Assembly (NCBI GenBank): GCA_005893275.1
Contig: VBOW01000022.1
Location: 1-54,680, forward strand
DNA length: 54,680 nucleotides
DNA from: Candidatus Eisenbacteria bacterium
GTDB lineage: Bacteria; Eisenbacteria; RBG-16-71-46; SZUA-252
Direction of reading: 5' to 3'
In this document: piece after piece, positions 1 through 54,680 of the stretch
Numbering within the stretch: position 1 is the first letter of the stretch
Layout of the letters: every line of letters starts with the position of its first letter
Program-made: the position numbers and the translations under genes
Notes under the pieces: model-generated
Database searches by the model: none
Told to the model about the DNA's origin: nothing
What the model saw: only the letters and a program-made list of their open reading frames with translations

Positions 1-348
1 TACTCCCGTGTGACGCAGGGTGACCCGCGTCTTGTCGCCCTCGGGCTCGAAGGTGAGGGTCACCACCGACTCCAGCCCGCGGGTGCCTTCGGAGACCCAG
101 GTGTGCTCGATGCGCCGCGGTCGATCGAGGGTAATGAAACGCCCATAGTGCGCCCATTCCCGGCCCTCGTGGCCAACGCAGTTGTAAAACAGGCCATCGA
201 CCTTGACGTCGAGGATCATGCGTTTGCACCCGAACCACGGACCGCCCGGGTTCTTGGAGTCGAGCCATACGTCATAGACCTCCGCAGGGCCCGCCGCGAT
301 GGTGCGAGTGAGCGTGAGCTCGGTTTGCTTTGGACGCGTGTAATTCAT
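1..348 (-). CDS. SRPBCC (AHSA1-like) domain protein, 3' end cut by window edge
   Basis: The visible 116 residues begin MNYTRPKQTELTLTRT and show the usual SRPBCC/AHSA1 pattern: an N-terminal strand followed by an A-x-VYDVW segment (about residues 18-28), and a late strand FEPEGDKTRVTLRHTG (about 99-114). Proteins of this fold bind hydrophobic ligands in a helix-grip cavity, and their substrate is rarely known. The ATG at 346-348 overlaps the arsR stop codon as ATGA, and a GGAGAAG ribosome site lies at 354-360 inside the end of arsR, so the two genes are translationally coupled. ArsR plus SRPBCC is a recurrent two-gene arrangement in which the regulator probably controls its partner. The C-terminus lies outside the window. 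Confidence 0.85.
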   Translation of the reverse strand, partial: MNYTRPKQTELTLTRTIAAGPAEVYDVWLDSKNPGGPWFGCKRMILDVKVDGLFYNCVGHEGREWAHYGRFITLDRPRRIEHTWVSEGTRGLESVVTLTFEPEGDKTRVTLRHTGV

Positions 349-668
349 CGTTTCTTCTCCTTGCTTGCGAAAAAGGTCTCGAGTCGATCGAGTCGCTCGG
401 TCCAGAAGCGCTCGTAGCGGTGCGCCCAGCGCGCGACGTCTCGCAGCGGGGCGGCGTTTAATTGCAGCGTGTGCTCGCGGCCGCGGCGTGCCCGCCGTAC
501 CAGGCCAGCCCTCTCCAGCACCTTGATGTGCTTGGAGACAGCGTTGAGCGACATCGCGAACGGCGCGGCCACGTCGGTGACCCGCGCCGGCCCGCGCGCC
601 AGGCGATCGATGATCGCCCGCCGCGTGGGATCCGTAACTGCAGCAAAAACGTTTCCGATCTCGGTCAT
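345..668 (-). CDS. ArsR-family winged-helix transcriptional regulator
   Basis: This 107-residue protein has the compact ArsR winged-helix fold. DPTRRAIIDRLARGP (residues 13-27) is the hallmark second helix, SLNAVSKHIKVLERAGLV (40-57) is the recognition helix, and the wing follows (58-70). There are no cysteines or clustered histidines, so it is not a metal sensor of the classic ArsR/SmtB type. It fits the metal-independent subgroup that accompanies SRPBCC proteins. The start at 668 lies only about 13 bases downstream of the predicted transcription start. The operator overlaps the -10 box, so autorepression is the simplest model. The gene overlaps the downstream SRPBCC gene by four bases. Confidence 0.9.
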   Translation of the reverse strand: MTEIGNVFAAVTDPTRRAIIDRLARGPARVTDVAAPFAMSLNAVSKHIKVLERAGLVRRARRGREHTLQLNAAPLRDVARWAHRYERFWTERLDRLETFFASKEKKR

Positions 669-693
669 ATAGTCAACCTATGGGTTGAATATA
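668..693. promoter_or_regulatory. Palindromic operator, probable ArsR binding site
   Basis: Two 11-base arms (668-678 and 683-693) flank a four-base centre and are reverse complements except at one position. The inner core is TCAACC on one side and GGTTGA on the other. The palindrome covers the -10 box, the predicted start site and the first base of arsR, which is the expected position for a repressor site of an autoregulated ArsR gene. Binding by this ArsR is inferred from position and symmetry. Confidence 0.7.
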
Positions 694-716
694 TACCGGC
701 GAGCAAGTCCTGTCAA
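688..716 (-). promoter_or_regulatory. sigma70 promoter of the arsR-SRPBCC operon
   Basis: On the minus strand a perfect -35 box TTGACA (711-716) is separated by exactly 17 bases from a -10 box TATATT (688-693, five of six consensus positions). Transcription should start near 681, giving a very short leader before the arsR ATG at 668. Confidence 0.8.
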
Positions 717-737
717 GCGCAAATAGGAGAAGGGACC

Positions 738-1145
738 ATGACGACTCAGAACACAATCACTCTGACCCGAGCTCCGGTCGTCCAAAACGCAGATGCTGAT
801 ACAAGACCTGTCGCGGAAGTGTTTCGGGCATTTGTCGACCCTGCTGTAACGACTAGGTTCTGGTTCACAAAGAGCAGTGGACGGCTGGAAGCAGGCAAGC
901 AGGTGACGTGGGACTGGGAAATGTATGGCGTTTCCGCCAAGGTCACCGTGAAGGAGATCCAAACGGACCGACGAATACTCGCCGAGTAGGGTTCCGAGTG
1001 CGGTGCCCCGACTCAGGTAGCGAATGCGATCGATTCCATAGGAGGGTTTGCCATGGTGCTGTGCGCGCTGAAAGCGTTACTCGAACACAACGTTGTCTTG
1101 AATGTCGTGGCGGATAAGGCGCCCGACGCCCACGTAAAGCGCTAA
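738..1145 (+). pseudogene. Decayed SRPBCC-domain gene with in-frame stop and internal deletion
   Basis: A ribosome site AGGAGAAGGG precedes the ATG at 738. Eighty-three residues of an SRPBCC protein follow (core AEVFRAFVDPAVTTRFWFT) up to a TAG at 987-989. The same frame continues past this stop into a recognisable SRPBCC C-terminus (GGFAMVLCALKALLEH, then NVVADKAPDAHVKR) and ends at TAA 1143-1145. About 40 residues that normally join the two halves are missing. A nonsense codon plus an internal deletion in one frame indicates a pseudogene rather than a short functional protein. It diverges from the arsR operon and probably arose by duplication of an SRPBCC gene. Confidence 0.75.
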
Positions 1146-1621
1146 TTCCGGGAACGGGTGGACCACGGGATGAGCCCCCATGTCCGGGCTCGGTACCTCG
1201 CGTACTCGGGATAACGCGCGAGCAGGAGCTCCTCCTCGAGCCGCACCTTGATCGCGAGAAACGCGATGACCGCGGCTGCGGAGATTCCGACGAACGCTGT
1301 TGGCTTCCGGAGGAATAGGCCAACGACGAGCATGAGGATCCCGGTATAGATGGGATGCCGGAAGCGGCCATAGACGCCCGTCGTCACCAGCTCCCCCTTG
1401 GGGCGGGGCTCCGGCGCGATCTGGATGACGCGGCGGAGGGTGACCACCGCCGACAGCATGAGCAACAACCCAATCACGCACAGCGCGGCGCCAACGGCGC
1501 TGGGTACGCCGCCCCGCATCCACAACGGTGGCTCGCGATCCACGAAATAGACTCCGGCGAAAACGCACAGGAGCACGGTCTGTGCTGCAGCGTAGATTTC
1601 GCTCTTGCGGCGCACGCTCAT
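1142..1621 (-). CDS. Isoprenylcysteine carboxyl methyltransferase (ICMT/PEMT)-family membrane protein
   Basis: The 159-residue protein has about four hydrophobic segments (near 11-27, 41-61, 91-104 and 108-125). It carries the family signature GVYGRFRHPIYTG (82-94), where the Arg-His-Pro contributes to S-adenosylmethionine binding, followed by RLEEELLLARYPEYARY (127-143). Bacterial members methylate small or lipid substrates that are mostly unknown, and prenylcysteine is not implied. The gene is convergent with the SRPBCC pseudogene and overlaps its last four bases. The length is typical for bacterial members. Confidence 0.85.
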   Translation of the reverse strand: MSVRRKSEIYAAAQTVLLCVFAGVYFVDREPPLWMRGGVPSAVGAALCVIGLLLMLSAVVTLRRVIQIAPEPRPKGELVTTGVYGRFRHPIYTGILMLVVGLFLRKPTAFVGISAAAVIAFLAIKVRLEEELLLARYPEYARYRARTWGLIPWSTRSRN

Positions 1622-1735
1622 GGCATCAAGACCCGGGTAGCACTGGGTGGACCTCGGCGGCGACAGCCCTCAATCGGAGTACTCGACTATACTATGATCG
1701 TCGTTCACTCCACCACGAGGAGGATCCGTAAAGCC

Positions 1736-2551
1736 GTGACCGACCTCAATCCGCAGGCAAAGCAGATGGCCGACGAGTCGATGGTGCGAACGCTCGACGC
1801 GCAGGCGCGGGCGATCTGGCCGCAGGAATCCGAGCTGATCCGCCGCTATGAGCTGCCGGACAACATCCGCATTCTTGACGTGGGCTGCGGCCCGGGGGAG
1901 GGTTCATCGCGTCTCGCCGAGATGTTCCCGCGCGCGGACGTGCTCGGGGTCGACGTCCTCGACCGAAGTCTCGACCGGGCACGCGCACGCTTTGGGCACC
2001 TCGCGCCCCGCCTCCGGTTCGAGAATCAGAGTGCGTTCGGGCTTCGTGCCGCCGACCGAGCGTTCGACCTGACGGTGAGCCGCCACGTGCTCCACTCGAT
2101 CCCGCATCCGGACCGCGTGCTCGCGGAGCAAGTGCGCGTGACCCGCCGCGGGGGCCGGTTGCACCTGATTCCCGAGGACTACGGGATGCTCCACTTTCAG
2201 CGTGCATCGCTCGATCCGCGGGATTTCTGGTACGAGGCGCCGGCGCGATTCGGCGAAGCCACGGAGACGGACTTATTCATCGGACGCCACGTATTCGCCA
2301 TTCTTATGGATCTCGGTTTGACGGACATCACCATCGACTACGTCGTGGTCGACACGATTCGCGTGCCGCGGGAGACGTTCGCCGCGATCATCGAGGCGTG
2401 GCGGGACGGCTATGTGGAGCCCGTCGCCGAGTTCACGCGCTTCACGCGGAAGGAGGCGAAAGCGTACTTCGACCAGATGATCGCCAACATCCGCGACCCG
2501 CGGGGCTACGCGGCGTGGATGGTTCCCGTGGTCAGCGCCCGCGTCCCATAG
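1736..2551 (+). CDS. Class I SAM-dependent methyltransferase
   Basis: From the GTG at 1736 the product is 271 residues. Motif I, ILDVGCGPGEG (46-56), and the acidic end of strand 2, GVDV with D73, define a Rossmann-fold methyltransferase of the Methyltransf_11/25 type. HVLHSIPHPDRVL (motif IV/V region) and a long C-terminal half with several aromatic residues may shape a small-molecule pocket. The open frame extends upstream, but GAGGAGG at 1717-1723, twelve bases before the GTG, supports this start. An ATG at 1694 is the alternative. The substrate cannot be told from the sequence, and no neighbour suggests one. Confidence 0.85.
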   Translation: MTDLNPQAKQMADESMVRTLDAQARAIWPQESELIRRYELPDNIRILDVGCGPGEGSSRLAEMFPRADVLGVDVLDRSLDRARARFGHLAPRLRFENQSAFGLRAADRAFDLTVSRHVLHSIPHPDRVLAEQVRVTRRGGRLHLIPEDYGMLHFQRASLDPRDFWYEAPARFGEATETDLFIGRHVFAILMDLGLTDITIDYVVVDTIRVPRETFAAIIEAWRDGYVEPVAEFTRFTRKEAKAYFDQMIANIRDPRGYAAWMVPVVSARVP

Positions 2552-2826
2552 CGCGGGCTGCGCCTGCGCCTTAGGCCGGCTTGCCTGGAGTCGTCGGGGA
2601 TGCTAGCGTGCTTGCGCTCCCGCTGCACGGCTAGAGGCAAGACAAGGCTCCACACCGCCAGCGAGCTGGTCACGTAGTGGCGCACCAAGCGTAAGTCCCT
2701 GTACAGCGTCCTAGACCTTCGCTAGGGGTGGTAAACCCGCATGAGCTACGTCGATACAACGCACGCCCTCTGCCGTGAAGCTGCCCGGAAGCCGCGGTCT
2801 AGTCCTGCCCCAATCCTCCTGCTCCC

Positions 2827-3516
2827 ATGCACCGCGCAAGCCCCGCCCAATCCATCCTGATCGATTTCGGAGGGACCCTGGACGCGGACGGCGAGCCGTG
2901 GAGCCTCCGATTTCACCGGGCCTACACTGATCTTGGTGGGCGACTGGAGTTTTCAAGCTTCGAGCCGGTTTTCCAGAAAGCGGATCGCGCCGTCTTGAAC
3001 TCTCGAGGGATCAGAACCGCGGGCTTTCGGCAGATGGTGCAGAGCCAGGCTGAAGTGCTCCTTCGCCTTCTGGGTGAGGGTCCGGCGCTGGACGCGGGAG
3101 CGATCGCCGAGACCTTCCGATCGAGGGCCGTCGCGACCGTGGAGCGCAATCGGCCCGTCCTGGAACGGCTGCGCGCTCAATACCGCCTTGGGATCGTGTC
3201 GAACTTCACCGGAAACCTGGAGCCGTGCCTTGAGGAGCTTGGAATTCGACATTTGTTCGGTGCCGTCGTCGACTCCGCTGTCCTTGGAGCGGCGAAACCG
3301 GACCCGCGCCCGTTCGTCGAGGCGCTCCAGCTCCTGGAAACCCACCCCGACCAGGCCTGGATGGTGGGGGATAATTTCGAATCCGACATCACACCCGCTC
3401 TGAGCCTGGGCATGCGCGCCTGCTGGCTTAGATCCCGATCTCGCCACGCGCGCGAAGGCCATCCGCCGTGCACCCAGATAGGCTCCTTCTTGGAGCTAGA
3501 GGCTGTGATTGGCTAG
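2827..3516 (+). CDS. HAD-superfamily phosphatase, first gene of the seven-gene operon
   Basis: The 229-residue protein has all four HAD motifs: nucleophile D13 in LIDFGGTLD, S125 in IVSNFTGN, K157 in AAKPDPRPF and the acidic pair D182/D187 in GDNFESD. The helical insert between motifs I and II marks a C1-cap HAD. The second Asp of motif I (general acid/base, usually at +2) is Gly15. A DFGGTL form exists in some HAD subgroups and could mean slower or altered phosphatase chemistry. It overlaps the nucleotidyltransferase gene by eight bases. The likely role is removal of a phosphate from a pathway intermediate. No strong ribosome site precedes the ATG. Confidence 0.85.
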   Translation: MHRASPAQSILIDFGGTLDADGEPWSLRFHRAYTDLGGRLEFSSFEPVFQKADRAVLNSRGIRTAGFRQMVQSQAEVLLRLLGEGPALDAGAIAETFRSRAVATVERNRPVLERLRAQYRLGIVSNFTGNLEPCLEELGIRHLFGAVVDSAVLGAAKPDPRPFVEALQLLETHPDQAWMVGDNFESDITPALSLGMRACWLRSRSRHAREGHPPCTQIGSFLELEAVIG

Positions 3517-4237
3517 CTTGCAGGCCCTGATCCTGGCCGGAGGCGAGGGGTCCCGGTTGAGGGCGGATGGAGTGGCGGACCCGAAGCCTTGGGTCCGTAT
3601 CGGCGCACGGCCCTACATCGCCACCCTCATCGAGACCCTCCTCACGGTTGGGTGCGAGTCGGTATCCTGCCTCATACGGGCAGACGAGCCCCGGGTCTTG
3701 GGGGAGCTGCGCGAGGACTTCCCCGCCGATCGGTGCTTCGTGCATGCCTGCCACACGCCATCCTCGCTACACACGCTCGCGATTGGATTGGGGGTGACTC
3801 CCCCGGGGCCCGTGTTCTGCACCATGGTGGACACCGTCATGCGCCCCCCCGACTGGGCGTATGTCCACCGCTCCGTTGAGTCGCTCCTGGGCGAGGGCGC
3901 GGACGCCGTGCTGGCTGTAACCCCTTACGCCGAAGGCGACGGGGCGCTCTACGTGGACCGGGATCCCTCCGGATGGGTGCGGGCCCTCGGAGAGACCCCC
4001 TTCGGAACACCGATCGTCACGGGGGGCGTTTACGGGCTGAGCCCGGGAGTGCGGGCCCTCGCGGCGTGCGCGGTGGCCGAAGGCCGCTCGCGAATGCGCT
4101 CGTTCCTCCGCATGTTGAAGGAGAGAGGGCTCCGTGTTACAACGATCGAGGTCGAGAAAATCGTCGACCTGGATCGCGCTTCGGATCTGATCGCGGCTCG
4201 AGACCTCCTGGCGCAGTGGGAGAATAGACGCTCGTGA
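3509..4237 (+). CDS. Nucleotidyltransferase of the sugar-phosphate NTP-transferase family
   Basis: The 242-residue product opens with the nucleotide-binding signature LILAGGEGSRLRADG and the following PKPWVRIGARP, which is the GxGxxxR...K pattern of nucleotidyl transferases that activate a sugar, cyclitol or other alcohol phosphate. TMVDTVMRP supplies a metal-binding Asp, and IVDLDRASDL near the C-terminus resembles the second metal site. It is about the size of single-domain MobA/IspD/heptose-1-phosphate guanylyltransferase-like enzymes. The start is a TTG at 3509 (AGAGG at 3498-3502), overlapping the HAD gene by eight bases, and the stop overlaps the next start as GTGA. Next to a CDP-alcohol transferase, a cytidylyltransferase role is the natural inference. 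Confidence 0.85.
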   Translation: MASLQALILAGGEGSRLRADGVADPKPWVRIGARPYIATLIETLLTVGCESVSCLIRADEPRVLGELREDFPADRCFVHACHTPSSLHTLAIGLGVTPPGPVFCTMVDTVMRPPDWAYVHRSVESLLGEGADAVLAVTPYAEGDGALYVDRDPSGWVRALGETPFGTPIVTGGVYGLSPGVRALAACAVAEGRSRMRSFLRMLKERGLRVTTIEVEKIVDLDRASDLIAARDLLAQWENRRS

Positions 4238-5097
4238 AGACCCGCCTAGGCCAGGGGATCCTCGTGGCGCTCTACAGGCGACCTTCCTACTCACCGCTAC
4301 AGCACCGGATCAATGATACGGCCGTGCTCGACGAGACTGTGTCGCACCTCGCGGCCAAGGGTTGGGATGTCGTTACGACGAACGAAGCCGAGGTCGAGCA
4401 AGGGCGAATTCCCGGAGGGCGGCTCTACCTCAACATGTGCCAGGGCCCGCTCGCCTCTGAGTACCTCCTGCCCCTCGAAAACGACGGGGCGCTGATCGTA
4501 AACAAAGCGAGCAGCGTGCTGCACTGCCACAGGCATCGCATGGCCCGCCTGCTCCAGGAGAGCCGCGTTGCGTTCCCGGAAACCCTGATCATCCAGTCCT
4601 CGGATCCGGCCCACGAGCGGGATCGGCGGCTTGATTTCTGCGGGCGGCATCCCAGGGTGTGGGTCAAGCGCGGGGACGTGCACGCGGAGCGGCCCGAGGA
4701 TGTGGTCTCCGTGGCATCCGGGAGCGTGAGCGGGATCATGGCTTCCTTCGCCGCGCGGGGCGTTCCATGGGTGGCAATCCAGGAGCATGTGCCGGGCCCC
4801 GTCATCAAGTTTTACGGCATCCGCGACGGCAGCTATTTCCGCTGGTATCCCGCAGAGCGCCGTGCCGGCCCGTTCGAGGGTCTCGTTGGCTCGGGCACGC
4901 TGCGCGGGCTCGCCTTCGAGGCGGCGGCGGTTCTCGGGCTCGACGTCTTCGGGGGGGATGCCGTCCTGCCATCCCCGGACCGTCCCGTATTGATCGATAT
5001 GAATGATTGGCCCAGCTTCGCGGCATTACGATCGGAGGCCGCCCCTGCGATCGCAACCTACGTCGACCATAGAGCAAACCCTGGAGAGTCCGAATGA
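4234..5097 (+). CDS. ATP-grasp enzyme, possible inositol-phosphate-kinase-like or ligase
   Basis: The 287-residue protein begins at a GTG. It has an N-terminal Rossmann-like part (ILVALYRRPSYSPLQ), a central ATP-grasp segment with VWVKRGDVHA (K145), a strand pair QEHVPGPVIKFYG, and a C-terminal metal site VLIDMNDWPSF (D255, N257). These are the places where ATP-grasp folds bind ATP and magnesium. The layout LGLDVFGGDAV followed by IDMNDWPSF resembles RimK-like ligases and inositol 1,3,4-trisphosphate 5/6-kinases, judged from memory. Either phosphorylation of a polyol or ligation of an amino acid is possible. It overlaps both neighbours by four bases. Confidence 0.7.
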   Translation: MKTRLGQGILVALYRRPSYSPLQHRINDTAVLDETVSHLAAKGWDVVTTNEAEVEQGRIPGGRLYLNMCQGPLASEYLLPLENDGALIVNKASSVLHCHRHRMARLLQESRVAFPETLIIQSSDPAHERDRRLDFCGRHPRVWVKRGDVHAERPEDVVSVASGSVSGIMASFAARGVPWVAIQEHVPGPVIKFYGIRDGSYFRWYPAERRAGPFEGLVGSGTLRGLAFEAAAVLGLDVFGGDAVLPSPDRPVLIDMNDWPSFAALRSEAAPAIATYVDHRANPGESE

Positions 5098-6428
5098 GCA
5101 CCACCAAGGCGCCCTCCCTCGCGCTGCCCGGCCCTGCGTCCGAGAAGTGGTTCGACACCGAAGCAGAATATCTCGCGCCGGGGATTCAGAGCGTCGCACT
5201 CTTTGCACGGCTCTGCATCGACCGGGGTGAGGGGGCACTGCTCTACGACGTCGACGGCAATCGCTACATCGACCTGCTGGCCGGCGTCGGCGTGGCCAGC
5301 CTGGGGTATGCGCATCCGCGCTACGTCGAGGCGCTCCGGCGGCAGCTGGCGCGGGTTCATGTGGGAAGCTTCACGACCGAGAACCGGGCCGCCTTGGTGA
5401 AGCTCCTCGCGGAGATCACGCCCGGGGACCTTCGCCGAACGCAGTTCTACAGCGGCGGGGCCGAAGCCGTCGAGGCCGCGATCCGCCTGGCTCAGTCCCA
5501 CACGGGCAAGAGCGAGGTGATCGCCTTCTGGGGAGGATTTCACGGCAAGACGGGCGGGGTCCTGCCGCTTCTCGGAAGCAACTTCAAGCATGCGCTCGGC
5601 CCGCTCATGCCGGGGCGGTACCTAAGCCCCTATGCTTCCTGCGCCCGATGCGCCTTCGACAAGACATTTCCATCGTGCGGCTGGCACTGCGTCGAGTTTC
5701 TCCGGCAGAAGATCGACGTCGAGACGGCACGGAACGTCGCCGCGATCCTCGTCGAGCCCATCCAGGGCACGTCGGGCAATATCATTCCGCCTCGCGGATA
5801 CTTGAAGGAGCTGGAGGGGCTCGCGCGGGAGCTGGGAGCGCTTCTGATCTGCGACGAGATGATCACCGGATTCGGCCGCACGGGGATGATGTTCGGCGTC
5901 GACCACGACGGGATCGTTCCCGACGTCATGACGGTGGGGAAGGGCTTCGGTGGCGGGTTCCCCATGAGCGCCATCATCGCGCGTGAATCGGTCGCCTTCG
6001 CCAAGCCTTTCGCCAACCCGAGCGGGAGCTCGTCCAGCTACGGGGGAAACCCTCTCGCGGCGGCCGCGGCCCGCGTCACGGTCGAGACGATCCTCGCCGA
6101 GCGCCTCGTGGACAACGCGCGGAGGGTCGGAGACGTCATGCTGACCGAGATGAAGAGTTGGGAGCGGGAGATTCCGATCGTCAGCGACGTCCGGGGGCGC
6201 GGGCTTCTCCTCGGGATGGATCTCGTCGTGCCCGGAACCCGTCAATGGCTGGACAAGAAGACGACGCGCTGGATCTTCGACACCCTTCTCACCCGAGGGG
6301 TGCTCGCGATGATCTACAACCCGGAGGTTCGCATCAATCCTCCCTTGGTGATCAACGAGGAGTTGGCCATGGAGGCGCTGGCAGCGATGAAGGGAGTCCT
6401 GCGTGAAGCCTCCGATCGACTTGGCTGA
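5094..6428 (+). CDS. Class III PLP-dependent aminotransferase
   Basis: The 444-residue, full-length fold-type I enzyme carries DGNRYIDLLAGVGVASLGYAHP near the N-terminus, the cofactor phosphate site FYSGGAEAVEAAIRLA, LLICDEMITGFGRTG with the pyridine-binding Asp, and the Schiff-base lysine K283 in TVGKGFGGGFPMSA. A cysteine cluster, C183-x2-C186-x8-C195-x3-C199, lies in an insert seen in some relatives and could bind a metal. The enzyme would convert an aldehyde or ketone to an amine, and the oxidoreductase two genes downstream is the obvious source of the carbonyl. Its ATG overlaps the ATP-grasp stop as ATGA. Confidence 0.92.
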   Translation: MSTTKAPSLALPGPASEKWFDTEAEYLAPGIQSVALFARLCIDRGEGALLYDVDGNRYIDLLAGVGVASLGYAHPRYVEALRRQLARVHVGSFTTENRAALVKLLAEITPGDLRRTQFYSGGAEAVEAAIRLAQSHTGKSEVIAFWGGFHGKTGGVLPLLGSNFKHALGPLMPGRYLSPYASCARCAFDKTFPSCGWHCVEFLRQKIDVETARNVAAILVEPIQGTSGNIIPPRGYLKELEGLARELGALLICDEMITGFGRTGMMFGVDHDGIVPDVMTVGKGFGGGFPMSAIIARESVAFAKPFANPSGSSSSYGGNPLAAAAARVTVETILAERLVDNARRVGDVMLTEMKSWEREIPIVSDVRGRGLLLGMDLVVPGTRQWLDKKTTRWIFDTLLTRGVLAMIYNPEVRINPPLVINEELAMEALAAMKGVLREASDRLG

Positions 6429-7302
6429 TAAGGGCGCGGAAGTCGAGGAATGGCTCGACCTCCGCTTCTTCCGGCCGCTCGGCTACTGGATTGCCAAGGC
6501 GCTTCAACCGACGCGCGTCTCCGCCAACCAGGTCACCTTGTGGTCTCTGGCGACGGGACTGGTCGCCGGGCACCTCTTCTACTACGCGGGCCCCTGGCCC
6601 GGCGCCCTTGGCTTCGTACTCTTCATCATCTCCGACATCTTTGACAGCGCCGATGGACAGCTGGCGCGGCTGCGCAGCGTCGAATCCCGGTTCGGGCGCA
6701 TCGTGGACGGTCTCGCAGACAACCTCCGCTTCGCGAATCTATACCTGACCCTGATGGCCCGCCTCGCGGTGCAGGGCAGGAACTGGTTCGACCTTCTCCT
6801 TGTCCTCGCCGCCGGCCTGAGCCAGTCCCTTCAGGGCACGTCGGTCGACTTCATCCGGTTGTCCTTTCTCTCCCTTGGGCCCGGCCATCGGGAGCCCGTC
6901 GAGCTCCCCGAGGAGGTTGCCGTTCCGCGCCAAGGATCGCTCTTCCAGAAACTCGCCGCGTTCGCCTACCGGGCGTACGTGCGGAGGCAGTCTTGGATGT
7001 TTCCCCGAAGCATGGAGTTGGAGCGACGCCTGCGGCAGGGTCTCCTCCCCGAGCAGGAGATTCGTTCCTGCCGGCTCCGCCAGCGGGCCGTGGTGAACCT
7101 CTGCGCCTGGCAGGGCCATAACATCCGATTTGGCCTGCTTGGGGCGGCGGCGGTATTGGGCTGGATCGAGGGGTACCTCTGGGTGACGGTGACGGTGATG
7201 AACATCCTTCTTCTGGTGAGTGTGGCCCTCTATGAGGGGAACGCGCGGAACCTGCTCGAGGCCGTCCGTTCCGATGCCCTTGTCACCGTCGCCGAATCCT
7301 GA
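6403..7302 (+). CDS. CDP-alcohol phosphatidyltransferase family membrane enzyme
   Basis: The complete CDP-alcohol phosphotransferase signature D-x2-DG-x2-AR-x8-G-x3-D-x3-D is present at D81, D84-G85, A88-R89, G98, D102 and D106, all in the expected spacing. The four Asp bind two metal ions and the CDP group. Several hydrophobic stretches (about 45-80, 115-130, 235-280) fit a polytopic inner-membrane enzyme. It transfers an alcohol phosphate from a CDP-linked donor to an alcohol with release of CMP. At 299 residues it is longer than PgsA or PssA because of a soluble insert (about 150-235). The GTG start lies 26 bases inside the aminotransferase gene, and there is no earlier in-frame start. Confidence 0.92.
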   Translation: MKPPIDLADKGAEVEEWLDLRFFRPLGYWIAKALQPTRVSANQVTLWSLATGLVAGHLFYYAGPWPGALGFVLFIISDIFDSADGQLARLRSVESRFGRIVDGLADNLRFANLYLTLMARLAVQGRNWFDLLLVLAAGLSQSLQGTSVDFIRLSFLSLGPGHREPVELPEEVAVPRQGSLFQKLAAFAYRAYVRRQSWMFPRSMELERRLRQGLLPEQEIRSCRLRQRAVVNLCAWQGHNIRFGLLGAAAVLGWIEGYLWVTVTVMNILLLVSVALYEGNARNLLEAVRSDALVTVAES

Positions 7303-8317
7303 CCGGCCTCCGCTGCGAGGCGTGATCGTCGGCGGAGGCGCTGTCGCGACGAGGGGCCACATCCCGGCCTACTTCAGCGCGCACCTCGCGAGACGATTTC
7401 AGATCCTCGGCGTGGTCGATCCCGCGCCCGGCGTTGCGCCGGGTCACGGGATTCCCGTTCTCGATCGTCTGGATCGGATCCGGGACCTCGGTCCCGTCGA
7501 CTTTCTGGACGTTTGCACACCGACAGCGTTGCACCTCAGGCTTACCCTATGGGGTCTCGAGCACGGATTCCACGTGCTGTGCGAGAAACCGGTGGCGCTG
7601 AACCGGAACGAAGCGGAGCAGATCGCGGTCGCGGCCAAGCGCGCCGGGAGGGTGGTCCTGCCCTGCCACCAGTACCGATACAACCCCGCTTGGCTCAAGA
7701 TACGCGAATGGCTGAAGGCCGGTCGCATCGGACGCTGGCACCTGGGTGAGTTCATCGTTCGCCGGACCGCCGCCGACGCAGGGGCCGGGGGAGCCGCCGA
7801 CACGCCGTGGCGCGGCCGACGCGAGAAGAGCCGGGGAGGGATCCTCCTGGATCACGGAACGCACCTGATCTACCTGGTGCTCGACCTGGCAGGGCTTCCT
7901 CAGGAGACCCGCTGCTGGACCGGCCGCCTCCGCCGCGAGCCGTACGAGGTAGAGGATACGGCCCATGTTCTTCTTCGGTACCCCGACCGGGCCGTGACCT
8001 TTTTCCTGACCTGGGCGGACCAGACCCGCGCGACGAGCATTCGCTTCACGGGGGAGCGGGGTCTTATCGAATGGACGGAAGGGGTGCTTTGCCTGGACTG
8101 CGACACGGCGCACGAGCGCCTCGATTTGGCCAGGGAGCTTGCGAAGTCCGCCTATCCGAGTTGGTTCGCCCGTCTCTTCAGGAGATTCGCCGCGGCCATC
8201 GAGCGTCACGAATTGACGGTCGGCCTGCGCGAGATCCACGAGGTGGGAGCGGTCCTTGAGGAGTCGTACGCCTCCGCGGCGCGGGAGTCGGATGTCCTCG
8301 CCCAGGCGGCGCCGTGA
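7274..8317 (+). CDS. Gfo/Idh/MocA-family NAD(P)-dependent oxidoreductase
   Basis: The 347-residue product has an N-terminal dinucleotide fold (GVIVGGGAVATRGHIP), the family EKP motif CEKPVALNRNE with K105, and the catalytic-type D193-HGT-H197 in ILLDHGTHL. Members oxidise or reduce hydroxyl groups of sugars, inositols and related cyclic polyols. The ATG at 7274 overlaps the upstream gene by 29 bases, and a GTG at 7322 is possible but would cut into the Rossmann strand. Together with the class III aminotransferase it could perform oxidation then transamination, putting an amino group on a polyol. The stop overlaps the next start as GTGA. Confidence 0.9.
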   Translation: MPLSPSPNPDRPPLRGVIVGGGAVATRGHIPAYFSAHLARRFQILGVVDPAPGVAPGHGIPVLDRLDRIRDLGPVDFLDVCTPTALHLRLTLWGLEHGFHVLCEKPVALNRNEAEQIAVAAKRAGRVVLPCHQYRYNPAWLKIREWLKAGRIGRWHLGEFIVRRTAADAGAGGAADTPWRGRREKSRGGILLDHGTHLIYLVLDLAGLPQETRCWTGRLRREPYEVEDTAHVLLRYPDRAVTFFLTWADQTRATSIRFTGERGLIEWTEGVLCLDCDTAHERLDLARELAKSAYPSWFARLFRRFAAAIERHELTVGLREIHEVGAVLEESYASAARESDVLAQAAP

Positions 8318-9330
8318 GCCATCGAAGCAGGTTCCTCCTGTTCGCGCTCGGGCTGGCGGTCTTTTGCTATCTCCTCTCGCAGCTGCCCCTGCGGGATCTC
8401 GTAGAGAATGCGCGTCGCACGGGATGGCTCATCATTCCGATCCTGCTCGTGTACGGGGCCGTGTACGCGTGCTACAACGCCTCGTGGCGCGTGGTCATGT
8501 CCGACGAACGGACCCCCATCCCCTTCTGGCGCTCCTACGCGATCACGCTCTCCGGCTTTGCCATCAATTACGTCACACCGGTGGTGAATCTCGGGGGCGA
8601 GCCCTACCGCATCGCAGCCGCCACGCCGTGGCTGGGCCGTCGCCGCGCGACGGGGTCGATCATCCTCTGCACCATGCTGCACGGTTTGAGCCATCTGCTC
8701 ATATGGCTGACGGCGATCGCGCTGGCGATCGCGTTCCACCCTCACGGCGAGATCCAGGTAGCGGGCTTGTCTGTCTTGGGGCTCATCCTCGTGGGACTCG
8801 CGGCCCTCTTGCTCACGCGGCACGATCAGGGGTTCCTCGAGGCGCTCCTCGACCTCTTGTTGCGGCTCCCGTGGCTCCGGCGATTTGTCCAGAACCTGGA
8901 GGCTCGGCGTCCAGCTCTCGCTGAGGTCGATCGGCAGATCATCGCGTTCTACCGCGGGCACCGGCGTCGCTTCTTTCTCGCGCTGGGTCTCGAGTACCTG
9001 GGCCGCTGCATTGCCATGCTCGAGTACGTCCTGATCATCTGGAGCGTGGGCATACACGTCACCGTCGGGGACGCCTTCATCATCGGGGCATTCTCGTCCC
9101 TGGTGCTGAATCTGCTCTTCTTCATGCCGATGGAGCTGGGGTCGCGCGAAGGAGGCCATTACCTTGCGTTCGCCCTGGTGGGACTCGGTCCGGAGCTGGG
9201 AATCTACGCCGCCCTCATCACTCGTCTGCGCGAGATCGTGTGGATCGGGACCGGGATTCTCCTCATCTGGTTCGCAGGGCGGTCGACCCCGCGGACCGCG
9301 TGGCTCAAGGAGGAAGTCGGCAACCCGTAG
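8314..9330 (+). CDS. Flippase-like membrane protein (UPF0104 / LPG-synthase transmembrane family)
   Basis: The 338-residue polytopic protein has about eight hydrophobic segments. The conserved feature NYVTPVVNLGGEPYRI (about residues 90-105) matches the P-x-x-x-x-GEP/E-x-R pattern of UPF0104/YbhN/AglD2-type proteins and of the membrane domain of lysylphosphatidylglycerol synthase. Members are thought to move or modify lipid-linked molecules across the inner membrane. As the last gene of the operon, starting at a GTG overlapping the oxidoreductase stop, it is a natural candidate for flipping the lipid product made by the CDP-alcohol transferase. This role is inferred from context. Confidence 0.82.
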   Translation: MSHRSRFLLFALGLAVFCYLLSQLPLRDLVENARRTGWLIIPILLVYGAVYACYNASWRVVMSDERTPIPFWRSYAITLSGFAINYVTPVVNLGGEPYRIAAATPWLGRRRATGSIILCTMLHGLSHLLIWLTAIALAIAFHPHGEIQVAGLSVLGLILVGLAALLLTRHDQGFLEALLDLLLRLPWLRRFVQNLEARRPALAEVDRQIIAFYRGHRRRFFLALGLEYLGRCIAMLEYVLIIWSVGIHVTVGDAFIIGAFSSLVLNLLFFMPMELGSREGGHYLAFALVGLGPELGIYAALITRLREIVWIGTGILLIWFAGRSTPRTAWLKEEVGNP

Positions 9331-9332
9331 CT

Positions 9333-9358
9333 TCGCGCCGCTCAGTGGATCGCGTTCG
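9333..9358. repeat. 26-bp exact repeat, copy 1
   Basis: These 26 bases are identical to 13034-13059. Here they lie three bases past the stop of the flippase-like gene. The other copy spans the stop codon of the DUF4412-like gene. No similarity is seen outside the 26 bases. Confidence 0.85.
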
Positions 9359-9445
9359 AGCGCGGCTACAAGAGTGAGACCGCTAGGGCCAGCCCCCAGC
9401 CGAGTACGAGCCGTGGGGCGACTTGTGTTCCCTCGACCGCTCGCG

Positions 9446-9474
9446 GCCCCATAGCGCTTCGGGGGCTACGGGGC
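9446..9474. terminator. Hairpin between convergent genes, possible bidirectional terminator
   Basis: GCCCC (9446-9450) and TAGC (9452-9455) pair with GCTA (9465-9468) and GGGGC (9470-9474) around one mismatch and a nine-base loop. It sits between the converging seven-gene operon and the Calx-beta gene. No T-run follows on either strand, so termination is inferred only from place and structure. Confidence 0.4.
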
Positions 9475-9512
9475 GGACGACGCAAACAGCGAGGTCAGGT
9501 CGGAGCCTGGAC

Positions 9513-12410
9513 CTATCTGAGAAGCACGAACCTCCGCGTGAAGGTTCGGCCCTCCGCGGTGAACCGCACGAAGTAGACGCCGGATCCTGCGGCCGCATCT
9601 CCGCCGTGAACGTGCCACTTCACCGTGTGGTATCCGGCCCCGAGGACGCCGCTGAGGGGGTGTCCCACGCGGCGGCCCGCGACGTCGTAAATGGATAACT
9701 CGGCCCGCGTCGAGGCCGGTAGCCCCAAACGGAACCCCACGACGTCCGCGACAGGATTGCCGCCCTCGACCGCGAACGACAGGTCCCGAAGCGCCGCATT
9801 GTCGACTGCGGAAGCGCCGTCGTCATTGAGAATTGTTCCCAGCCCCTGACCGTCGGCGATCCCGGCATTCACGGGGTTCGACAGATTGACCAGGATCGTC
9901 TCCTGTCCCTCCGGTGTCAGGTCTCCGTTCACTCTGACCGTAAGGATCCCCGAGGTCGCTCCCGGCGCGAACGACACAGCGCTCGAATCCGCGACGTAGT
10001 CGCCGTCCGCGACCGTCGCCGTCCCGTCCGCTGTCTTCCAGGTTGCCTGTACGGTCGCCGTGCACGGTCCGGACAGTCTGACTGGGAAATCGAAGCCCGT
10101 CGTGCCAACGTTTCCCTCAATCGCGATCACGTCCCCGATCGAGACGCTCAGGCTGGGTGCGAAGCCCGCGCTGATCGTGTGGTTTGCCGTCACGTTGGTA
10201 AAGGTGTAGGTCGACACGGCACCCACCGAGACACCATCGACGAGCACATCCGCGATGTGGTAACAGGCGTCCGCAGCGATCGTGAGCGTCTCGTCCGCAC
10301 CGGAGTTCACGGCCACAGCGCCGCTCGGGCTGATCGAGCCATTAGCGCCCGCCGTGGCAGTGATCGTGTACGTGTCGTCGTTGACGATTGTGCCCGTCGA
10401 GGTGCTGGGCGATCCGATCACGGCGTTGGTCGCGGAAGTCAGCGTGAGGGTGAATGTCTCGTTGGCCTCGACATTCGTATCGCCCACCACGTTCACCGTG
10501 ACGGTGCCGCTCGTGGCGCCGGCGGGGATTGTGATCGAGCCTGCCGATGCTTGATAGTCGTTGCCGGCGACGGTCGCCGTGCCGTCGGAGGTCTGGCAGT
10601 TCACGGTTACCGGCAGGCTGTAGCCGGTCGACAGGTTGACGGCGAAGGTGAAGGGAGTGAGCCCGCTATTGCCTTCGCTCTGGCTCGGCCCCGTCGCGAT
10701 CGTCACCGTGGGCACCGGTCCGGCGACATTCGCCCAATAGGTGCTCCATCGGCTCCCGTTGGCGCCCGTCCCGCCGTCGTTGGTGCTGACGCGTGTCTCG
10801 CCGTACTCCTGCACGGTCCAGAGAGACCGGTCGTCCGAAGGATCCACCTGCGCTTGGCTGAAGTCGCCCCAGCGGTTCCGACCGGATCCGAAGTCCTTGT
10901 GATAGTAGTCCGCACCCACTTTATAGATCACTGGGTCGCGGACGGTTCCGGCAACATCTCCGGCAAGGTGCACGGAATAGCCCGAAGACGGATGCTGGGC
11001 GGACGAGAACTGCGAATAGCCAACCATGAAGTCGCCCACTGAGTTCACAGCGATGTGCGGGTAGGCGTACCACTTCCCGCCGTTGCTTGAGTTGGCCGTC
11101 GCGTCCTCGATGCGCCCACCATCGGCGAAACTCCCGCTCGGGGTGTCGAGTTTGGTCCACTGCACGCCAGTGTGCGCGAGGCCCGACGAAGGGAGACCGA
11201 TCGTCTGCGTGTAATGGATGAACCCGCCGCGGTAGACCGGAGCCGAGCGGATCTGTGCATCCTGGGTTTCGATGACGCACGGCGTGGCGCCGCAGCTGCT
11301 CGCCCCGGAATTGGGGGCCGATTGCGGAAGAAGTTGGCCGCCCGGCTGTACCCAGCCCCCGCCCGGCCGCGTCTGACTTCCCCCGGCGGTATAGACGGGC
11401 GCCGACGGTGTGCCGGTGATCATGTCGAGCGTGTAGGTCGCGCCGGCGCTGCTCAGATGGGTCGCGACATAGAGCGTGTCCGAAGTAGGCGAATAGGTCG
11501 CACAGGGTGCGCTGCAGAAGTGCGTGTTAACTGCGTGCGTGAAGATCGTTCCGGTGCCAGTGCCGGTTCGCGCCAGCGGGTAGTTTAGGACCAGGTTGAT
11601 GCCACGTTGGAACAGCCCCGCGGTGCTGTACCGGTTGATGGAAACCGAGATCCAGTTCTTGTTGAAGCCCACGATTGGGAAATCGAGCGTGAAGCCGATA
11701 GCAAACCGATAAAGAAACCAGTTTCCGCTCGGATCGCTCGTTTGCGACACACCAACCAGGATATCCCCCGCGCCGGGGATTACCGATTGCATGACCGCGA
11801 TCCAGCGGTTGTTGTAAGGGTCGTAGAGCGTGCGTGGATCGGTCAGTCCGTTGAGGGCGGTTTCACCAGACGGTGCCCAGAAGGTTGCGGTTCCCACCGT
11901 GCTGATCACCGAGCCGTCGGATTTATTGAAGATCCGGTAGTTATTGTTCAGTCCCGACATGATCTTCGTGGGCCCCACCGCTCCGCCGACGTCCGGTGGA
12001 ATGACAATGTAGCTCGAATCCACCATGGGGATGTCGTCGAGACCCATGAAGCTCGAACTGGGAGATGGAGACGCCGCAAACGCGGAGTACGGCGCCTGAA
12101 TACTCCCGGGCGAAAGGGATGAGAGCGGCTCCGCGGGCTCCTCGACCTCTGGGAGAATCAGTGCCCTGACCGGCGGCATTGGGCGACCGGAGAGCGCCTC
12201 CTGCTTGGCCAGATTCTCGAAATTCACGACCGCGTTGCCCGCAGCATCAATGTGCCTTGTGTTCCGGACCTGGCCCGGGATCGGTTCCGCCACGCGAACA
12301 TGAGCGTGGTCCGACTGCGCGATCGATGCGGGGGGATTCAGGAGAGAAACGGCGGTGATCGAGAGGGTTGCCGCGAGAAATTGGTGGGAAGATCGGACGA
12401 TCCAGAGCAA
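9513..12410 (-). CDS. Large secreted Calx-beta surface protein with C-terminal sorting domain
   Basis: The frame is open up to 12515, but the consensus promoter at 12504-12532 places transcription start near 12498. A TTG at 12410 with AGAGG five bases upstream then gives a 965-residue protein with a signal peptide (hydrophobic core FLAATLSITAVSLL). Residues about 40-560 are a beta-rich module of unknown type. They are followed by a Calx-beta domain (565-676), a short Gly/Ser-rich bacterial repeat (678-750), a second Calx-beta domain (752-863) and a FlgD-like Ig/sorting domain ending SGVYFVRFTAEGRTF (880-965). Calx-beta domains bind calcium in adhesins. It is probably exported and surface attached. 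Confidence 0.85.
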   Translation of the reverse strand: MLWIVRSSHQFLAATLSITAVSLLNPPASIAQSDHAHVRVAEPIPGQVRNTRHIDAAGNAVVNFENLAKQEALSGRPMPPVRALILPEVEEPAEPLSSLSPGSIQAPYSAFAASPSPSSSFMGLDDIPMVDSSYIVIPPDVGGAVGPTKIMSGLNNNYRIFNKSDGSVISTVGTATFWAPSGETALNGLTDPRTLYDPYNNRWIAVMQSVIPGAGDILVGVSQTSDPSGNWFLYRFAIGFTLDFPIVGFNKNWISVSINRYSTAGLFQRGINLVLNYPLARTGTGTGTIFTHAVNTHFCSAPCATYSPTSDTLYVATHLSSAGATYTLDMITGTPSAPVYTAGGSQTRPGGGWVQPGGQLLPQSAPNSGASSCGATPCVIETQDAQIRSAPVYRGGFIHYTQTIGLPSSGLAHTGVQWTKLDTPSGSFADGGRIEDATANSSNGGKWYAYPHIAVNSVGDFMVGYSQFSSAQHPSSGYSVHLAGDVAGTVRDPVIYKVGADYYHKDFGSGRNRWGDFSQAQVDPSDDRSLWTVQEYGETRVSTNDGGTGANGSRWSTYWANVAGPVPTVTIATGPSQSEGNSGLTPFTFAVNLSTGYSLPVTVNCQTSDGTATVAGNDYQASAGSITIPAGATSGTVTVNVVGDTNVEANETFTLTLTSATNAVIGSPSTSTGTIVNDDTYTITATAGANGSISPSGAVAVNSGADETLTIAADACYHIADVLVDGVSVGAVSTYTFTNVTANHTISAGFAPSLSVSIGDVIAIEGNVGTTGFDFPVRLSGPCTATVQATWKTADGTATVADGDYVADSSAVSFAPGATSGILTVRVNGDLTPEGQETILVNLSNPVNAGIADGQGLGTILNDDGASAVDNAALRDLSFAVEGGNPVADVVGFRLGLPASTRAELSIYDVAGRRVGHPLSGVLGAGYHTVKWHVHGGDAAAGSGVYFVRFTAEGRTFTRRFVLLR

Positions 12411-12813
12411 GTGAACCTCTGACGGCTGAGCCAGAGAAGGCACTCCTCGAGACAGACGGGTGCGCTTCGTCGCATGGATTGCAAAAACTCCAAACTTCAT
12501 TTCATTATACGCCATAACATCAACGGTGTCAAAGGATTCGAGGGATGGGGAGGTTCCCCTAATTTCTCGGGGACGGTTCCTGTCGCGGCGGACTCATGGC
12601 TCCGCGCTCGCAGGAACCTTGAATCAACGGCCTACCGCCGTGCCTCCTGTATTAGCGAGTCAGGAATCCCCGCGTCGGCAACACTTACACTGCTGCCCAG
12701 GAGGAAACATGCGCGTTCTACTTCCTGGAGCCCCGGTGTGGAAACGCGCCCGGGCCCTGACATTTCGAACGCCCTTTTGTCGAGCGCTCCTTTACCCGGC
12801 GCGCGGCGTACGG
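12411..12813. other. Intergenic region upstream of the Calx-beta gene
   Basis: It holds the leader and consensus promoter of the minus-strand Calx-beta gene. A small stem-loop at 12555-12573 (TCCCC / GGGGA around nine bases) is followed by GGTTCC and resembles REP-like elements. A strong ribosome site, AGGAGGAAAC, stands before the plus-strand ATG at 12710, but the frame after it has no protein-like character. I see no other gene. Confidence 0.4.
12504..12532 (-). promoter_or_regulatory. Perfect-consensus sigma70 promoter of the Calx-beta protein gene
   Basis: On the minus strand TTGACA (12527-12532) and TATAAT (12504-12509) are both exact consensus and separated by 17 bases. Transcription should begin near 12498, leaving a leader of about 88 bases before the TTG start at 12410. 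It excludes the ATG at 12515, which lies inside the promoter spacer. Confidence 0.85.
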
Positions 12814-12972
12814 CTAGGGCGTTGCCCTGGCCCCAGCAGAATGTTCGAGGGACGAGAGGAACCGACCGTAGGCATCACGCGCAAAGTACGTCGTGATCGT
12901 GGCGATGAACGCGCTCAGGTAGCCCCACGTCAGCAGGAGAACGGCGAAGTACAGACCCAGCAGAAATAGCAT
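12814..12972 (-). CDS. Small hydrophobic protein or truncated membrane protein
   Basis: From the ATG at 12972 the product is 52 residues: a strongly hydrophobic stretch (LFLLGLYFAVLLLTWGYLSAF) followed by an amphipathic tail FARDAYGRFLSSLEH. The same frame is protein-like upstream of this ATG (WHQSFAFGYELLGSF) but has no start codon before it reaches the repeat at 13034-13059 and the end of the DUF4412-like gene, and no ribosome site precedes the ATG. It may be a small membrane protein or the remnant of a longer gene cut at the repeat. Function unknown. Confidence 0.4.
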   Translation of the reverse strand: MLFLLGLYFAVLLLTWGYLSAFIATITTYFARDAYGRFLSSLEHSAGARATP

Positions 12973-13033
12973 GAAAGAACCCAGAAGCTCGTACCCGAAG
13001 GCGAACGACTGATGCCAGATCCGCCACGCGGAC

Positions 13034-13059
13034 TCGCGCCGCTCAGTGGATCGCGTTCG
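13034..13059. repeat. 26-bp exact repeat, copy 2
   Basis: Identical to 9333-9358. This copy covers the last codons and stop (13043-13045) of the DUF4412-like gene on the minus strand and the bases just after it. Confidence 0.85.
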
Positions 13060-14008
13060 CGGCCTTCTTGCCGAACATCCCGCCGATCTTCCCTCCCACG
13101 AACTGACCCGCCATCGCCCCCAGCGGGCCGCCGAGCGAGCCGCCGAGCGCCGAGCCCAACGAGCCACCGAGGTTCGAGCCCATGCCCTGGACCATTCCGC
13201 CCGCCATGCCCTTCGCCATGGCGCCGACACCGCCCACGGCTCCCATGGCTCCCATGGTTCCCATCTTCGCCATCATCTCGTCCATGTCGGTCACTTCGTA
13301 GCCCTTCGGGACGGCAAAGAGCTCCGCGGGCTGGGGCTCCACCTTCCTGTTCTTCCACTCGAGGGTAGCCTTCTCGCCTTCGACGAGGCTCTCCATCCGA
13401 AGCGGCGCCCCCGTGGCTTTGTCGAACCATCCCAACACGTCGCCTTCCTTGCCGTAGGCCATGCGGAGTTTCCGAGCCACGATGCCGTCGAGCTTCTCCT
13501 CACCCAGGTCTTCGGCCTTCACGTCGGGTGGAGCCTCGTTTCCTTCGGCCTCCCCGAGCTTCTCCGGCTTGGCCTTGACCTTCGCAGAAGCAGCCTCCGC
13601 TGCCTGGCGCGATTGCTTCATCGCCCTCTTCTCGTCCGGCATCAGCGTATACATCGTCCCCTTGGCATCACCCACCTCGATCATGATGAACTGGTGCCCC
13701 TCCGCGGCGATCTCGGTCCGGATCTTCCCGTGGTCCAAAAAGCGCTTCATCGTCACCGATTTGCCGTCGTTGTTGATGACCAAGTCCTCGCGGAATGCAG
13801 GCGGCGGGACATAGTGCGGAAGCTCGATGGTAGCCAAACTGACCATCTTGGACCCCTTGGCCCCGGCGACCTCCGCTCTGGGCTTGGGATCCGCGTACGC
13901 GTGGTGTGCGATTCCGCAAGACAGAGCCAAGAAAAGCGCGGCGGAGAGGTCGATACGGGAAAATCCCGAGGCACAAAACCGACGTGGTATCAGGGCCATG
14001 GCGCTCAT
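13043..14008 (-). CDS. Exported DUF4412-like protein with Gly-rich tail
   Basis: The 321-residue protein has a signal peptide (1-39, ending HAYA-D). A central domain containing KSVTMKRFLDHGKIRTEI and GTMYTLMPDEKRAMKQ matches DUF4412-type periplasmic proteins, which resemble LolA-like lipoprotein carriers (family recognised from memory). A Lys/Glu/Ala-rich linker follows (about 135-170). The last 75 residues include a Met/Gly-rich stretch and a glycine-zipper-like tail (GGSLGSALGGSLGGPLG) that may insert in a membrane or self-associate. The ATG at 14008 follows AGGAG, and an ATG at 13999 has better spacing and is also possible. Function is not known beyond an envelope location. Confidence 0.75.
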   Translation of the reverse strand: MSAMALIPRRFCASGFSRIDLSAALFLALSCGIAHHAYADPKPRAEVAGAKGSKMVSLATIELPHYVPPPAFREDLVINNDGKSVTMKRFLDHGKIRTEIAAEGHQFIMIEVGDAKGTMYTLMPDEKRAMKQSRQAAEAASAKVKAKPEKLGEAEGNEAPPDVKAEDLGEEKLDGIVARKLRMAYGKEGDVLGWFDKATGAPLRMESLVEGEKATLEWKNRKVEPQPAELFAVPKGYEVTDMDEMMAKMGTMGAMGAVGGVGAMAKGMAGGMVQGMGSNLGGSLGSALGGSLGGPLGAMAGQFVGGKIGGMFGKKAANAIH

Positions 14009-14027
14009 GTCTCCTTCGTTGTGGGTC

Positions 14028-14660
14028 CTATTCCGAACCAGCCGCCACGAGTCGGCAATCGCCGCTTTGCTCGTGATATTCGCTCGGCAGGTGGGCGCGA
14101 CCAAGGCAAAGGGTCCGGGCCATCCAGATGAGCTCCGCGAAGAACCCGTCGATGCGCGCGTTCATCGCCTGATCGAGAAGGCGGCCCTCGGCATCGAACT
14201 TGGTCTCCACGTTGTTGAAGTTCAGGTCCGTGAACGTGACCACGAGACCAAGCTCCCGCACGACGCCCACGAGCTTTTCGATGACCCGAGTTCCACCCCA
14301 TGGACCGGCGGACACGCCTACCAGGGCCACGGCCTTGTGGATGTACTCCTTGAGCAGCATATCGAGGGCCATCTTCAAGCTTCCCGGGTAGCCGTGGTTG
14401 TACTCGGGGGAAATGATGATCAGGCCGTCCGCGCGGATGATCGCTTCCCGCCACTCCGGGTTGAGCTTCTTCAGGCCCTGTCCCTCATCGTTCATGGGGA
14501 AGACCATGCGTCGCGGATCGAAGAGCTGGGTCTCGAGCTCCGGGTGGGCCCTGGCGCGGTCGAAAATCAGCTTGGCAACATTCTCGCTCTCGCGACCCTT
14601 GCGGATGGTTCCGAGCAGGATTGGAATGAAGAGCTTCCGTGTGAGTCCATCGTCGTTCAT
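14028..14660 (-). CDS. NADPH-dependent FMN reductase / flavodoxin-fold quinone reductase
   Basis: The 210-residue product has the flavodoxin-like fold of the NADPH-dependent FMN reductase family. The phosphate loop is GTIRKGRESENVA (17-29), the flavin-contacting segment is SPEYNHGYPGSLKMALD (84-100), and GPWGGTRVIEKL (119-130) follows. Such enzymes transfer electrons from NAD(P)H through FMN to azo dyes, quinones or metals. The frame continues upstream, but the ATG at 14660 follows a GAGGG site and gives the usual family length. It lies 19 bases upstream of the DUF4412-like gene in the same direction, so the two may be co-transcribed. Confidence 0.88.
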   Translation of the reverse strand: MNDDGLTRKLFIPILLGTIRKGRESENVAKLIFDRARAHPELETQLFDPRRMVFPMNDEGQGLKKLNPEWREAIIRADGLIIISPEYNHGYPGSLKMALDMLLKEYIHKAVALVGVSAGPWGGTRVIEKLVGVVRELGLVVTFTDLNFNNVETKFDAEGRLLDQAMNARIDGFFAELIWMARTLCLGRAHLPSEYHEQSGDCRLVAAGSE

Positions 14661-14870
14661 GAGGCCCTCGCTGCTTGACGGAAGGGCGGCTGCTCCCGAT
14701 GGAGGACGTGCGCGGAACAGCCTCACTGTACACGCTAGCCGGCCGACATGCACGATGCGTAACGCTATGCCGTTGCGTGACTTGCGGTTGCACGCAACGG
14801 GGCTCAAGAGACCGCCGCGCCGCGACGATAAGCCGCTAGGTAGCACGCCCCATACCCGAAAGGAAACCCC

Positions 14871-16067
14871 ATGAACCAAGAGGCGCAGTTTTGGATCGAG
14901 ACTATCGCCCTCTGGCAGCCGGTGAGGAGCGCCTTTCTCTTTGCCTGGGGAGCCGGTGATCCGCTCTGGCTTCTCATGGCGAAGCGGCTCTTTCTCCTCA
15001 TGCCGCTCGGCGCGATCGCCCTGGGCTACTGGACGAGTGTCCTGAGCGTGCCGACGATTGTCGTGCGCGCGAAGCGCCGCACCTTCGTCAGCCTCGTGCT
15101 CGTCACCTGGTGGGATCTGGCGCGCGCCATCTTCACCTTCTGGGGCGGCGTGCTTCGCTTGGCGATACGATTCATGATCTCGCTCCTGGGCGTGTGCCAG
15201 ATGCTCGTCGTCGGCCTATGGGCCGTCATCCAGGAGCTCGTCGCGATGCCGTTCCGCATGATCCGGAGCGTGGGCAGCAACGTGCTCCAGCCGGGGGTTC
15301 CCTGGATCGCGGTGGCTATGACCGCCTTCTGGTGCGTGTTTGAGGCGACGATCTTCACCTACGTGATGACGTCCCTCGTCATCGATACCCTTTCGAACCT
15401 CGCGGGAACCCAGATGACGGAGACGGCAGTGCGGATCCCGCTCTTCCTCTTCATGCTCTTTATCGTGCTGGGGAGTTACGCGGTGCTCTCTACCTGGGCC
15501 GCTGCACTGAAAAGCCGTGACTGGCCCACGATTATCAAGATCGGTGTCGTCGAATTGGTGGCGATGTTCGTCGAGGTGGTGTTCCTGTACCGGGAGTTCG
15601 TCGACGCGCTCGTGCCCTGGTTCGCCCAGCATACCTCCGGGAATTTCGACCTCGGGATCGTCGGCACCCTGGCGATCGCGGGCGTGACCTGGCTCGGTCT
15701 ACGCAGTCTGACCTGGTTCCTGTTCGCGTCCGTCGGGACGCCTACGATGATGGCGATCATTCAGCGCCAGGGGGTTGGCAACCGTGACACCGCAGGCGAA
15801 GCTCGCCCCGCCTTCAGACTCTTTTCCGAGAATTTCGCGGGCCAGCTCCGGAATGAGTTCCAATGGGTTGGCGCGGAAGGTGAGCGCCTCCTGGAAGCCT
15901 TCCTCGTGCCGCCGATGCAGGTTGTCGCGGCGGCGCTCAACTTCGTCACGCTCCTCGTCTCGAACCGGCACTTCATCGACCTGCCCCTTCAGAAGGTAGA
16001 GGACTTCAAGGACGCGCGCTTGCTGGTCGCAGAGCTGAACAACGCGCGCATCAGGAAGGCGGCCTGA
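14871..16067 (+). CDS. Uncharacterised polytopic membrane protein, partner of the vWA protein
   Basis: I do not recognise this 398-residue protein. It has about seven hydrophobic segments (near 35-60, 75-95, 100-125, 145-175, 190-212, 225-245 and 260-290) and a soluble C-terminal third. AGGAAACCCC precedes the ATG. Its stop is one base from the ATG of the next gene, which encodes a periplasmic von Willebrand A-like protein, so the pair is almost certainly one transcript and may form a complex in which the vWA protein meets the periplasmic face. It could also be a channel- or stator-like component, but nothing in the sequence decides this. Confidence 0.7.
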   Translation: MNQEAQFWIETIALWQPVRSAFLFAWGAGDPLWLLMAKRLFLLMPLGAIALGYWTSVLSVPTIVVRAKRRTFVSLVLVTWWDLARAIFTFWGGVLRLAIRFMISLLGVCQMLVVGLWAVIQELVAMPFRMIRSVGSNVLQPGVPWIAVAMTAFWCVFEATIFTYVMTSLVIDTLSNLAGTQMTETAVRIPLFLFMLFIVLGSYAVLSTWAAALKSRDWPTIIKIGVVELVAMFVEVVFLYREFVDALVPWFAQHTSGNFDLGIVGTLAIAGVTWLGLRSLTWFLFASVGTPTMMAIIQRQGVGNRDTAGEARPAFRLFSENFAGQLRNEFQWVGAEGERLLEAFLVPPMQVVAAALNFVTLLVSNRHFIDLPLQKVEDFKDARLLVAELNNARIRKAA

Positions 16068-16068
16068 C

Positions 16069-16863
16069 ATGCGCGCCCTTTCTCTTGCCGTGATCCTCGT
16101 GACCCTTCTCGCGCCGGTGCGCCTCTCGGCCGGCGTCGCCGCGGCCCCCACGGGCTCGGATCGGCCTCCGGCCGGCCGCCTCGTTCTCTTCATAGGCGTC
16201 GATATCAGCGGCTCCTTCATGGACGGCAGGTATTTCGATGATTCCATCGAGTTCCTCGCCCGGTACATCCACGCGCACCTGAACGGGCTCGGCGGCATGG
16301 AGATTCCGAATTCCATGTTCGTCGGATCGATCGGCGGCGTGAAGAAGGGCGAGGCGAAGACCCTCTTCCCCATCCAGACGTTCCAGGACCGCACCGTCGA
16401 GGAGATCGAGGCGCAGCTGCGACTCCTCTTTCCAAAAGACAGGCTGAAGGAGAATCCCTTCACCGATTTCAACGCCTTCTTCGCCCAGATCGCGGACATG
16501 GTGGACTCGAAGAAGCTGATCCTGAAGCCCATTTCAATCGTGTTGCTCACCGACGGCAAGCCCGACCTGGGCGGCACGGACCGGTTGGCGAAGTTCCGAA
16601 ACATTCGGCTGAAACCCCTCGAAAACCTCTCCCGCAACATCACCCTGCGCGTCCTCTACACGGACGCGGTGACGGGGAAGTCCTGGCGGGACGAGGTGCC
16701 GCGCAAGCGCGTCAAGGTCTGGACGCAGGACGCGATCGTCATGGAGGAATGGAAAAACCCCAAAACCCTCCTTCCCGGCCGAGGTCCCGCCGAGCAGCAG
16801 AAGTTCTTCTCCTGGGTCAGGGACAACGTCGACTTCCAGCCGCGTTTGCGCCGGGTGGACTGA
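16069..16863 (+). CDS. Periplasmic von Willebrand factor A-like protein
   Basis: The 264-residue protein has a cleavable signal peptide (1-22). A metal-ion-dependent adhesion site follows, with D45-I-S47-G-S49 in FIGVDISGSFMD, and LLTDGKPD (T161, D162) supplies the later site residues. This is the vWA fold, which binds a divalent metal and a protein partner. The rest is rich in Lys/Arg and aromatic residues and has no further domain I can name. It begins one base after the upstream membrane-protein gene, and nothing downstream is linked before the pilin promoter. Its ligand is unknown. Confidence 0.78.
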   Translation: MRALSLAVILVTLLAPVRLSAGVAAAPTGSDRPPAGRLVLFIGVDISGSFMDGRYFDDSIEFLARYIHAHLNGLGGMEIPNSMFVGSIGGVKKGEAKTLFPIQTFQDRTVEEIEAQLRLLFPKDRLKENPFTDFNAFFAQIADMVDSKKLILKPISIVLLTDGKPDLGGTDRLAKFRNIRLKPLENLSRNITLRVLYTDAVTGKSWRDEVPRKRVKVWTQDAIVMEEWKNPKTLLPGRGPAEQQKFFSWVRDNVDFQPRLRRVD

Positions 16864-17294
16864 GCTTCAGGCCCTGGGTCGACGGATAGTTCCCCTGCGG
16901 AGTCCGACGCGCGATCTGCAACTCAACCTTCGCATCCCGGGGCCGACGCTCCTTCTGCCGGCCCGTTGCCTCCCGACCTCTCCAGGGCCGTCCTACGAGG
17001 AGCCGCCACCCGCGGACACGGACCAGGATCCCCGAGCAACGGGCGGCGAGCGAACAGGATCGACTCCCGAGGCGGTCACGGGCCGCGGTCGGATTGGACC
17101 AAAGTTGGGTGGAGAAGGCTCAAGCGCGCCGTGGGTAGCCTTCGCGTCCTGGCCGGGTGTAACCGAACCCCGTGGGGCATCGCGGGTCAGCGGATAGCCT
17201 CCATTTGGCATGCCCATTGCAATAACCCCATGCGGGGAGGATCGGGGCGGACCACGGAGCAGCAGGGATTCTGAGAACGAAGGGACGGTACCCA
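16864..17294. other. Intergenic region upstream of the pilin gene
   Basis: This 431-base stretch has no convincing gene. Its last 90 bases hold the sigma54 promoter (17205-17221) and leader of the pilin gene. The upstream 300 bases are where an enhancer for a sigma54 activator would be expected, but I could not identify one. Confidence 0.5.
17205..17221 (+). promoter_or_regulatory. sigma54 (RpoN) -24/-12 promoter of the pilin gene
   Basis: TTGGCATGCCCATTGCA matches the RpoN consensus YTGGCACGRNNNTTGCW at all but two positions. The invariant GG (17207-17208) and GC (17219-17220) are separated by exactly ten bases. The expected start is near 17232, giving a leader of about 60 bases to the pilin ATG. 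Type IV pilin genes are classic PilS/PilR-sigma54 targets, but no PilR gene lies in this window. Confidence 0.75.
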
Positions 17295-17702
17295 ATGATT
17301 CGCAATCAGAAAGGCTTCACGCTGATCGAGCTGATGATCGTGGTTGTGATCATCGGGATTCTCGCGGCGATCGCGATTCCGAACTTCATCGCCATGCAGG
17401 ACCGCGCACGCGAAGCCAGCGTGAAGGCGAACATGCATAGCTTCCAGCTGGCGGTCGAAGACTTCGCGGTCAAGAACACCGGCACCTATCCGGTGGCCGC
17501 GGACAACGCCGCCGTCCTCGCCAACTTCCCGAGCGGTGCTTGGCCCAAGAACCCGTTCACCGGCGCGAACGACGCTGCCACGTGGGGCGCGGACCCGGGG
17601 GCTCAGGGGATCTTCGGTGCGAACCCGGCCGCGACGACCGGCTACACGATCAAGGGCTACGGCAAGACGGCGCTTCTGTCTCTGACGTTGACCAACGGCT
17701 AA
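17295..17702 (+). CDS. Type IV pilin / pseudopilin
   Basis: The 135-residue protein has a class III prepilin signal: short leader MIRNQKG, cleavage after G7, then FTLIELMIVVVIIGILAAIAI with Glu at mature position 5 (E12). Prepilin peptidase would cut and N-methylate F8. The hydrophobic helix continues to about residue 40. The C-terminal domain is short, Ala/Gly-rich and lacks the disulfide pair of classical PilA. The size fits a major pilin or a T2SS major pseudopilin. A single gene behind its own sigma54 promoter and followed by a strong terminator favours a major pilin. GAAGGGA precedes the ATG. Confidence 0.9.
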   Translation: MIRNQKGFTLIELMIVVVIIGILAAIAIPNFIAMQDRAREASVKANMHSFQLAVEDFAVKNTGTYPVAADNAAVLANFPSGAWPKNPFTGANDAATWGADPGAQGIFGANPAATTGYTIKGYGKTALLSLTLTNG

Positions 17703-17719
17703 TCGCCAAGCAGGTCTCG

Positions 17720-17756
17720 GGCGGCAGATCGCGGACCAACGCGACTGCCGCCTTTT
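17720..17756 (+). terminator. Intrinsic terminator of the pilin gene
   Basis: GGCGGCAG (17720-17727) pairs with CTGCCGCC (17745-17752), and inside it TCGCG pairs with CGCGA across a one-base bulge and a six-base loop. TTTT follows at 17753-17756. This 13-bp GC-rich stem with a T-run sits 18 bases after the pilin stop. Confidence 0.85.
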
Positions 17757-18624
17757 CATCCCGCGGGCACGGGCGCTACGCGAACGATGAGGTAATCCGC
17801 CACGGCGTGGCCGTGGGCCTGGGCGGGAGCGAACCTCCAACCGTCGAGCAAGCTCCGCGCTATTCCGATCTGGTGTGAATCGTAGGGTTCGCCGCCGGGC
17901 TCTTCAATGAACTCCGCGGCCCGGAGACGGCCGTCCTTCCCGATCATCACGACGAAGGGCAACCCGGCCGGCCGTGGAGTGGCGCCCCCACGTGTTGCTT
18001 CCGGGGCGGGGGAGAGCACGCGGGGCTTCACCGCGATCTCCGATTCCAACAGCGCCTCGCTCGTCTCGATCGGAACGAAGTAGCCGTCGGCGAATCGGAA
18101 GCGCTGCCTGTCGCGGATTCGCTCAAACCGCGTGGGATGCGGGGGCCCGATCAAGCGAACCGTGTCGGTCCGTACCTCGAGAGGGATCACGAGGTCTGTC
18201 TCGTCGGTGCCGTGTCCCGCGTCCAGTTGGATCTGGAGTCTCAGCTTCAGCTCGCAGCGTCCCGTCTGCTGCGGCCGGATGGTCATGACCCAGCTTCGGT
18301 CCGACATAGGGCGCCGCGAGTAAGGTGAGATTTGCAGGCCGCGAAGCGTGTCGCCCGAGACCCACGCCAACTCCGGCGGGATCTCCGCACGGAAGGTTCC
18401 CACCGCGAGCGAGTCGTATTGCGGGGCGCCCCATACTCGAACGAGAATCGGCGTGTCAGCCAGGTAACGGGGATGAAGTAGGCGGAAATCCCGAAGCCCG
18501 GTTCCATGCCGGGACGGGGCGGAGGAATGGCGAGGGCTTCGCCCTGGCCGAGCCCGGAAATGCCGCCCACGAGCAGCGCAAGGAAAATTCCCACGCGGCG
18601 CGCCATCCTGTCGGTCGTGCCCAT
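17756..18624 (-). pseudogene. Frameshifted gene for a periplasmic protein with TonB-C-like end
   Basis: One protein seems split over two frames. The first (from 18624 or the ATG at 18606) encodes a signal peptide, MARRVGIFLALLVGGISGLG, and mature start ALAIPPPRPGMEPG. The coding sense then continues one base out of frame as RLLHPRYLADTPILVRVWG and runs without a stop to 17756. Restoring one C near 18489-18497 joins them. The C-terminal 70 residues (VVMIGKDGRLRAAEFI ... LLDGWRFAPAQAHGHAVADY) match the TonB C-terminal pattern of a Val-rich strand, a helix and W-x-F-x-PA. Whether the shift is real or an assembly error cannot be told here. If it is an error, this is an intact exported protein of about 280 residues. 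Confidence 0.65.
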
Positions 18625-18747
18625 ACCCGTGGCATACCCCGATCCGCGCGGATCGCTCCGGTTCGACTTCGGCGACCCTTCACCTTGGAGATCCCCTCCC
18701 TTCGGGGTACCATGATCTGCCCGTCGAACCGGAAGGAGGTGCGTTCC

Positions 18748-19644
18748 GTGAGACTCCCCGTTTTCAAACCCGCCCTCGTCCTCGCCTTTGGCATTCAGCT
18801 CATGCTCTGCCCGCCGAAACCCTCGCTCGCGGACGAGGGTCAGCTCCCGAGGTTTCTGTGGGACAGGGAAGGCGGCGTTCCCTCGTCGATGTCCGGGACG
18901 TACATCCGGCCGCGCCAGCTTCTAGTATTTCCCTTTTACGAGCACGTCTCGGATCACAACCAGGAATACAACCCCGCCAAGTTCGGCTTCGGTAGGAACG
19001 AGGATTTTCGCGGCAGGTACGGATCATCTTCGGCTCAGATGTTTATCGCTTACGGCGTGACGGAACGGCTCGCCGTCGAATTGGAGATATCGTACACTAG
19101 GGCGACCCTCGAGAAATCATCCAGCGACACGACACCCATGCCGTCCAAGATCGAGGAATCGGGGCTTGGAGATGTTGAAGGGCAGATCCGTCTGCGCCTC
19201 GCACAGGAGAGCGGCCGTCGTCCCGAGGTCTTCGGCTTCCTCGAGATCACCGCCCCCTCGCAGAAGAACAAGCTGCTGATAGGCAACTCCGACTGGGATT
19301 TCAGGCCGGGGGTCGGCGTCGTGCGGGGATTTTCGTGGGGGACCATGACCGTCCGGACCACGTTGGAATACAGCAAAGAGCAGTCAGCGCTCAACGAGCC
19401 AAGGCAACTGGACATCGGAGAGACCAGCGTCGAATATCTGAAGCGCCTCTCTCACGCTTGGCGCTTGAACCTCGGATTCGAGGGAGGCGAAGGTGGGGCA
19501 CCGGACGAGTGGGAGCTGCGGTCCGGGCTGCAATGGCGAATGACCCGCGTTCTCCTCTTGAAGCTCGATAACTCTGTAGGGCTCTCATCGAAGGCGCCCG
19601 ACTGGACACCGCAGATTGGATTGATGTTCTCGATCCCCCGGTGA
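18748..19644 (+). CDS. Outer-membrane beta-barrel protein (transporter-like)
   Basis: A near-perfect ribosome site AAGGAGGT (18733-18740) lies seven bases before the GTG at 18748, which fixes the start. The longer open frame upstream is an artefact overlapping the divergent gene. The 298-residue product has a signal peptide (to about SLADEGQ). Alternating polar/hydrophobic strands follow, such as AYGVTERLAVELEISYTRA and WRLNLGFEGGEGGAPDEWELRSG, ending in a terminal strand PQIGLMFSIPR. This is typical of outer-membrane barrels related to the MetA-pathway/phenol-degradation transporter-like family. The cargo is unknown. Confidence 0.72.
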   Translation: MRLPVFKPALVLAFGIQLMLCPPKPSLADEGQLPRFLWDREGGVPSSMSGTYIRPRQLLVFPFYEHVSDHNQEYNPAKFGFGRNEDFRGRYGSSSAQMFIAYGVTERLAVELEISYTRATLEKSSSDTTPMPSKIEESGLGDVEGQIRLRLAQESGRRPEVFGFLEITAPSQKNKLLIGNSDWDFRPGVGVVRGFSWGTMTVRTTLEYSKEQSALNEPRQLDIGETSVEYLKRLSHAWRLNLGFEGGEGGAPDEWELRSGLQWRMTRVLLLKLDNSVGLSSKAPDWTPQIGLMFSIPR

Positions 19645-19684
19645 GCGCCCGCTCTATTCCCCTAATGCCCGTCGAGACGAGATT

Positions 19685-22447
19685 CTACCGGGTCAGCGGG
19701 ATCGCCGACCGGACGTACACGTAGCGTCCGTTGTACCCGAAGGGCGAAGCCGCAGCCCACGGGAATGTCCCGAAATTGTTGTTGGCGTCGATTCGGGGAT
19801 GGTCCGGATAGGTGTCGAAGATGTTTCGCGCTCCGATCGAGAGATCCATCGAGGCGAGCCGGTATCCCACCTCAGCGTCGAAGAGGGTCTTGGCTCCGTA
19901 CGTTTCGCGACAGGCATCGCAGAACCCCGGCTGCGCCGATGCGAAGCGGCCGTAGTAGGAGCCTCGTCCCAGCGCGTGGAACTCTCCGCCCGAGTAGTCG
20001 GCCGCCAGCGTCCCTCTCCAGTCGGGCCGCTCTTCTTCGATCGCGACCCGCGTCACGACGTCGAGCAGCCCCGTCTCGGCTGAGTTCGCGAGAACCGCGG
20101 GCAGTGGATCGACCCGGGTGATCTCGTTCTTCGTGTAGTTGACGCTGCCTGTGATCCCGACCTTCTTGATTCCGCCCAGAGGAACGCGTAGATCGGCGGT
20201 CACGTCGACACCCTGGGTTCGCGTGTCCAAGCCGTTCGTGAAATACTGAACACCGGAAATGCCGGAATAGCCGCCGCGAGTCAGGATCGCCCGCGTCGAG
20301 TCGTCGTCGAAGGTGGCTCCGAGCAGAATTCTGTCGTTGATCTTGATGTTGAAATAGTCCGCCGTGATCGTGAGGTTGTCGCGCGGGCTCAGGGCGAGCC
20401 CCGCGCTCAGGTTCACCGAGGTCTCCTCCTTGAGCGGTTTGGAACCCAGCAGACGCGCTGCGGGATGATCGACGGGAAAGATGCCGATCTCCTCGGGAGT
20501 GCCGCCGATGAAATTCGTGACGACTTTGCTGAAGTGGATCTGGCCGAGGCCCGGCGCTCGGAACCCGGTGCTGGCGGCGGCGCGAAGCGTGATCCGTTGC
20601 GAGGGCTGGAGGCGCGCGGCCAGCTTTCCGGTGACCACCGAGCCGAAGTCGCTGTAGTTCTCGAAGCGTCCCGCCACGTCGGTGAGGAGCTTGGGAGTGA
20701 GGTTGGTCTCCAGATCGGTGTAGGCACCGAAGTTATCGCGGCTCGCGTTCGCCTCGTCCGATGGCGCGAAGCCCGGAAAGACCTGCGAACCTCCCGGTGC
20801 GTCTCCGCCGACCTGCGTGGTGTCCCCGCCGTCGACCCAGGACGCGAATTCCCCCCGTTGGATCTGATATTTCTCGTGGCGATACGCGGCCCCGACCGCC
20901 ACGTTGAGCGCGGAAGGAAGCCCCACCTTGAGCGGGCGGGATGCGTTCACCGATCCGATGATTTCGTCGCGCCTCAATTGCCCCGCGAAAAACGAAGTCT
21001 GGTTCGGGATTCCCGGATCGTCCGAGGTGCCCAGGACGCCGTCCGGCCCGGGCGCGCACGGGACGCCAAGGCACGGTCCGAGCGACACGTTGAGGGTGTT
21101 CCGCAGCTTGTACTCGAAGTCGTTGTGCCCGAACGAGGCGCCCGCATCGACCGACCAGCCCGCGGGCCGAACCCAGACCCCGCTCGCGACGCTGTAGTCC
21201 CTCACGTTGGGATCGAATTCGGGCAGATAGCCGAGGGGATAGATTTGGGGCCAGTTCCGATCGCTGTCGGCATAGCGCCGGTAGCCGTCCCCCGTCCCCT
21301 TTCGGAAACTGTACCCGCCGTGGGCGTAGACCTGGCTCGAGCCGGCGCCATTCAGCGGCACGCGAAGGTCGCCGTAGGTGAGCACGTCCTTCTCGAGGCC
21401 GTCCCCCCAGTGATGATTCGGCTGGGGCACGGGGTTTCGCTTGATGACGACGTGTCCCTCGCTGTCGACGGAATCGGGGAGGCCGGTCCCGCTGATGTCC
21501 CCCGGGTCGGCCCAGGCCCGGTTGGTCGGCTGGCGGTCGAGGAACTCTCCGAAGAGCGCGAGCGAGCCGGAGCCCAGCGCGGTACCCCAGCCGCCGTTCA
21601 CGTCCACCGTGGTCCCGTCGTCCGGATAATCGTCCGGGGTGTACCGGCCCGACGCCACGTTCACGAAGGGTGTGAACCGCCCCTTCTTCGTGACCACATT
21701 CACGACACCTGCGATGGCGTCCGAGCCGTACTGGGCGGATGCGCCGTCGCGCAAGACTTCGATCCGGTCGATGGCGCTCGCCGGGATCGCGTTCATGTCC
21801 ACGCCGCTCGAGCCCGCCCCCGTTCCGTAGGCAAAGGTATTCACCAGCGCCGTCTGGTGCCGCCGCGCGCCGTTCACCAGCACCAGCGTGTGATCGGGGC
21901 TCAAGCCGCGCAGCGTGAACGGCCGCACGACATCGGTCGCGTCGGTGACGCTCTGGCGGGGGAAGTTCACCGAGGGGGAGAGCGACTGCAAGATTTGGGT
22001 CGTCTCGCTGGCTCCCTGCTTCGCGATCGCCTCCGAGGTGTAGACGTCCACCGGCACCGCCAGCTCATCCGCGGCGGTGTGGGGAGCGCGGGATCCGACC
22101 ACGATTTCGGTGGGCGCGATGAGGATGGGCGCGCGGGACAGCGTGAAATCCACGCTGAGGGTTTCGCCCGCGCTGGCGGTGACTTCGCGGCTCGAAGGCT
22201 TGTATCCGATCAGTACCACACGCAAGGTATGCGTTCCCGCCGGGACCCCCTCGATCCGGTAGGCCCCGGTGGCGCTGCTCGTGGCCCGGAGGGAAGTGCC
22301 GTCGACGCGGATCACCGCCGAGGGAAGGGCTTCGCCGGTGCTGTCGGCGATCGAGCCTGCAATGGTCGTCGTTTGGGCTGCCGCGGGACGAGCGGCGAAA
22401 AGGATCAGTACGCCAACGATTCCTGCGATGCACGACACGAGCTTCAT
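19685..22447 (-). CDS. TonB-dependent receptor with N-terminal carboxypeptidase-regulatory-like domain
   Basis: The 920-residue protein has a signal peptide (1-24), a CarboxypepD_reg-like beta domain (about 26-112: TTIAGSIADSTGEALPSAV, AYRIEGVPAGTHTLRVV) and a plug (about 125-255, including IDRIEVLRDGASAQYGSDAIAG). A 22-strand-type barrel ends in a C-terminal aromatic region NGRYVYVRSAIPLTR. It imports large substrates across the outer membrane using TonB-ExbBD energy. The regulatory-like N-terminal domain is typical of FCB-group receptors for glycans, peptides or metal complexes, and the substrate is not evident. GGGGGAGGG precedes the ATG. The gene is divergent from the GNAT gene. Confidence 0.93.
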   Translation of the reverse strand: MKLVSCIAGIVGVLILFAARPAAAQTTTIAGSIADSTGEALPSAVIRVDGTSLRATSSATGAYRIEGVPAGTHTLRVVLIGYKPSSREVTASAGETLSVDFTLSRAPILIAPTEIVVGSRAPHTAADELAVPVDVYTSEAIAKQGASETTQILQSLSPSVNFPRQSVTDATDVVRPFTLRGLSPDHTLVLVNGARRHQTALVNTFAYGTGAGSSGVDMNAIPASAIDRIEVLRDGASAQYGSDAIAGVVNVVTKKGRFTPFVNVASGRYTPDDYPDDGTTVDVNGGWGTALGSGSLALFGEFLDRQPTNRAWADPGDISGTGLPDSVDSEGHVVIKRNPVPQPNHHWGDGLEKDVLTYGDLRVPLNGAGSSQVYAHGGYSFRKGTGDGYRRYADSDRNWPQIYPLGYLPEFDPNVRDYSVASGVWVRPAGWSVDAGASFGHNDFEYKLRNTLNVSLGPCLGVPCAPGPDGVLGTSDDPGIPNQTSFFAGQLRRDEIIGSVNASRPLKVGLPSALNVAVGAAYRHEKYQIQRGEFASWVDGGDTTQVGGDAPGGSQVFPGFAPSDEANASRDNFGAYTDLETNLTPKLLTDVAGRFENYSDFGSVVTGKLAARLQPSQRITLRAAASTGFRAPGLGQIHFSKVVTNFIGGTPEEIGIFPVDHPAARLLGSKPLKEETSVNLSAGLALSPRDNLTITADYFNIKINDRILLGATFDDDSTRAILTRGGYSGISGVQYFTNGLDTRTQGVDVTADLRVPLGGIKKVGITGSVNYTKNEITRVDPLPAVLANSAETGLLDVVTRVAIEEERPDWRGTLAADYSGGEFHALGRGSYYGRFASAQPGFCDACRETYGAKTLFDAEVGYRLASMDLSIGARNIFDTYPDHPRIDANNNFGTFPWAAASPFGYNGRYVYVRSAIPLTR

Positions 22448-22664
22448 CGTGCCCTCCCCCTGTGGTGAGCCGTGTCAACTGAAGATAACGCCACCCAGCC
22501 AACGCGGAGACTACATCCACACGGAGTCTGAAGCCACCCCCCAGCCTGCGGGAGGTCCTTTCCGCATGGCTTCTGCGGCCCAGGCGCTGAAAGCGGGCTG
22601 GCGCATTAGATCCCATCGGTAATAACCTCCAGGGCGTCTTGAACAAGCCCACCCGGAGACCCCC

Positions 22665-23135
22665 ATGGAATTCACCGTACGGCGAGCCGGCACCCGCGAA
22701 GGAGACGTCGGCCGCATAGCTCCTCTCTTCGATTCGTATCGTCAGTTCTACAGTAAGGCGGCCGACGCCCATCTCGCCGGTGCCTTCATTCGCGATCGCC
22801 TGAGGGCCAACGAGAGTGTGATCTTCCTCGCGGAGGCCGGGGAGGAAAGCTCGAGGGACGCGGTTGGCTTTGTGCAGCTCTATCCGTCCTTTTCGTCCGT
22901 GGCTGCCTGCCGAATCTGGGTGCTGAATGATTTGTTTGTGATTCCAACCGCTCGACGATACGGAGTGGGCCGGGCACTCATGGAAGCCGCCCGTCAGCAC
23001 GCGGTTCAAACGGGGGCGAGGAGGTTGACTCTCGAGACGACAACCGAGAATCGCGCGGCCTGCTTGCTTTACGAGGACCTTGGATACGTTCGCCAGAAGG
23101 ACTCCGTGAGGTTCTACACGCTGGAACTTGGGTGA
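22665..23135 (+). CDS. GNAT-family N-acetyltransferase
   Basis: The 156-residue single-domain GNAT protein has LNDLFVIPTARRYGVGRALM, which includes the acetyl-CoA pyrophosphate loop R97-x-x-G100-x-G102. The later LETTTENRAACLLYEDLGY (about 123-141) is the strand 5/helix 4 region with the conserved Asn and Tyr. It would transfer an acetyl group to an amine of an unknown small molecule or protein. It is monocistronic and followed by a modest hairpin (23169-23202). Confidence 0.9.
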   Translation: MEFTVRRAGTREGDVGRIAPLFDSYRQFYSKAADAHLAGAFIRDRLRANESVIFLAEAGEESSRDAVGFVQLYPSFSSVAACRIWVLNDLFVIPTARRYGVGRALMEAARQHAVQTGARRLTLETTTENRAACLLYEDLGYVRQKDSVRFYTLELG

Positions 23136-23168
23136 GCGGGCTGGCGGCGCCCGGCAGACTGTTTTTGG

Positions 23169-23202
23169 AGGCGTCCAAACTCTAGGGGTTTCCCAGACGC
23201 CT
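23169..23202 (+). terminator. Hairpin after the GNAT gene
   Basis: AGGCGTC (23169-23175) pairs with GACGCCT (23196-23202) around a 20-base loop. The trailing bases are only partly T-rich (TGCTTCTGC). A TATACT hexamer at 23212-23217 may be a -10 box for the next gene, but no matching -35 is visible. Confidence 0.35.
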
Positions 23203-23323
23203 TGCTTCTGCTATACTTCGTATTGGCGCTACCGCATGGATCTGGCAGGCTCGGTGTCAGGGACGACGCTCGAATCCACCGCCTGCGGCGGAAGGCGCTC
23301 TGGCCCTGGGGGGGAGCTGGATT

Positions 23324-25165
23324 ATGAATAAAGGTCCCGTCATCACCCGCGGAGAGCAGCCGCTCTCCTGTTTCACACTCCTGCGCGTGTTTCTCGGATT
23401 CGCCATGGTTGCCCTCTGGCCGCTCTGCATCTCCGCAGCCGGCGCCACGACGGTGGAGCAGCGAATCACGACGTCGAAGGACGATGCCGAGGAGTTCTCC
23501 GACGGAACGATGTACCTCGGGAGCAGCGACCTCGAGCTCACCCACGATGCCTCCGACCAGACGGTCGGGATGCGCTGGCCTGGCATCGCGATCCCAAGGG
23601 GCGCGATCATCACGGCCGCCTACATCCAGTTCAGCGCCAAGGCATCGCAGAGCGTGGTGACGAGCCTCACGATTCGCGGGCAGGCGGCTGACAACCCACC
23701 CGCATTTTGCTCGACCGCGCGCGACATCTCGTCGCGACCACGCACGGGGGCTGCGGCCACTTGGGCCCCCGTCCCGTGGGCTGCCGGCGAGGTGGGAGCG
23801 AATCAGCGCACACCCGATCTCAGCGCGTTGGTCCAAGAAATCGTGAACCGGCCAGGGTGGACGAGCGGGAACGCGCTCGCCATCATCATCACCGGGACGG
23901 GGCACCGCACCGCCTGGGCATGCAACGGGAGCGCCTCAGGAGCGCCGTTGCTCCACGTCGACTTCGGCGGCGGCACGGCGCCGCCGCCCGCCAGCCCTCC
24001 CGTGGCCAAGTTGTCGGTGACGCAGGTGCCGACCCCTGCTCTTACCGTGGCCGCAGACGCATCCGCGTCCACGGCCACCACCCCCATCGCCAGCTACAAG
24101 TTCGATTTCGGCGACGGAACGTCCCCGATAATCACGTCTGCGACCAGTGCGGCCGCAACTACGTTGGGCACGACCGCGACCGCGACCCCCCAGCACACAT
24201 ACGCGAACGTGGGTACCTATACCGTCAGCCTGACCGTGACCGATACCGGCGGCAGCGTGTCGGCGCCGGCGACTCAGAGCATCACCGTGACCGCCGCCGG
24301 GGGACCGAAAGTGGCAATTTACGCTGGCTACTACGACACCCACCATCCCAGCAACCCGCGGCCGAAGCCGAATCCATGGAAAGGGTCTTCTGGCGTACTG
24401 TTCGTCGGCAAGCCCGATGGCAGCAGCGGCGGTTGGGACACGAGCGCTCTACGGATAGACAACTTGACCGGTGGGTCACTCGCAGGCGTCACCGCCACGG
24501 TCGACATCGGATCGGAGCACTACTCCCTGTGGGGCCAGTATTCGGTCCCGGCGGGCGGGACCTTGATCCTGGCGCAGACCAGCATTGAGAACTTCGACGG
24601 GTCGGACACGAACCCTGCGGGCTGCTACAGCTGCAGCCCCCAATACTGTTTGACCAAGGTGTCCTCCACGATCCCTGTCGTGCACGTGTCCATCGGCGGG
24701 GTGAAGACGGACTACTTCGACGTTCTCCAGGTCCTCAACACGCTCGGCGTCGATGCCGCAGGCTGTCCATACACCGGAACGCGCAATGATGAGTCGGAAG
24801 CATGGCACCGCATCTATTCAACGCCTCCCGCGGCACCCCTGGCGGCGTCATCTCTGGGCGGCGCCGAGAATCCAGCCTCCGCCTCGACCCCGGAGAGTCG
24901 GTTTTGGCTGGGGCCGCCTTATCCTAACCCCACACAGGGTGAGCTCGCGGTCAGGTTTGAAACGGCAACACGAGGAGCGGTGCGGCTGCGAGTGTACGAT
25001 GTCACGGGCCGGTTGGTGAGAATGTGCGTCGACGACGTCCTCGACGCGGGAACCTACATGGAACGTGTGGACCTCAACGGCGTGGCGACGGGCATCTACT
25101 TCTTCAACCTGCAGACGCCCGAAGGCTCCCGACATCAGGCGTTTGTTTTCATGCGGCATAAGTAG
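23324..25165 (+). CDS. Secreted PKD-domain protein with C-terminal sorting domain
   Basis: GGGGGGAG precedes the ATG. The 613-residue product has a signal peptide (hydrophobic VFLGFAMVALWPLCISAAGA, to about residue 42). A DNRLRE-type beta module follows, in which IPRGAIITAAYIQFSA is characteristic (about 45-215). A PKD domain comes next (about 228-325: DASASTATTPIASYKFDFGDGTS, YTVSLTVTDTGG), then a cysteine-containing module (about 330-500). The last 80 residues (FWLGPPYPNPTQGEL ... RVYDVTGRLVRMCVDDV ... TGIYFFNLQTPEG) form a FlgD-like Ig/type IX-like sorting domain. It is probably a surface or extracellular protein of unknown binding partner. Confidence 0.85.
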   Translation: MNKGPVITRGEQPLSCFTLLRVFLGFAMVALWPLCISAAGATTVEQRITTSKDDAEEFSDGTMYLGSSDLELTHDASDQTVGMRWPGIAIPRGAIITAAYIQFSAKASQSVVTSLTIRGQAADNPPAFCSTARDISSRPRTGAAATWAPVPWAAGEVGANQRTPDLSALVQEIVNRPGWTSGNALAIIITGTGHRTAWACNGSASGAPLLHVDFGGGTAPPPASPPVAKLSVTQVPTPALTVAADASASTATTPIASYKFDFGDGTSPIITSATSAAATTLGTTATATPQHTYANVGTYTVSLTVTDTGGSVSAPATQSITVTAAGGPKVAIYAGYYDTHHPSNPRPKPNPWKGSSGVLFVGKPDGSSGGWDTSALRIDNLTGGSLAGVTATVDIGSEHYSLWGQYSVPAGGTLILAQTSIENFDGSDTNPAGCYSCSPQYCLTKVSSTIPVVHVSIGGVKTDYFDVLQVLNTLGVDAAGCPYTGTRNDESEAWHRIYSTPPAAPLAASSLGGAENPASASTPESRFWLGPPYPNPTQGELAVRFETATRGAVRLRVYDVTGRLVRMCVDDVLDAGTYMERVDLNGVATGIYFFNLQTPEGSRHQAFVFMRHK

Positions 25166-25411
25166 CAAGCCTCCCGCAGAGGCGTTCGTTCGGCCGCAAG
25201 CCGCTTGAATGCCTCAGCGGGCTCCGCTTCTCCCCGGTTCCGAGCTGACCGCAACCCTCTCTCGACACAAAGACGCACCCTCTCGCGTACCTAACAAGGG
25301 GGGCGTACGCGCTTCCTCAACCCGCGGGAGGCTCACGCGAATCAGAATGGGCAAGAAATAAAAGACTTACGATGATCTAGCGATGCGGGAGAGGCGAAAG
25401 GAGAACCGAGA

Positions 25412-25915
25412 ATGATGTGGAACCGTATCACAGGCAGTGCCTTGAAGGCCTTGGTGCTGACGCTGGGATTCTACTCGGGCGTGGAAATGATCGCGACGCT
25501 CGCGCACCCGATGCCGGTGGGTGCTTCCACCGAAGCTCCCGCGGCGAAGCCCCCGGACGATCCGCGAAAGGCTCAGATCAAGGCAATAGACCAGCAAATC
25601 CGAGCGCTTCGTGAGCAATATGAGGCGCAGGCGGCTCCCCTCCAAGCGCAGCTCAAGACCCTTCGGGAGAAACTCGACGCCGAGCTCAAGTCGCTCCAGG
25701 AGCAACGCGAGGTGCTCGTGGAGCAGGGCGAGCCTGCGGGGCTCAAGGCTCTCAACGAGGAGGAGGCGGCCCAATTGACCGCGCTGGCCAATCAAGAGAG
25801 AGCCGAGATCGAGAAGATCCGCCAGCGCTTCAGCGAAGAGCGCAAAAGCATCCAGCAAGCGTTTCAGCAACGACGTCACAATCTGGAGAGCGGCAAGAGT
25901 GGGATAAAAGACTAA
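25412..25915 (+). CDS. Secreted or membrane-anchored coiled-coil protein
   Basis: The 167-residue product has an N-terminal hydrophobic segment (ALKALVLTLGFYSGVEMIATLA, about 10-31), then a Pro/Ala linker and a long Glu/Gln/Lys/Leu-rich coiled coil (about 50-160: REQYEAQAAPLQAQLKTLRE, SLQEQREVLVEQ). It resembles periplasmic coiled-coil proteins such as OmpH/Skp-like or Spy-like helpers only in general character, and no family motif is recognised. AAAGGAGAA precedes the ATG. A GC-rich hairpin lies 30 bases after the stop, suggesting a single-gene transcript. Confidence 0.75.
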   Translation: MMWNRITGSALKALVLTLGFYSGVEMIATLAHPMPVGASTEAPAAKPPDDPRKAQIKAIDQQIRALREQYEAQAAPLQAQLKTLREKLDAELKSLQEQREVLVEQGEPAGLKALNEEEAAQLTALANQERAEIEKIRQRFSEERKSIQQAFQQRRHNLESGKSGIKD

Positions 25916-25945
25916 CGTCTGGCTCCCGACGCGTTTGGCCGGTAC

Positions 25946-25977
25946 GAGGCCCCGGTGGCGAGAGTTGCCGGGGCCTC
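25946..25977. terminator. GGCCCCGG-type hairpin after the coiled-coil gene
   Basis: A perfect 10-bp stem, GAGGCCCCGG (25946-25955) with CCGGGGCCTC (25968-25977), encloses a 12-base loop. No T-run follows. TATACT begins three bases later (25980), just before the next gene. Confidence 0.55.
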
Positions 25978-26007
25978 GGTATACTGCCGGTGGCCGCCGA
26001 GCCCCCC

Positions 26008-28245
26008 ATGCCACCCAAGCGTCCGACCGCCATAAGCCCCAAGGGGGCACGTCCCCGCGGAGCTCGCCCAAGAAAGAGTTGGCCTCGAGGATTCCGACGC
26101 GACTGGCTCCTCCTTGGACTGCTCGGGCTTTCGCTCGCGATCCGTCTCTGGGGCGTGAATCAGCGGCTGCCCGATCCCTCGCTCGGGGTCGAGGTCGTCG
26201 ACGACTCCGCGATCGAGGAGACGGACCGCACGACGATGGGGCGGGCGTGGGCCATGTGGGAGGGCGGAACCAAACCGCTCGATCTGAACCCGCACACGGG
26301 CGGGTGGCCCTCGCTCAGCTTCTACCTCTCGTTATGGATCCAGTATTTCTACCGGGCGTACTTCTTTCTGGCTCATCCGGGCGCGACCGCGGCCGATTTC
26401 GCGGGGGGTATCTCGAGCCAGGCCGTCTTGCTGTTCCTCGTCGCGCGAATCGTCGGCGCGCTCATCGGAGTGGCCACGGTCTATCTCACCTACCGGCTCG
26501 GCTCGCGATACCTGGGTCGGCCCGTCGGTCTCATCGCGGGGCTCCTCGTCGGGACGAACACCCTTCATATCCTCACGTCGCAGCACATCAGCGACCCGAA
26601 TCTGCTCGCGCTCTTCTTCGTGCTTCTCGCCACCGAATCCATGATTCGGATTCGACAGCGCGGTCGCATCTCCGACTCGATCCGAGCGGGGGTGATGATC
26701 GGGCTCGCGGGCGCCTGCAAGTACGTGCCGCTCGTGCTCGCGTTCCCATTTGCGCTGGCGCATCGGCGCGACGCAGGGGCCGCTCTCGACGCGCCGACCG
26801 CTCGCTCGCGCATCCCTCTTCTGCGGAATCGCGCGTTTTGGTACGGGCTCCTCGCGATTCCCGCGGCGGTATTCATCGCGTCGCCGTTTCTGTTCCTCGA
26901 TTGGAGACGGACGCTGATCGATATCCTCAATCAGCGGGACGCGCTTTTCTCGGATTGGGTCGGCCAGACCGTCTTTCCCATCTCCCTGCCCACGTACTTG
27001 GGCGTGTCGCTCCCTCACGCGATGGGGTGGCCGGCGTACCTCCTGGGCCTCGCGGGCCTCGTGCAGATGTGGCGTTCGGGGCCGACCGCGCGTGTGCTCG
27101 TCTTGAACCCGATCATGATCGTGCTCGCGAACGGAATGTTGAAAAGTCCCCAGGAGCGGTACGTGCTCGTGGCATTGCCGTATCTCCACCTCGGAGCTGC
27201 GTTCGCAATCGTGCGGGGGGTCGAATGGGCCGAGGGGAGAATCGCTTCGCTTGGACATGTCGCCCCCGGGCGGCCCGCGCCCACGCGTATTGGGGCCGGT
27301 ATCCTCGCCGCCGCCGCGATCGCGTGGCCCTTGCCCGAGCTTCTCGTCACGCGCCATTCCCTGAGTCTTCCCGACTCGCGGCATCTGTCCCGGCGGTGGA
27401 TCGGCCAGAACCTCGATCCGACCAAGCCCCTGGCGGTCGAGCTCTATGGGCCGGTCTTCTACGACAAGGAGCGCCCGACCGTGACCTGGCCATTTTTCGC
27501 GACGCAGTCGCAGCTCGTCCGCCCCGCTTATCACCCGGAGCTCCTCGACGGACTCGACTATTACGTCGCGTCGGGGGAACTTTCCCGGCGGTTTGGAGCA
27601 GAGGCCGAACAGTATCCGGTCGAAAACGCCTACTATCGCTGGTTACAAGAGCACGCGAGCGTCGTGTGGGAGTCGGATCCCAAGACGACTTCCGGGCCGC
27701 GGATCACCATCCGGCGCCTGCCGCGGATCGTCAGCACGCGCGCGCAGCGCGACAGCATCTTCGCGGTAGCCATGCCGAAGCCGACCCGAGTGGAGCGGTT
27801 GGATCTCTGGTGCGTAGACTGCTCGAGGCTCTTCGCGCGCGGGGGGGACTTTGACCGCGCCGAAGAGTGGGCCAGGCGCGGGTTGAAGGTGGGAGTCAAA
27901 GCGAGGGAGCCCCAGCTGCGGTGTGCGCTGGCGATCGCGCTTTGGTCCAGGGGGCAGCTCGACTCAGCGGAGGCCGAAGCGCGTCTGGCGGTGCAGGGGG
28001 GGCCGCAGAGCGGACCATTTCACATGTACCACGGAGCTATACTGGCGGACATGAAGCGGTTCGAGCCCGCGCTCGACGAATTCCGGAAGGCGTTCCAGCT
28101 CTCGGGCAGAGATCCACAACTTCGCTTGAGCATCGGAGAAAGCCTGGGGCGTCTGCGCGAATCGATTCAGCTCGACCCGAATCAGCAACGGGCCGATCTG
28201 GTGCGCCAGCAGATCGCCCAGCTCGAGGCAGAGCTCGGCCCCTAG
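26008..28245 (+). CDS. GT39-type membrane glycosyltransferase with C-terminal TPR region
   Basis: The 745-residue protein starts with a basic cytosolic tail. Its first transmembrane helix (WLLLGLLGLSLAIRLWGV) is followed by an acidic periplasmic loop, VEVVDDSAIEETDRT, where GT-C enzymes place a catalytic Asp. About ten more helices follow, then a soluble domain. Residues about 620-745 form TPR-like repeats (LAIALWSRGQLDSAEAEARLA, YHGAILADMKRFEPALDEFRKA). GT-C enzymes use a polyprenyl-phosphate sugar donor at the outer face of the inner membrane. The ATG at 26008 is used because a possible -10 box (25980) makes the in-frame GTG at 25990 too early. It lies six bases from the next glycosyltransferase gene. 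Confidence 0.85.
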   Translation: MPPKRPTAISPKGARPRGARPRKSWPRGFRRDWLLLGLLGLSLAIRLWGVNQRLPDPSLGVEVVDDSAIEETDRTTMGRAWAMWEGGTKPLDLNPHTGGWPSLSFYLSLWIQYFYRAYFFLAHPGATAADFAGGISSQAVLLFLVARIVGALIGVATVYLTYRLGSRYLGRPVGLIAGLLVGTNTLHILTSQHISDPNLLALFFVLLATESMIRIRQRGRISDSIRAGVMIGLAGACKYVPLVLAFPFALAHRRDAGAALDAPTARSRIPLLRNRAFWYGLLAIPAAVFIASPFLFLDWRRTLIDILNQRDALFSDWVGQTVFPISLPTYLGVSLPHAMGWPAYLLGLAGLVQMWRSGPTARVLVLNPIMIVLANGMLKSPQERYVLVALPYLHLGAAFAIVRGVEWAEGRIASLGHVAPGRPAPTRIGAGILAAAAIAWPLPELLVTRHSLSLPDSRHLSRRWIGQNLDPTKPLAVELYGPVFYDKERPTVTWPFFATQSQLVRPAYHPELLDGLDYYVASGELSRRFGAEAEQYPVENAYYRWLQEHASVVWESDPKTTSGPRITIRRLPRIVSTRAQRDSIFAVAMPKPTRVERLDLWCVDCSRLFARGGDFDRAEEWARRGLKVGVKAREPQLRCALAIALWSRGQLDSAEAEARLAVQGGPQSGPFHMYHGAILADMKRFEPALDEFRKAFQLSGRDPQLRLSIGESLGRLRESIQLDPNQQRADLVRQQIAQLEAELGP

Positions 28246-28250
28246 CCCGC

Positions 28251-29924
28251 ATGGCTCGCTCCGCGTTTTCCCCCCAATGGACGCGAGCCTGTCTCGCCAC
28301 CCTGCTGATTCTGGTCTGTGGGGTCGCCTTCTGGTGGCGCTTGGGATACCTGGGGCTCATTGACCCCGATGAACCGTTCTACGCCCAGTCCTCCCGCGAG
28401 ATGCTGCGCGCCCAGGACTGGGCGACGCCCCGTATCTTCGACCGCCCCCAATTTGAGAAGCCGATCTTCCTATACTGGCTTTGCATGTCCTCTTTTCGGG
28501 TGTTCGGCGAGAACGAGTTTGCCGGGCGCGCACCCTGCGCCCTCTTCGCCACGCTGCTGGTGGTCGCCACATGGGCATTCGGAGCGCGGGCCTTCAATCC
28601 GCGGGCGGGATTCCTGGCGGCCATCGTCCTCGCCACCAGCGCGGAATTCTTCATTTCGGCCCGCATGATTCTTACCGACATGGTGTTCGCCGCCTTTGTC
28701 TGCGCGGCGGCATTCTCACTTTGGCTCGCGGGTCGGGAGGAGCGCCGCGGGGAGCTTTGGTTCTTGGTCGCGTGCGCGATGACCGGGCTCTCGGTTCTGA
28801 CGAAGGGACCGCTGGGGCTGATCCTCGTCTGTTTCGCGGTTCTCGCGCTCTACCTTGTGGGCAGGAACCCGCTTCCTCGTCGACTTCTTCCGATCGCTCT
28901 CGGATTGGCATTCTTTGCCGCGATCGCGGTTCCGTGGTACGCGCTCATGATCGCGAGATTCGGAAAGGGCTACGCTCGCGCGTTTTTCATACACGAAAAT
29001 GTGGAGCGCTTCTTCCGTGCGGAGCACCCAAGCAACAATCACCTGTACTACTACCTTGCCGTATTCCTGGGCGGCTCGATCCCTTGGAGCCCGGCGCTTC
29101 TCCTTCTTCCGCGCCAAGCGCCCGGGCGGACGAGGTGGGGTGTCGCGCCGCGCTTCCTCGTTTGGTGGGGGCTCCTTTGCCTCGGCTTCCTCACCCTAGC
29201 CCAGTCGAAGCTGCCGAGCTACGCGCTCTTTCTTTTCGTACCGCTCGCCCTACTGATCGGGCATGCGATCGACGGCCAACTCCGTGAACGAGACCTGGGG
29301 CGCGGGGCGGGTTGGGCGATGGGGGGGATGAGCCTCGCGCAGGCGGGAGCGTTTCTGATCGTCCCAGGCGCAGCGCACGAGATGGCGTTCCGGTGGCCCC
29401 TCGGTGTCGTGGCGGCTACCCTCCTGATCGCGTTCGTCCTTCAGATTCGTCGCGTCTCGGTGGCCTGGATCGCCTGTACGGCATCGGCGGCGCTGGGACT
29501 GGTGGTCGTGTGCCTGACCTGGACGGGCCCCACGCTCGATTCGATCGTCTCCGCCCGACGCGTTTCGAAGGAGATCGCGCTCGGGGGGGAGCCGTCCGAG
29601 GCGATCCTGACTTCGCCGCTCCTCGTTCGGGGCATCACCTACTACGCCCGCGAGCCGGTCAGCGTCATCTCGACAAGGCCCCGGCCCTTCTACACTCCCC
29701 ACCCACTCACTGTTGTCGTGGGATCAGAGGAGCTGGACCGCTACTTGAGCGGCGGCCGGGGCGGCCGCGGCACGGCCCTCTGCGTGGGGTTGGCGAGGGA
29801 CTGGGCGCGTCTAGGGCCGACCTTGGAGAGGGTCTCGGTTACTGCCCGGGACACCGTCGGCAATAAGATCGTCGCTCGCCTATCGAGGCCGCGCGCCCCC
29901 GTGTCTCAAAGCCGCGGACCCTGA
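28251..29924 (+). CDS. ArnT/PMT-like membrane glycosyltransferase
   Basis: From the ATG at 28251 the product is 557 residues with about 11 hydrophobic helices. The first loop carries GLIDPDEPFYAQSSREML, the Asp/Glu-containing motif of ArnT and PMT enzymes. RPQFEKPIFLYWL and MILTDMVFAAFVCAA, the other conserved ArnT-like segments, follow. Such enzymes move a sugar (for example aminoarabinose or mannose) from a polyprenyl carrier to lipid A, protein or glycan. It lies five bases after the previous GT39 gene, so they share a transcript. The frame is open upstream but overlaps the previous gene, so the short start is preferred. Confidence 0.88.
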   Translation: MARSAFSPQWTRACLATLLILVCGVAFWWRLGYLGLIDPDEPFYAQSSREMLRAQDWATPRIFDRPQFEKPIFLYWLCMSSFRVFGENEFAGRAPCALFATLLVVATWAFGARAFNPRAGFLAAIVLATSAEFFISARMILTDMVFAAFVCAAAFSLWLAGREERRGELWFLVACAMTGLSVLTKGPLGLILVCFAVLALYLVGRNPLPRRLLPIALGLAFFAAIAVPWYALMIARFGKGYARAFFIHENVERFFRAEHPSNNHLYYYLAVFLGGSIPWSPALLLLPRQAPGRTRWGVAPRFLVWWGLLCLGFLTLAQSKLPSYALFLFVPLALLIGHAIDGQLRERDLGRGAGWAMGGMSLAQAGAFLIVPGAAHEMAFRWPLGVVAATLLIAFVLQIRRVSVAWIACTASAALGLVVVCLTWTGPTLDSIVSARRVSKEIALGGEPSEAILTSPLLVRGITYYAREPVSVISTRPRPFYTPHPLTVVVGSEELDRYLSGGRGGRGTALCVGLARDWARLGPTLERVSVTARDTVGNKIVARLSRPRAPVSQSRGP

Positions 29925-29927
29925 GGC

Positions 29928-31076
29928 TCAAGAAACCGGAATTCCAGTGGACGCGACCGGGGCCCGCCTCTCCGCGGAATCCTCGGCCTCGACGCGCCGC
30001 TGTGCCGGCACGACCGGAACGGGTCGCCAGCCGACGGCATCGAAGAACCCCAGGCGGCGTTCGGAAGGGCGATCGAGCTTTGCGAATATCAACCGCGGTT
30101 GGAGAGCCGGGGCGAGCGGGAGGACGAAGCGCGTTCCAATCCGAGTCTTGACGCAAGATGCAACGGCGATCGGCTCGCCGGTGGATGCGTCCCGCACGGG
30201 CAGCGGCCGGGTGGCTGCGGTTACGTTTACAATCAGCCGTTGGGGAGATCCCCGCCCGGTCTCCATCGCTACCAGGAGGTTCAACGCCCCGAGCCCCACG
30301 CGTCGGATGCTGCCTAGGGTCAGATGAAGCTCCCCCTGTTCCAAGCGGCACATGCTTACAGGGTGGCGGCCGTCCAGCGCGCCGAACCTCGCTGCGGGAA
30401 GAAAGCCTTCCTCCGGGTTTGCGAAGCGAAGGAGAGCCGGTCCCCGTAGAGGGAGCTGGGAGCGGTGCATCAAGATGGCACGACGTTTCCGATCCCTCTC
30501 GAATTCGCTCAGTGGAAGTGCCACGTCCTTCGGGTCCCGGGCAAGGTGAAGAGGGGCGTGCACGATATAGCGGAGGGGGGTGGGCCCTTGGCCCTCCAAC
30601 GATGTCCGGGCCAGGGCGAATTCCGAGAGCACTGCGAGCGCGCCATGGTCGGGATGCCGGTCGACAGGATCCGGATAGACCAGGATGGAGGGCCGCCACT
30701 CGGCTATTTCCGCGGTCAGGTCTTTCAATAGGCCCTCTGGACCCTTCATCAAGAGATCGCACAATTGCTGATCGGGGTAGCCGAGAAATCTCACTGAGTG
30801 GAGCGGAACCCCAAGGCAGGAAAGCGCGGAGAGCGCTTCCTCCCGCCGCCTTTTTCCCCAACGCACCCGGTCCGCGGGAGAGATTCGCCAGCGCCTCTCC
30901 ACCGCCCGCTGGGCCCAGGGATTGTTCTCGCCGTCCGTCATGAACAGCACACGCGTCCGGGCACCGACCGTACAGGCTCGCTGCAGGATGCCGCCTGTCG
31001 CCAGCGACTCATCGTCTGGGTGCGGAGCCAGCAGCATCACGCGGTCCGTCGGACGAATCTCCAGCAGGCCGCTCAC
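29928..31076 (-). CDS. PIG-L/LmbE-family deacetylase
   Basis: The 382-residue protein starts at a GTG. The zinc-binding signature LLAPHPDDESLATGG lies at about 15-29 and the second part YPDPVDRHPDHGAL at about 133-146, which is the full His-Pro-Asp-Asp ... His-x-x-His pattern. These enzymes deacetylate N-acetylglucosamine-type groups on glycolipids or secondary metabolites. A C-terminal extension of about 170 residues, beta-rich and unassigned, is longer than in single-domain relatives. Its start overlaps the stop of the upstream glycosyltransferase as GTGA, so the two are coupled and may work on the same glycan. It converges with the ArnT-like gene with three bases between. Confidence 0.9.
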   Translation of the reverse strand: MSGLLEIRPTDRVMLLAPHPDDESLATGGILQRACTVGARTRVLFMTDGENNPWAQRAVERRWRISPADRVRWGKRRREEALSALSCLGVPLHSVRFLGYPDQQLCDLLMKGPEGLLKDLTAEIAEWRPSILVYPDPVDRHPDHGALAVLSEFALARTSLEGQGPTPLRYIVHAPLHLARDPKDVALPLSEFERDRKRRAILMHRSQLPLRGPALLRFANPEEGFLPAARFGALDGRHPVSMCRLEQGELHLTLGSIRRVGLGALNLLVAMETGRGSPQRLIVNVTAATRPLPVRDASTGEPIAVASCVKTRIGTRFVLPLAPALQPRLIFAKLDRPSERRLGFFDAVGWRPVPVVPAQRRVEAEDSAERRAPVASTGIPVS

Positions 31077-32905
31077 CGGGACACCTTTCCGTGGGCGAAA
31101 GGCGAGAATCCTCGTTCCACCGCGCTGGCCCAGATTACGGCGACCCGTCCCTCTCCAGGAGAGAAGCGGTACGCGTGAGCTCCCGCCGACAGCTCACGAG
31201 GGCGCCGGCATCCGGTTCCGTCCAAAAGGCCGGAGGCAATCCCCCCCTCGGTGACGACCGCGTAGCGCTGGGGGACGCGGATCACAAATCGCCGGGAAGG
31301 GCGAGCGACGTCGGTGGGGTCGAGGCGCATGCCGACTACGCGCAGGTCACCCACCGAAACATAATTGGAGTCCATGAAGGCGCGGGCTCTTCCAGGAAAG
31401 TCATACGAATCCTCAGCGACGACGGGCGTGCCGGTCGATACGAGCCGCGTGGCGATGTCGTCACGCATGAGCCCGCGACTGATCCGGTCTTTGGTCACTC
31501 CCTCCAGGGCGAAGAAATAGGGCCGCGAGCGGAACACGGTCTCGCCCTTGATATCCATGACGAATTCATCCGGACGAGTCAGCATCAAGGTGGTGGACAG
31601 GAGACGTGTTTCATCCCATGAATGATCCAGCCAGGGGGGTTCGTCGATGCAAAGGGCCGTGACCTCGATCGTCACCGTGAGCAACACGGCGCTCCACGGA
31701 GCGGTCGCGACTCGAGCAAACCGCACCTGCCGGCGCGCTACCCATCCCGGGAAACCCAGGAGGAGCGGCGTTGCAAGGACGGCGGCGAGCGGATAGAAGG
31801 GAAGGTAGTCCTGTTTTGTTATCAGCGGCCACGTAGCCTCTAGGGCCGCAATATAAACGCCAACGCTGAGAAACACAATCGCCCTGCGTGTCCCGGTCGC
31901 GGCATCGGGTGCCTCCGCCATCACGTGGTGTGCGATCCACCAGAGAAGCGGGAGTGTGACCGGCAGGATTGCGAGGCGGCGCGGGAGATGCCTCCAAAGA
32001 CCGAGACCTGGAACCAGATTGTGACGTACCAAGCAATAGACCAACGGCCCCCAAGCTCGGGATGCGGCGAAGTAGATGGCGACGACCGCAGGCGCGAACG
32101 CGAGCGCCGCGAAGCAAACGACAATGGTACCCTGCATTCCGCGAAGGCACAACTGCCGGTCGATTCTTGAACGCATCCACGCGGAGGCACTAACCGCGAC
32201 ACCCAGCGCGAGAAGCAGCAGCAAAGTCTTCAACGAGACGCAGAGCGCGACTCCAAGAAGGAATCCGCCAGCCACAAGGCGCCTGCGCCCGAACGTTCCT
32301 CCAATCAAGACCGCGACGGCGGACAGCCATGTCGCCATCCAAAGGACATCGGTGCGGTACTCGACAGACGTCAGCAGGAAGTCGGGCCAAAAGCCGGCCA
32401 GCACGACCGCCCAGAGGGCCACACGCGATGAGAATAGTCTGCGCGCGATCAGCCATGTCGACGCCATCGCGATCACGGTGAGGGGGAGCACCATCAGGCG
32501 TGCGAGCTGCACGATGTCCGGACGCTCGCCAAAGATCCGAATGAGCGGGCTGGCGCACGCGCTGAAAAGCGGGGCGTGGTTGTCGAAGAAGTCACGATAG
32601 GGGAGCAAACCGTGTGCCCATCCCCATGCCACGTGAAGGTGTTGCGGCTCATCGGAGTCGATCGCGTGATGAAAGGCGCAGGCGATTCGCACGAACAACT
32701 GTGCGACGATCAGTACCGTCGCGACCGCGCGCTCACCGGTGCTTCCGGCGATCCGCCGGCGCGCGTCCTGATCGCCGGAGCCGGCACTTCGGGCGACTGG
32801 GTAGATCGGGGGCTCGGAGGCTATGAGCGATCGTCTCCGCTCGGGCGCTTGGGACGCTTCGCGTCGAATGGCAAGACTCTTCGGGAGGATATGGCGGCAA
32901 TCCAA
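31073..32905 (-). CDS. GT39-like polytopic membrane glycosyltransferase
   Basis: The protein has about ten transmembrane helices. The first is followed by AIDSDEPQHLHVAWGWAHG, the acidic motif of GT-C/PMT-type enzymes, and LLPYRDFFDNHAPLFS comes after it, a pattern common in bacterial DUF2029/GT39 proteins. The C-terminal about 150 residues are soluble and periplasmic. The start is unresolved: no ribosome site is evident. A TTG at 32905 avoids overlap with the divergent exonuclease gene, whereas the open frame extends to a GTG at 32992. It overlaps the PIG-L gene by four bases. Confidence 0.78.
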   Translation of the reverse strand: MDCRHILPKSLAIRREASQAPERRRSLIASEPPIYPVARSAGSGDQDARRRIAGSTGERAVATVLIVAQLFVRIACAFHHAIDSDEPQHLHVAWGWAHGLLPYRDFFDNHAPLFSACASPLIRIFGERPDIVQLARLMVLPLTVIAMASTWLIARRLFSSRVALWAVVLAGFWPDFLLTSVEYRTDVLWMATWLSAVAVLIGGTFGRRRLVAGGFLLGVALCVSLKTLLLLLALGVAVSASAWMRSRIDRQLCLRGMQGTIVVCFAALAFAPAVVAIYFAASRAWGPLVYCLVRHNLVPGLGLWRHLPRRLAILPVTLPLLWWIAHHVMAEAPDAATGTRRAIVFLSVGVYIAALEATWPLITKQDYLPFYPLAAVLATPLLLGFPGWVARRQVRFARVATAPWSAVLLTVTIEVTALCIDEPPWLDHSWDETRLLSTTLMLTRPDEFVMDIKGETVFRSRPYFFALEGVTKDRISRGLMRDDIATRLVSTGTPVVAEDSYDFPGRARAFMDSNYVSVGDLRVVGMRLDPTDVARPSRRFVIRVPQRYAVVTEGGIASGLLDGTGCRRPRELSAGAHAYRFSPGEGRVAVIWASAVERGFSPFAHGKVSR

Positions 32906-32931
32906 ACCGCAGCTAAACGGAGACCCATGTG

Positions 32932-33810
32932 ATGCGCGTCCATCTCGTCGACGGCACGTACGAGCTCTTCCGGCATTTCTACGGGGGGCCACCAGTCACC
33001 GATGCTTCCGGCAAGGAACGCGGCGCGGTGGTCGGAGTCATCCAGACCCTGCTCGGGATGCTCGAAGAGGGCGCGACGCATATCGGGGTCGCGACCGATC
33101 ATATCATCGAGTCCTTCCGGAACGAACTCTACCCTGGATACAAGACCGGGGAGGGAATCGATCCTCTGCTTCGGGAGCAATTCGAGCCGCTGGAAACGGC
33201 CATCGCTGCCCTCGGCGTCGTGGTCTGGCCGATGGTGGAGGTCGAGGCGGACGACGCGCTGGCCGCTGCGGCGGCTGCAGCCGTTTCGGACCCGCGCGTC
33301 GAACAGGTCGTGATCTGTACGCCCGACAAAGACCTCGCGCAGTGCGTGCGCGGCGACCGGGTCGTGCAGCTCGATAGACGCGCCGGGGAGGTGCGAAACG
33401 CAGACGCTGTCATTGCGAAATTCGGCGTGCCGCCGGCCTCGATCGCCGACTACCTCGCCCTCGTCGGCGACAGCTCCGACGGCTTTCCCGGCCTGCCGGG
33501 CTGGGGCCCCAAGGCGGCGTCCGCCGTGCTCGCAAGGTACGGGCGACTCGAGGATATCCCGGCGTCGGTCACGGATTGGGAGGTGACGCCGCGCGGTGCG
33601 GCGAAGCTCGCCGGGACCCTCCGCGAGCGGTGGAACGACGCGATGCTCTTCCGGACGCTGGCGACGCTCCGGACCGATCAGCCCGCCGTGACGGTTGACG
33701 GGCTCGAGTATCGCGGTCCTGCCTCCGGATTCGAGGCGCTCGCAGCGAGCTGGGGCCGTCCGAAGCTTTTCATTCGGGCGCAGACCCTCGCCGCCGGACG
33801 GCGGACCTGA
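32932..33810 (+). CDS. 5'-3' exonuclease (FEN/PolA N-terminal type)
   Basis: The 292-residue stand-alone flap nuclease has D7 in HLVDGTYELFR, the helical arch segment YPGYKTGEG, the acidic cluster E105, D107 and D108 in VEVEADDALA, D132 and D134 in ICTPDKDLAQC, and D180 and D183 in LVGDSSDGFPGLPGWGPKAA. The last runs into the H3TH DNA-binding element. These residues hold two metal ions that cut 5' flaps and RNA primers. Independent homologues exist in many genomes beside the PolA domain. A GTG three bases upstream is an alternative start. It diverges from the glycosyltransferase gene and is followed by a long hairpin. Confidence 0.92.
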   Translation: MRVHLVDGTYELFRHFYGGPPVTDASGKERGAVVGVIQTLLGMLEEGATHIGVATDHIIESFRNELYPGYKTGEGIDPLLREQFEPLETAIAALGVVVWPMVEVEADDALAAAAAAAVSDPRVEQVVICTPDKDLAQCVRGDRVVQLDRRAGEVRNADAVIAKFGVPPASIADYLALVGDSSDGFPGLPGWGPKAASAVLARYGRLEDIPASVTDWEVTPRGAAKLAGTLRERWNDAMLFRTLATLRTDQPAVTVDGLEYRGPASGFEALAASWGRPKLFIRAQTLAAGRRT

Positions 33811-33843
33811 ACGGCCCCGGGCGGCATGCGCCGCCGGGGCCGT
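33811..33843 (+). terminator. GGCCCCGG-type hairpin directly after the exonuclease gene
   Basis: A 14-bp stem begins on the base after the stop codon. ACGGCCCC (33811-33818) pairs with GGGGCCGT (33836-33843), and GGCGGC with GCCGCC, with one bulged G and an ATGC loop. Only short T stretches follow (GTTGCCTT). Confidence 0.65.
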
Positions 33844-33891
33844 GTTGCCTTCGAACCCGAATGAACGTCGACTCTCTAAAGCTGCTTCGAG

Positions 33892-34404
33892 TTATCGGAT
33901 CTGACCGCGGATTTCGCCGGATGCAAAGTCCCCTGGTTTTTGATCCGACGCTCCCTGTCCATCATCGGTGAGTACGCTGACGTACGTGTTTCCCGCTCTG
34001 ATGGCTGAAGTCAAGTCAGACATCGGGCGTCCCGCAAGGCTTCCAACAAGATTCGCCGCGGTAATGGTTCCTTTCGCGAGAACCCCAGTCGTCTTGCCGC
34101 CACCCGGGGCGACCGGCCCGAAGATGGTCGCGACAATCGTCCCGTTTTCTCCGGGAGCACCGACATAAAGGTTCGCCCCGATCACGTTTTCAATATTCGA
34201 GACCGTGAGGCGGAACTCCAACTGCGTCTCGTCTTGGTTGAGCGTGAAGTGCGCCTGCCCATTGGCATTCGTCTGCCTCGCGGGCACTACTTGGTCGCCC
34301 GTGAGATGCGCCGTAAACACCTTTGACGCTGCCTGGGCGGAGAGTGGAGCACCAACCAGGAACAGCGTGGCAACCGCGAAGCTAAGCTGACGGATCCGTG
34401 TCAT
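33892..34404 (-). CDS. Secreted CHRD-domain protein
   Basis: The 170-residue protein has a signal peptide (1-26, ending LSAQAA). One CHRD domain follows: KVFTAHLTGDQVVPARQTNA, QAHFTLNQDETQLEFRLTVS, IGANLYVGAPGENGTIVATI and a final ASGEIRGQI. CHRD domains are beta-sandwiches named after chordin and occur in many bacterial secreted proteins with no fixed function. GGAGGACAATC before the ATG is a good ribosome site. It converges with the exonuclease gene across the 33811 hairpin. Confidence 0.9.
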   Translation of the reverse strand: MTRIRQLSFAVATLFLVGAPLSAQAASKVFTAHLTGDQVVPARQTNANGQAHFTLNQDETQLEFRLTVSNIENVIGANLYVGAPGENGTIVATIFGPVAPGGGKTTGVLAKGTITAANLVGSLAGRPMSDLTSAIRAGNTYVSVLTDDGQGASDQKPGDFASGEIRGQIR

Positions 34405-34849
34405 GATTGTCCTCCATAGATGTACCGATCACGTCGATCGGAGATTCCAGCCGGGTTCGTCGGCATTGGATGATCGGAATCTCGTCGAGTCCGGGACTTC
34501 CGAATCGGCGAGTTCCGGCGCCGTGGGGCAGCAAGGTTCGGGCCGCTCCGCCACCCGCCGCCTATAACTATGGAGGGATCAGAGCGCGGCAAATCTCGGA
34601 GCGCACGCACGAGCGCTCCCCACGTACGAAACCGGTCAGATGACCACGTCGCATGCCGGCCAATTCTCGGCACCGTGTCCGCAATTCGACGGAGATCGCA
34701 TACTCCCCTCGGCGCTCCGTAGAAGCGCGCGGTCACAACATGCCCTTTCGTGTCCTTCGTAGAAGGGCTACCATGGTGCGCGCTGTATGAGTCGGTGCAG
34801 GTGTCGGGCGGCGGCATGATGGTGCTTGGGTCCCGGACGAAATCCCCCG
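34405..34849. other. Divergent intergenic region without a recognised gene
   Basis: It lies between the CHRD and arylsulfotransferase-like genes. A hairpin GCCCTT (34742-34747) with AAGGGC (34763-34768) lies about 80 bases before the downstream start. No consensus promoter was found and no frame looks protein-coding. Confidence 0.4.
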
Positions 34850-37015
34850 ATGGTGCGTTTTCCACGAGTGCTCGCTGTCGCGGCCCTGTCCGCGGCGTCG
34901 TTACTCGCCCCTGCCGCGGCTGCGGTCGCAGGCCTGCCCGAACTTGAATTTGTCTCACCAATCCCCGGCTCCGCTCTGGTTCTCCCCGAGACGAACATCA
35001 TTCTTCGCCCGGGCGGGATCGTGGACGCCGCCTCGGTCGCCGAAGGTTCGCTCCTCCAGCTCAGCGGATCGACTTCCGGTTTGCATGAGGGACGCCTTCG
35101 GTTGTCGGACGATCACCGGACCCTGACGTTCCAGCCGAACATCCCCTTCACATTCGGTGAGATCGTCACCTGCCGGCTCGGGGTGGGACTCACGACGAAC
35201 GATCGCGGACCGGTTCCGCCGTTCGAGTTCACCTTCACGGTCGCGGGCCCGGTGCGCGAGACCTTGCGTGATTTTCCGATTCCCGCGGACGTTGACGAGA
35301 ACCCTCCGCCCGCGCCGGGCGGCTTCGCCGCGACAAGCGCTCTGCAGAGCGCGGCCCTCGCCGACTCACTACCGCCCGATTTTCCGCACATCCGAGCCGC
35401 GGTGCACGGCACGCCCACCCCCGGACGGCTCTTCCTGGGCAACATCGCTTTCGGAGGGCCCCGGCTCCCCACCTACCTTATGATCCTCGAGAACGACGGG
35501 AGACCCTTCTTCTACCGAAAGCTCGCGGGAGTGGGCCTCGACTTCAAGATGCAGCCGGACGGACCGCTGACCTACTTCGACGCCGTTGCCGGTGGTTTCT
35601 ATGCGCTGAACGCCCGCTACGCGGTGGTGGACAGCTTCCGCTGCGGCAACGGCTACTCGACCGATGGCCACGACCTGCTCCTTCTTCCCAACGGCCATGC
35701 TGTCCTGATGAGCTACGACCCCGAGATCGTCGACCTGAGCCTGATAGCGAGGGGGGGCATGCAGGACGCGACGGTGATCGGGCTCATCATCCAGGAGCTG
35801 GACCGGGAGAAAAACGTGGTGTTCCAATGGCGGAGCTGGGATCACTTTCAGATCACGGATATCGTCTCGCACTCCCTGACGGGAGCGCTGGTCGACTACG
35901 TCCACGGCAACTCGATCGATGTCGATCCGGAGGGGAACTTCATCCTCTCCTCCCGGCACATGAACGAGGTGACCAAAATCAGCCGGGTCACAGGCGAGAT
36001 CCTCTGGAGGTTGGGCGGCAAGAACAATCAGTTCACGTTTGTCAATGATCCGATCCTCTTTTCCCACCAGCACGCCGTCCGGCGACTGCCGAACGGACAC
36101 ATCGTTCTGTTCGATAACGGCAATTTCCGGCTGCCGCTCTTCTCGAGGGCGGTGGAGTACGCGATCGACGAGGCGCAGAAAACCGCTACGCTCGTCTGGC
36201 AGTATCGCCTCAACCCCGATGTCTTCGGCGCGGCGTTGGGCTATGTCCAGCGCTTCTCCAACGGGAACACGTTGATCGCCTGGGGCGCCACGACGCCGAC
36301 CCTCACCGAGGTCGCGGCAGACGGAACGATCGTTTCCGAGCTGACCTTCGACCCCGGCACCGCGACCTATCGCGCGTTCCGCTTCGAGTGGCCGCCCGTG
36401 AAGCCCGCGGTTGTGACTCTCTACCCCGAGACCATCAACACGGAGACCCGCGGAGGCTGGGTCCTGGCGACAATCCAACCGGAGGCAGCGGATTTCGCGG
36501 TGTCGGACGTGGAGCCTTCGACCGTGCGACTCGCCGGAACGGTATCCGCGGACACGTCGAGCGTGATGTGGGGTGTGCACGGCGACGGCGTTCCCGACCT
36601 GACGGTCCGGTTTGCCCGGGATCCGCTCGAGCCTCTCCTCTCGACAGGAACCGATCGGCTCGAGGTGAGTGGGTCGTTGAAGACAGGGGAGATCTTCCGG
36701 GGGTTTGCCGAGGTTCGCGTCGTCGCGCCGCGCGGGACGCAGACGGCGCTGACGTCGCTCCGACTGGTTTCCACTCCTGGTGCGATTCCGGTGGAGCTGA
36801 CGGTCCCCGGAGCCGAGGCTCACGCGCATACATTCGCGGTCTATGACGTCCAGGGGCGCCTCGTGAAGCGGTGGCAGGCGGCGTTGGGCGCCGGAACGCG
36901 CGCATCCTGGGACGGGCGGAAATCGGACGGTCGCCCCGTTGGCTCCGGGATTTATCTCATCCGGTTGGAGGGGGGCGCGCCCGGACCGGCGTTGAAGGTC
37001 GTGGTCGACCGGTAG
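34850..37015 (+). CDS. Arylsulfotransferase (ASST)-like secreted protein with C-terminal sorting domain
   Basis: The 721-residue product has a signal peptide (VLAVAALSAASLLAPAAAAVAG). An N-terminal Ig-like module follows (about 30-130), then an ASST-type beta-propeller (about 170-510) with DGHDLLLLPNGHAVLMSYD, VHGNSIDVDPEGNFILSSR and HQHAVRRLPNGHIVLFDNG. Next come a beta-rich module and a FlgD-like C-terminal domain (FAVYDVQGRLVKRW ... GSGIYLIRLEGG). True ASSTs transfer sulfate between phenols through a catalytic His, and HGN or HQH here could supply it. Many relatives with extra domains are of unknown activity. The ATG at 34850 is chosen over the in-frame TTG at 34826. Confidence 0.85.
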   Translation: MVRFPRVLAVAALSAASLLAPAAAAVAGLPELEFVSPIPGSALVLPETNIILRPGGIVDAASVAEGSLLQLSGSTSGLHEGRLRLSDDHRTLTFQPNIPFTFGEIVTCRLGVGLTTNDRGPVPPFEFTFTVAGPVRETLRDFPIPADVDENPPPAPGGFAATSALQSAALADSLPPDFPHIRAAVHGTPTPGRLFLGNIAFGGPRLPTYLMILENDGRPFFYRKLAGVGLDFKMQPDGPLTYFDAVAGGFYALNARYAVVDSFRCGNGYSTDGHDLLLLPNGHAVLMSYDPEIVDLSLIARGGMQDATVIGLIIQELDREKNVVFQWRSWDHFQITDIVSHSLTGALVDYVHGNSIDVDPEGNFILSSRHMNEVTKISRVTGEILWRLGGKNNQFTFVNDPILFSHQHAVRRLPNGHIVLFDNGNFRLPLFSRAVEYAIDEAQKTATLVWQYRLNPDVFGAALGYVQRFSNGNTLIAWGATTPTLTEVAADGTIVSELTFDPGTATYRAFRFEWPPVKPAVVTLYPETINTETRGGWVLATIQPEAADFAVSDVEPSTVRLAGTVSADTSSVMWGVHGDGVPDLTVRFARDPLEPLLSTGTDRLEVSGSLKTGEIFRGFAEVRVVAPRGTQTALTSLRLVSTPGAIPVELTVPGAEAHAHTFAVYDVQGRLVKRWQAALGAGTRASWDGRKSDGRPVGSGIYLIRLEGGAPGPALKVVVDR

Positions 37016-37031
37016 CTCCGAGGCCATGAGC

Positions 37032-37056
37032 CCCGCCGCGTCCGGGTCCCGGCGGG
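37032..37056 (+). terminator. GC-rich hairpin after the arylsulfotransferase-like gene
   Basis: CCCGCCG (37032-37038) pairs with CGGCGGG (37050-37056) around an 11-base loop, 16 bases after the stop. A TTTT lies about 20 bases further on, so the intrinsic terminator signal is weak. Confidence 0.4.
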
Positions 37057-37189
37057 AATGAGATTCTCGCAACTTTTGGGCCTTCCCTGAGGCACAATCG
37101 CTCGGGGGGTGGCGGCGTGGGATACGGCGGCGAGGCCGCGCGGCCCGGGGGGGCAGGCGTGCGAGCCGTCCAAGGTGAGGAGGTACCGG

Positions 37190-37831
37190 ATGAGGCGGAC
37201 GGCTACGCTCGTTGTGGGAATCTTGGGCATTGCTCTCGGTGGTCTCTCTCTCGATTTTTCGCGACCCAATTCGCTCGTCGCGAAGTCCGCCATGCCCGAT
37301 CCCGCGTTGACGGGGGCACCAAGCCAGGGCACCTGCGTGAGCTGCCACAGCGGCGGCTTGGACGACGGGCAGGGGAGTCTCCTGATTGTCGGCCTGCCTG
37401 CGGAGTACACGCCGGGTCAGGGCTATGGCGTCGTCGTGGCGCTCGAACGTCTCGGGAGCAGGCGTTGGGGCTTCGAGGCTACCGCCTTGAACGGCGGCGG
37501 CTCGATGGCGGGGACGCTCGACGACACCCCCGACCCGCATGTAATCGGCCAGACCCAGGCCGGAATCACATATATCTCCCAAACGACGAGCAGGGGCTTT
37601 GATGGCACCTACGCCGATACGCTCGACGGCGCCGGGTGGGGATTCTACTGGATCGCTCCGCCGGTGGGAACCGGGACGGTGACGTTCTATGCGGCCGGGG
37701 CCGCCTGCGACAACAACGGCAGCGCGGGCGCCACGGACTACACGTATACGACGTCGATGAGCGTCACCGAGGGAGCCCCGACTGACGTGAAGGGCACGAG
37801 CTGGGGGCAGATCAAGAGGATTTACCGCTGA
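37190..37831 (+). CDS. Secreted protein with a CXXCH motif (choice-of-anchor V-like)
   Basis: GAGGAGGT lies five bases before the ATG at 37190. The 213-residue protein has a signal peptide (RTATLVVGILGIALGGLSL). After a short linker with DPALTGAPSQGTCVSCHSGG, the CVSCH sequence (about residues 50-54) is a possible c-type haem site. A beta-rich Reeler/choice-of-anchor V-like domain follows (IVGLPAEYTPGQGYGVVVAL, WGFEATAL, GFYWIAPPVGTGTVTFYAAG). Such domains with an N-terminal CxxCH are found in bacterial secreted proteins. Whether haem is bound is not known, and no cytochrome maturation genes are near. Confidence 0.78.
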   Translation: MRRTATLVVGILGIALGGLSLDFSRPNSLVAKSAMPDPALTGAPSQGTCVSCHSGGLDDGQGSLLIVGLPAEYTPGQGYGVVVALERLGSRRWGFEATALNGGGSMAGTLDDTPDPHVIGQTQAGITYISQTTSRGFDGTYADTLDGAGWGFYWIAPPVGTGTVTFYAAGAACDNNGSAGATDYTYTTSMSVTEGAPTDVKGTSWGQIKRIYR

Positions 37832-37914
37832 GCGCCAGGCCAACGCGTGCGGTCGGTCGTCCCGGGCGCGATATTGGTCTTGTGAATGAGCGCGGCCTGT
37901 GGTACAGTGACGGT

Positions 37915-38044
37915 GTCATCGGAAGAGTCCAAACCCCGCGCAGTAGCTTGGGGGATCTGATGATCGGAAGCACAGTTTGGAATTCTTCTAACAAGCTCGA
38001 TTCGTAAACACGGATGCCGTGGGCCCAAAGGCCCGCGGCATTTT
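37915..38044 (+). ncRNA. Candidate structured RNA (small RNA or cis-regulatory leader)
   Basis: A predicted promoter (37880-37908) would start a transcript near 37915. P1 pairs GAAGA and TCCAAAC (37922-37934) with GTTTGGA and TCTTC (37975-37988), 12 bp with a small internal bulge. Inside it CCC pairs with GGG (37935-37953) under a 12-base loop, and GATC pairs with GATC (37954-37965) around TGAT. The three helices make a three-way junction, and an 11-bp terminator hairpin ends the unit. No known riboswitch class is recognised. It could be a free small RNA, or an aptamer and terminator in the leader of the 38142 surface-protein gene. Confidence 0.45.
38015..38044 (+). terminator. Intrinsic terminator of the structured RNA candidate
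   Basis: TGCCGTGGGCC (38015-38025) pairs with GGCCCGCGGCA (38030-38040), 11 bp including one G-T pair, around a CAAA loop. TTTT follows at 38041-38044. Confidence 0.8.
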
Positions 38045-38141
38045 CTGTTCTCAGCACAAGCTCGTTTCCAAGGAAAGCTTGCTGCGAGCTCCGCGCCGGA
38101 TTGGTTTTTTCGTCCCCTGAAGCGAACCGCGGAGGTGCCTG

Positions 38142-39803
38142 ATGGATGCAATGTCCCGTGGAATGCCTCGAGTCGTCCCCTTTTCCATCGTCGCTCTCGC
38201 GCTGGTTGCCTTCCCCAGTGGATTCGCCATGGCTTCGGCCGAGGTCACCTCGTCCGGCCTTGCCGTCCGCGCTACCGCCGTCAGCGGCCCGGTCATCAGC
38301 GCTTCACAATCGTCGCACGACTTCGGCCGCGTGAACGTCGGCTCCAGCTCGGAGGCCTTCGACTTCACGATCACGAATACAGGCGATGCGGATCTTCACA
38401 TCTCCGATCTGACACACAGCAATGCGGGCGTCGGTTTCGGCGCGGACGCCGGTGCGTTGCCCGCGACGCTCGCCCCGGGGGACACGAGAACCTTGTCGAC
38501 TTCCTACATGCCCGTGGGCAGCGGCGCCAAAACGGACAACGTGACCATCGTGAGCGACGCGAGCAACGGCAACTTCACGATCCTTCTCATCGGCTTCGCG
38601 AACAACGCCCCGGTGTTCGATCCGGCGCTCGCTTCGAACTATGACGCCGCCGCCTTCGTCCCTTTCACGCTCACGGCCACCGCCGTCGACTCCGAGGAAG
38701 ACCCCCTCAGCTGGTCCATCACCGGCCTCCCGATCGGGGCGACCTTCGATACTTCGACCGGTACGCTGGATTGGCCGAACCCGGACTCGGCGGGTAGCCA
38801 CCCGATCTCGATCTCGGTGAGCGACGGCAGCGCCAGCTCGTCTGCTTCCTTCACGCTGATGGTCACCGCCGACAACAGACCGCCGACTGCGAATCCGGAC
38901 GGTCCGTACAGCGGGCTCACCGGGATTCCACTGCAGATGGACGGCTCGGCCTCGAGCGATCCCGATGGCGGCCAGACCTTGACCTTTGACTGGAACTTCG
39001 GCGACGGCGCGTCGGGCTCGGGGCCCACCCCGAGCCACGCCTACGCCTCGCCGGGGGGCTACGTCGTAAGCCTCACGGTGACCGACAACGGCTCGCCGCC
39101 GCTCAGCCGCACGGCGACCACGGGCGCCACGATCGTGAACTTCATTCGGGCCGACATCGTCCGTGCCACGGGGGCAACCGACACCATCTCCACCTCCGGC
39201 AAAGGCCAGAATCTCTTCGGCATCGAGACCTTCGACCGTCCGCTGACCGACATCGATGTGGCCACGATCCGGATGGGCACGACCTACCCCAACGCGGGCA
39301 CGGTGTCGGAGATCGCCAACTCCGACAGGAAGACGCCGAAGATCGAGGACATCAACGGGAATGCCTTCGCGGATTTGGACGTGCACTTCAGATCCTCGTC
39401 GATCAAGCCGCTTCTCTCACATGTCCCCAACGGCGCCAGCGTCACGCTGGTGATCAAAGCCCTGACGCGCGGCGACCACGTACCGGTGCGCGGAACGATC
39501 GACGTGGTCAAGATCGGTTCCTCCCAGGTGATTTCGGCCGCGGCTCCGAATCCGTTCCAGCGGGACGGGACGGCCATCTCCTTCAGGGTTGGAGACAGCG
39601 GCCCCGTTTCGATCCGAATCTTCTCGGTCGGCGGCAGGCTCGTTCGGACGCTGAAGGAGGGTGAGTACACGGTAGCGGGCGCCCACGAGGTGAGGTGGGA
39701 CGGCCTCGACGACCGCGGCGAGCGCGTGGTGTCGGGCGTCTACTTTGTGAAGACAATCGCGCTGGATGAGACCTCGGTTTCCAAGCTCGTCGTCATGAAG
39801 TAA
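38142..39803 (+). CDS. Multi-Ig-domain surface protein (ASH-like, He_PIG, PKD, sorting domain)
   Basis: The 553-residue product has a signal peptide (VPFSIVALALVAFPSGFAMA). A choice-of-anchor D/ASH-like domain follows (about 52-155: SASQSSHDFGRVNVGSSSEA), then a putative Ig domain of He_PIG type (about 158-245: DPLSWSITGLPIGATFDTST) and a PKD domain (about 250-330: DPDGGQTLTFDWNFGDG). An unassigned module comes next, and the FlgD-like Ig/sorting C-terminus (APNPFQRDGTAISF ... SGVYFVKTIALDETSVS) ends the protein. GGAGGT lies five bases before the ATG. It is probably exposed on the surface. A 12-bp hairpin follows the stop. Confidence 0.88.
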   Translation: MDAMSRGMPRVVPFSIVALALVAFPSGFAMASAEVTSSGLAVRATAVSGPVISASQSSHDFGRVNVGSSSEAFDFTITNTGDADLHISDLTHSNAGVGFGADAGALPATLAPGDTRTLSTSYMPVGSGAKTDNVTIVSDASNGNFTILLIGFANNAPVFDPALASNYDAAAFVPFTLTATAVDSEEDPLSWSITGLPIGATFDTSTGTLDWPNPDSAGSHPISISVSDGSASSSASFTLMVTADNRPPTANPDGPYSGLTGIPLQMDGSASSDPDGGQTLTFDWNFGDGASGSGPTPSHAYASPGGYVVSLTVTDNGSPPLSRTATTGATIVNFIRADIVRATGATDTISTSGKGQNLFGIETFDRPLTDIDVATIRMGTTYPNAGTVSEIANSDRKTPKIEDINGNAFADLDVHFRSSSIKPLLSHVPNGASVTLVIKALTRGDHVPVRGTIDVVKIGSSQVISAAAPNPFQRDGTAISFRVGDSGPVSIRIFSVGGRLVRTLKEGEYTVAGAHEVRWDGLDDRGERVVSGVYFVKTIALDETSVSKLVVMK

Positions 39804-39839
39804 GCCGACCCTTTCTTTCGGGCTCTCGGTCGAAATACA

Positions 39840-39867
39840 GGCCCCGGTGCGGGAGCGCACCGGGGCC
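39840..39867 (+). terminator. GGCCCCGG-type hairpin after the multi-Ig gene
   Basis: A perfect 12-bp stem, GGCCCCGGTGCG (39840-39851) with CGCACCGGGGCC (39856-39867), has a GGAG loop. It is followed by TTGGCG and, 14 bases after the stem, by TATACT (39882-39887), a possible -10 box for the next gene. Confidence 0.6.
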
Positions 39868-39932
39868 TTGGCGCTATGGCGTATACTGCGAACGCCGCAC
39901 ACGAAAACCGCACGTTCACGGGAGGTCGTGCC

Positions 39933-41225
39933 ATGCCATCGCGGAATCGCTATGCCGCTCTCGCACTTGCCGCGCTCGTGTTGCCCCTGCCCTGCAGCCT
40001 CTCCGCCGATGAACCCATTCCCCCAGCGAAGCCCTTCGCGCCCATCGTCTACCAGGCGCGGCGCGCGAGGGTCATGAAAGCGCTGGGTGGAGGAATCGCC
40101 GTGCTTTACGCGCGGGGGGAGGAAGACGCGGACGGTTATCGCCCGGACGCCGATTTCTACTACCTCACAGGCTTGAGCGAAGCCGGTGCGGTGCTCGTGC
40201 TTTCGCCTGAGGAACGTGTCTACAAAGAGCGGCTGTTCTTGAAGCCGCGGGATCCGGACGACGAGCATTGGACCGGAATTCGCCCCGACATCGGGGACTC
40301 GCTTCGCCGGACTACAGGCATCGAGCGCATTTCTCGCACGACCGCTCTGGGCGGAAACCTGATGGGTCTCCTCCAGACGACCAACACCCTTCAACTAATC
40401 AGCGATCCCGGAGGGCCCGACTCGCCGGCCGGGCCCGAGATGGAGCTCTACGGCAAGCTCAGCTCCAAGCTGCCCGGTCTGAGCATCAAGAACCGCACGG
40501 ATGTCCTGCCCGGCTTACGCTCCGTCAAGGAGCCGCGCGAGCTCGACTACATGGAGAAGGCCATCGCCGCGACGGTCTCCGCTCAGCACGCGGCCGCTCG
40601 CTCCATTAGGCCGGGTGTGGAAGAGAACTGGGTTGCGGGGCTGATTGATCTGGAATTCAAGCGCGGCGGTGCCGTTCGCCCGGGCTTCCCGCCCATCGTG
40701 GGCTCCGGACGGAACAGCACGGTTCTCCACTACCCGGAGCACAACCAAACCATCGGCCCCGGCTCGCTCGTCGTGGTGGACATCGGCTCGGACTACGGCC
40801 ACTACTCCGCCGACGTCACCCGCACCTATCCCGCCGACGGACACTTTACCCCCGAGCAGCGCAAGGTATACGAAGTGGTGCTCCGGGCCCAGCAGGCCTG
40901 CATGGACATGATCAGACCCGGCGTGTACTACGAAGACATCCACCGCAAGGCCGAAGAGGTCATTCGCGCGGCCGGCTACCGCGACTACTTCATCCATGGC
41001 CTGGGACATTTCGTGGGACTCGACGTGCACGACTCCGGGCTTTACCGGAAGCCCTTACAGGCGGGCATGGTCATCACCGTCGAGCCTGGGATCTACATTC
41101 CGGAGAAATCTCTCGGCGTTCGCATCGAGGACGAGGTGCTGGTGACGCCGAGCGGCTTTCGGTTGCTCACAGCCGCGCTGCCGCGTGATCCCGACTCGGT
41201 CGAGAGAATGATGCGCGAGCGGTAA
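39933..41225 (+). CDS. Xaa-Pro aminopeptidase (M24, aminopeptidase P-like), exported
   Basis: GGAGGT precedes the ATG at 39933. The 430-residue enzyme has a signal peptide (LALAALVLPLPCSLSADEP), an N-terminal creatinase-like domain and a C-terminal pita-bread domain. All five metal ligands are present: D283 and D294 in VVVDIGSDYGHYSADVTR, H359 in HGLGHFVGLDVHD, E384 in VEPGIYIP and E399 in VRIEDEVLV. It would remove an N-terminal residue before proline, here probably in the periplasm. It is clearly related to E. coli PepP but exported. Confidence 0.93.
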   Translation: MPSRNRYAALALAALVLPLPCSLSADEPIPPAKPFAPIVYQARRARVMKALGGGIAVLYARGEEDADGYRPDADFYYLTGLSEAGAVLVLSPEERVYKERLFLKPRDPDDEHWTGIRPDIGDSLRRTTGIERISRTTALGGNLMGLLQTTNTLQLISDPGGPDSPAGPEMELYGKLSSKLPGLSIKNRTDVLPGLRSVKEPRELDYMEKAIAATVSAQHAAARSIRPGVEENWVAGLIDLEFKRGGAVRPGFPPIVGSGRNSTVLHYPEHNQTIGPGSLVVVDIGSDYGHYSADVTRTYPADGHFTPEQRKVYEVVLRAQQACMDMIRPGVYYEDIHRKAEEVIRAAGYRDYFIHGLGHFVGLDVHDSGLYRKPLQAGMVITVEPGIYIPEKSLGVRIEDEVLVTPSGFRLLTAALPRDPDSVERMMRER

Positions 41226-41240
41226 GCGGCGCTGATTCCA

Positions 41241-42779
41241 GTGACCTCACAGCGGAGAGCTCCGTCGGCTACGTTCTGGTCTTGCGCGCTGCTGGTAGGC
41301 GCGGTGATCGCCGGCGCCGGGTGGTTCCTCTATTCGGAGCACAGGATCGCGGGGCGATGGGGTTTCTCCCTGGACGACTCGTGGATCTACGCTACGTTCG
41401 CGCGCAACATTGCGACAGGCAAGGGATATTCATTCAACGCCGGCGAACGGGTTGCTGGAGCCACGGGACCGCTCTATGCCCTGATCCTCGCGCTCTTCTA
41501 TCGACTCTTTCACGAGGTCGTCTGGAGCGCGAAGGTCTTCGGCATCGCATGTCTGTGCGGATCGAGTGTGCTCATGTACCTGGCAGCCCGGAACCTCACT
41601 CCGCGAAGCCATCTCAGACCACTATGGGTCGGTCTGCTTGTCGGCATCTCGCCCTCGCTGCTCTGGGGCGCTCTCTCGGGGATGGAGATCGCACCCTATA
41701 TCTTCCTCAACTGCCTGGGCATCTACTGCTACACGAAGGAACGATGGATCCTGGCGGCGCTCTGCTGGTCGCTCGGCGTTTGGCTCCGGCCCGATGGATT
41801 GTTGCTGGCCCTGATGGGCCTCTTCTTGAGGCCGAAGCTCACCGCCCGGGGCATGGGAACGACCCTTCTCGTGGTTGCCCCCGTTCTCGCCGCCTTCTTC
41901 GCCTTCAACTACGTCGTTGGCGGAAGATTTCTTCCGAACTCTGTCCTGGTAAAAACTCATTTCGGCCCGGGAGTGTTGCCTCAAATTTGGGAGATGCTCC
42001 AGCGCTGGGCGCCGCTCTGGGGCCTGGCAATGCGCCGCTGGGACGTTCCCGAGCATTCCATCGTCCTTCTTCCCGCGATGATGATCGGCGCGGTCCTCAT
42101 GGCCCGGCGGTTTCCTGCGCTGGCCGCCTTCATACTCGGCCTTCCGCTGGGGCTTGCGATATTCGGCGCTTCGAGCGGATCTCATGGACGCTACATGATG
42201 CCCGTGATTCCTTTCGGTGTTCTGCTGGCGGCCGAGGGGCTGAACCATGCCAGCGGTCGCGCCCTCGGGCGAAGGTGGAAGGTCGGCCTGTTCGCCGCGG
42301 CCCTTTTTTGCGTGGCATGGCAGGTCCGAAGCGTGGAGCGGAAGGGCATCGTGCACGGTTGGAACGTAGAGAATATCAATGACATGCAACGCCTTCTCGC
42401 CGAGACCATCCGCGCAAGCGCGAGCCCCGGGGACACCATTGCCGTGAATGATGTCGGCGCGATGGGCTACTTCAGCGGGTGCTACATCGTCGACCTTGTG
42501 GGGCTCGTCTCCCCTCTCAGGTCGTTTCCCGAAAACCTCAAACAGTACAGGCCGAAATACCTCGTCATCTTTCCCGCCTGGTTCAGGCAATACGCCGCCG
42601 TCAATCCGGTAACGAGACGGGCGGCGTTCTATGACGCGGACTCCGCCTGGAAGTATGTACCGGTGGCGGGCGCAAGGCTTCGAACCAACACGATCTGCTC
42701 GCGAGACCGGATGCTCGTCTTTGCCCGCATGTCGCCGGACAAGGAAGGGCCCGAGAATGTGCAGATGATGGTGCATTGA
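41241..42779 (+). CDS. Polytopic membrane glycosyltransferase-like protein
   Basis: The 512-residue protein starts at a GTG 15 bases after the peptidase gene, so co-transcription is likely. It has about ten hydrophobic helices. The first loop holds GFSLDDSWIYATFARNIATG, a DD-containing motif like those of GT-C/GT39 enzymes and their uncharacterised relatives, and GERVAGATGPLYALILALFY follows. The C-terminal 110 residues (DTIAVNDVGAMGYFSGC and onwards) are a conserved periplasmic part seen in DUF2029-like and mannosyltransferase-like proteins. The sugar and acceptor are unknown. Confidence 0.8.
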   Translation: MTSQRRAPSATFWSCALLVGAVIAGAGWFLYSEHRIAGRWGFSLDDSWIYATFARNIATGKGYSFNAGERVAGATGPLYALILALFYRLFHEVVWSAKVFGIACLCGSSVLMYLAARNLTPRSHLRPLWVGLLVGISPSLLWGALSGMEIAPYIFLNCLGIYCYTKERWILAALCWSLGVWLRPDGLLLALMGLFLRPKLTARGMGTTLLVVAPVLAAFFAFNYVVGGRFLPNSVLVKTHFGPGVLPQIWEMLQRWAPLWGLAMRRWDVPEHSIVLLPAMMIGAVLMARRFPALAAFILGLPLGLAIFGASSGSHGRYMMPVIPFGVLLAAEGLNHASGRALGRRWKVGLFAAALFCVAWQVRSVERKGIVHGWNVENINDMQRLLAETIRASASPGDTIAVNDVGAMGYFSGCYIVDLVGLVSPLRSFPENLKQYRPKYLVIFPAWFRQYAAVNPVTRRAAFYDADSAWKYVPVAGARLRTNTICSRDRMLVFARMSPDKEGPENVQMMVH

Positions 42780-42916
42780 GCCGGAACCGGGCGTGCCCGG
42801 AGGATTCGTCCGCCGCGTCGCCTACACCGTCAACCTGAGCGGTACGCCGCACTTCCTCGTGACGAGTGATGCTTCGGAGTATGACGGGTCGTCCGGATTC
42901 CTCCGGGAGTGAAACC

Positions 42917-42958
42917 GGCCCCGGTCCGGTGTTGCGCCTCGGCCCCTCGCCCCGGGCC
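42917..42958. terminator. Imperfect GGCCCCGG hairpin between convergent genes
   Basis: GGCCCCGG (42917-42924) pairs with CCGGGCC (42952-42958) with one bulged C and a 27-base loop. It sits between the converging glycosyltransferase-like and OmpA genes, 15 bases from the latter's stop. No T-run. Confidence 0.35.
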
Positions 42959-42973
42959 ACCGCGTCGATCCAA

Positions 42974-44188
42974 TCAGATCTTCACCAGCTCCACTCGGCG
43001 ATTATTCTGGCATCCCTCCGGCGTGGTGTTCGGAGCGACCGGCTTCGTCTCGCCGAGGCCCTTGGTCTGGATGCGTTCCCCCTGGATCCCGCTGCCGACC
43101 AGGTAGGCACGCACGGCGTTCGCGCGCTTTTCGCTCAAGGACAGGTTCGAGGCGTCGTCGCCCACGTCGTCCGTGTGCCCTTCAATGCTTAGCTTCAGCT
43201 CCGCGTGGTCCCGGAGCATCTGGCCGATCTCTTTGAGGGTCGGCGTGGACTCCGGGCGAATGGCGTCCGAGCCCGTGTCGAAGAAGATCCCGTGCGTTGC
43301 CACGCGCCCTGCCGTCACGAGCGACTCGTAGAGACGCTTCTCGCTGGCGGCCACCCGCAGATTGCCGATCATGGCCGGACGCCCCGCGTCGGTATCCACG
43401 AAGAAGAAGCGCAAGCCCTTCGATCGACCGAAGTTTGTGCTGGGGAAGTTGGCCACGCGCATCTCGTTCGCATACACCTTCACATACCTGCCATCCGCCA
43501 GGGCCCGGCAGTGGATGATGTTCTTGTCCGCGCCGGCAGCAAGCTCGGCGAAGGCCAGGTTCTTGCTGTTATCGAAGCGCTTGAGACCGCCTTTCTTCTC
43601 CCACGTGCTGTAGACCACCTTGGTGTATGCGCCTCGTTCCGGCGTGTCATCGGGCAGCTCGCAGGCTACTTCGATGGAGTTCCACTGCCAGGGGGCGTAG
43701 TAGTCGAATTCCAACGTGAAGCGCTCCGGGAGCGCCTCGGAGAGGGGCACGACGAACGAGCCGGAGGTGCTGGAGCGGAGCCAGCGCGAGCCGTTCCATT
43801 CCGCGATTTCCATGTTGCCCTCGGTCAGCTCGAGGCGCTGCGGGAAATTGCCGACCGGGTCCCGGCTAAAGTCGTCGAAGAACATGACGCGGTCGCCTGG
43901 GACGAAATCATAGTTGAGCCACAGACCCTCCCCCGGCTTGAGGCTTTCGGCCCCGGGCGCAGCGGCCGCGCCTGAGGTGTCGGTGCCGGTGGCCGGATCG
44001 GTCCCTTGCTTCGAGTCCGGCTTGGTCTCGCGGTTTTTGTCTTTCTCTGCGGCTTCTTTGGCCTTCTGCGCGGCCTTCTCCTTGGCTTTTTTCGCAATGT
44101 CCCCGAGCTGCGCCCCCGCGGTCGCGGGCAAGGAGAGCACCCCGAGGCAGGAGATGAGTGCGGCGAGACGACGAATCGTGCGGTGCAT
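42974..44188 (-). CDS. OmpA-family peptidoglycan-binding outer-membrane protein
   Basis: From the ATG at 44188 (GGGAGG upstream) the 404-residue protein has a signal peptide (AALISCLGVLSLPATAGA), a Lys/Ala/Glu-rich helix (about 27-50), a Thr/Pro/Ala linker and a beta-rich central domain (about 75-270). An OmpA C-terminal domain follows (about 290-404) with GIFFDTGSDAIRPES, IEGHTDDVGDDASNLSLSEKRA and QNNRRVEL. The conserved Asp and Arg of this domain bind diaminopimelate in peptidoglycan. The central domain resembles concanavalin-like sandwiches but is not assigned. It anchors the outer membrane to the wall. Confidence 0.9.
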   Translation of the reverse strand: MHRTIRRLAALISCLGVLSLPATAGAQLGDIAKKAKEKAAQKAKEAAEKDKNRETKPDSKQGTDPATGTDTSGAAAAPGAESLKPGEGLWLNYDFVPGDRVMFFDDFSRDPVGNFPQRLELTEGNMEIAEWNGSRWLRSSTSGSFVVPLSEALPERFTLEFDYYAPWQWNSIEVACELPDDTPERGAYTKVVYSTWEKKGGLKRFDNSKNLAFAELAAGADKNIIHCRALADGRYVKVYANEMRVANFPSTNFGRSKGLRFFFVDTDAGRPAMIGNLRVAASEKRLYESLVTAGRVATHGIFFDTGSDAIRPESTPTLKEIGQMLRDHAELKLSIEGHTDDVGDDASNLSLSEKRANAVRAYLVGSGIQGERIQTKGLGETKPVAPNTTPEGCQNNRRVELVKI

Positions 44189-44322
44189 GATGCCTCCCAT
44201 GCCGAGATGCGCGTTCCGAAGCTCGGCGATCGCGGCCGGTGTCGAGGTCAGCAAACCGGAGCGCTCAGCGGAAGATCCGCGGCCGGGAGTTTAGTCCTCT
44301 TCTCGGGAGGTGTCGAGAGGCT

Positions 44323-44739
44323 CTACACAGCGCGAAGCGCCTTCGCGGCGCGCCCGTAGTCCCTCGGCTTCACCCAGAGGATCAGGCCGTAGCGGCCCTT
44401 TCCAGCCGCGACACCGGCCGCCGCCGTGACGTTCACATTCGCGTCGGCCAAACGCTGGAAGTGCGCGTGGACCGCTCCGACCCGATCGTTCCCCTGGACG
44501 AGGAATGCCCTCTTGATCGTGCTGAGCCTCCAGTGGTTTTTCCGCGCCACGGCGCGGAGTCGCGCCATGTCGTGGGTCATGAGATCGAGCTGCGCTCGGC
44601 CGCCGCCGACCGGAAAGCCGACGTGCGCCAGGAGGTTCACGCCGGCCTTCCTGATCTCGCCGAGCACCCTGGCGCCCTGTCCGGAGCGGTGGGGAACGAT
44701 CGGGTAGCAGTAGCTCACTTTCCTTACTCTGTCGGCCAT
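44323..44739 (-). CDS. ACT-like domain protein
   Basis: The 138-residue protein contains two tandem ACT-like beta-alpha-beta-beta-alpha-beta units. The first starts RKVSYCYPIVPHRSGQGARV and EIRKAGVNLLAHVGF, and the second starts RAFLVQGNDRVGAVHAHFQR and LADANVNVTAAAGV. Each has the Gly/Val pattern of ACT domains, which bind amino acids or other small ligands. It is like small stand-alone proteins annotated as ACT-domain proteins of unknown function. GAAGGAGAGA precedes the ATG at 44739 (an in-frame start at 44757 is less likely). A 12-bp palindrome lies 61 bases upstream. Confidence 0.75.
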   Translation of the reverse strand: MADRVRKVSYCYPIVPHRSGQGARVLGEIRKAGVNLLAHVGFPVGGGRAQLDLMTHDMARLRAVARKNHWRLSTIKRAFLVQGNDRVGAVHAHFQRLADANVNVTAAAGVAAGKGRYGLILWVKPRDYGRAAKALRAV

Positions 44740-44799
44740 AGTGTCTCTCCTTCTCACTGGCCCTCGGTCCCGAGCAGCCGGGATTTTCGCGGGGCGAGC

Positions 44800-44811
44800 C
44801 TACGGCCGTAG
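44800..44811. promoter_or_regulatory. 12-bp perfect palindrome upstream of the ACT-like gene
   Basis: CTACGGCCGTAG is its own reverse complement and lies between the ACT-like gene and the unidentified membrane-protein gene. It could be an operator, but no regulator is linked to it. Confidence 0.25.
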
Positions 44812-44824
44812 ACTATTCCAACCT

Positions 44825-44844
44825 GCGGCCCCGTGCCAGGCCGC
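44825..44844 (-). terminator. Hairpin at the end of the unidentified membrane-protein gene
   Basis: GCGGCC (44825-44830) pairs with GGCCGC (44839-44844) around an eight-base loop. The stem touches the stop codon (44844-44846). No T-run follows. Confidence 0.35.
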
Positions 44845-45650
44845 TATTTGAGCCTGTCGCGATAGAACGCCTCCGCCAGGCCCGATGACCTTGCGATCCT
44901 CTTCCCGAAGGGATCTTTGTTCTCCTCCGGATTCGAATAGAGGATGCGGTACATGACGATATCGTTCGCGCTCGGTTCCTCCTCCTTGCCCTCGTGGTCT
45001 TTCCTCCGGGCGCGCGCGAGCTCGGCGTCGAAGTACTGATCGTACGTCGCCAAGAGTTCGTCGACCGCGAGAAGCAGCTTCGCGAGCGCGTCCCTCGCCC
45101 GATCGCCCCACACGGCGAGCGCTTCCTGTTCCGCCAGCAGAAGGTCCGCGCGACACGTGCCGACCGCGGTGAGGCGCCGGCGATAGGATTGCGCGGCGCG
45201 GAGCACTTCAGACACGTGCCCTCTATCGCCGCTCGGTCGTTGGCCAGGATAGGGGACGACCCCGAATCGTCTGCGGGCTTCGGTGATGGACTCTCGAAGA
45301 GCGTAGATCGCCTTCAGCGTCTTGAGCGCGATCTGGTACTCGGTCGTCCCCCTCAGCTGGCGGCGCCACGCGTTCAGCCCAACGAACGCAAGACCCGCCG
45401 CCACGAGGGTGGACAAGCTGACCGAGACATCGCGTACAGCATCGAACAGCACATCGGCCTCCGAATCGTCCGGGTCGGATTTCGGTTCCGGTCGGGCAGG
45501 ACTGACTGCGGTCGCGAGGAGCACTGCGTGGCCGTGGACTGCAGCCTGCCCATGCGGCTGGGTCGGGCCACCGCTTCGGATTTCCCGACTTGGCGTTTGC
45601 GGCGGGGGCCCGGGAGCGCGTCGCTCCCTCCCGTGGCTCCATCGAGCCAA
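44844..45650 (-). CDS. Unidentified protein with one transmembrane helix
   Basis: I do not recognise this protein. The open frame from a TTG at 45650 gives 268 residues, but the first about 40 are Pro/Arg/Gly-rich and look non-coding. A GTG at 45524 would give a 226-residue protein. One hydrophobic helix (LSTLVAAGLAFVGLNAW) is followed by a helical cytoplasmic domain (TTEYQIALKTLKAIYALRES, LLLAEQEALAVWGDRARDAL). This style is common in uncharacterised membrane-anchored helical proteins of accessory regions. No good ribosome site is seen for either start. Confidence 0.55.
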   Translation of the reverse strand: MARWSHGRERRAPGPPPQTPSREIRSGGPTQPHGQAAVHGHAVLLATAVSPARPEPKSDPDDSEADVLFDAVRDVSVSLSTLVAAGLAFVGLNAWRRQLRGTTEYQIALKTLKAIYALRESITEARRRFGVVPYPGQRPSGDRGHVSEVLRAAQSYRRRLTAVGTCRADLLLAEQEALAVWGDRARDALAKLLLAVDELLATYDQYFDAELARARRKDHEGKEEEPSANDIVMYRILYSNPEENKDPFGKRIARSSGLAEAFYRDRLK

Positions 45651-45726
45651 ACGAGCGGCGTCGCTTCTTAGGAAGTATTACTTAGATTCGTGCGGTCTTG
45701 TTCCAGATGCCGCCGATCGGAATCGG

Positions 45727-47937
45727 CTAAGGCTCCCGGCGACCAGCGTTCAGTCGGAGAGCACTCTCTGCTGCGGCATGGGCTTCCCCATACTTTCCGA
45801 GCTTCGCATACGCGGCCGAGAGATTTTCCCATGCCACCGCGTGGCCCGGCAGGTCTTCGCGCCAATCCTTCCGCACCGCAATGGCCAGCGTATCGGCGGC
45901 GTCTCCGTAACGATTTTGGCGGAGGGCAATGGATCCAATGTCCGCGAAGGGCTGCGCGAAGTCGGGGTAGAGATTCGCGCAACGAAGCGCCAGCTCACGG
46001 GCCTCGCCGTCGAGCCCCGCGGCCATGAGGGACTGTTCCGTGAGCACGATCACGTACGGGTCCAGCGGGTCCCGCGCGACGGCCTCCTTCGCCGTGAGGC
46101 TGACCCGTGCCCGCGTCTCGCTTGTGGGACGAAGCAGCGCCTCCGAGGAAAGGACCCGCGCGAGGTAAGCCCGGTGGGTGCCGCTTCGGGGATCAATCCG
46201 GATCGCGCTCTCCAGCGCTCCTCTTGCCCGCTCCAGTGTCTGCCATGTCTGGTCGCGCGATTGAACCGCCTCGATGAGGAGCGACCTTCCCGCCTCCCAC
46301 TCGTACCGGTCGTACCACGGCAGAAGCGCCGCGGCCCGCGCGTATCCCTCGGCTCGCAACGGGCTCCCGATCGGATTCCGGGACGCCGCATACTCGATCC
46401 GAGCTGCGCGCCACGGGGTCAGGACGACCGGAACGAAGAACGCGGCTCCGCCCGCGAGGATCACAAGACCCGTCATCCAGCCCGGCGCCGATGGGTTCCT
46501 GGCGGGCGGCACAGGCTCGGGCGTCACCGTGTCGGCGCGGTCCGCCCAAGCCAGCCATCCGGCCAGCGAAGCGGCCAGCGCGCCGACGGCCACAACGGTG
46601 AAGCCGGTCAGGGCCTGCCCGGCGAATCCGGCCAGGGCAGCGCCGGCCGCGACCGCGTCGCCACGGGTCACGGGATTCCTGCTCGCGGTCGACCGCCACA
46701 CGGCGCCCGCCGCAAGAAGCACGACGGCCAGAGCTGTGACCACGCCAAGGGATCCCTGCGTCGCGAAGATGTTGATCATTTCGCTGTGCGCCTTCGTGGG
46801 ATTTCCGCCCCACTCGATCCGCACATATTCGGCGCTTCGATAGGCGGGGAAGGCGCTTCCGTAACAGTCCAGACCCGCTCCCAGGATCGGATGATCCGCA
46901 CCCATCCGGAGGCCGGCCTTCCAGAGCTGGAGTCGGGATTGTGTTGTCGGTGCGCTGAGGTCAGCGATCTGGCTGATTCGCTGGCGAAGCGCCGAGCGAA
47001 GCCGCGGCGCCGAGATCAGAAGAAAACTGACCGCGAGGAGCGCCACGAGGACCGCCCGGAGGAGACCGGACGCGGGCGGCCCGCCCCGCCCGGCCGGGGA
47101 GGGGCTTGTTGCCCGCGCACCGCGCGTGGCGAGCAACGCGTATGCGGCGCCCGCCACCGCGAGGCTGATCCAGGCGCCGCGTGAGAGCGTCGCGATGACG
47201 ATCATGAAGGCCACCGCACCCATGACCATCCACGCGACCCTCACGAGCGGGGTCTTTGCGCGCGCCGCGATCCGCGCGGTGAGCGGAAGCGACATGACAA
47301 GGTAGGCGCCAAGCAGATTCGGATGGGCGAGCGTTCCGAAGACCCGATTCTCTCCTCCAAAAGTCGCGTTTCCGGCCCAAGCGTACGGGTCGAGCTTCAG
47401 GAGCTGAAGCAAGGCATAGCCCGCCGCAATGGCGGCACCGACGCAGGCGGCCCTTGTCATGAGATGGAACCAGCGCGGGTGGGAGGCGAGGGAGCGTGAG
47501 GCGAAGAACAGGCTGGCCGTCGCGATCGCGGTCTTTAACCCGGCGAAACTCTCGGGCGCGCCGAAGAAGCTGAGCGTGGGCCGCATCGAGCATACGGTCG
47601 AGACGAGGGCCGAGCCGACGTAGGCCGCGACCCCGGCGCCGAGCGGATCCGCCCGCACCCACGCCGTGAGGCGTTGTGGCAGCGCCGCGAGCCACGCGGT
47701 CCCTCCGGCGGCGCCGGCGCGCGCCGATTCCCGGAAGGCGCCGAGCGTCCAGAGGAGCACGGAGCCGGTAGCGAGGAGCTCCAGCTTCGGGAATTCGAAC
47801 GCGTCGAGCACCGTGCGGACGAACACGGTGGGGAGGAGGAACAGGAGAGCCAGCGTGATCCATTGAAGCGGGCGAAGAGCGACCGGACGTGCGTGATGGG
47901 CTGGAGAGGCGCGATCTGGAGCTTTCCCTCGAGGCAT
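45727..47937 (-). CDS. O-antigen ligase-like (Wzy_C) membrane protein with C-terminal TPR region
   Basis: The 736-residue protein has about 12 hydrophobic helices. A Wzy_C/WaaL-type core follows, with GTLAHPNLLGAYLVMSLPL and SRGAWISLAVAGAAY, and then a periplasmic loop with ADHPILGAGLDCYGSAFPAYR and NPTKAHSEMINIFATQGSLG, where the conserved His of ligases is expected. The last 200 residues are soluble TPR-like repeats (TLERARGALESAIRIDPRSG, AYAKLGKYGEAHAAAESALR). Such proteins join polyprenyl-linked glycans to lipid A or to protein (PglL type). It follows the permease genes in the same direction with a 42-base gap. Confidence 0.88.
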   Translation of the reverse strand: MPRGKAPDRASPAHHARPVALRPLQWITLALLFLLPTVFVRTVLDAFEFPKLELLATGSVLLWTLGAFRESARAGAAGGTAWLAALPQRLTAWVRADPLGAGVAAYVGSALVSTVCSMRPTLSFFGAPESFAGLKTAIATASLFFASRSLASHPRWFHLMTRAACVGAAIAAGYALLQLLKLDPYAWAGNATFGGENRVFGTLAHPNLLGAYLVMSLPLTARIAARAKTPLVRVAWMVMGAVAFMIVIATLSRGAWISLAVAGAAYALLATRGARATSPSPAGRGGPPASGLLRAVLVALLAVSFLLISAPRLRSALRQRISQIADLSAPTTQSRLQLWKAGLRMGADHPILGAGLDCYGSAFPAYRSAEYVRIEWGGNPTKAHSEMINIFATQGSLGVVTALAVVLLAAGAVWRSTASRNPVTRGDAVAAGAALAGFAGQALTGFTVVAVGALAASLAGWLAWADRADTVTPEPVPPARNPSAPGWMTGLVILAGGAAFFVPVVLTPWRAARIEYAASRNPIGSPLRAEGYARAAALLPWYDRYEWEAGRSLLIEAVQSRDQTWQTLERARGALESAIRIDPRSGTHRAYLARVLSSEALLRPTSETRARVSLTAKEAVARDPLDPYVIVLTEQSLMAAGLDGEARELALRCANLYPDFAQPFADIGSIALRQNRYGDAADTLAIAVRKDWREDLPGHAVAWENLSAAYAKLGKYGEAHAAAESALRLNAGRREP

Positions 47938-47979
47938 CCGATGCAGGATACCACGACGGTGGCGCTCGACTCCGTCGCC

Positions 47980-49227
47980 CTACTCGTGGCGCAGGGCGTC
48001 GATCGGGTGAAGCCGTGACGCCCGTACCGCGGGCAAGAGACCGAAGGTCACTCCCACCGCAGAGCAGAAGAGGAGCCCGATGACGGCCCATTCCATGGGC
48101 ACCCTCACGTCGAAGTGAGTGAACGCGGCCACGAGGTTCCCCAAACCGAAGCCGACCAGGACGCCGATCAGGCCGCCGATGTTGCAAAGGATGACCGCCT
48201 CCAGGAGAAACTGGGTCAGGATGCTCACGGGTTTGGCCCCCAGCGCCTTGCGAATGCCGATTTCCCTGGTTCGTTCGGTCACCGCGACCAGCATGATGTT
48301 CATGATACCGATGCCGGCCACGACCAATGCGATGATACCGATGACAAACGCCGCGAGCTTCACGCCCATGCTCATCTTATTGAACTGTGTAATGAGGCTT
48401 GCGCTGTTGAAGAACTCGAAATTGTCCTCCTGGCCCGGCTTCAGGCCCCGGTCATGCCGCAACACTCGGCGCGTTTCTTCGATGGCGTTGTCGATGAGCT
48501 CGGGCGTCTTCGCGTGCACCGTGATGTTGACGGACCGAGAAAATCCATCCCGCCCCACCAGCCCGTAGGTACTCACGAATGTCGTGACCGGAATCAAGAC
48601 GTAGTTGTCGAAGCTTCCCCCGAAAGCGGATTTCTTCTCGTCAAAAACCCCGACCACTTCGTATTTGCGACCGTCGACCCGGATTTCTTTTCCAATAGGA
48701 TCGGTGAAGGGATAGAGCTTTTTCCCGATCGCGTGGCCGATGACCGCCACCTTCCGCGCGGTCTTCACATCGATCTGAGAGAGATTCCGTCCCAGCCCGA
48801 CATAGTGGGTGTTGTTGGGTGCATACTCCGGCGTTCCGCCGCAGATCGAGACGTTCGGATTCGTGGACTCTCCCTTGTACTGCGCGACGAACCCAAAGTC
48901 CCAGATTTCCGACCCGACGATATCCGCGGACTCGACGTGCCTCCGGATGGCCTCAGCGTTCTCCAGCGTGAGCGGCGGCCGGAGCATGGCCTTCCGCCGC
49001 TGGGCGTCCGAATGGAATCCGCCCGCCGGCCATTTCTGAACCTGGAACGTCTGCGCGCCCAGGACGCTCATTTCGCGCTCCAAGGTGCCCTGCACCACGG
49101 AGATCCCTGTCATCACGGCGATGATCGATGCGACTCCCGCCACAATGCCCACAAGGGTCAGGATCGATCTCAGCTTGTTGCTGACGATCGCTCCCAACGA
49201 CATGAACACCGTGTCAAGCGGTCGCAT
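47980..49227 (-). CDS. MacB-type ABC transporter permease
   Basis: The 415-residue protein has an N-terminal helix (KLRSILTLVGIVAGVASIIAVM), a large periplasmic MacB_PCD domain (about 45-265) and three C-terminal helices of the FtsX domain with VAGIGIMNIMLVAVTERTRE and EIGIRKALGAKP. GGAGG eight bases before the ATG at 49227 supports this start over the GTG at 49242. MacB-type systems do not pump through the membrane. They drive periplasmic substrates through an outer-membrane channel or work mechanically on envelope components. It is 23 bases after a second permease gene. Confidence 0.92.
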   Translation of the reverse strand: MRPLDTVFMSLGAIVSNKLRSILTLVGIVAGVASIIAVMTGISVVQGTLEREMSVLGAQTFQVQKWPAGGFHSDAQRRKAMLRPPLTLENAEAIRRHVESADIVGSEIWDFGFVAQYKGESTNPNVSICGGTPEYAPNNTHYVGLGRNLSQIDVKTARKVAVIGHAIGKKLYPFTDPIGKEIRVDGRKYEVVGVFDEKKSAFGGSFDNYVLIPVTTFVSTYGLVGRDGFSRSVNITVHAKTPELIDNAIEETRRVLRHDRGLKPGQEDNFEFFNSASLITQFNKMSMGVKLAAFVIGIIALVVAGIGIMNIMLVAVTERTREIGIRKALGAKPVSILTQFLLEAVILCNIGGLIGVLVGFGLGNLVAAFTHFDVRVPMEWAVIGLLFCSAVGVTFGLLPAVRASRLHPIDALRHE

Positions 49228-49250
49228 GGAGACAGCCTCCACCGGCGAGC

Positions 49251-50489
49251 CTACTCATAACGCAGGGACTCAATGGGATCCAGCAGGGCTCCCCGATACG
49301 CCGGGGCCACGCCGGCCATGATTCCGACCGCGATCGAGACCACGACCGCGATGATCAGGATGGGTATGGAAATGCTTGCGGGCATCAGGGTGGCGTTGAT
49401 CACCAGGGTCAAGAGGTACGCGAGCACGATTCCGATCGTCCCACCCAGCAGGCAGATGGCGGATGACTCGAACAGGAACTGCAGCAGAATGCTCTGTCGC
49501 GTCGCTCCGATCGCCATTCGCACCCCGATCTCCCGTGTGCGCTCCGTAACCGACACGAACATGATGTTCATCACCCCCACAGCGCCGACGAACAGCGAAA
49601 TGCTCGTCACGATCAGACCCACGAGAATGACGACGCCCATCGTGTTGTTGAAGGCACCCACGAGGGTGTCCAGCTTGTTGATGGAGAAGTCGTCGGGCTG
49701 GGTCGGCCGCAGCTCGCGGATCTTTCTCATCTCGCCGATCACTTCGAACTCGAGGTCGCCTACGAGTTCCTGGGAAGGGGCCTTGACCGCGACGTTCACG
49801 TCCTGGCGGCCGTGGGCGCCGCCGAACGCCTTGACGTAGGACGTGATCGGCACGAAGACCTGCCGGTCGAAATTCGGCCCGCCGAGGAAACTCCCGCCTT
49901 GTTTTTCCATGACCCCGATCACCCGGAACACGGAACGGCCGATCTTGATGTTCTTGTTGAGGGGATTCACGGTTCCGAACACGCCGTCGCGGACGTCGGT
50001 GCCGATCACGCAAACGTTCTTCTTGTAGGCGACGTCGAACGGAAGAAGGAAACGGCCGCTCTGCGGCTGCGCGCTGGACAGCCGCGTCTGCTTTTCCGTG
50101 GTCCCGATGATGACCACGCCGTCCATGGTTTCCGCCCGGTACTTCACGTCCTGCCGGCCGTCCATGGTTGGATTGACGATCGCCCTCCCGCGCAGTTTGT
50201 CTTCCAGCGCGCGCGCCTCGCGAAGATCCAGATTCGGGCGGTTCCGGTACAGGAAGAAATCGTTCATGACCACCCACGGCATGCGAGACACATAGATCAC
50301 ATCGGTGCCGACCGAGGCGAAACTCTCGCGAAATTTGTTCTGAAGCCCGTTCGCGGCGGTCATGGTGACCACGACAGCGACAATGCCGATGATGATGCCC
50401 AGCGTTGTCAGGGACCCGCGGGCCTTGTTCGCGCGGAGCGCGCGGAGGGCGATCCTGAGCGACTCGCCGAGACTGAGCGCAAGGTTCAT
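49251..50489 (-). CDS. MacB-type ABC transporter permease (second copy)
   Basis: The 412-residue protein has the same architecture as its neighbour: an N-terminal helix ARGSLTTLGIIIGIVAVVV, a periplasmic MacB_PCD domain (about 40-280) and a C-terminal FtsX domain with VGAVGVMNIMFVSVTERTRE and EIGVRMAIGATRQSI. The two permeases differ enough to suggest a heterodimer rather than recent duplication. Its ATG overlaps the HlyD stop as ATGA. There is no ATPase domain and no LolD/MacB-type ATPase gene in this operon, so that subunit must come from elsewhere. Confidence 0.92.
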   Translation of the reverse strand: MNLALSLGESLRIALRALRANKARGSLTTLGIIIGIVAVVVTMTAANGLQNKFRESFASVGTDVIYVSRMPWVVMNDFFLYRNRPNLDLREARALEDKLRGRAIVNPTMDGRQDVKYRAETMDGVVIIGTTEKQTRLSSAQPQSGRFLLPFDVAYKKNVCVIGTDVRDGVFGTVNPLNKNIKIGRSVFRVIGVMEKQGGSFLGGPNFDRQVFVPITSYVKAFGGAHGRQDVNVAVKAPSQELVGDLEFEVIGEMRKIRELRPTQPDDFSINKLDTLVGAFNNTMGVVILVGLIVTSISLFVGAVGVMNIMFVSVTERTREIGVRMAIGATRQSILLQFLFESSAICLLGGTIGIVLAYLLTLVINATLMPASISIPILIIAVVVSIAVGIMAGVAPAYRGALLDPIESLRYE

Positions 50490-51766
50490 CCCGTGGGGGC
50501 CCCGCTCCCTTTCGCCCGGTCGGACGGCTTCTTGCTGTTGTTGATCGTCACCTGGGCGCCGTTTTCGAGATCCTTGGAAATCGCCCGGTAGCTGCCCGTC
50601 ACGATTTCATCCCCCTCCTTGAGACCGTCGAGGATCTCGATCAATTCATCGCTCTGGATGCCGGTCTTGACCTGCCGGGCGACCGCCCGGCCATTGTCGA
50701 TGCAGAACACGATCTCCACGAAACCGTCTCGATCGGCTTTGTATCGTGCCTCGGCCTCTTTCCGCTTCTCTCCCTTCAGCGCGAGCTGATCCACGGTTCG
50801 GACCGCAACGCTCTGCAGGGGCACGCTTAGGGCGTTCTCGTTCGTCTTGGTGATGATGTCGGCGCTCGCCGTCATGCCGGGGCGGAGCGTCTTGGGGGGA
50901 TCGATGATGCTGATTTTGATCTCGAATTCGGTTTTCTGCTCGGAAGTTCCCGCCCCGGCGGAATTGGCGCTGCTGGCGATCTCCGACACGACGCCCTTCA
51001 ACCTCTGATTCGGAAGGGCGTCCACCTCGATCTCGGCCGGCTGGCCGATCGCGACGGACATGATGTCGTTCTCGTCCACGTTGACCTGGGCTTCCATTGA
51101 CCTGAGATCGGCGACCACCAGGATGACATCCTTCTGGAACTGGGAGCCGAGGGCGATCTCGCCCTGCTCCTTCTTGAGGGCGCTGATCGTGCCGGACATG
51201 GGAGCGTAGATCGTGGTCTTGGAGAGATCGTCGCGCGCCTGCTTCAGAGCGGCCTGGGCTTGCTGCACCTGGTCCGTCGCCGACTTGTGGCGCGCCACCT
51301 CGACCCGGTACTCGGCCTGCTTCGCCTCGAACGACGCCTGCGACTCCAGCTTGCCCGCCAGGAGCTCCTTCGACCGCTTGTATTCGTTTTCCGCCCTGCT
51401 CATGTTCTCGCTCACCAAAGACGCGTTCGCCTCGGCGGAGCTCACGCTGGCCACGGCGCTTTCCACGGCGGCGACGTACCGCTCGCGAGCTAATTCCACC
51501 AGGAGGGCGCCCTTTTCCACCCATTGCCCCTCGACGACCGGAAGTCTGGTGATCTTGGCGCTCACGTCCGCGCTGATCTCCACTTGGGTCTTGGGCTGGA
51601 TCTTCCCGGTGCCGTTCACCCTTTGCACGATCTTCTGGCGGACGACCTTGGCCGTTTGCACTTCCGGCGTCTTGCTCCCGTGACCGCGTAGAGCCATGCC
51701 GCTGACGACCGCGACCACCACGAGGATAGCGGCTCCGATCAAGAGGGGTTTTCTCTTCATCTTCAT
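50486..51766 (-). CDS. HlyD/MacA-type periplasmic adaptor (membrane fusion protein)
   Basis: The 426-residue protein has an N-terminal anchor (LLIGAAILVVVAVVSGMAL) and a barrel-sandwich half with VNGTGKIQPKTQVEISADVS. A long alpha-hairpin (about 105-175: RAENEYKRSKELLAGKLESQ, HKSATDQVQQAQAALKQARD) comes next, then the second lipoyl half TTIYAPMSGTISALKKEQGE and beta-barrel regions (VNVDENDIMSVAIGQPAEIE, LRPGMTASADIITKTNE). It links an inner-membrane permease to an outer-membrane channel. It heads the operon with two MacB-type permeases. GGAGG lies about ten bases before the ATG. Confidence 0.92.
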   Translation of the reverse strand: MKMKRKPLLIGAAILVVVAVVSGMALRGHGSKTPEVQTAKVVRQKIVQRVNGTGKIQPKTQVEISADVSAKITRLPVVEGQWVEKGALLVELARERYVAAVESAVASVSSAEANASLVSENMSRAENEYKRSKELLAGKLESQASFEAKQAEYRVEVARHKSATDQVQQAQAALKQARDDLSKTTIYAPMSGTISALKKEQGEIALGSQFQKDVILVVADLRSMEAQVNVDENDIMSVAIGQPAEIEVDALPNQRLKGVVSEIASSANSAGAGTSEQKTEFEIKISIIDPPKTLRPGMTASADIITKTNENALSVPLQSVAVRTVDQLALKGEKRKEAEARYKADRDGFVEIVFCIDNGRAVARQVKTGIQSDELIEILDGLKEGDEIVTGSYRAISKDLENGAQVTINNSKKPSDRAKGSGAPTG

Positions 51767-52126
51767 GGACCAGCAGCCTCCAGTCTCTTCCGAGTCAATG
51801 CCTTATGTGGTGCCCCGAATGACGACAAGAATACGGCCGGAGCGGGTCCTAGGTTACGGCAGATTTGGACGAAAGTCGCGCCCCGAAGCACTATTTCCCG
51901 AGAGTCCGCGCAAGGAGGGCGTGATCCGCTAATTTCAAGTCGGTTCTGTTCTTGCACCGGAAGGTGGATTTCAAGGCGGATCGCAGTCGCGAGAATGTGA
52001 TAGATTTGCGTTCGCGGTCGCAGTGGGAACGGTCCCTCCGCGGCCGCGCAAAAATCCTCCCCAGTTTGGCTGGATAGGCATTCGTTCTCGTTTCCGTATT
52101 GGCGCGCCACGGCTTGGGAGGAGCCA
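51767..52126. other. Divergent intergenic region
   Basis: It separates the HlyD operon (minus) and the protease gene (plus). The only clear signal is GGGAGGAG (52116-52123), the protease ribosome site. No consensus promoter or palindrome was found on either strand, and no frame looks coding. Confidence 0.4.
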
Positions 52127-54680
52127 GTGCAGACGGCCCGCAGCTCCATACCTCATTCAAGCGTCCCTCATTCGAGGGAGCCGTCCCCTTCTGCCATCTT
52201 GTGTACCCTCCTCTGGGCCCTCCTTGTCGCCGGGGCGTCCTTCGCGTCGATCGTTTGGGCGGCTTCGCCATCGATGAAGGCGGGGGAGGTGATCATCAAA
52301 TTCAAGCCCGACGCGTCGCGGAGCGACGTCGTCGGCATTCTTTCCGATCTGCATGCTACCCGGCTGAAACACTTCCGCCGAATTCGGGCCGACCATGAGC
52401 GCATCTCCGGAATTTCGGTCGAGAGCGCGATCCATCGGTACCGCGGTCACCGGGCGGTCGAGTTCATCGAGCCGAACTACCTCTACCAGGCATCCGTCGT
52501 ACCGGACGATCCGGACTTCCCCCTGCTGTGGGGTCTCCACAACACCGGCCAGGTCGCCGGTGGGACCCCGGGCGCGGATATCAGCGCGCTCGACGCCTGG
52601 GACGTGACCACCGGATCCAGGGACATCGTGGTCGCGATCATCGACACCGGCATCGACTATACGCACCCCGATCTCGCCGCGAATATCTACACCAACCCCC
52701 GGGAGATCCCGGGCAACGGCCGCGACGATGACGGGAATGGATTCGTGGACGACGTCCGGGGCTGGGATTTTCGAAACTTCGACAACGACCCGCGAGACGA
52801 CGCCGGTCACGGAACCCATGTGGCGGGGACGGTCGGGGCGGTCGGGAACAACGGGGTCGGCGTGGTCGGCGTGAACTGGCATGTCCGCCTCATGCCGCTC
52901 AAGTTCTTGGGCGCGGATGGCTTCGGGACGACGGCCGGAGCCATCGGTTGCGTTGAGTACGCCACAATGATGGGCGTCCAGATCATGAGCGCCAGCTGGG
53001 GTGGGGGTGGATTTTCGGAAGCGTTGCGGCAGGCGATCTTCGACGCGAATAACGCCGGAATCCTCTTCGTGGCCGCCGCCGGCAACGAGGGCCAGAACAC
53101 CGATATCTTTCCCAACTACCCGTCCGGATTCGACCTCCCCAACATCATCTCCGTCGCCGCGACCACCCCGTCCGACTCGAAGGCGAGCTTCTCGAACTAC
53201 GGCCTGGAGTCGGTGGACCTGGGCGCGCCGGGCGTCGGGATTCTGAGCACGACGCCGGGGAACACCTACTCCGTGTTCAACGGAACCTCCATGGCCACGC
53301 CGCACGTTTCGGGAGCGCTCGCGCTGGTGCTGGCGCGCTACCCGGGAATTGCCATCGCCTCCGCGAAGGCGCTCCTTCTCAATTCCGTGGACCGAATTCC
53401 CTCGTTGAGCGGCCTCGTCCTCACCGGAGGAAGGCTGAACGCCGCCCGAGCGCTTCAAGGGTCCGACTCGATCCCTCCCGATCCGATTCTGGACCTAGCC
53501 GCCCTCGGGACGGGCTCGAACACCATCACGGTCGAGTGGACCGCGACCGGGGATGACGGGAGAAACGGAACCGCATCCGAGTACGACATCCGCTACGCCG
53601 CGTTCGCGATTCATGAGGACAATTTCAACGCCGCGCCGCGATTCCAGGGCGCGCCCCGGCCTGCCGCGGCGGGAAGTCACGAGCGCATCGTGATCCAGGG
53701 TCTCTCCTCCGCGACGACCTACTACGTCGCGATGAAAGCGCGGGACGAGTTCGGCAACGCATCTCCCATTTCCAACGTTGTGAGCGCCAGCACGCTCGAA
53801 GCTCCCGATATCCAGGTCTCTCCTGACTCGCTTTCGGCCGCCCTCCTCACGGGCGCCGTGACAACTCGGACGCTCACCTTGAGAAACCTTACGGGCGGAA
53901 CCCTCGACTTCGGTATCGACGTCTCCTTCTCGCCCGCCCCGCCGGGTTCCGGCGGGGCGTCACCCGCCGGCGCCGCGGGGCTCCCGCCCGCCGGCACCGC
54001 GGGGCCCCCGCTCCAATGGAGCGATTATGCGCGTGCCGCGGCCGCCACCTCGGGCCCGGCGCCGCCGTCTGCGAGCCGAAGAACCGGAGCGACTACGCTC
54101 CCGAGCGTCATCACGGATCCGCCCGGCGACGCGCCGATCGTGGATTTGATCGAGCTGCGGGCCTTGAGTGAGCGCGGGAATCTCCAAGTCGAGATGGAAT
54201 TCAGCACGGAAATCAATCCGTTCAATTTCGGCGGATTTCTGTCCCTCGACATTGATCAAAACCGCGACACCGGTCGCCCGCCCAGCTTTGGGAACGGGTT
54301 CCAGGACATCGGGACCGAATTCGAGTTTGACTTCTTCACGCTCGGCGCGGGTGTGCTGAGCCTTCGCGATGCCTTTTCCGGGACGGTTGTGGCGTCGATT
54401 CCGGTCGAGGTCGGGCCCAGGACGCTGCGCTTTACAGCGCCTCTTGCCCTCCTCGGCAATGACGACGGATCCATCGACGTGACGGGCGTCCTCGGGGACA
54501 ACTTCGGACCCACCGACTGGTTCCCGGACAGTGGGCACGGAACCATCATGGGACGCCGATGGCTGTCCTTCGAGCCAGGATCCGGGACCGTATCTCCTGG
54601 GGGGAGCGTGGATGTGGCGGTGACGTTCGACGCGAGCGGGCTGTTCGGAGGGGGCTACGACGCGTTGATACGGGTGGCGA
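52127..54680 (+). CDS. Secreted subtilisin-family (S8) serine protease, 3' end beyond the window
   Basis: The frame is open to the window end (851 codons). The GTG at 52127 follows GGGAGGAG and gives a signal peptide (LCTLLWALLVAGASFASIVW). A fervidolysin-like propeptide (about 50-125: EVIIKFKPDASRSDVVGILS) precedes the S8 catalytic domain (about 150-440). The triad is D173 in AIIDTGIDYTHPDL, H228 in GHGTHVAG and S388 in GTSMATPHVSGA, with N320 in AAAGNEG. Then come a fibronectin III domain (about 450-550), a Val/Thr-rich ASH-like strand set split by an inserted Asp-rich domain of about 190 residues, and WLSFEPGSGTVSPGGSVDVA. A sorting domain probably follows outside the window. Confidence 0.92.
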   Translation, partial: MQTARSSIPHSSVPHSREPSPSAILCTLLWALLVAGASFASIVWAASPSMKAGEVIIKFKPDASRSDVVGILSDLHATRLKHFRRIRADHERISGISVESAIHRYRGHRAVEFIEPNYLYQASVVPDDPDFPLLWGLHNTGQVAGGTPGADISALDAWDVTTGSRDIVVAIIDTGIDYTHPDLAANIYTNPREIPGNGRDDDGNGFVDDVRGWDFRNFDNDPRDDAGHGTHVAGTVGAVGNNGVGVVGVNWHVRLMPLKFLGADGFGTTAGAIGCVEYATMMGVQIMSASWGGGGFSEALRQAIFDANNAGILFVAAAGNEGQNTDIFPNYPSGFDLPNIISVAATTPSDSKASFSNYGLESVDLGAPGVGILSTTPGNTYSVFNGTSMATPHVSGALALVLARYPGIAIASAKALLLNSVDRIPSLSGLVLTGGRLNAARALQGSDSIPPDPILDLAALGTGSNTITVEWTATGDDGRNGTASEYDIRYAAFAIHEDNFNAAPRFQGAPRPAAAGSHERIVIQGLSSATTYYVAMKARDEFGNASPISNVVSASTLEAPDIQVSPDSLSAALLTGAVTTRTLTLRNLTGGTLDFGIDVSFSPAPPGSGGASPAGAAGLPPAGTAGPPLQWSDYARAAAATSGPAPPSASRRTGATTLPSVITDPPGDAPIVDLIELRALSERGNLQVEMEFSTEINPFNFGGFLSLDIDQNRDTGRPPSFGNGFQDIGTEFEFDFFTLGAGVLSLRDAFSGTVVASIPVEVGPRTLRFTAPLALLGNDDGSIDVTGVLGDNFGPTDWFPDSGHGTIMGRRWLSFEPGSGTVSPGGSVDVAVTFDASGLFGGGYDALIRVA

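Follow-up and report, generated by a model that had tools for sequence, protein, structure and literature searches.

The window (the whole 54,680-nucleotide stretch of Candidatus Eisenbacteria DNA that was analyzed) carries, on its + strand at 2827–9330, seven intact in-frame open reading frames (ORFs) with overlapping junctions, encoding in order a HAD-family hydrolase, a nucleotidyltransferase, an ATP-grasp enzyme, a class III aminotransferase, a CDP-alcohol phosphotransferase, a Gfo/Idh/MocA dehydrogenase, and a UPF0104 membrane protein (Table 1). Successive junctions overlap by 8, 4, 4, 26, 29, and 4 nt when the dehydrogenase gene is started at ATG 7274; a start at GTG 7220 extends its overlap with the upstream gene to 83 nt. 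GC content in all seven ORFs was 0.73–0.85 at the third codon position and 0.44–0.53 at the second, as expected of real genes, and Pfam recognized six of the seven proteins (HAD, NTP_transf_3, Aminotran_3, CDP-OH_P_transf, GFO_IDH_MocA, and LPG_synthase_TM). The first-pass annotation had described seven overlapping genes on one strand, and this was borne out by the ORFs, codon-position GC, Pfam, and AlphaFold2/Foldseek, with overlaps of 4–29 nt given the 7274 start. A contaminating contig was rejected, as DNA stretches downstream of the operon were 66–78% identical to same-genus genomes.

Table 1. Genes of the seven-gene operon in the window.
Feature	Position	Strand	Evidence
HAD-family hydrolase, 229 aa	2827..3516	+	Pfam Hydrolase 8e-17
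Nucleotidyltransferase, 242 aa	3509..4237	+	Pfam NTP_transf_3; structure-profile matches to IPCT
ATP-grasp enzyme, 287 aa	4234..5097	+	AlphaFold2 fold; catalytic-core profile
Class III PLP aminotransferase, 444 aa	5094..6428	+	Pfam Aminotran_3 1e-91
CDP-alcohol phosphotransferase "type I", 299 aa	6403..7302	+	PF01066 (CDP-OH_P_transf); complete motif
Gfo/Idh/MocA dehydrogenase	7274 (ATG) or 7220 (GTG, longest ORF)..8317	+	Pfam GFO_IDH_MocA
UPF0104/LPG_synthase_TM membrane protein, 338 aa	8314..9330	+	Pfam LPG_synthase_TM 7e-25

A neighborhood search of 38 GTDB loci found the same genes clustered in most of them, which indicates that their grouping is more than chance and agrees with the operon proposed at first pass. 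Gemmatimonadota have the same gene order, rearranged forms are found in Rokubacteria, Binatota, Elusimicrobiota, Hydrogenedentota, and others, and beyond the seven families no neighbor recurred across phyla. The aminotransferase and dehydrogenase genes travel as a pair in all evaluable loci except L042 (its genome is shared with L130), and both are missing from the Bacteroidota, Ignavibacterium, and Oligoflexia forms. The ATP-grasp gene is kept where the aminotransferase is missing (Bacteroidota, L026, and L036).

The operon in the window contains no inositol-phosphate synthase (MIPS) gene; that of this genome lies on another contig, adjoining an ordinary PIP-synthase-like gene, an arrangement shared with Gemmatimonadota. 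MIPS was found somewhere in the genome in 26 of 28 cluster-bearing genomes, and in 43 of the 47 genomes of the window's phylum, so its mere presence there says little. Among Elusimicrobiota with the aminating form of the cluster, MIPS is contiguous and co-directional with the cluster in 14 of 20 regions; it is also contiguous in the aminating form at L040, and next to the UPF gene in two Rokubacteria with this form. It likewise neighbors the cluster at several loci of Bacteroidota and Ignavibacterium where the aminotransferase and dehydrogenase genes are missing, and the gene order is MIPS-NTP-ATPgrasp-CDPAP-UPF-HAD in B. finegoldii and NTP-ATPgrasp-CDPAP-HAD-MIPS in P. nigrescens. Inositol is the most likely polyol, given the position of MIPS within the aminating operon of Elusimicrobiota.

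In a profile search of solved structures, the top match of the nucleotidyltransferase was 4jd0, the inositol-1-phosphate CTP transferase of T. maritima (3e-12, positions 2–221 of 227), and the profile aligned with 2xme and 4mnd (IPCT) over 2–225. Foldseek did not discriminate between substrates for this protein (RmlA/GlmU on top, 4jd0 at rank 11). We propose that it is a CTP:(amino)inositol-phosphate cytidylyltransferase. In the HAD protein, the nucleophile D13 together with T17, K157, D182, and D187 was invariant in 52 of 52 sequences, all of which also have Gly in place of the customary +2 Asp (DFGGTLD); its proposed role is that of a phosphatase acting on an inositol-phosphate or lipid intermediate.

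The ATP-grasp protein had no significant match in Pfam, and its fold was predicted by AlphaFold2 (mean pLDDT 92.9), with Foldseek matches to Ddl, PsnB, ArgX, RimK, and ITPK. On its own, Foldseek places the ligases Ddl, PsnB, and ArgX above ITPK, and a full-length profile gave 4e-5 for PsnB versus 1e-4 for ITPK4. A profile of the catalytic core searched against the PDB instead gave ITPK4 (5e-5) and ITPK1 (7e-4) as best matches, and just 0.2 for the ligase PsnB. K192-F193-Y194 and D255-x-N257-x-W-P-S were invariant in 63 of 63 sequences; the KFY motif aligns with that of ITPK4, both KFY and DxNxxP[SG] are core features shared with ITPK, and the position of an Arg in PsnB is occupied by an invariant Lys. 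Searches with PF05770 (Ins134_P3_kin) matched 11 of 35 members, all below the curated cut-off (best E 0.011), and the window protein was absent among the matches listed. The group resembles ITPK in fold and in the KFY and D-x-N-x-x-P-S/G motifs and differs in falling under the Pfam cut-off, its kinase role being predicted; its catalytic core is nearest to ITPK, and we propose that it is an ITPK-like inositol-phosphate kinase.

Active-site residues were intact in the aminotransferase (K283, D254, R413, and T226 invariant in 53 of 53 sequences), T226 standing at the position of the gateway Glu in GABA transaminase. Its nearest solved relatives are GABA transaminases, with amino-acid transaminases and racemases also among the closest relatives, and those of the dehydrogenase are assorted sugar oxidoreductases; both families are broad. 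No class III aminotransferase is known to us to use an inosose as substrate, and we propose the enzyme as an inosose (or inosose-phosphate) aminotransferase. The dehydrogenase has the EKP and D-x3-H catalytic residues, with E97-K98-P99, D186, and H190 (numbered on the translation used here) invariant in 50 of 50 sequences. This Lys-Asp-His set is the arrangement of inositol dehydrogenases, the role proposed for the enzyme, and its score against the equivalog-level TIGR04380 (inositol 2-dehydrogenase) was 52 bits, under the cut-off of 355.

The CDP-alcohol phosphotransferase has the full DX2DGX2AR-X8-GX3DX3D motif (PF01066, 45.8 bits versus a cut-off of 22) and is homologous along its entire length to the enzymes of the Bacteroidales cluster discussed below. 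It matched the NCBIfam archaetidylinositol-phosphate synthase at 2e-13, under the family cut-off, and its closest solved relatives include AF2299 and IPCT-DIPPS fusions. This type I enzyme is proposed to move (amino)inositol-phosphate onto a lipid hydroxyl. Longer, type II transferases seem, judged by eye, to have an additional N-terminal nucleotidyltransferase-like domain. UPF0104 proteins are usually linked to lipid-linked molecules, and the member here, whose gene is not present in every cluster, is proposed to be a flippase or export factor. It scored 69 bits against HpnL, short of the cut-off of 196, and a hopanoid side-chain pathway was rejected given this distant likeness. Relatives at L034 and L043 seem to sit close to hopanoid genes.

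The window genome also contains an apparent ceramide operon (a gene resembling serine palmitoyltransferase, SPT, with a GNAT and a reductase). The best family for the SPT-like protein was NF047600 (487 bits versus a cut-off of 640), and its nearest solved relative is an SPT. Genes of this kind occur in 21 of 47 genomes of the phylum. Because they were found in 15 of 15 tested genomes with a type I transferase versus 1 of 11 with type II (phylogenetically non-independent samples), the lipid acceptor may be ceramide.

Among the closest known systems is a putative "alternative inositol lipid cluster" reported beside MIPS in Bacteroides vulgatus/Prevotella (Heaver et al. 2022, PMC9246714), comprising in B. 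vulgatus an NTP transferase (BVU_RS13095), a phosphotransferase (BVU_RS13105), and a HAD protein (BVU_RS13115). B. vulgatus produces PI-dihydroceramide in the absence of the BT enzymes, and the role of the cluster there is genetically unconfirmed (PMC9246714). The NTP transferase, the CDP-alcohol phosphotransferase (full motif), and the HAD protein are grouped there as homologs of the window genes, as are an ATP-grasp enzyme (seen here, undiscussed by Heaver et al.) and, in some, UPF0104. Unlike that cluster, the window form adds the class III aminotransferase and Gfo/Idh dehydrogenase, and MIPS is not adjacent, although it is next to the aminating form in Elusimicrobiota. The first-pass remark that no described system with exactly this set was known was not supported as worded, as a homologous core near MIPS had been published as a putative cluster (PMC9246714); from sequence comparison, the operon appears to be an amino-modified relative of the Bacteroidetes cluster proposed for inositol lipids, and not wholly undescribed. 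None of the literature searched described an inosamine phospholipid, a weak indication that none is known.

Other systems share parts of the set. In the IPCT/DIPPS route to di-myo-inositol phosphate, inositol phosphate is likewise handled by a cytidylyltransferase and a CDP-alcohol phosphotransferase, whereas the window has separate genes, a proposed lipid rather than inositol-phosphate acceptor, and an added kinase, HAD protein, dehydrogenase, and aminotransferase. The B. thetaiotaomicron PI pathway (BT_1522-1526) and mycobacterial PIPS use a CDP-alcohol phosphotransferase of the same motif to make an inositol phospholipid that is then dephosphorylated, but PIPS uses CDP-diacylglycerol and inositol phosphate, with neither nucleotidyltransferase nor amination. 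Ordinary PI synthesis was rejected for the operon, as the genome has a separate MIPS and PIPS-like pair; a phosphonolipid (PntC-like) pathway was rejected given the different aminotransferase class and the lack of other recurrent neighbors across phyla. In the proposed hygromycin A aminocyclitol route (Hyg18, Hyg25, Hyg17, and Hyg8), Hyg17 was shown to oxidize myo-inositol (PMC10949010). That route likewise combines MIPS, a Gfo-family inositol dehydrogenase, and an aminotransferase, proposed to yield an inosamine, but leads to a soluble antibiotic moiety without lipid transfer.

Taken together, the probable product of the operon is an amino-inositol phospholipid, which in this organism may be an amino-inositol phosphoceramide. 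Several lines of evidence point this way: homology of the core to the MIPS-adjoining Bacteroidales cluster, MIPS contiguous with the aminating form (14/20 Elusimicrobiota regions, L040, and two Rokubacteria), the match to inositol-1-phosphate cytidylyltransferases across the whole nucleotidyltransferase domain, the ITPK-like ATP-grasp core with its KFY aligned to ITPK4, paired presence or absence of aminotransferase and dehydrogenase, the parallel with the hygromycin A route, and the apparent ceramide operon with SPT/type I co-occurrence. Counting against it are the breadth of the Gfo and aminotransferase families, the want of a known class III precedent on inosose, the location of MIPS outside the operon here, the frequency of MIPS and SPT-like genes across the phylum, the non-independence of the SPT/type I contrast, the Foldseek ligase ranking, and the unreached PF05770 cut-off. 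We infer each reaction, the step order, the amine position, and the acceptor lipid as follows. MIPS, encoded elsewhere in the genome, would supply inositol-3-phosphate; the dehydrogenase would oxidize a ring hydroxyl to a ketone, which the aminotransferase would convert to an amine (inosamine or inosamine phosphate); the ITPK-like enzyme would phosphorylate the position due for activation; and the nucleotidyltransferase would form CDP-aminoinositol. The CDP-alcohol phosphotransferase would then transfer phospho-aminoinositol to a lipid hydroxyl, the HAD enzyme strip the spare phosphate, and the UPF0104 protein assist the lipid in crossing the inner membrane. This supports, as a reading, the earlier proposal of an aminated-polyol, NDP-activated, lipid-linked product with a possible terminal flippase, and extends it with inositol as the most likely polyol, an ITPK-like ATP-grasp core, and a possible ceramide acceptor.

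An unlikely alternative is an ordinary phosphoinositol lipid whose head group is later decorated, the aminotransferase making an amino acid that the ATP-grasp enzyme, as a ligase, joins to inositol. This would suit the Foldseek ranking (ester-forming PsnB included), the full-length profile, and the closeness of the aminotransferase to amino-acid transaminases and racemases, but the ATP-grasp gene persists without the aminotransferase, its catalytic core favors ITPK and has the invariant Lys at PsnB's Arg position, and the dehydrogenase would be left without a role. We also doubt that the head group is another aminopolyol (e.g., an amino-sugar alcohol or aminotetritol), with the Elusimicrobiota MIPS serving a neighboring inositol pathway. 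The nucleotidyltransferase and ATP-grasp core both indicate inositol phosphates, and MIPS directly adjoins the cluster in most of the Elusimicrobiota regions and neighbors it in several loci lacking the pair, against which stand the non-specific Gfo and aminotransferase families and the pairing of MIPS with a PIP-synthase-like gene outside the operon in the window genome and Gemmatimonadota.

It is very improbable that the product is no membrane lipid but instead decorates a surface polysaccharide or is a soluble phosphodiester, for instance an aminated counterpart of di-myo-inositol phosphate, a compatible solute. Although the nucleotidyltransferase is IPCT-like, and the longer type II transferases seem (by eye) to carry their extra domain in the manner of AF2299 and the IPCT-DIPPS fusions, close solved relatives, UPF0104 proteins generally accompany lipid-linked molecules, SPT-like genes accompany the type I transferase, and PI-dihydroceramide is made by B. 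vulgatus, a bearer of the homologous core (PMC9246714).

We see roughly even chances that these operons make an undescribed, phylogenetically widespread class of bacterial membrane lipid with an inosamine head group, that the CDP route to it is kinase-first, relying on an ITPK-like ATP-grasp kinase and on amination of an inosose by a class III aminotransferase, and that in some phyla it is ceramide-based. If so, an amine-bearing relative of phosphatidylinositol would occur in bacteria of six or more phyla (Gemmatimonadota, Eisenbacteria, Rokubacteria, Elusimicrobiota, Binatota, Hydrogenedentota, and others). Most of these phyla are known chiefly from metagenomes. The ITPK-like kinase would be a candidate for the missing enzyme of the unconfirmed inositol-lipid route in gut Bacteroides/Prevotella, and the genes would provide a marker set for unidentified aminophospholipids in environmental lipidomes.

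The seven-gene operon proved to be real and conserved, and it is a new variant of a putative alternative inositol-lipid cluster. All seven same-strand open reading frames described in the first-pass annotation were found, each with coding-type base composition, and the overlapping junctions it claimed measured 8, 4, 4, 26, 29 and 4 nt, taking ATG 7274 as the start of the Gfo/Idh/MocA dehydrogenase gene (GTG 7220 instead gives an 83-nt overlap with the CDP-alcohol phosphotransferase gene). Six of the seven protein names were backed by Pfam; the third gene product had no significant Pfam match and was recognized as an ATP-grasp protein by its predicted structure (mean pLDDT 92.9) and Foldseek. 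Two other genes of the window encode a small phospholipid methyltransferase/ICMT-like membrane protein, upstream of the operon, and a PIG-L family (GlcNAc-PI de-N-acetylase-like) protein ~20 kb from it.

Positions of the operon and of other features discussed
Feature	Sequence	Positions	Strand
Seven-gene operon	window	2827-9330	+
HAD-family gene	window	2827-3516	+
Phospholipid methyltransferase/ICMT-like protein	window	1142-1621	-
Calx-beta domain protein	window	9513-12515	-
PIG-L family protein	window	29928-31076	-
SPT-like, GNAT and reductase genes	window genome, G000:C42 (L098)	4890-8211	
MIPS and PIP-synthase-like genes	window genome, G000:C26 (L084)	6528-8672	
Nitrilase-superfamily gene	other Eisenbacterium, L025 (L008)	14618-15673	-

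The earlier suggestion that no described system has exactly this gene set was not supported as worded, as a homologous core is already published as a putative alternative inositol-lipid cluster (PMC9246714). Heaver et al. 2022 described a nucleotidyltransferase, phosphotransferase and HAD protein near inositol-phosphate synthase (MIPS) in B. vulgatus and Prevotella, and proposed a route through CDP-inositol to PI-dihydroceramide that they call unconfirmed (PMC9246714). A term search of their main text returned no mention of ATP-grasp (PMC9246714); we infer that the one-gene gap between the nucleotidyltransferase and phosphotransferase locus tags of the B. vulgatus cluster is the ATP-grasp gene. 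Bacteroidales were also matched in a protein search of plasmid records. By annotation, Bacteroides finegoldii has the gene order MIPS-NTP-(hypothetical = ATP-grasp)-CDPAP-UPF0104-HAD, whereas the order in Prevotella nigrescens is NTP-ATPgrasp-CDPAP-HAD-MIPS (NTP, nucleotidyltransferase; CDPAP, CDP-alcohol phosphotransferase). The window operon shares this core and adds an aminotransferase (AT) and a dehydrogenase (Gfo), and is therefore a variant. Three records labelled as Bacteroidales plasmids (NZ_OY725779, NZ_OY725915, OY725995) carry chromosome-like genes, were typed non-mobilizable and are possibly chromosomal fragments.

Scanning 84,980 species genomes with a profile built from two ATP-grasp sequences yielded 38 loci. 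Neighbourhood comparison found the operon's families together across several phyla, upholding it as a unit: the window gene order is that of Gemmatimonadota loci, and the same families occur in altered order in Rokubacteria, Binatota, Hydrogenedentota, Thermodesulfobacteriota and Elusimicrobiota. Beyond the seven families there were no recurrent cross-phylum neighbours, although Rokubacteria loci have some in common. Within Candidatus Eisenbacteria, the ATP-grasp gene was present in 2 of 47 genomes, and absent from the three same-genus and the five same-family genomes. For both ATP-grasp and AT, the window sequences grouped with those of Gemmatimonadota (support 100/100), apart from L025, the other Eisenbacterium; contig homology to same-genus genomes starts at ~9,520, immediately beyond the operon. 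The simplest reading is lateral acquisition from or near Gemmatimonadota. The large secreted-type Calx-beta protein downstream is 73-74% identical in its first part in same-genus genomes, and its repeat region varies among relatives. By eye, a nitrilase-superfamily gene precedes the L025 cluster, not a recurrent neighbour elsewhere, and the aminating clusters of L034, L043 and L031 seemingly lie near hopanoid-type genes (HpnK-, HpnJ-, HpnN/MMPL-like).

The polyol is most probably inositol. The window genome's MIPS adjoins a PIP-synthase-like CDP-alcohol phosphotransferase on another contig, and this pair apparently serves an ordinary PI route distinct from that of the operon. By itself it says little about the polyol, since 43 of 47 genomes in the phylum have MIPS. 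The informative result for inositol is MIPS placement in Elusimicrobiota, where the ATP-grasp gene occurs in 34 of 248 genomes: MIPS is contiguous with the aminating cluster, on the same strand, in 14 of the 20 regions fetched (typically HAD-NTP-ATPgrasp-AT-Gfo-CDPAP-MIPS), and in most cases it overlaps the gene for the phosphotransferase or directly adjoins it. It is likewise contiguous in Elusimicrobium L040, and adjoins the UPF0104 gene in two Rokubacteria. The best profile match of the nucleotidyltransferase was Thermotoga inositol-1-phosphate CTP transferase, such enzymes matching across the whole domain; fold comparison was not discriminating.

The full-length ATP-grasp profile matched PsnB (4e-5), ITPK4 (1e-4) and ITPK1 (7e-4), the ITPKs being inositol-phosphate kinases; with the catalytic core, ITPK4 (5e-5) and ITPK1 (7e-4) led and PsnB dropped to 0.2. 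The invariant K192-F-Y aligned to K-F-Y of ITPK4, where PsnB has Arg, and K-F-Y and D-x-N-x-W-P-S were kept in 63/63 sequences. We read the protein as a predicted inositol-phosphate kinase. Together with the HAD phosphatase, it would account for activation at another position of inositol made as the 3-phosphate, the spare phosphate later being removed. HAD motif I is DxGGT (DFGGT) in 52/52 sequences, the window's included, and thus lacks the usual second Asp; known phosphatases such as YihX lack it too, so that DFGGT does not exclude phosphatase activity.

The dehydrogenase and AT occurred together in every evaluable locus but L042/L130 (one genome), and neither was found in the Bacteroidota, Ignavibacterium and Oligoflexia clusters. 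Their catalytic residues are invariant. The same logic is seen in the hygromycin A aminocyclitol route, proposed to run from MIPS through a Gfo dehydrogenase to an aminotransferase (PMC10949010). For both enzymes an inositol-type substrate is putative.

As for the acceptor lipid, the window genome holds a serine palmitoyltransferase (SPT)-like gene followed by a GNAT acyltransferase and an NAD-dependent reductase, an apparent ceramide operon; bacterial ceramide genes are arranged in this way. The SPT-like scores leave a gap from 391 to 451 bits. Where the transferase is of type I (300 residues), as in the window, 15/15 genomes lie above this gap, versus 1/11 where it is of the longer type II, a contrast uncorrected for phylogeny. 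Ceramide as the acceptor of type I enzymes fits these data, although this is tempered by the uncorrected comparison and by SPT-like genes in 21 of 47 genomes of the phylum. Taken as a whole, the operon would, with somewhat better than even probability, encode an amino-inositol phospholipid pathway.
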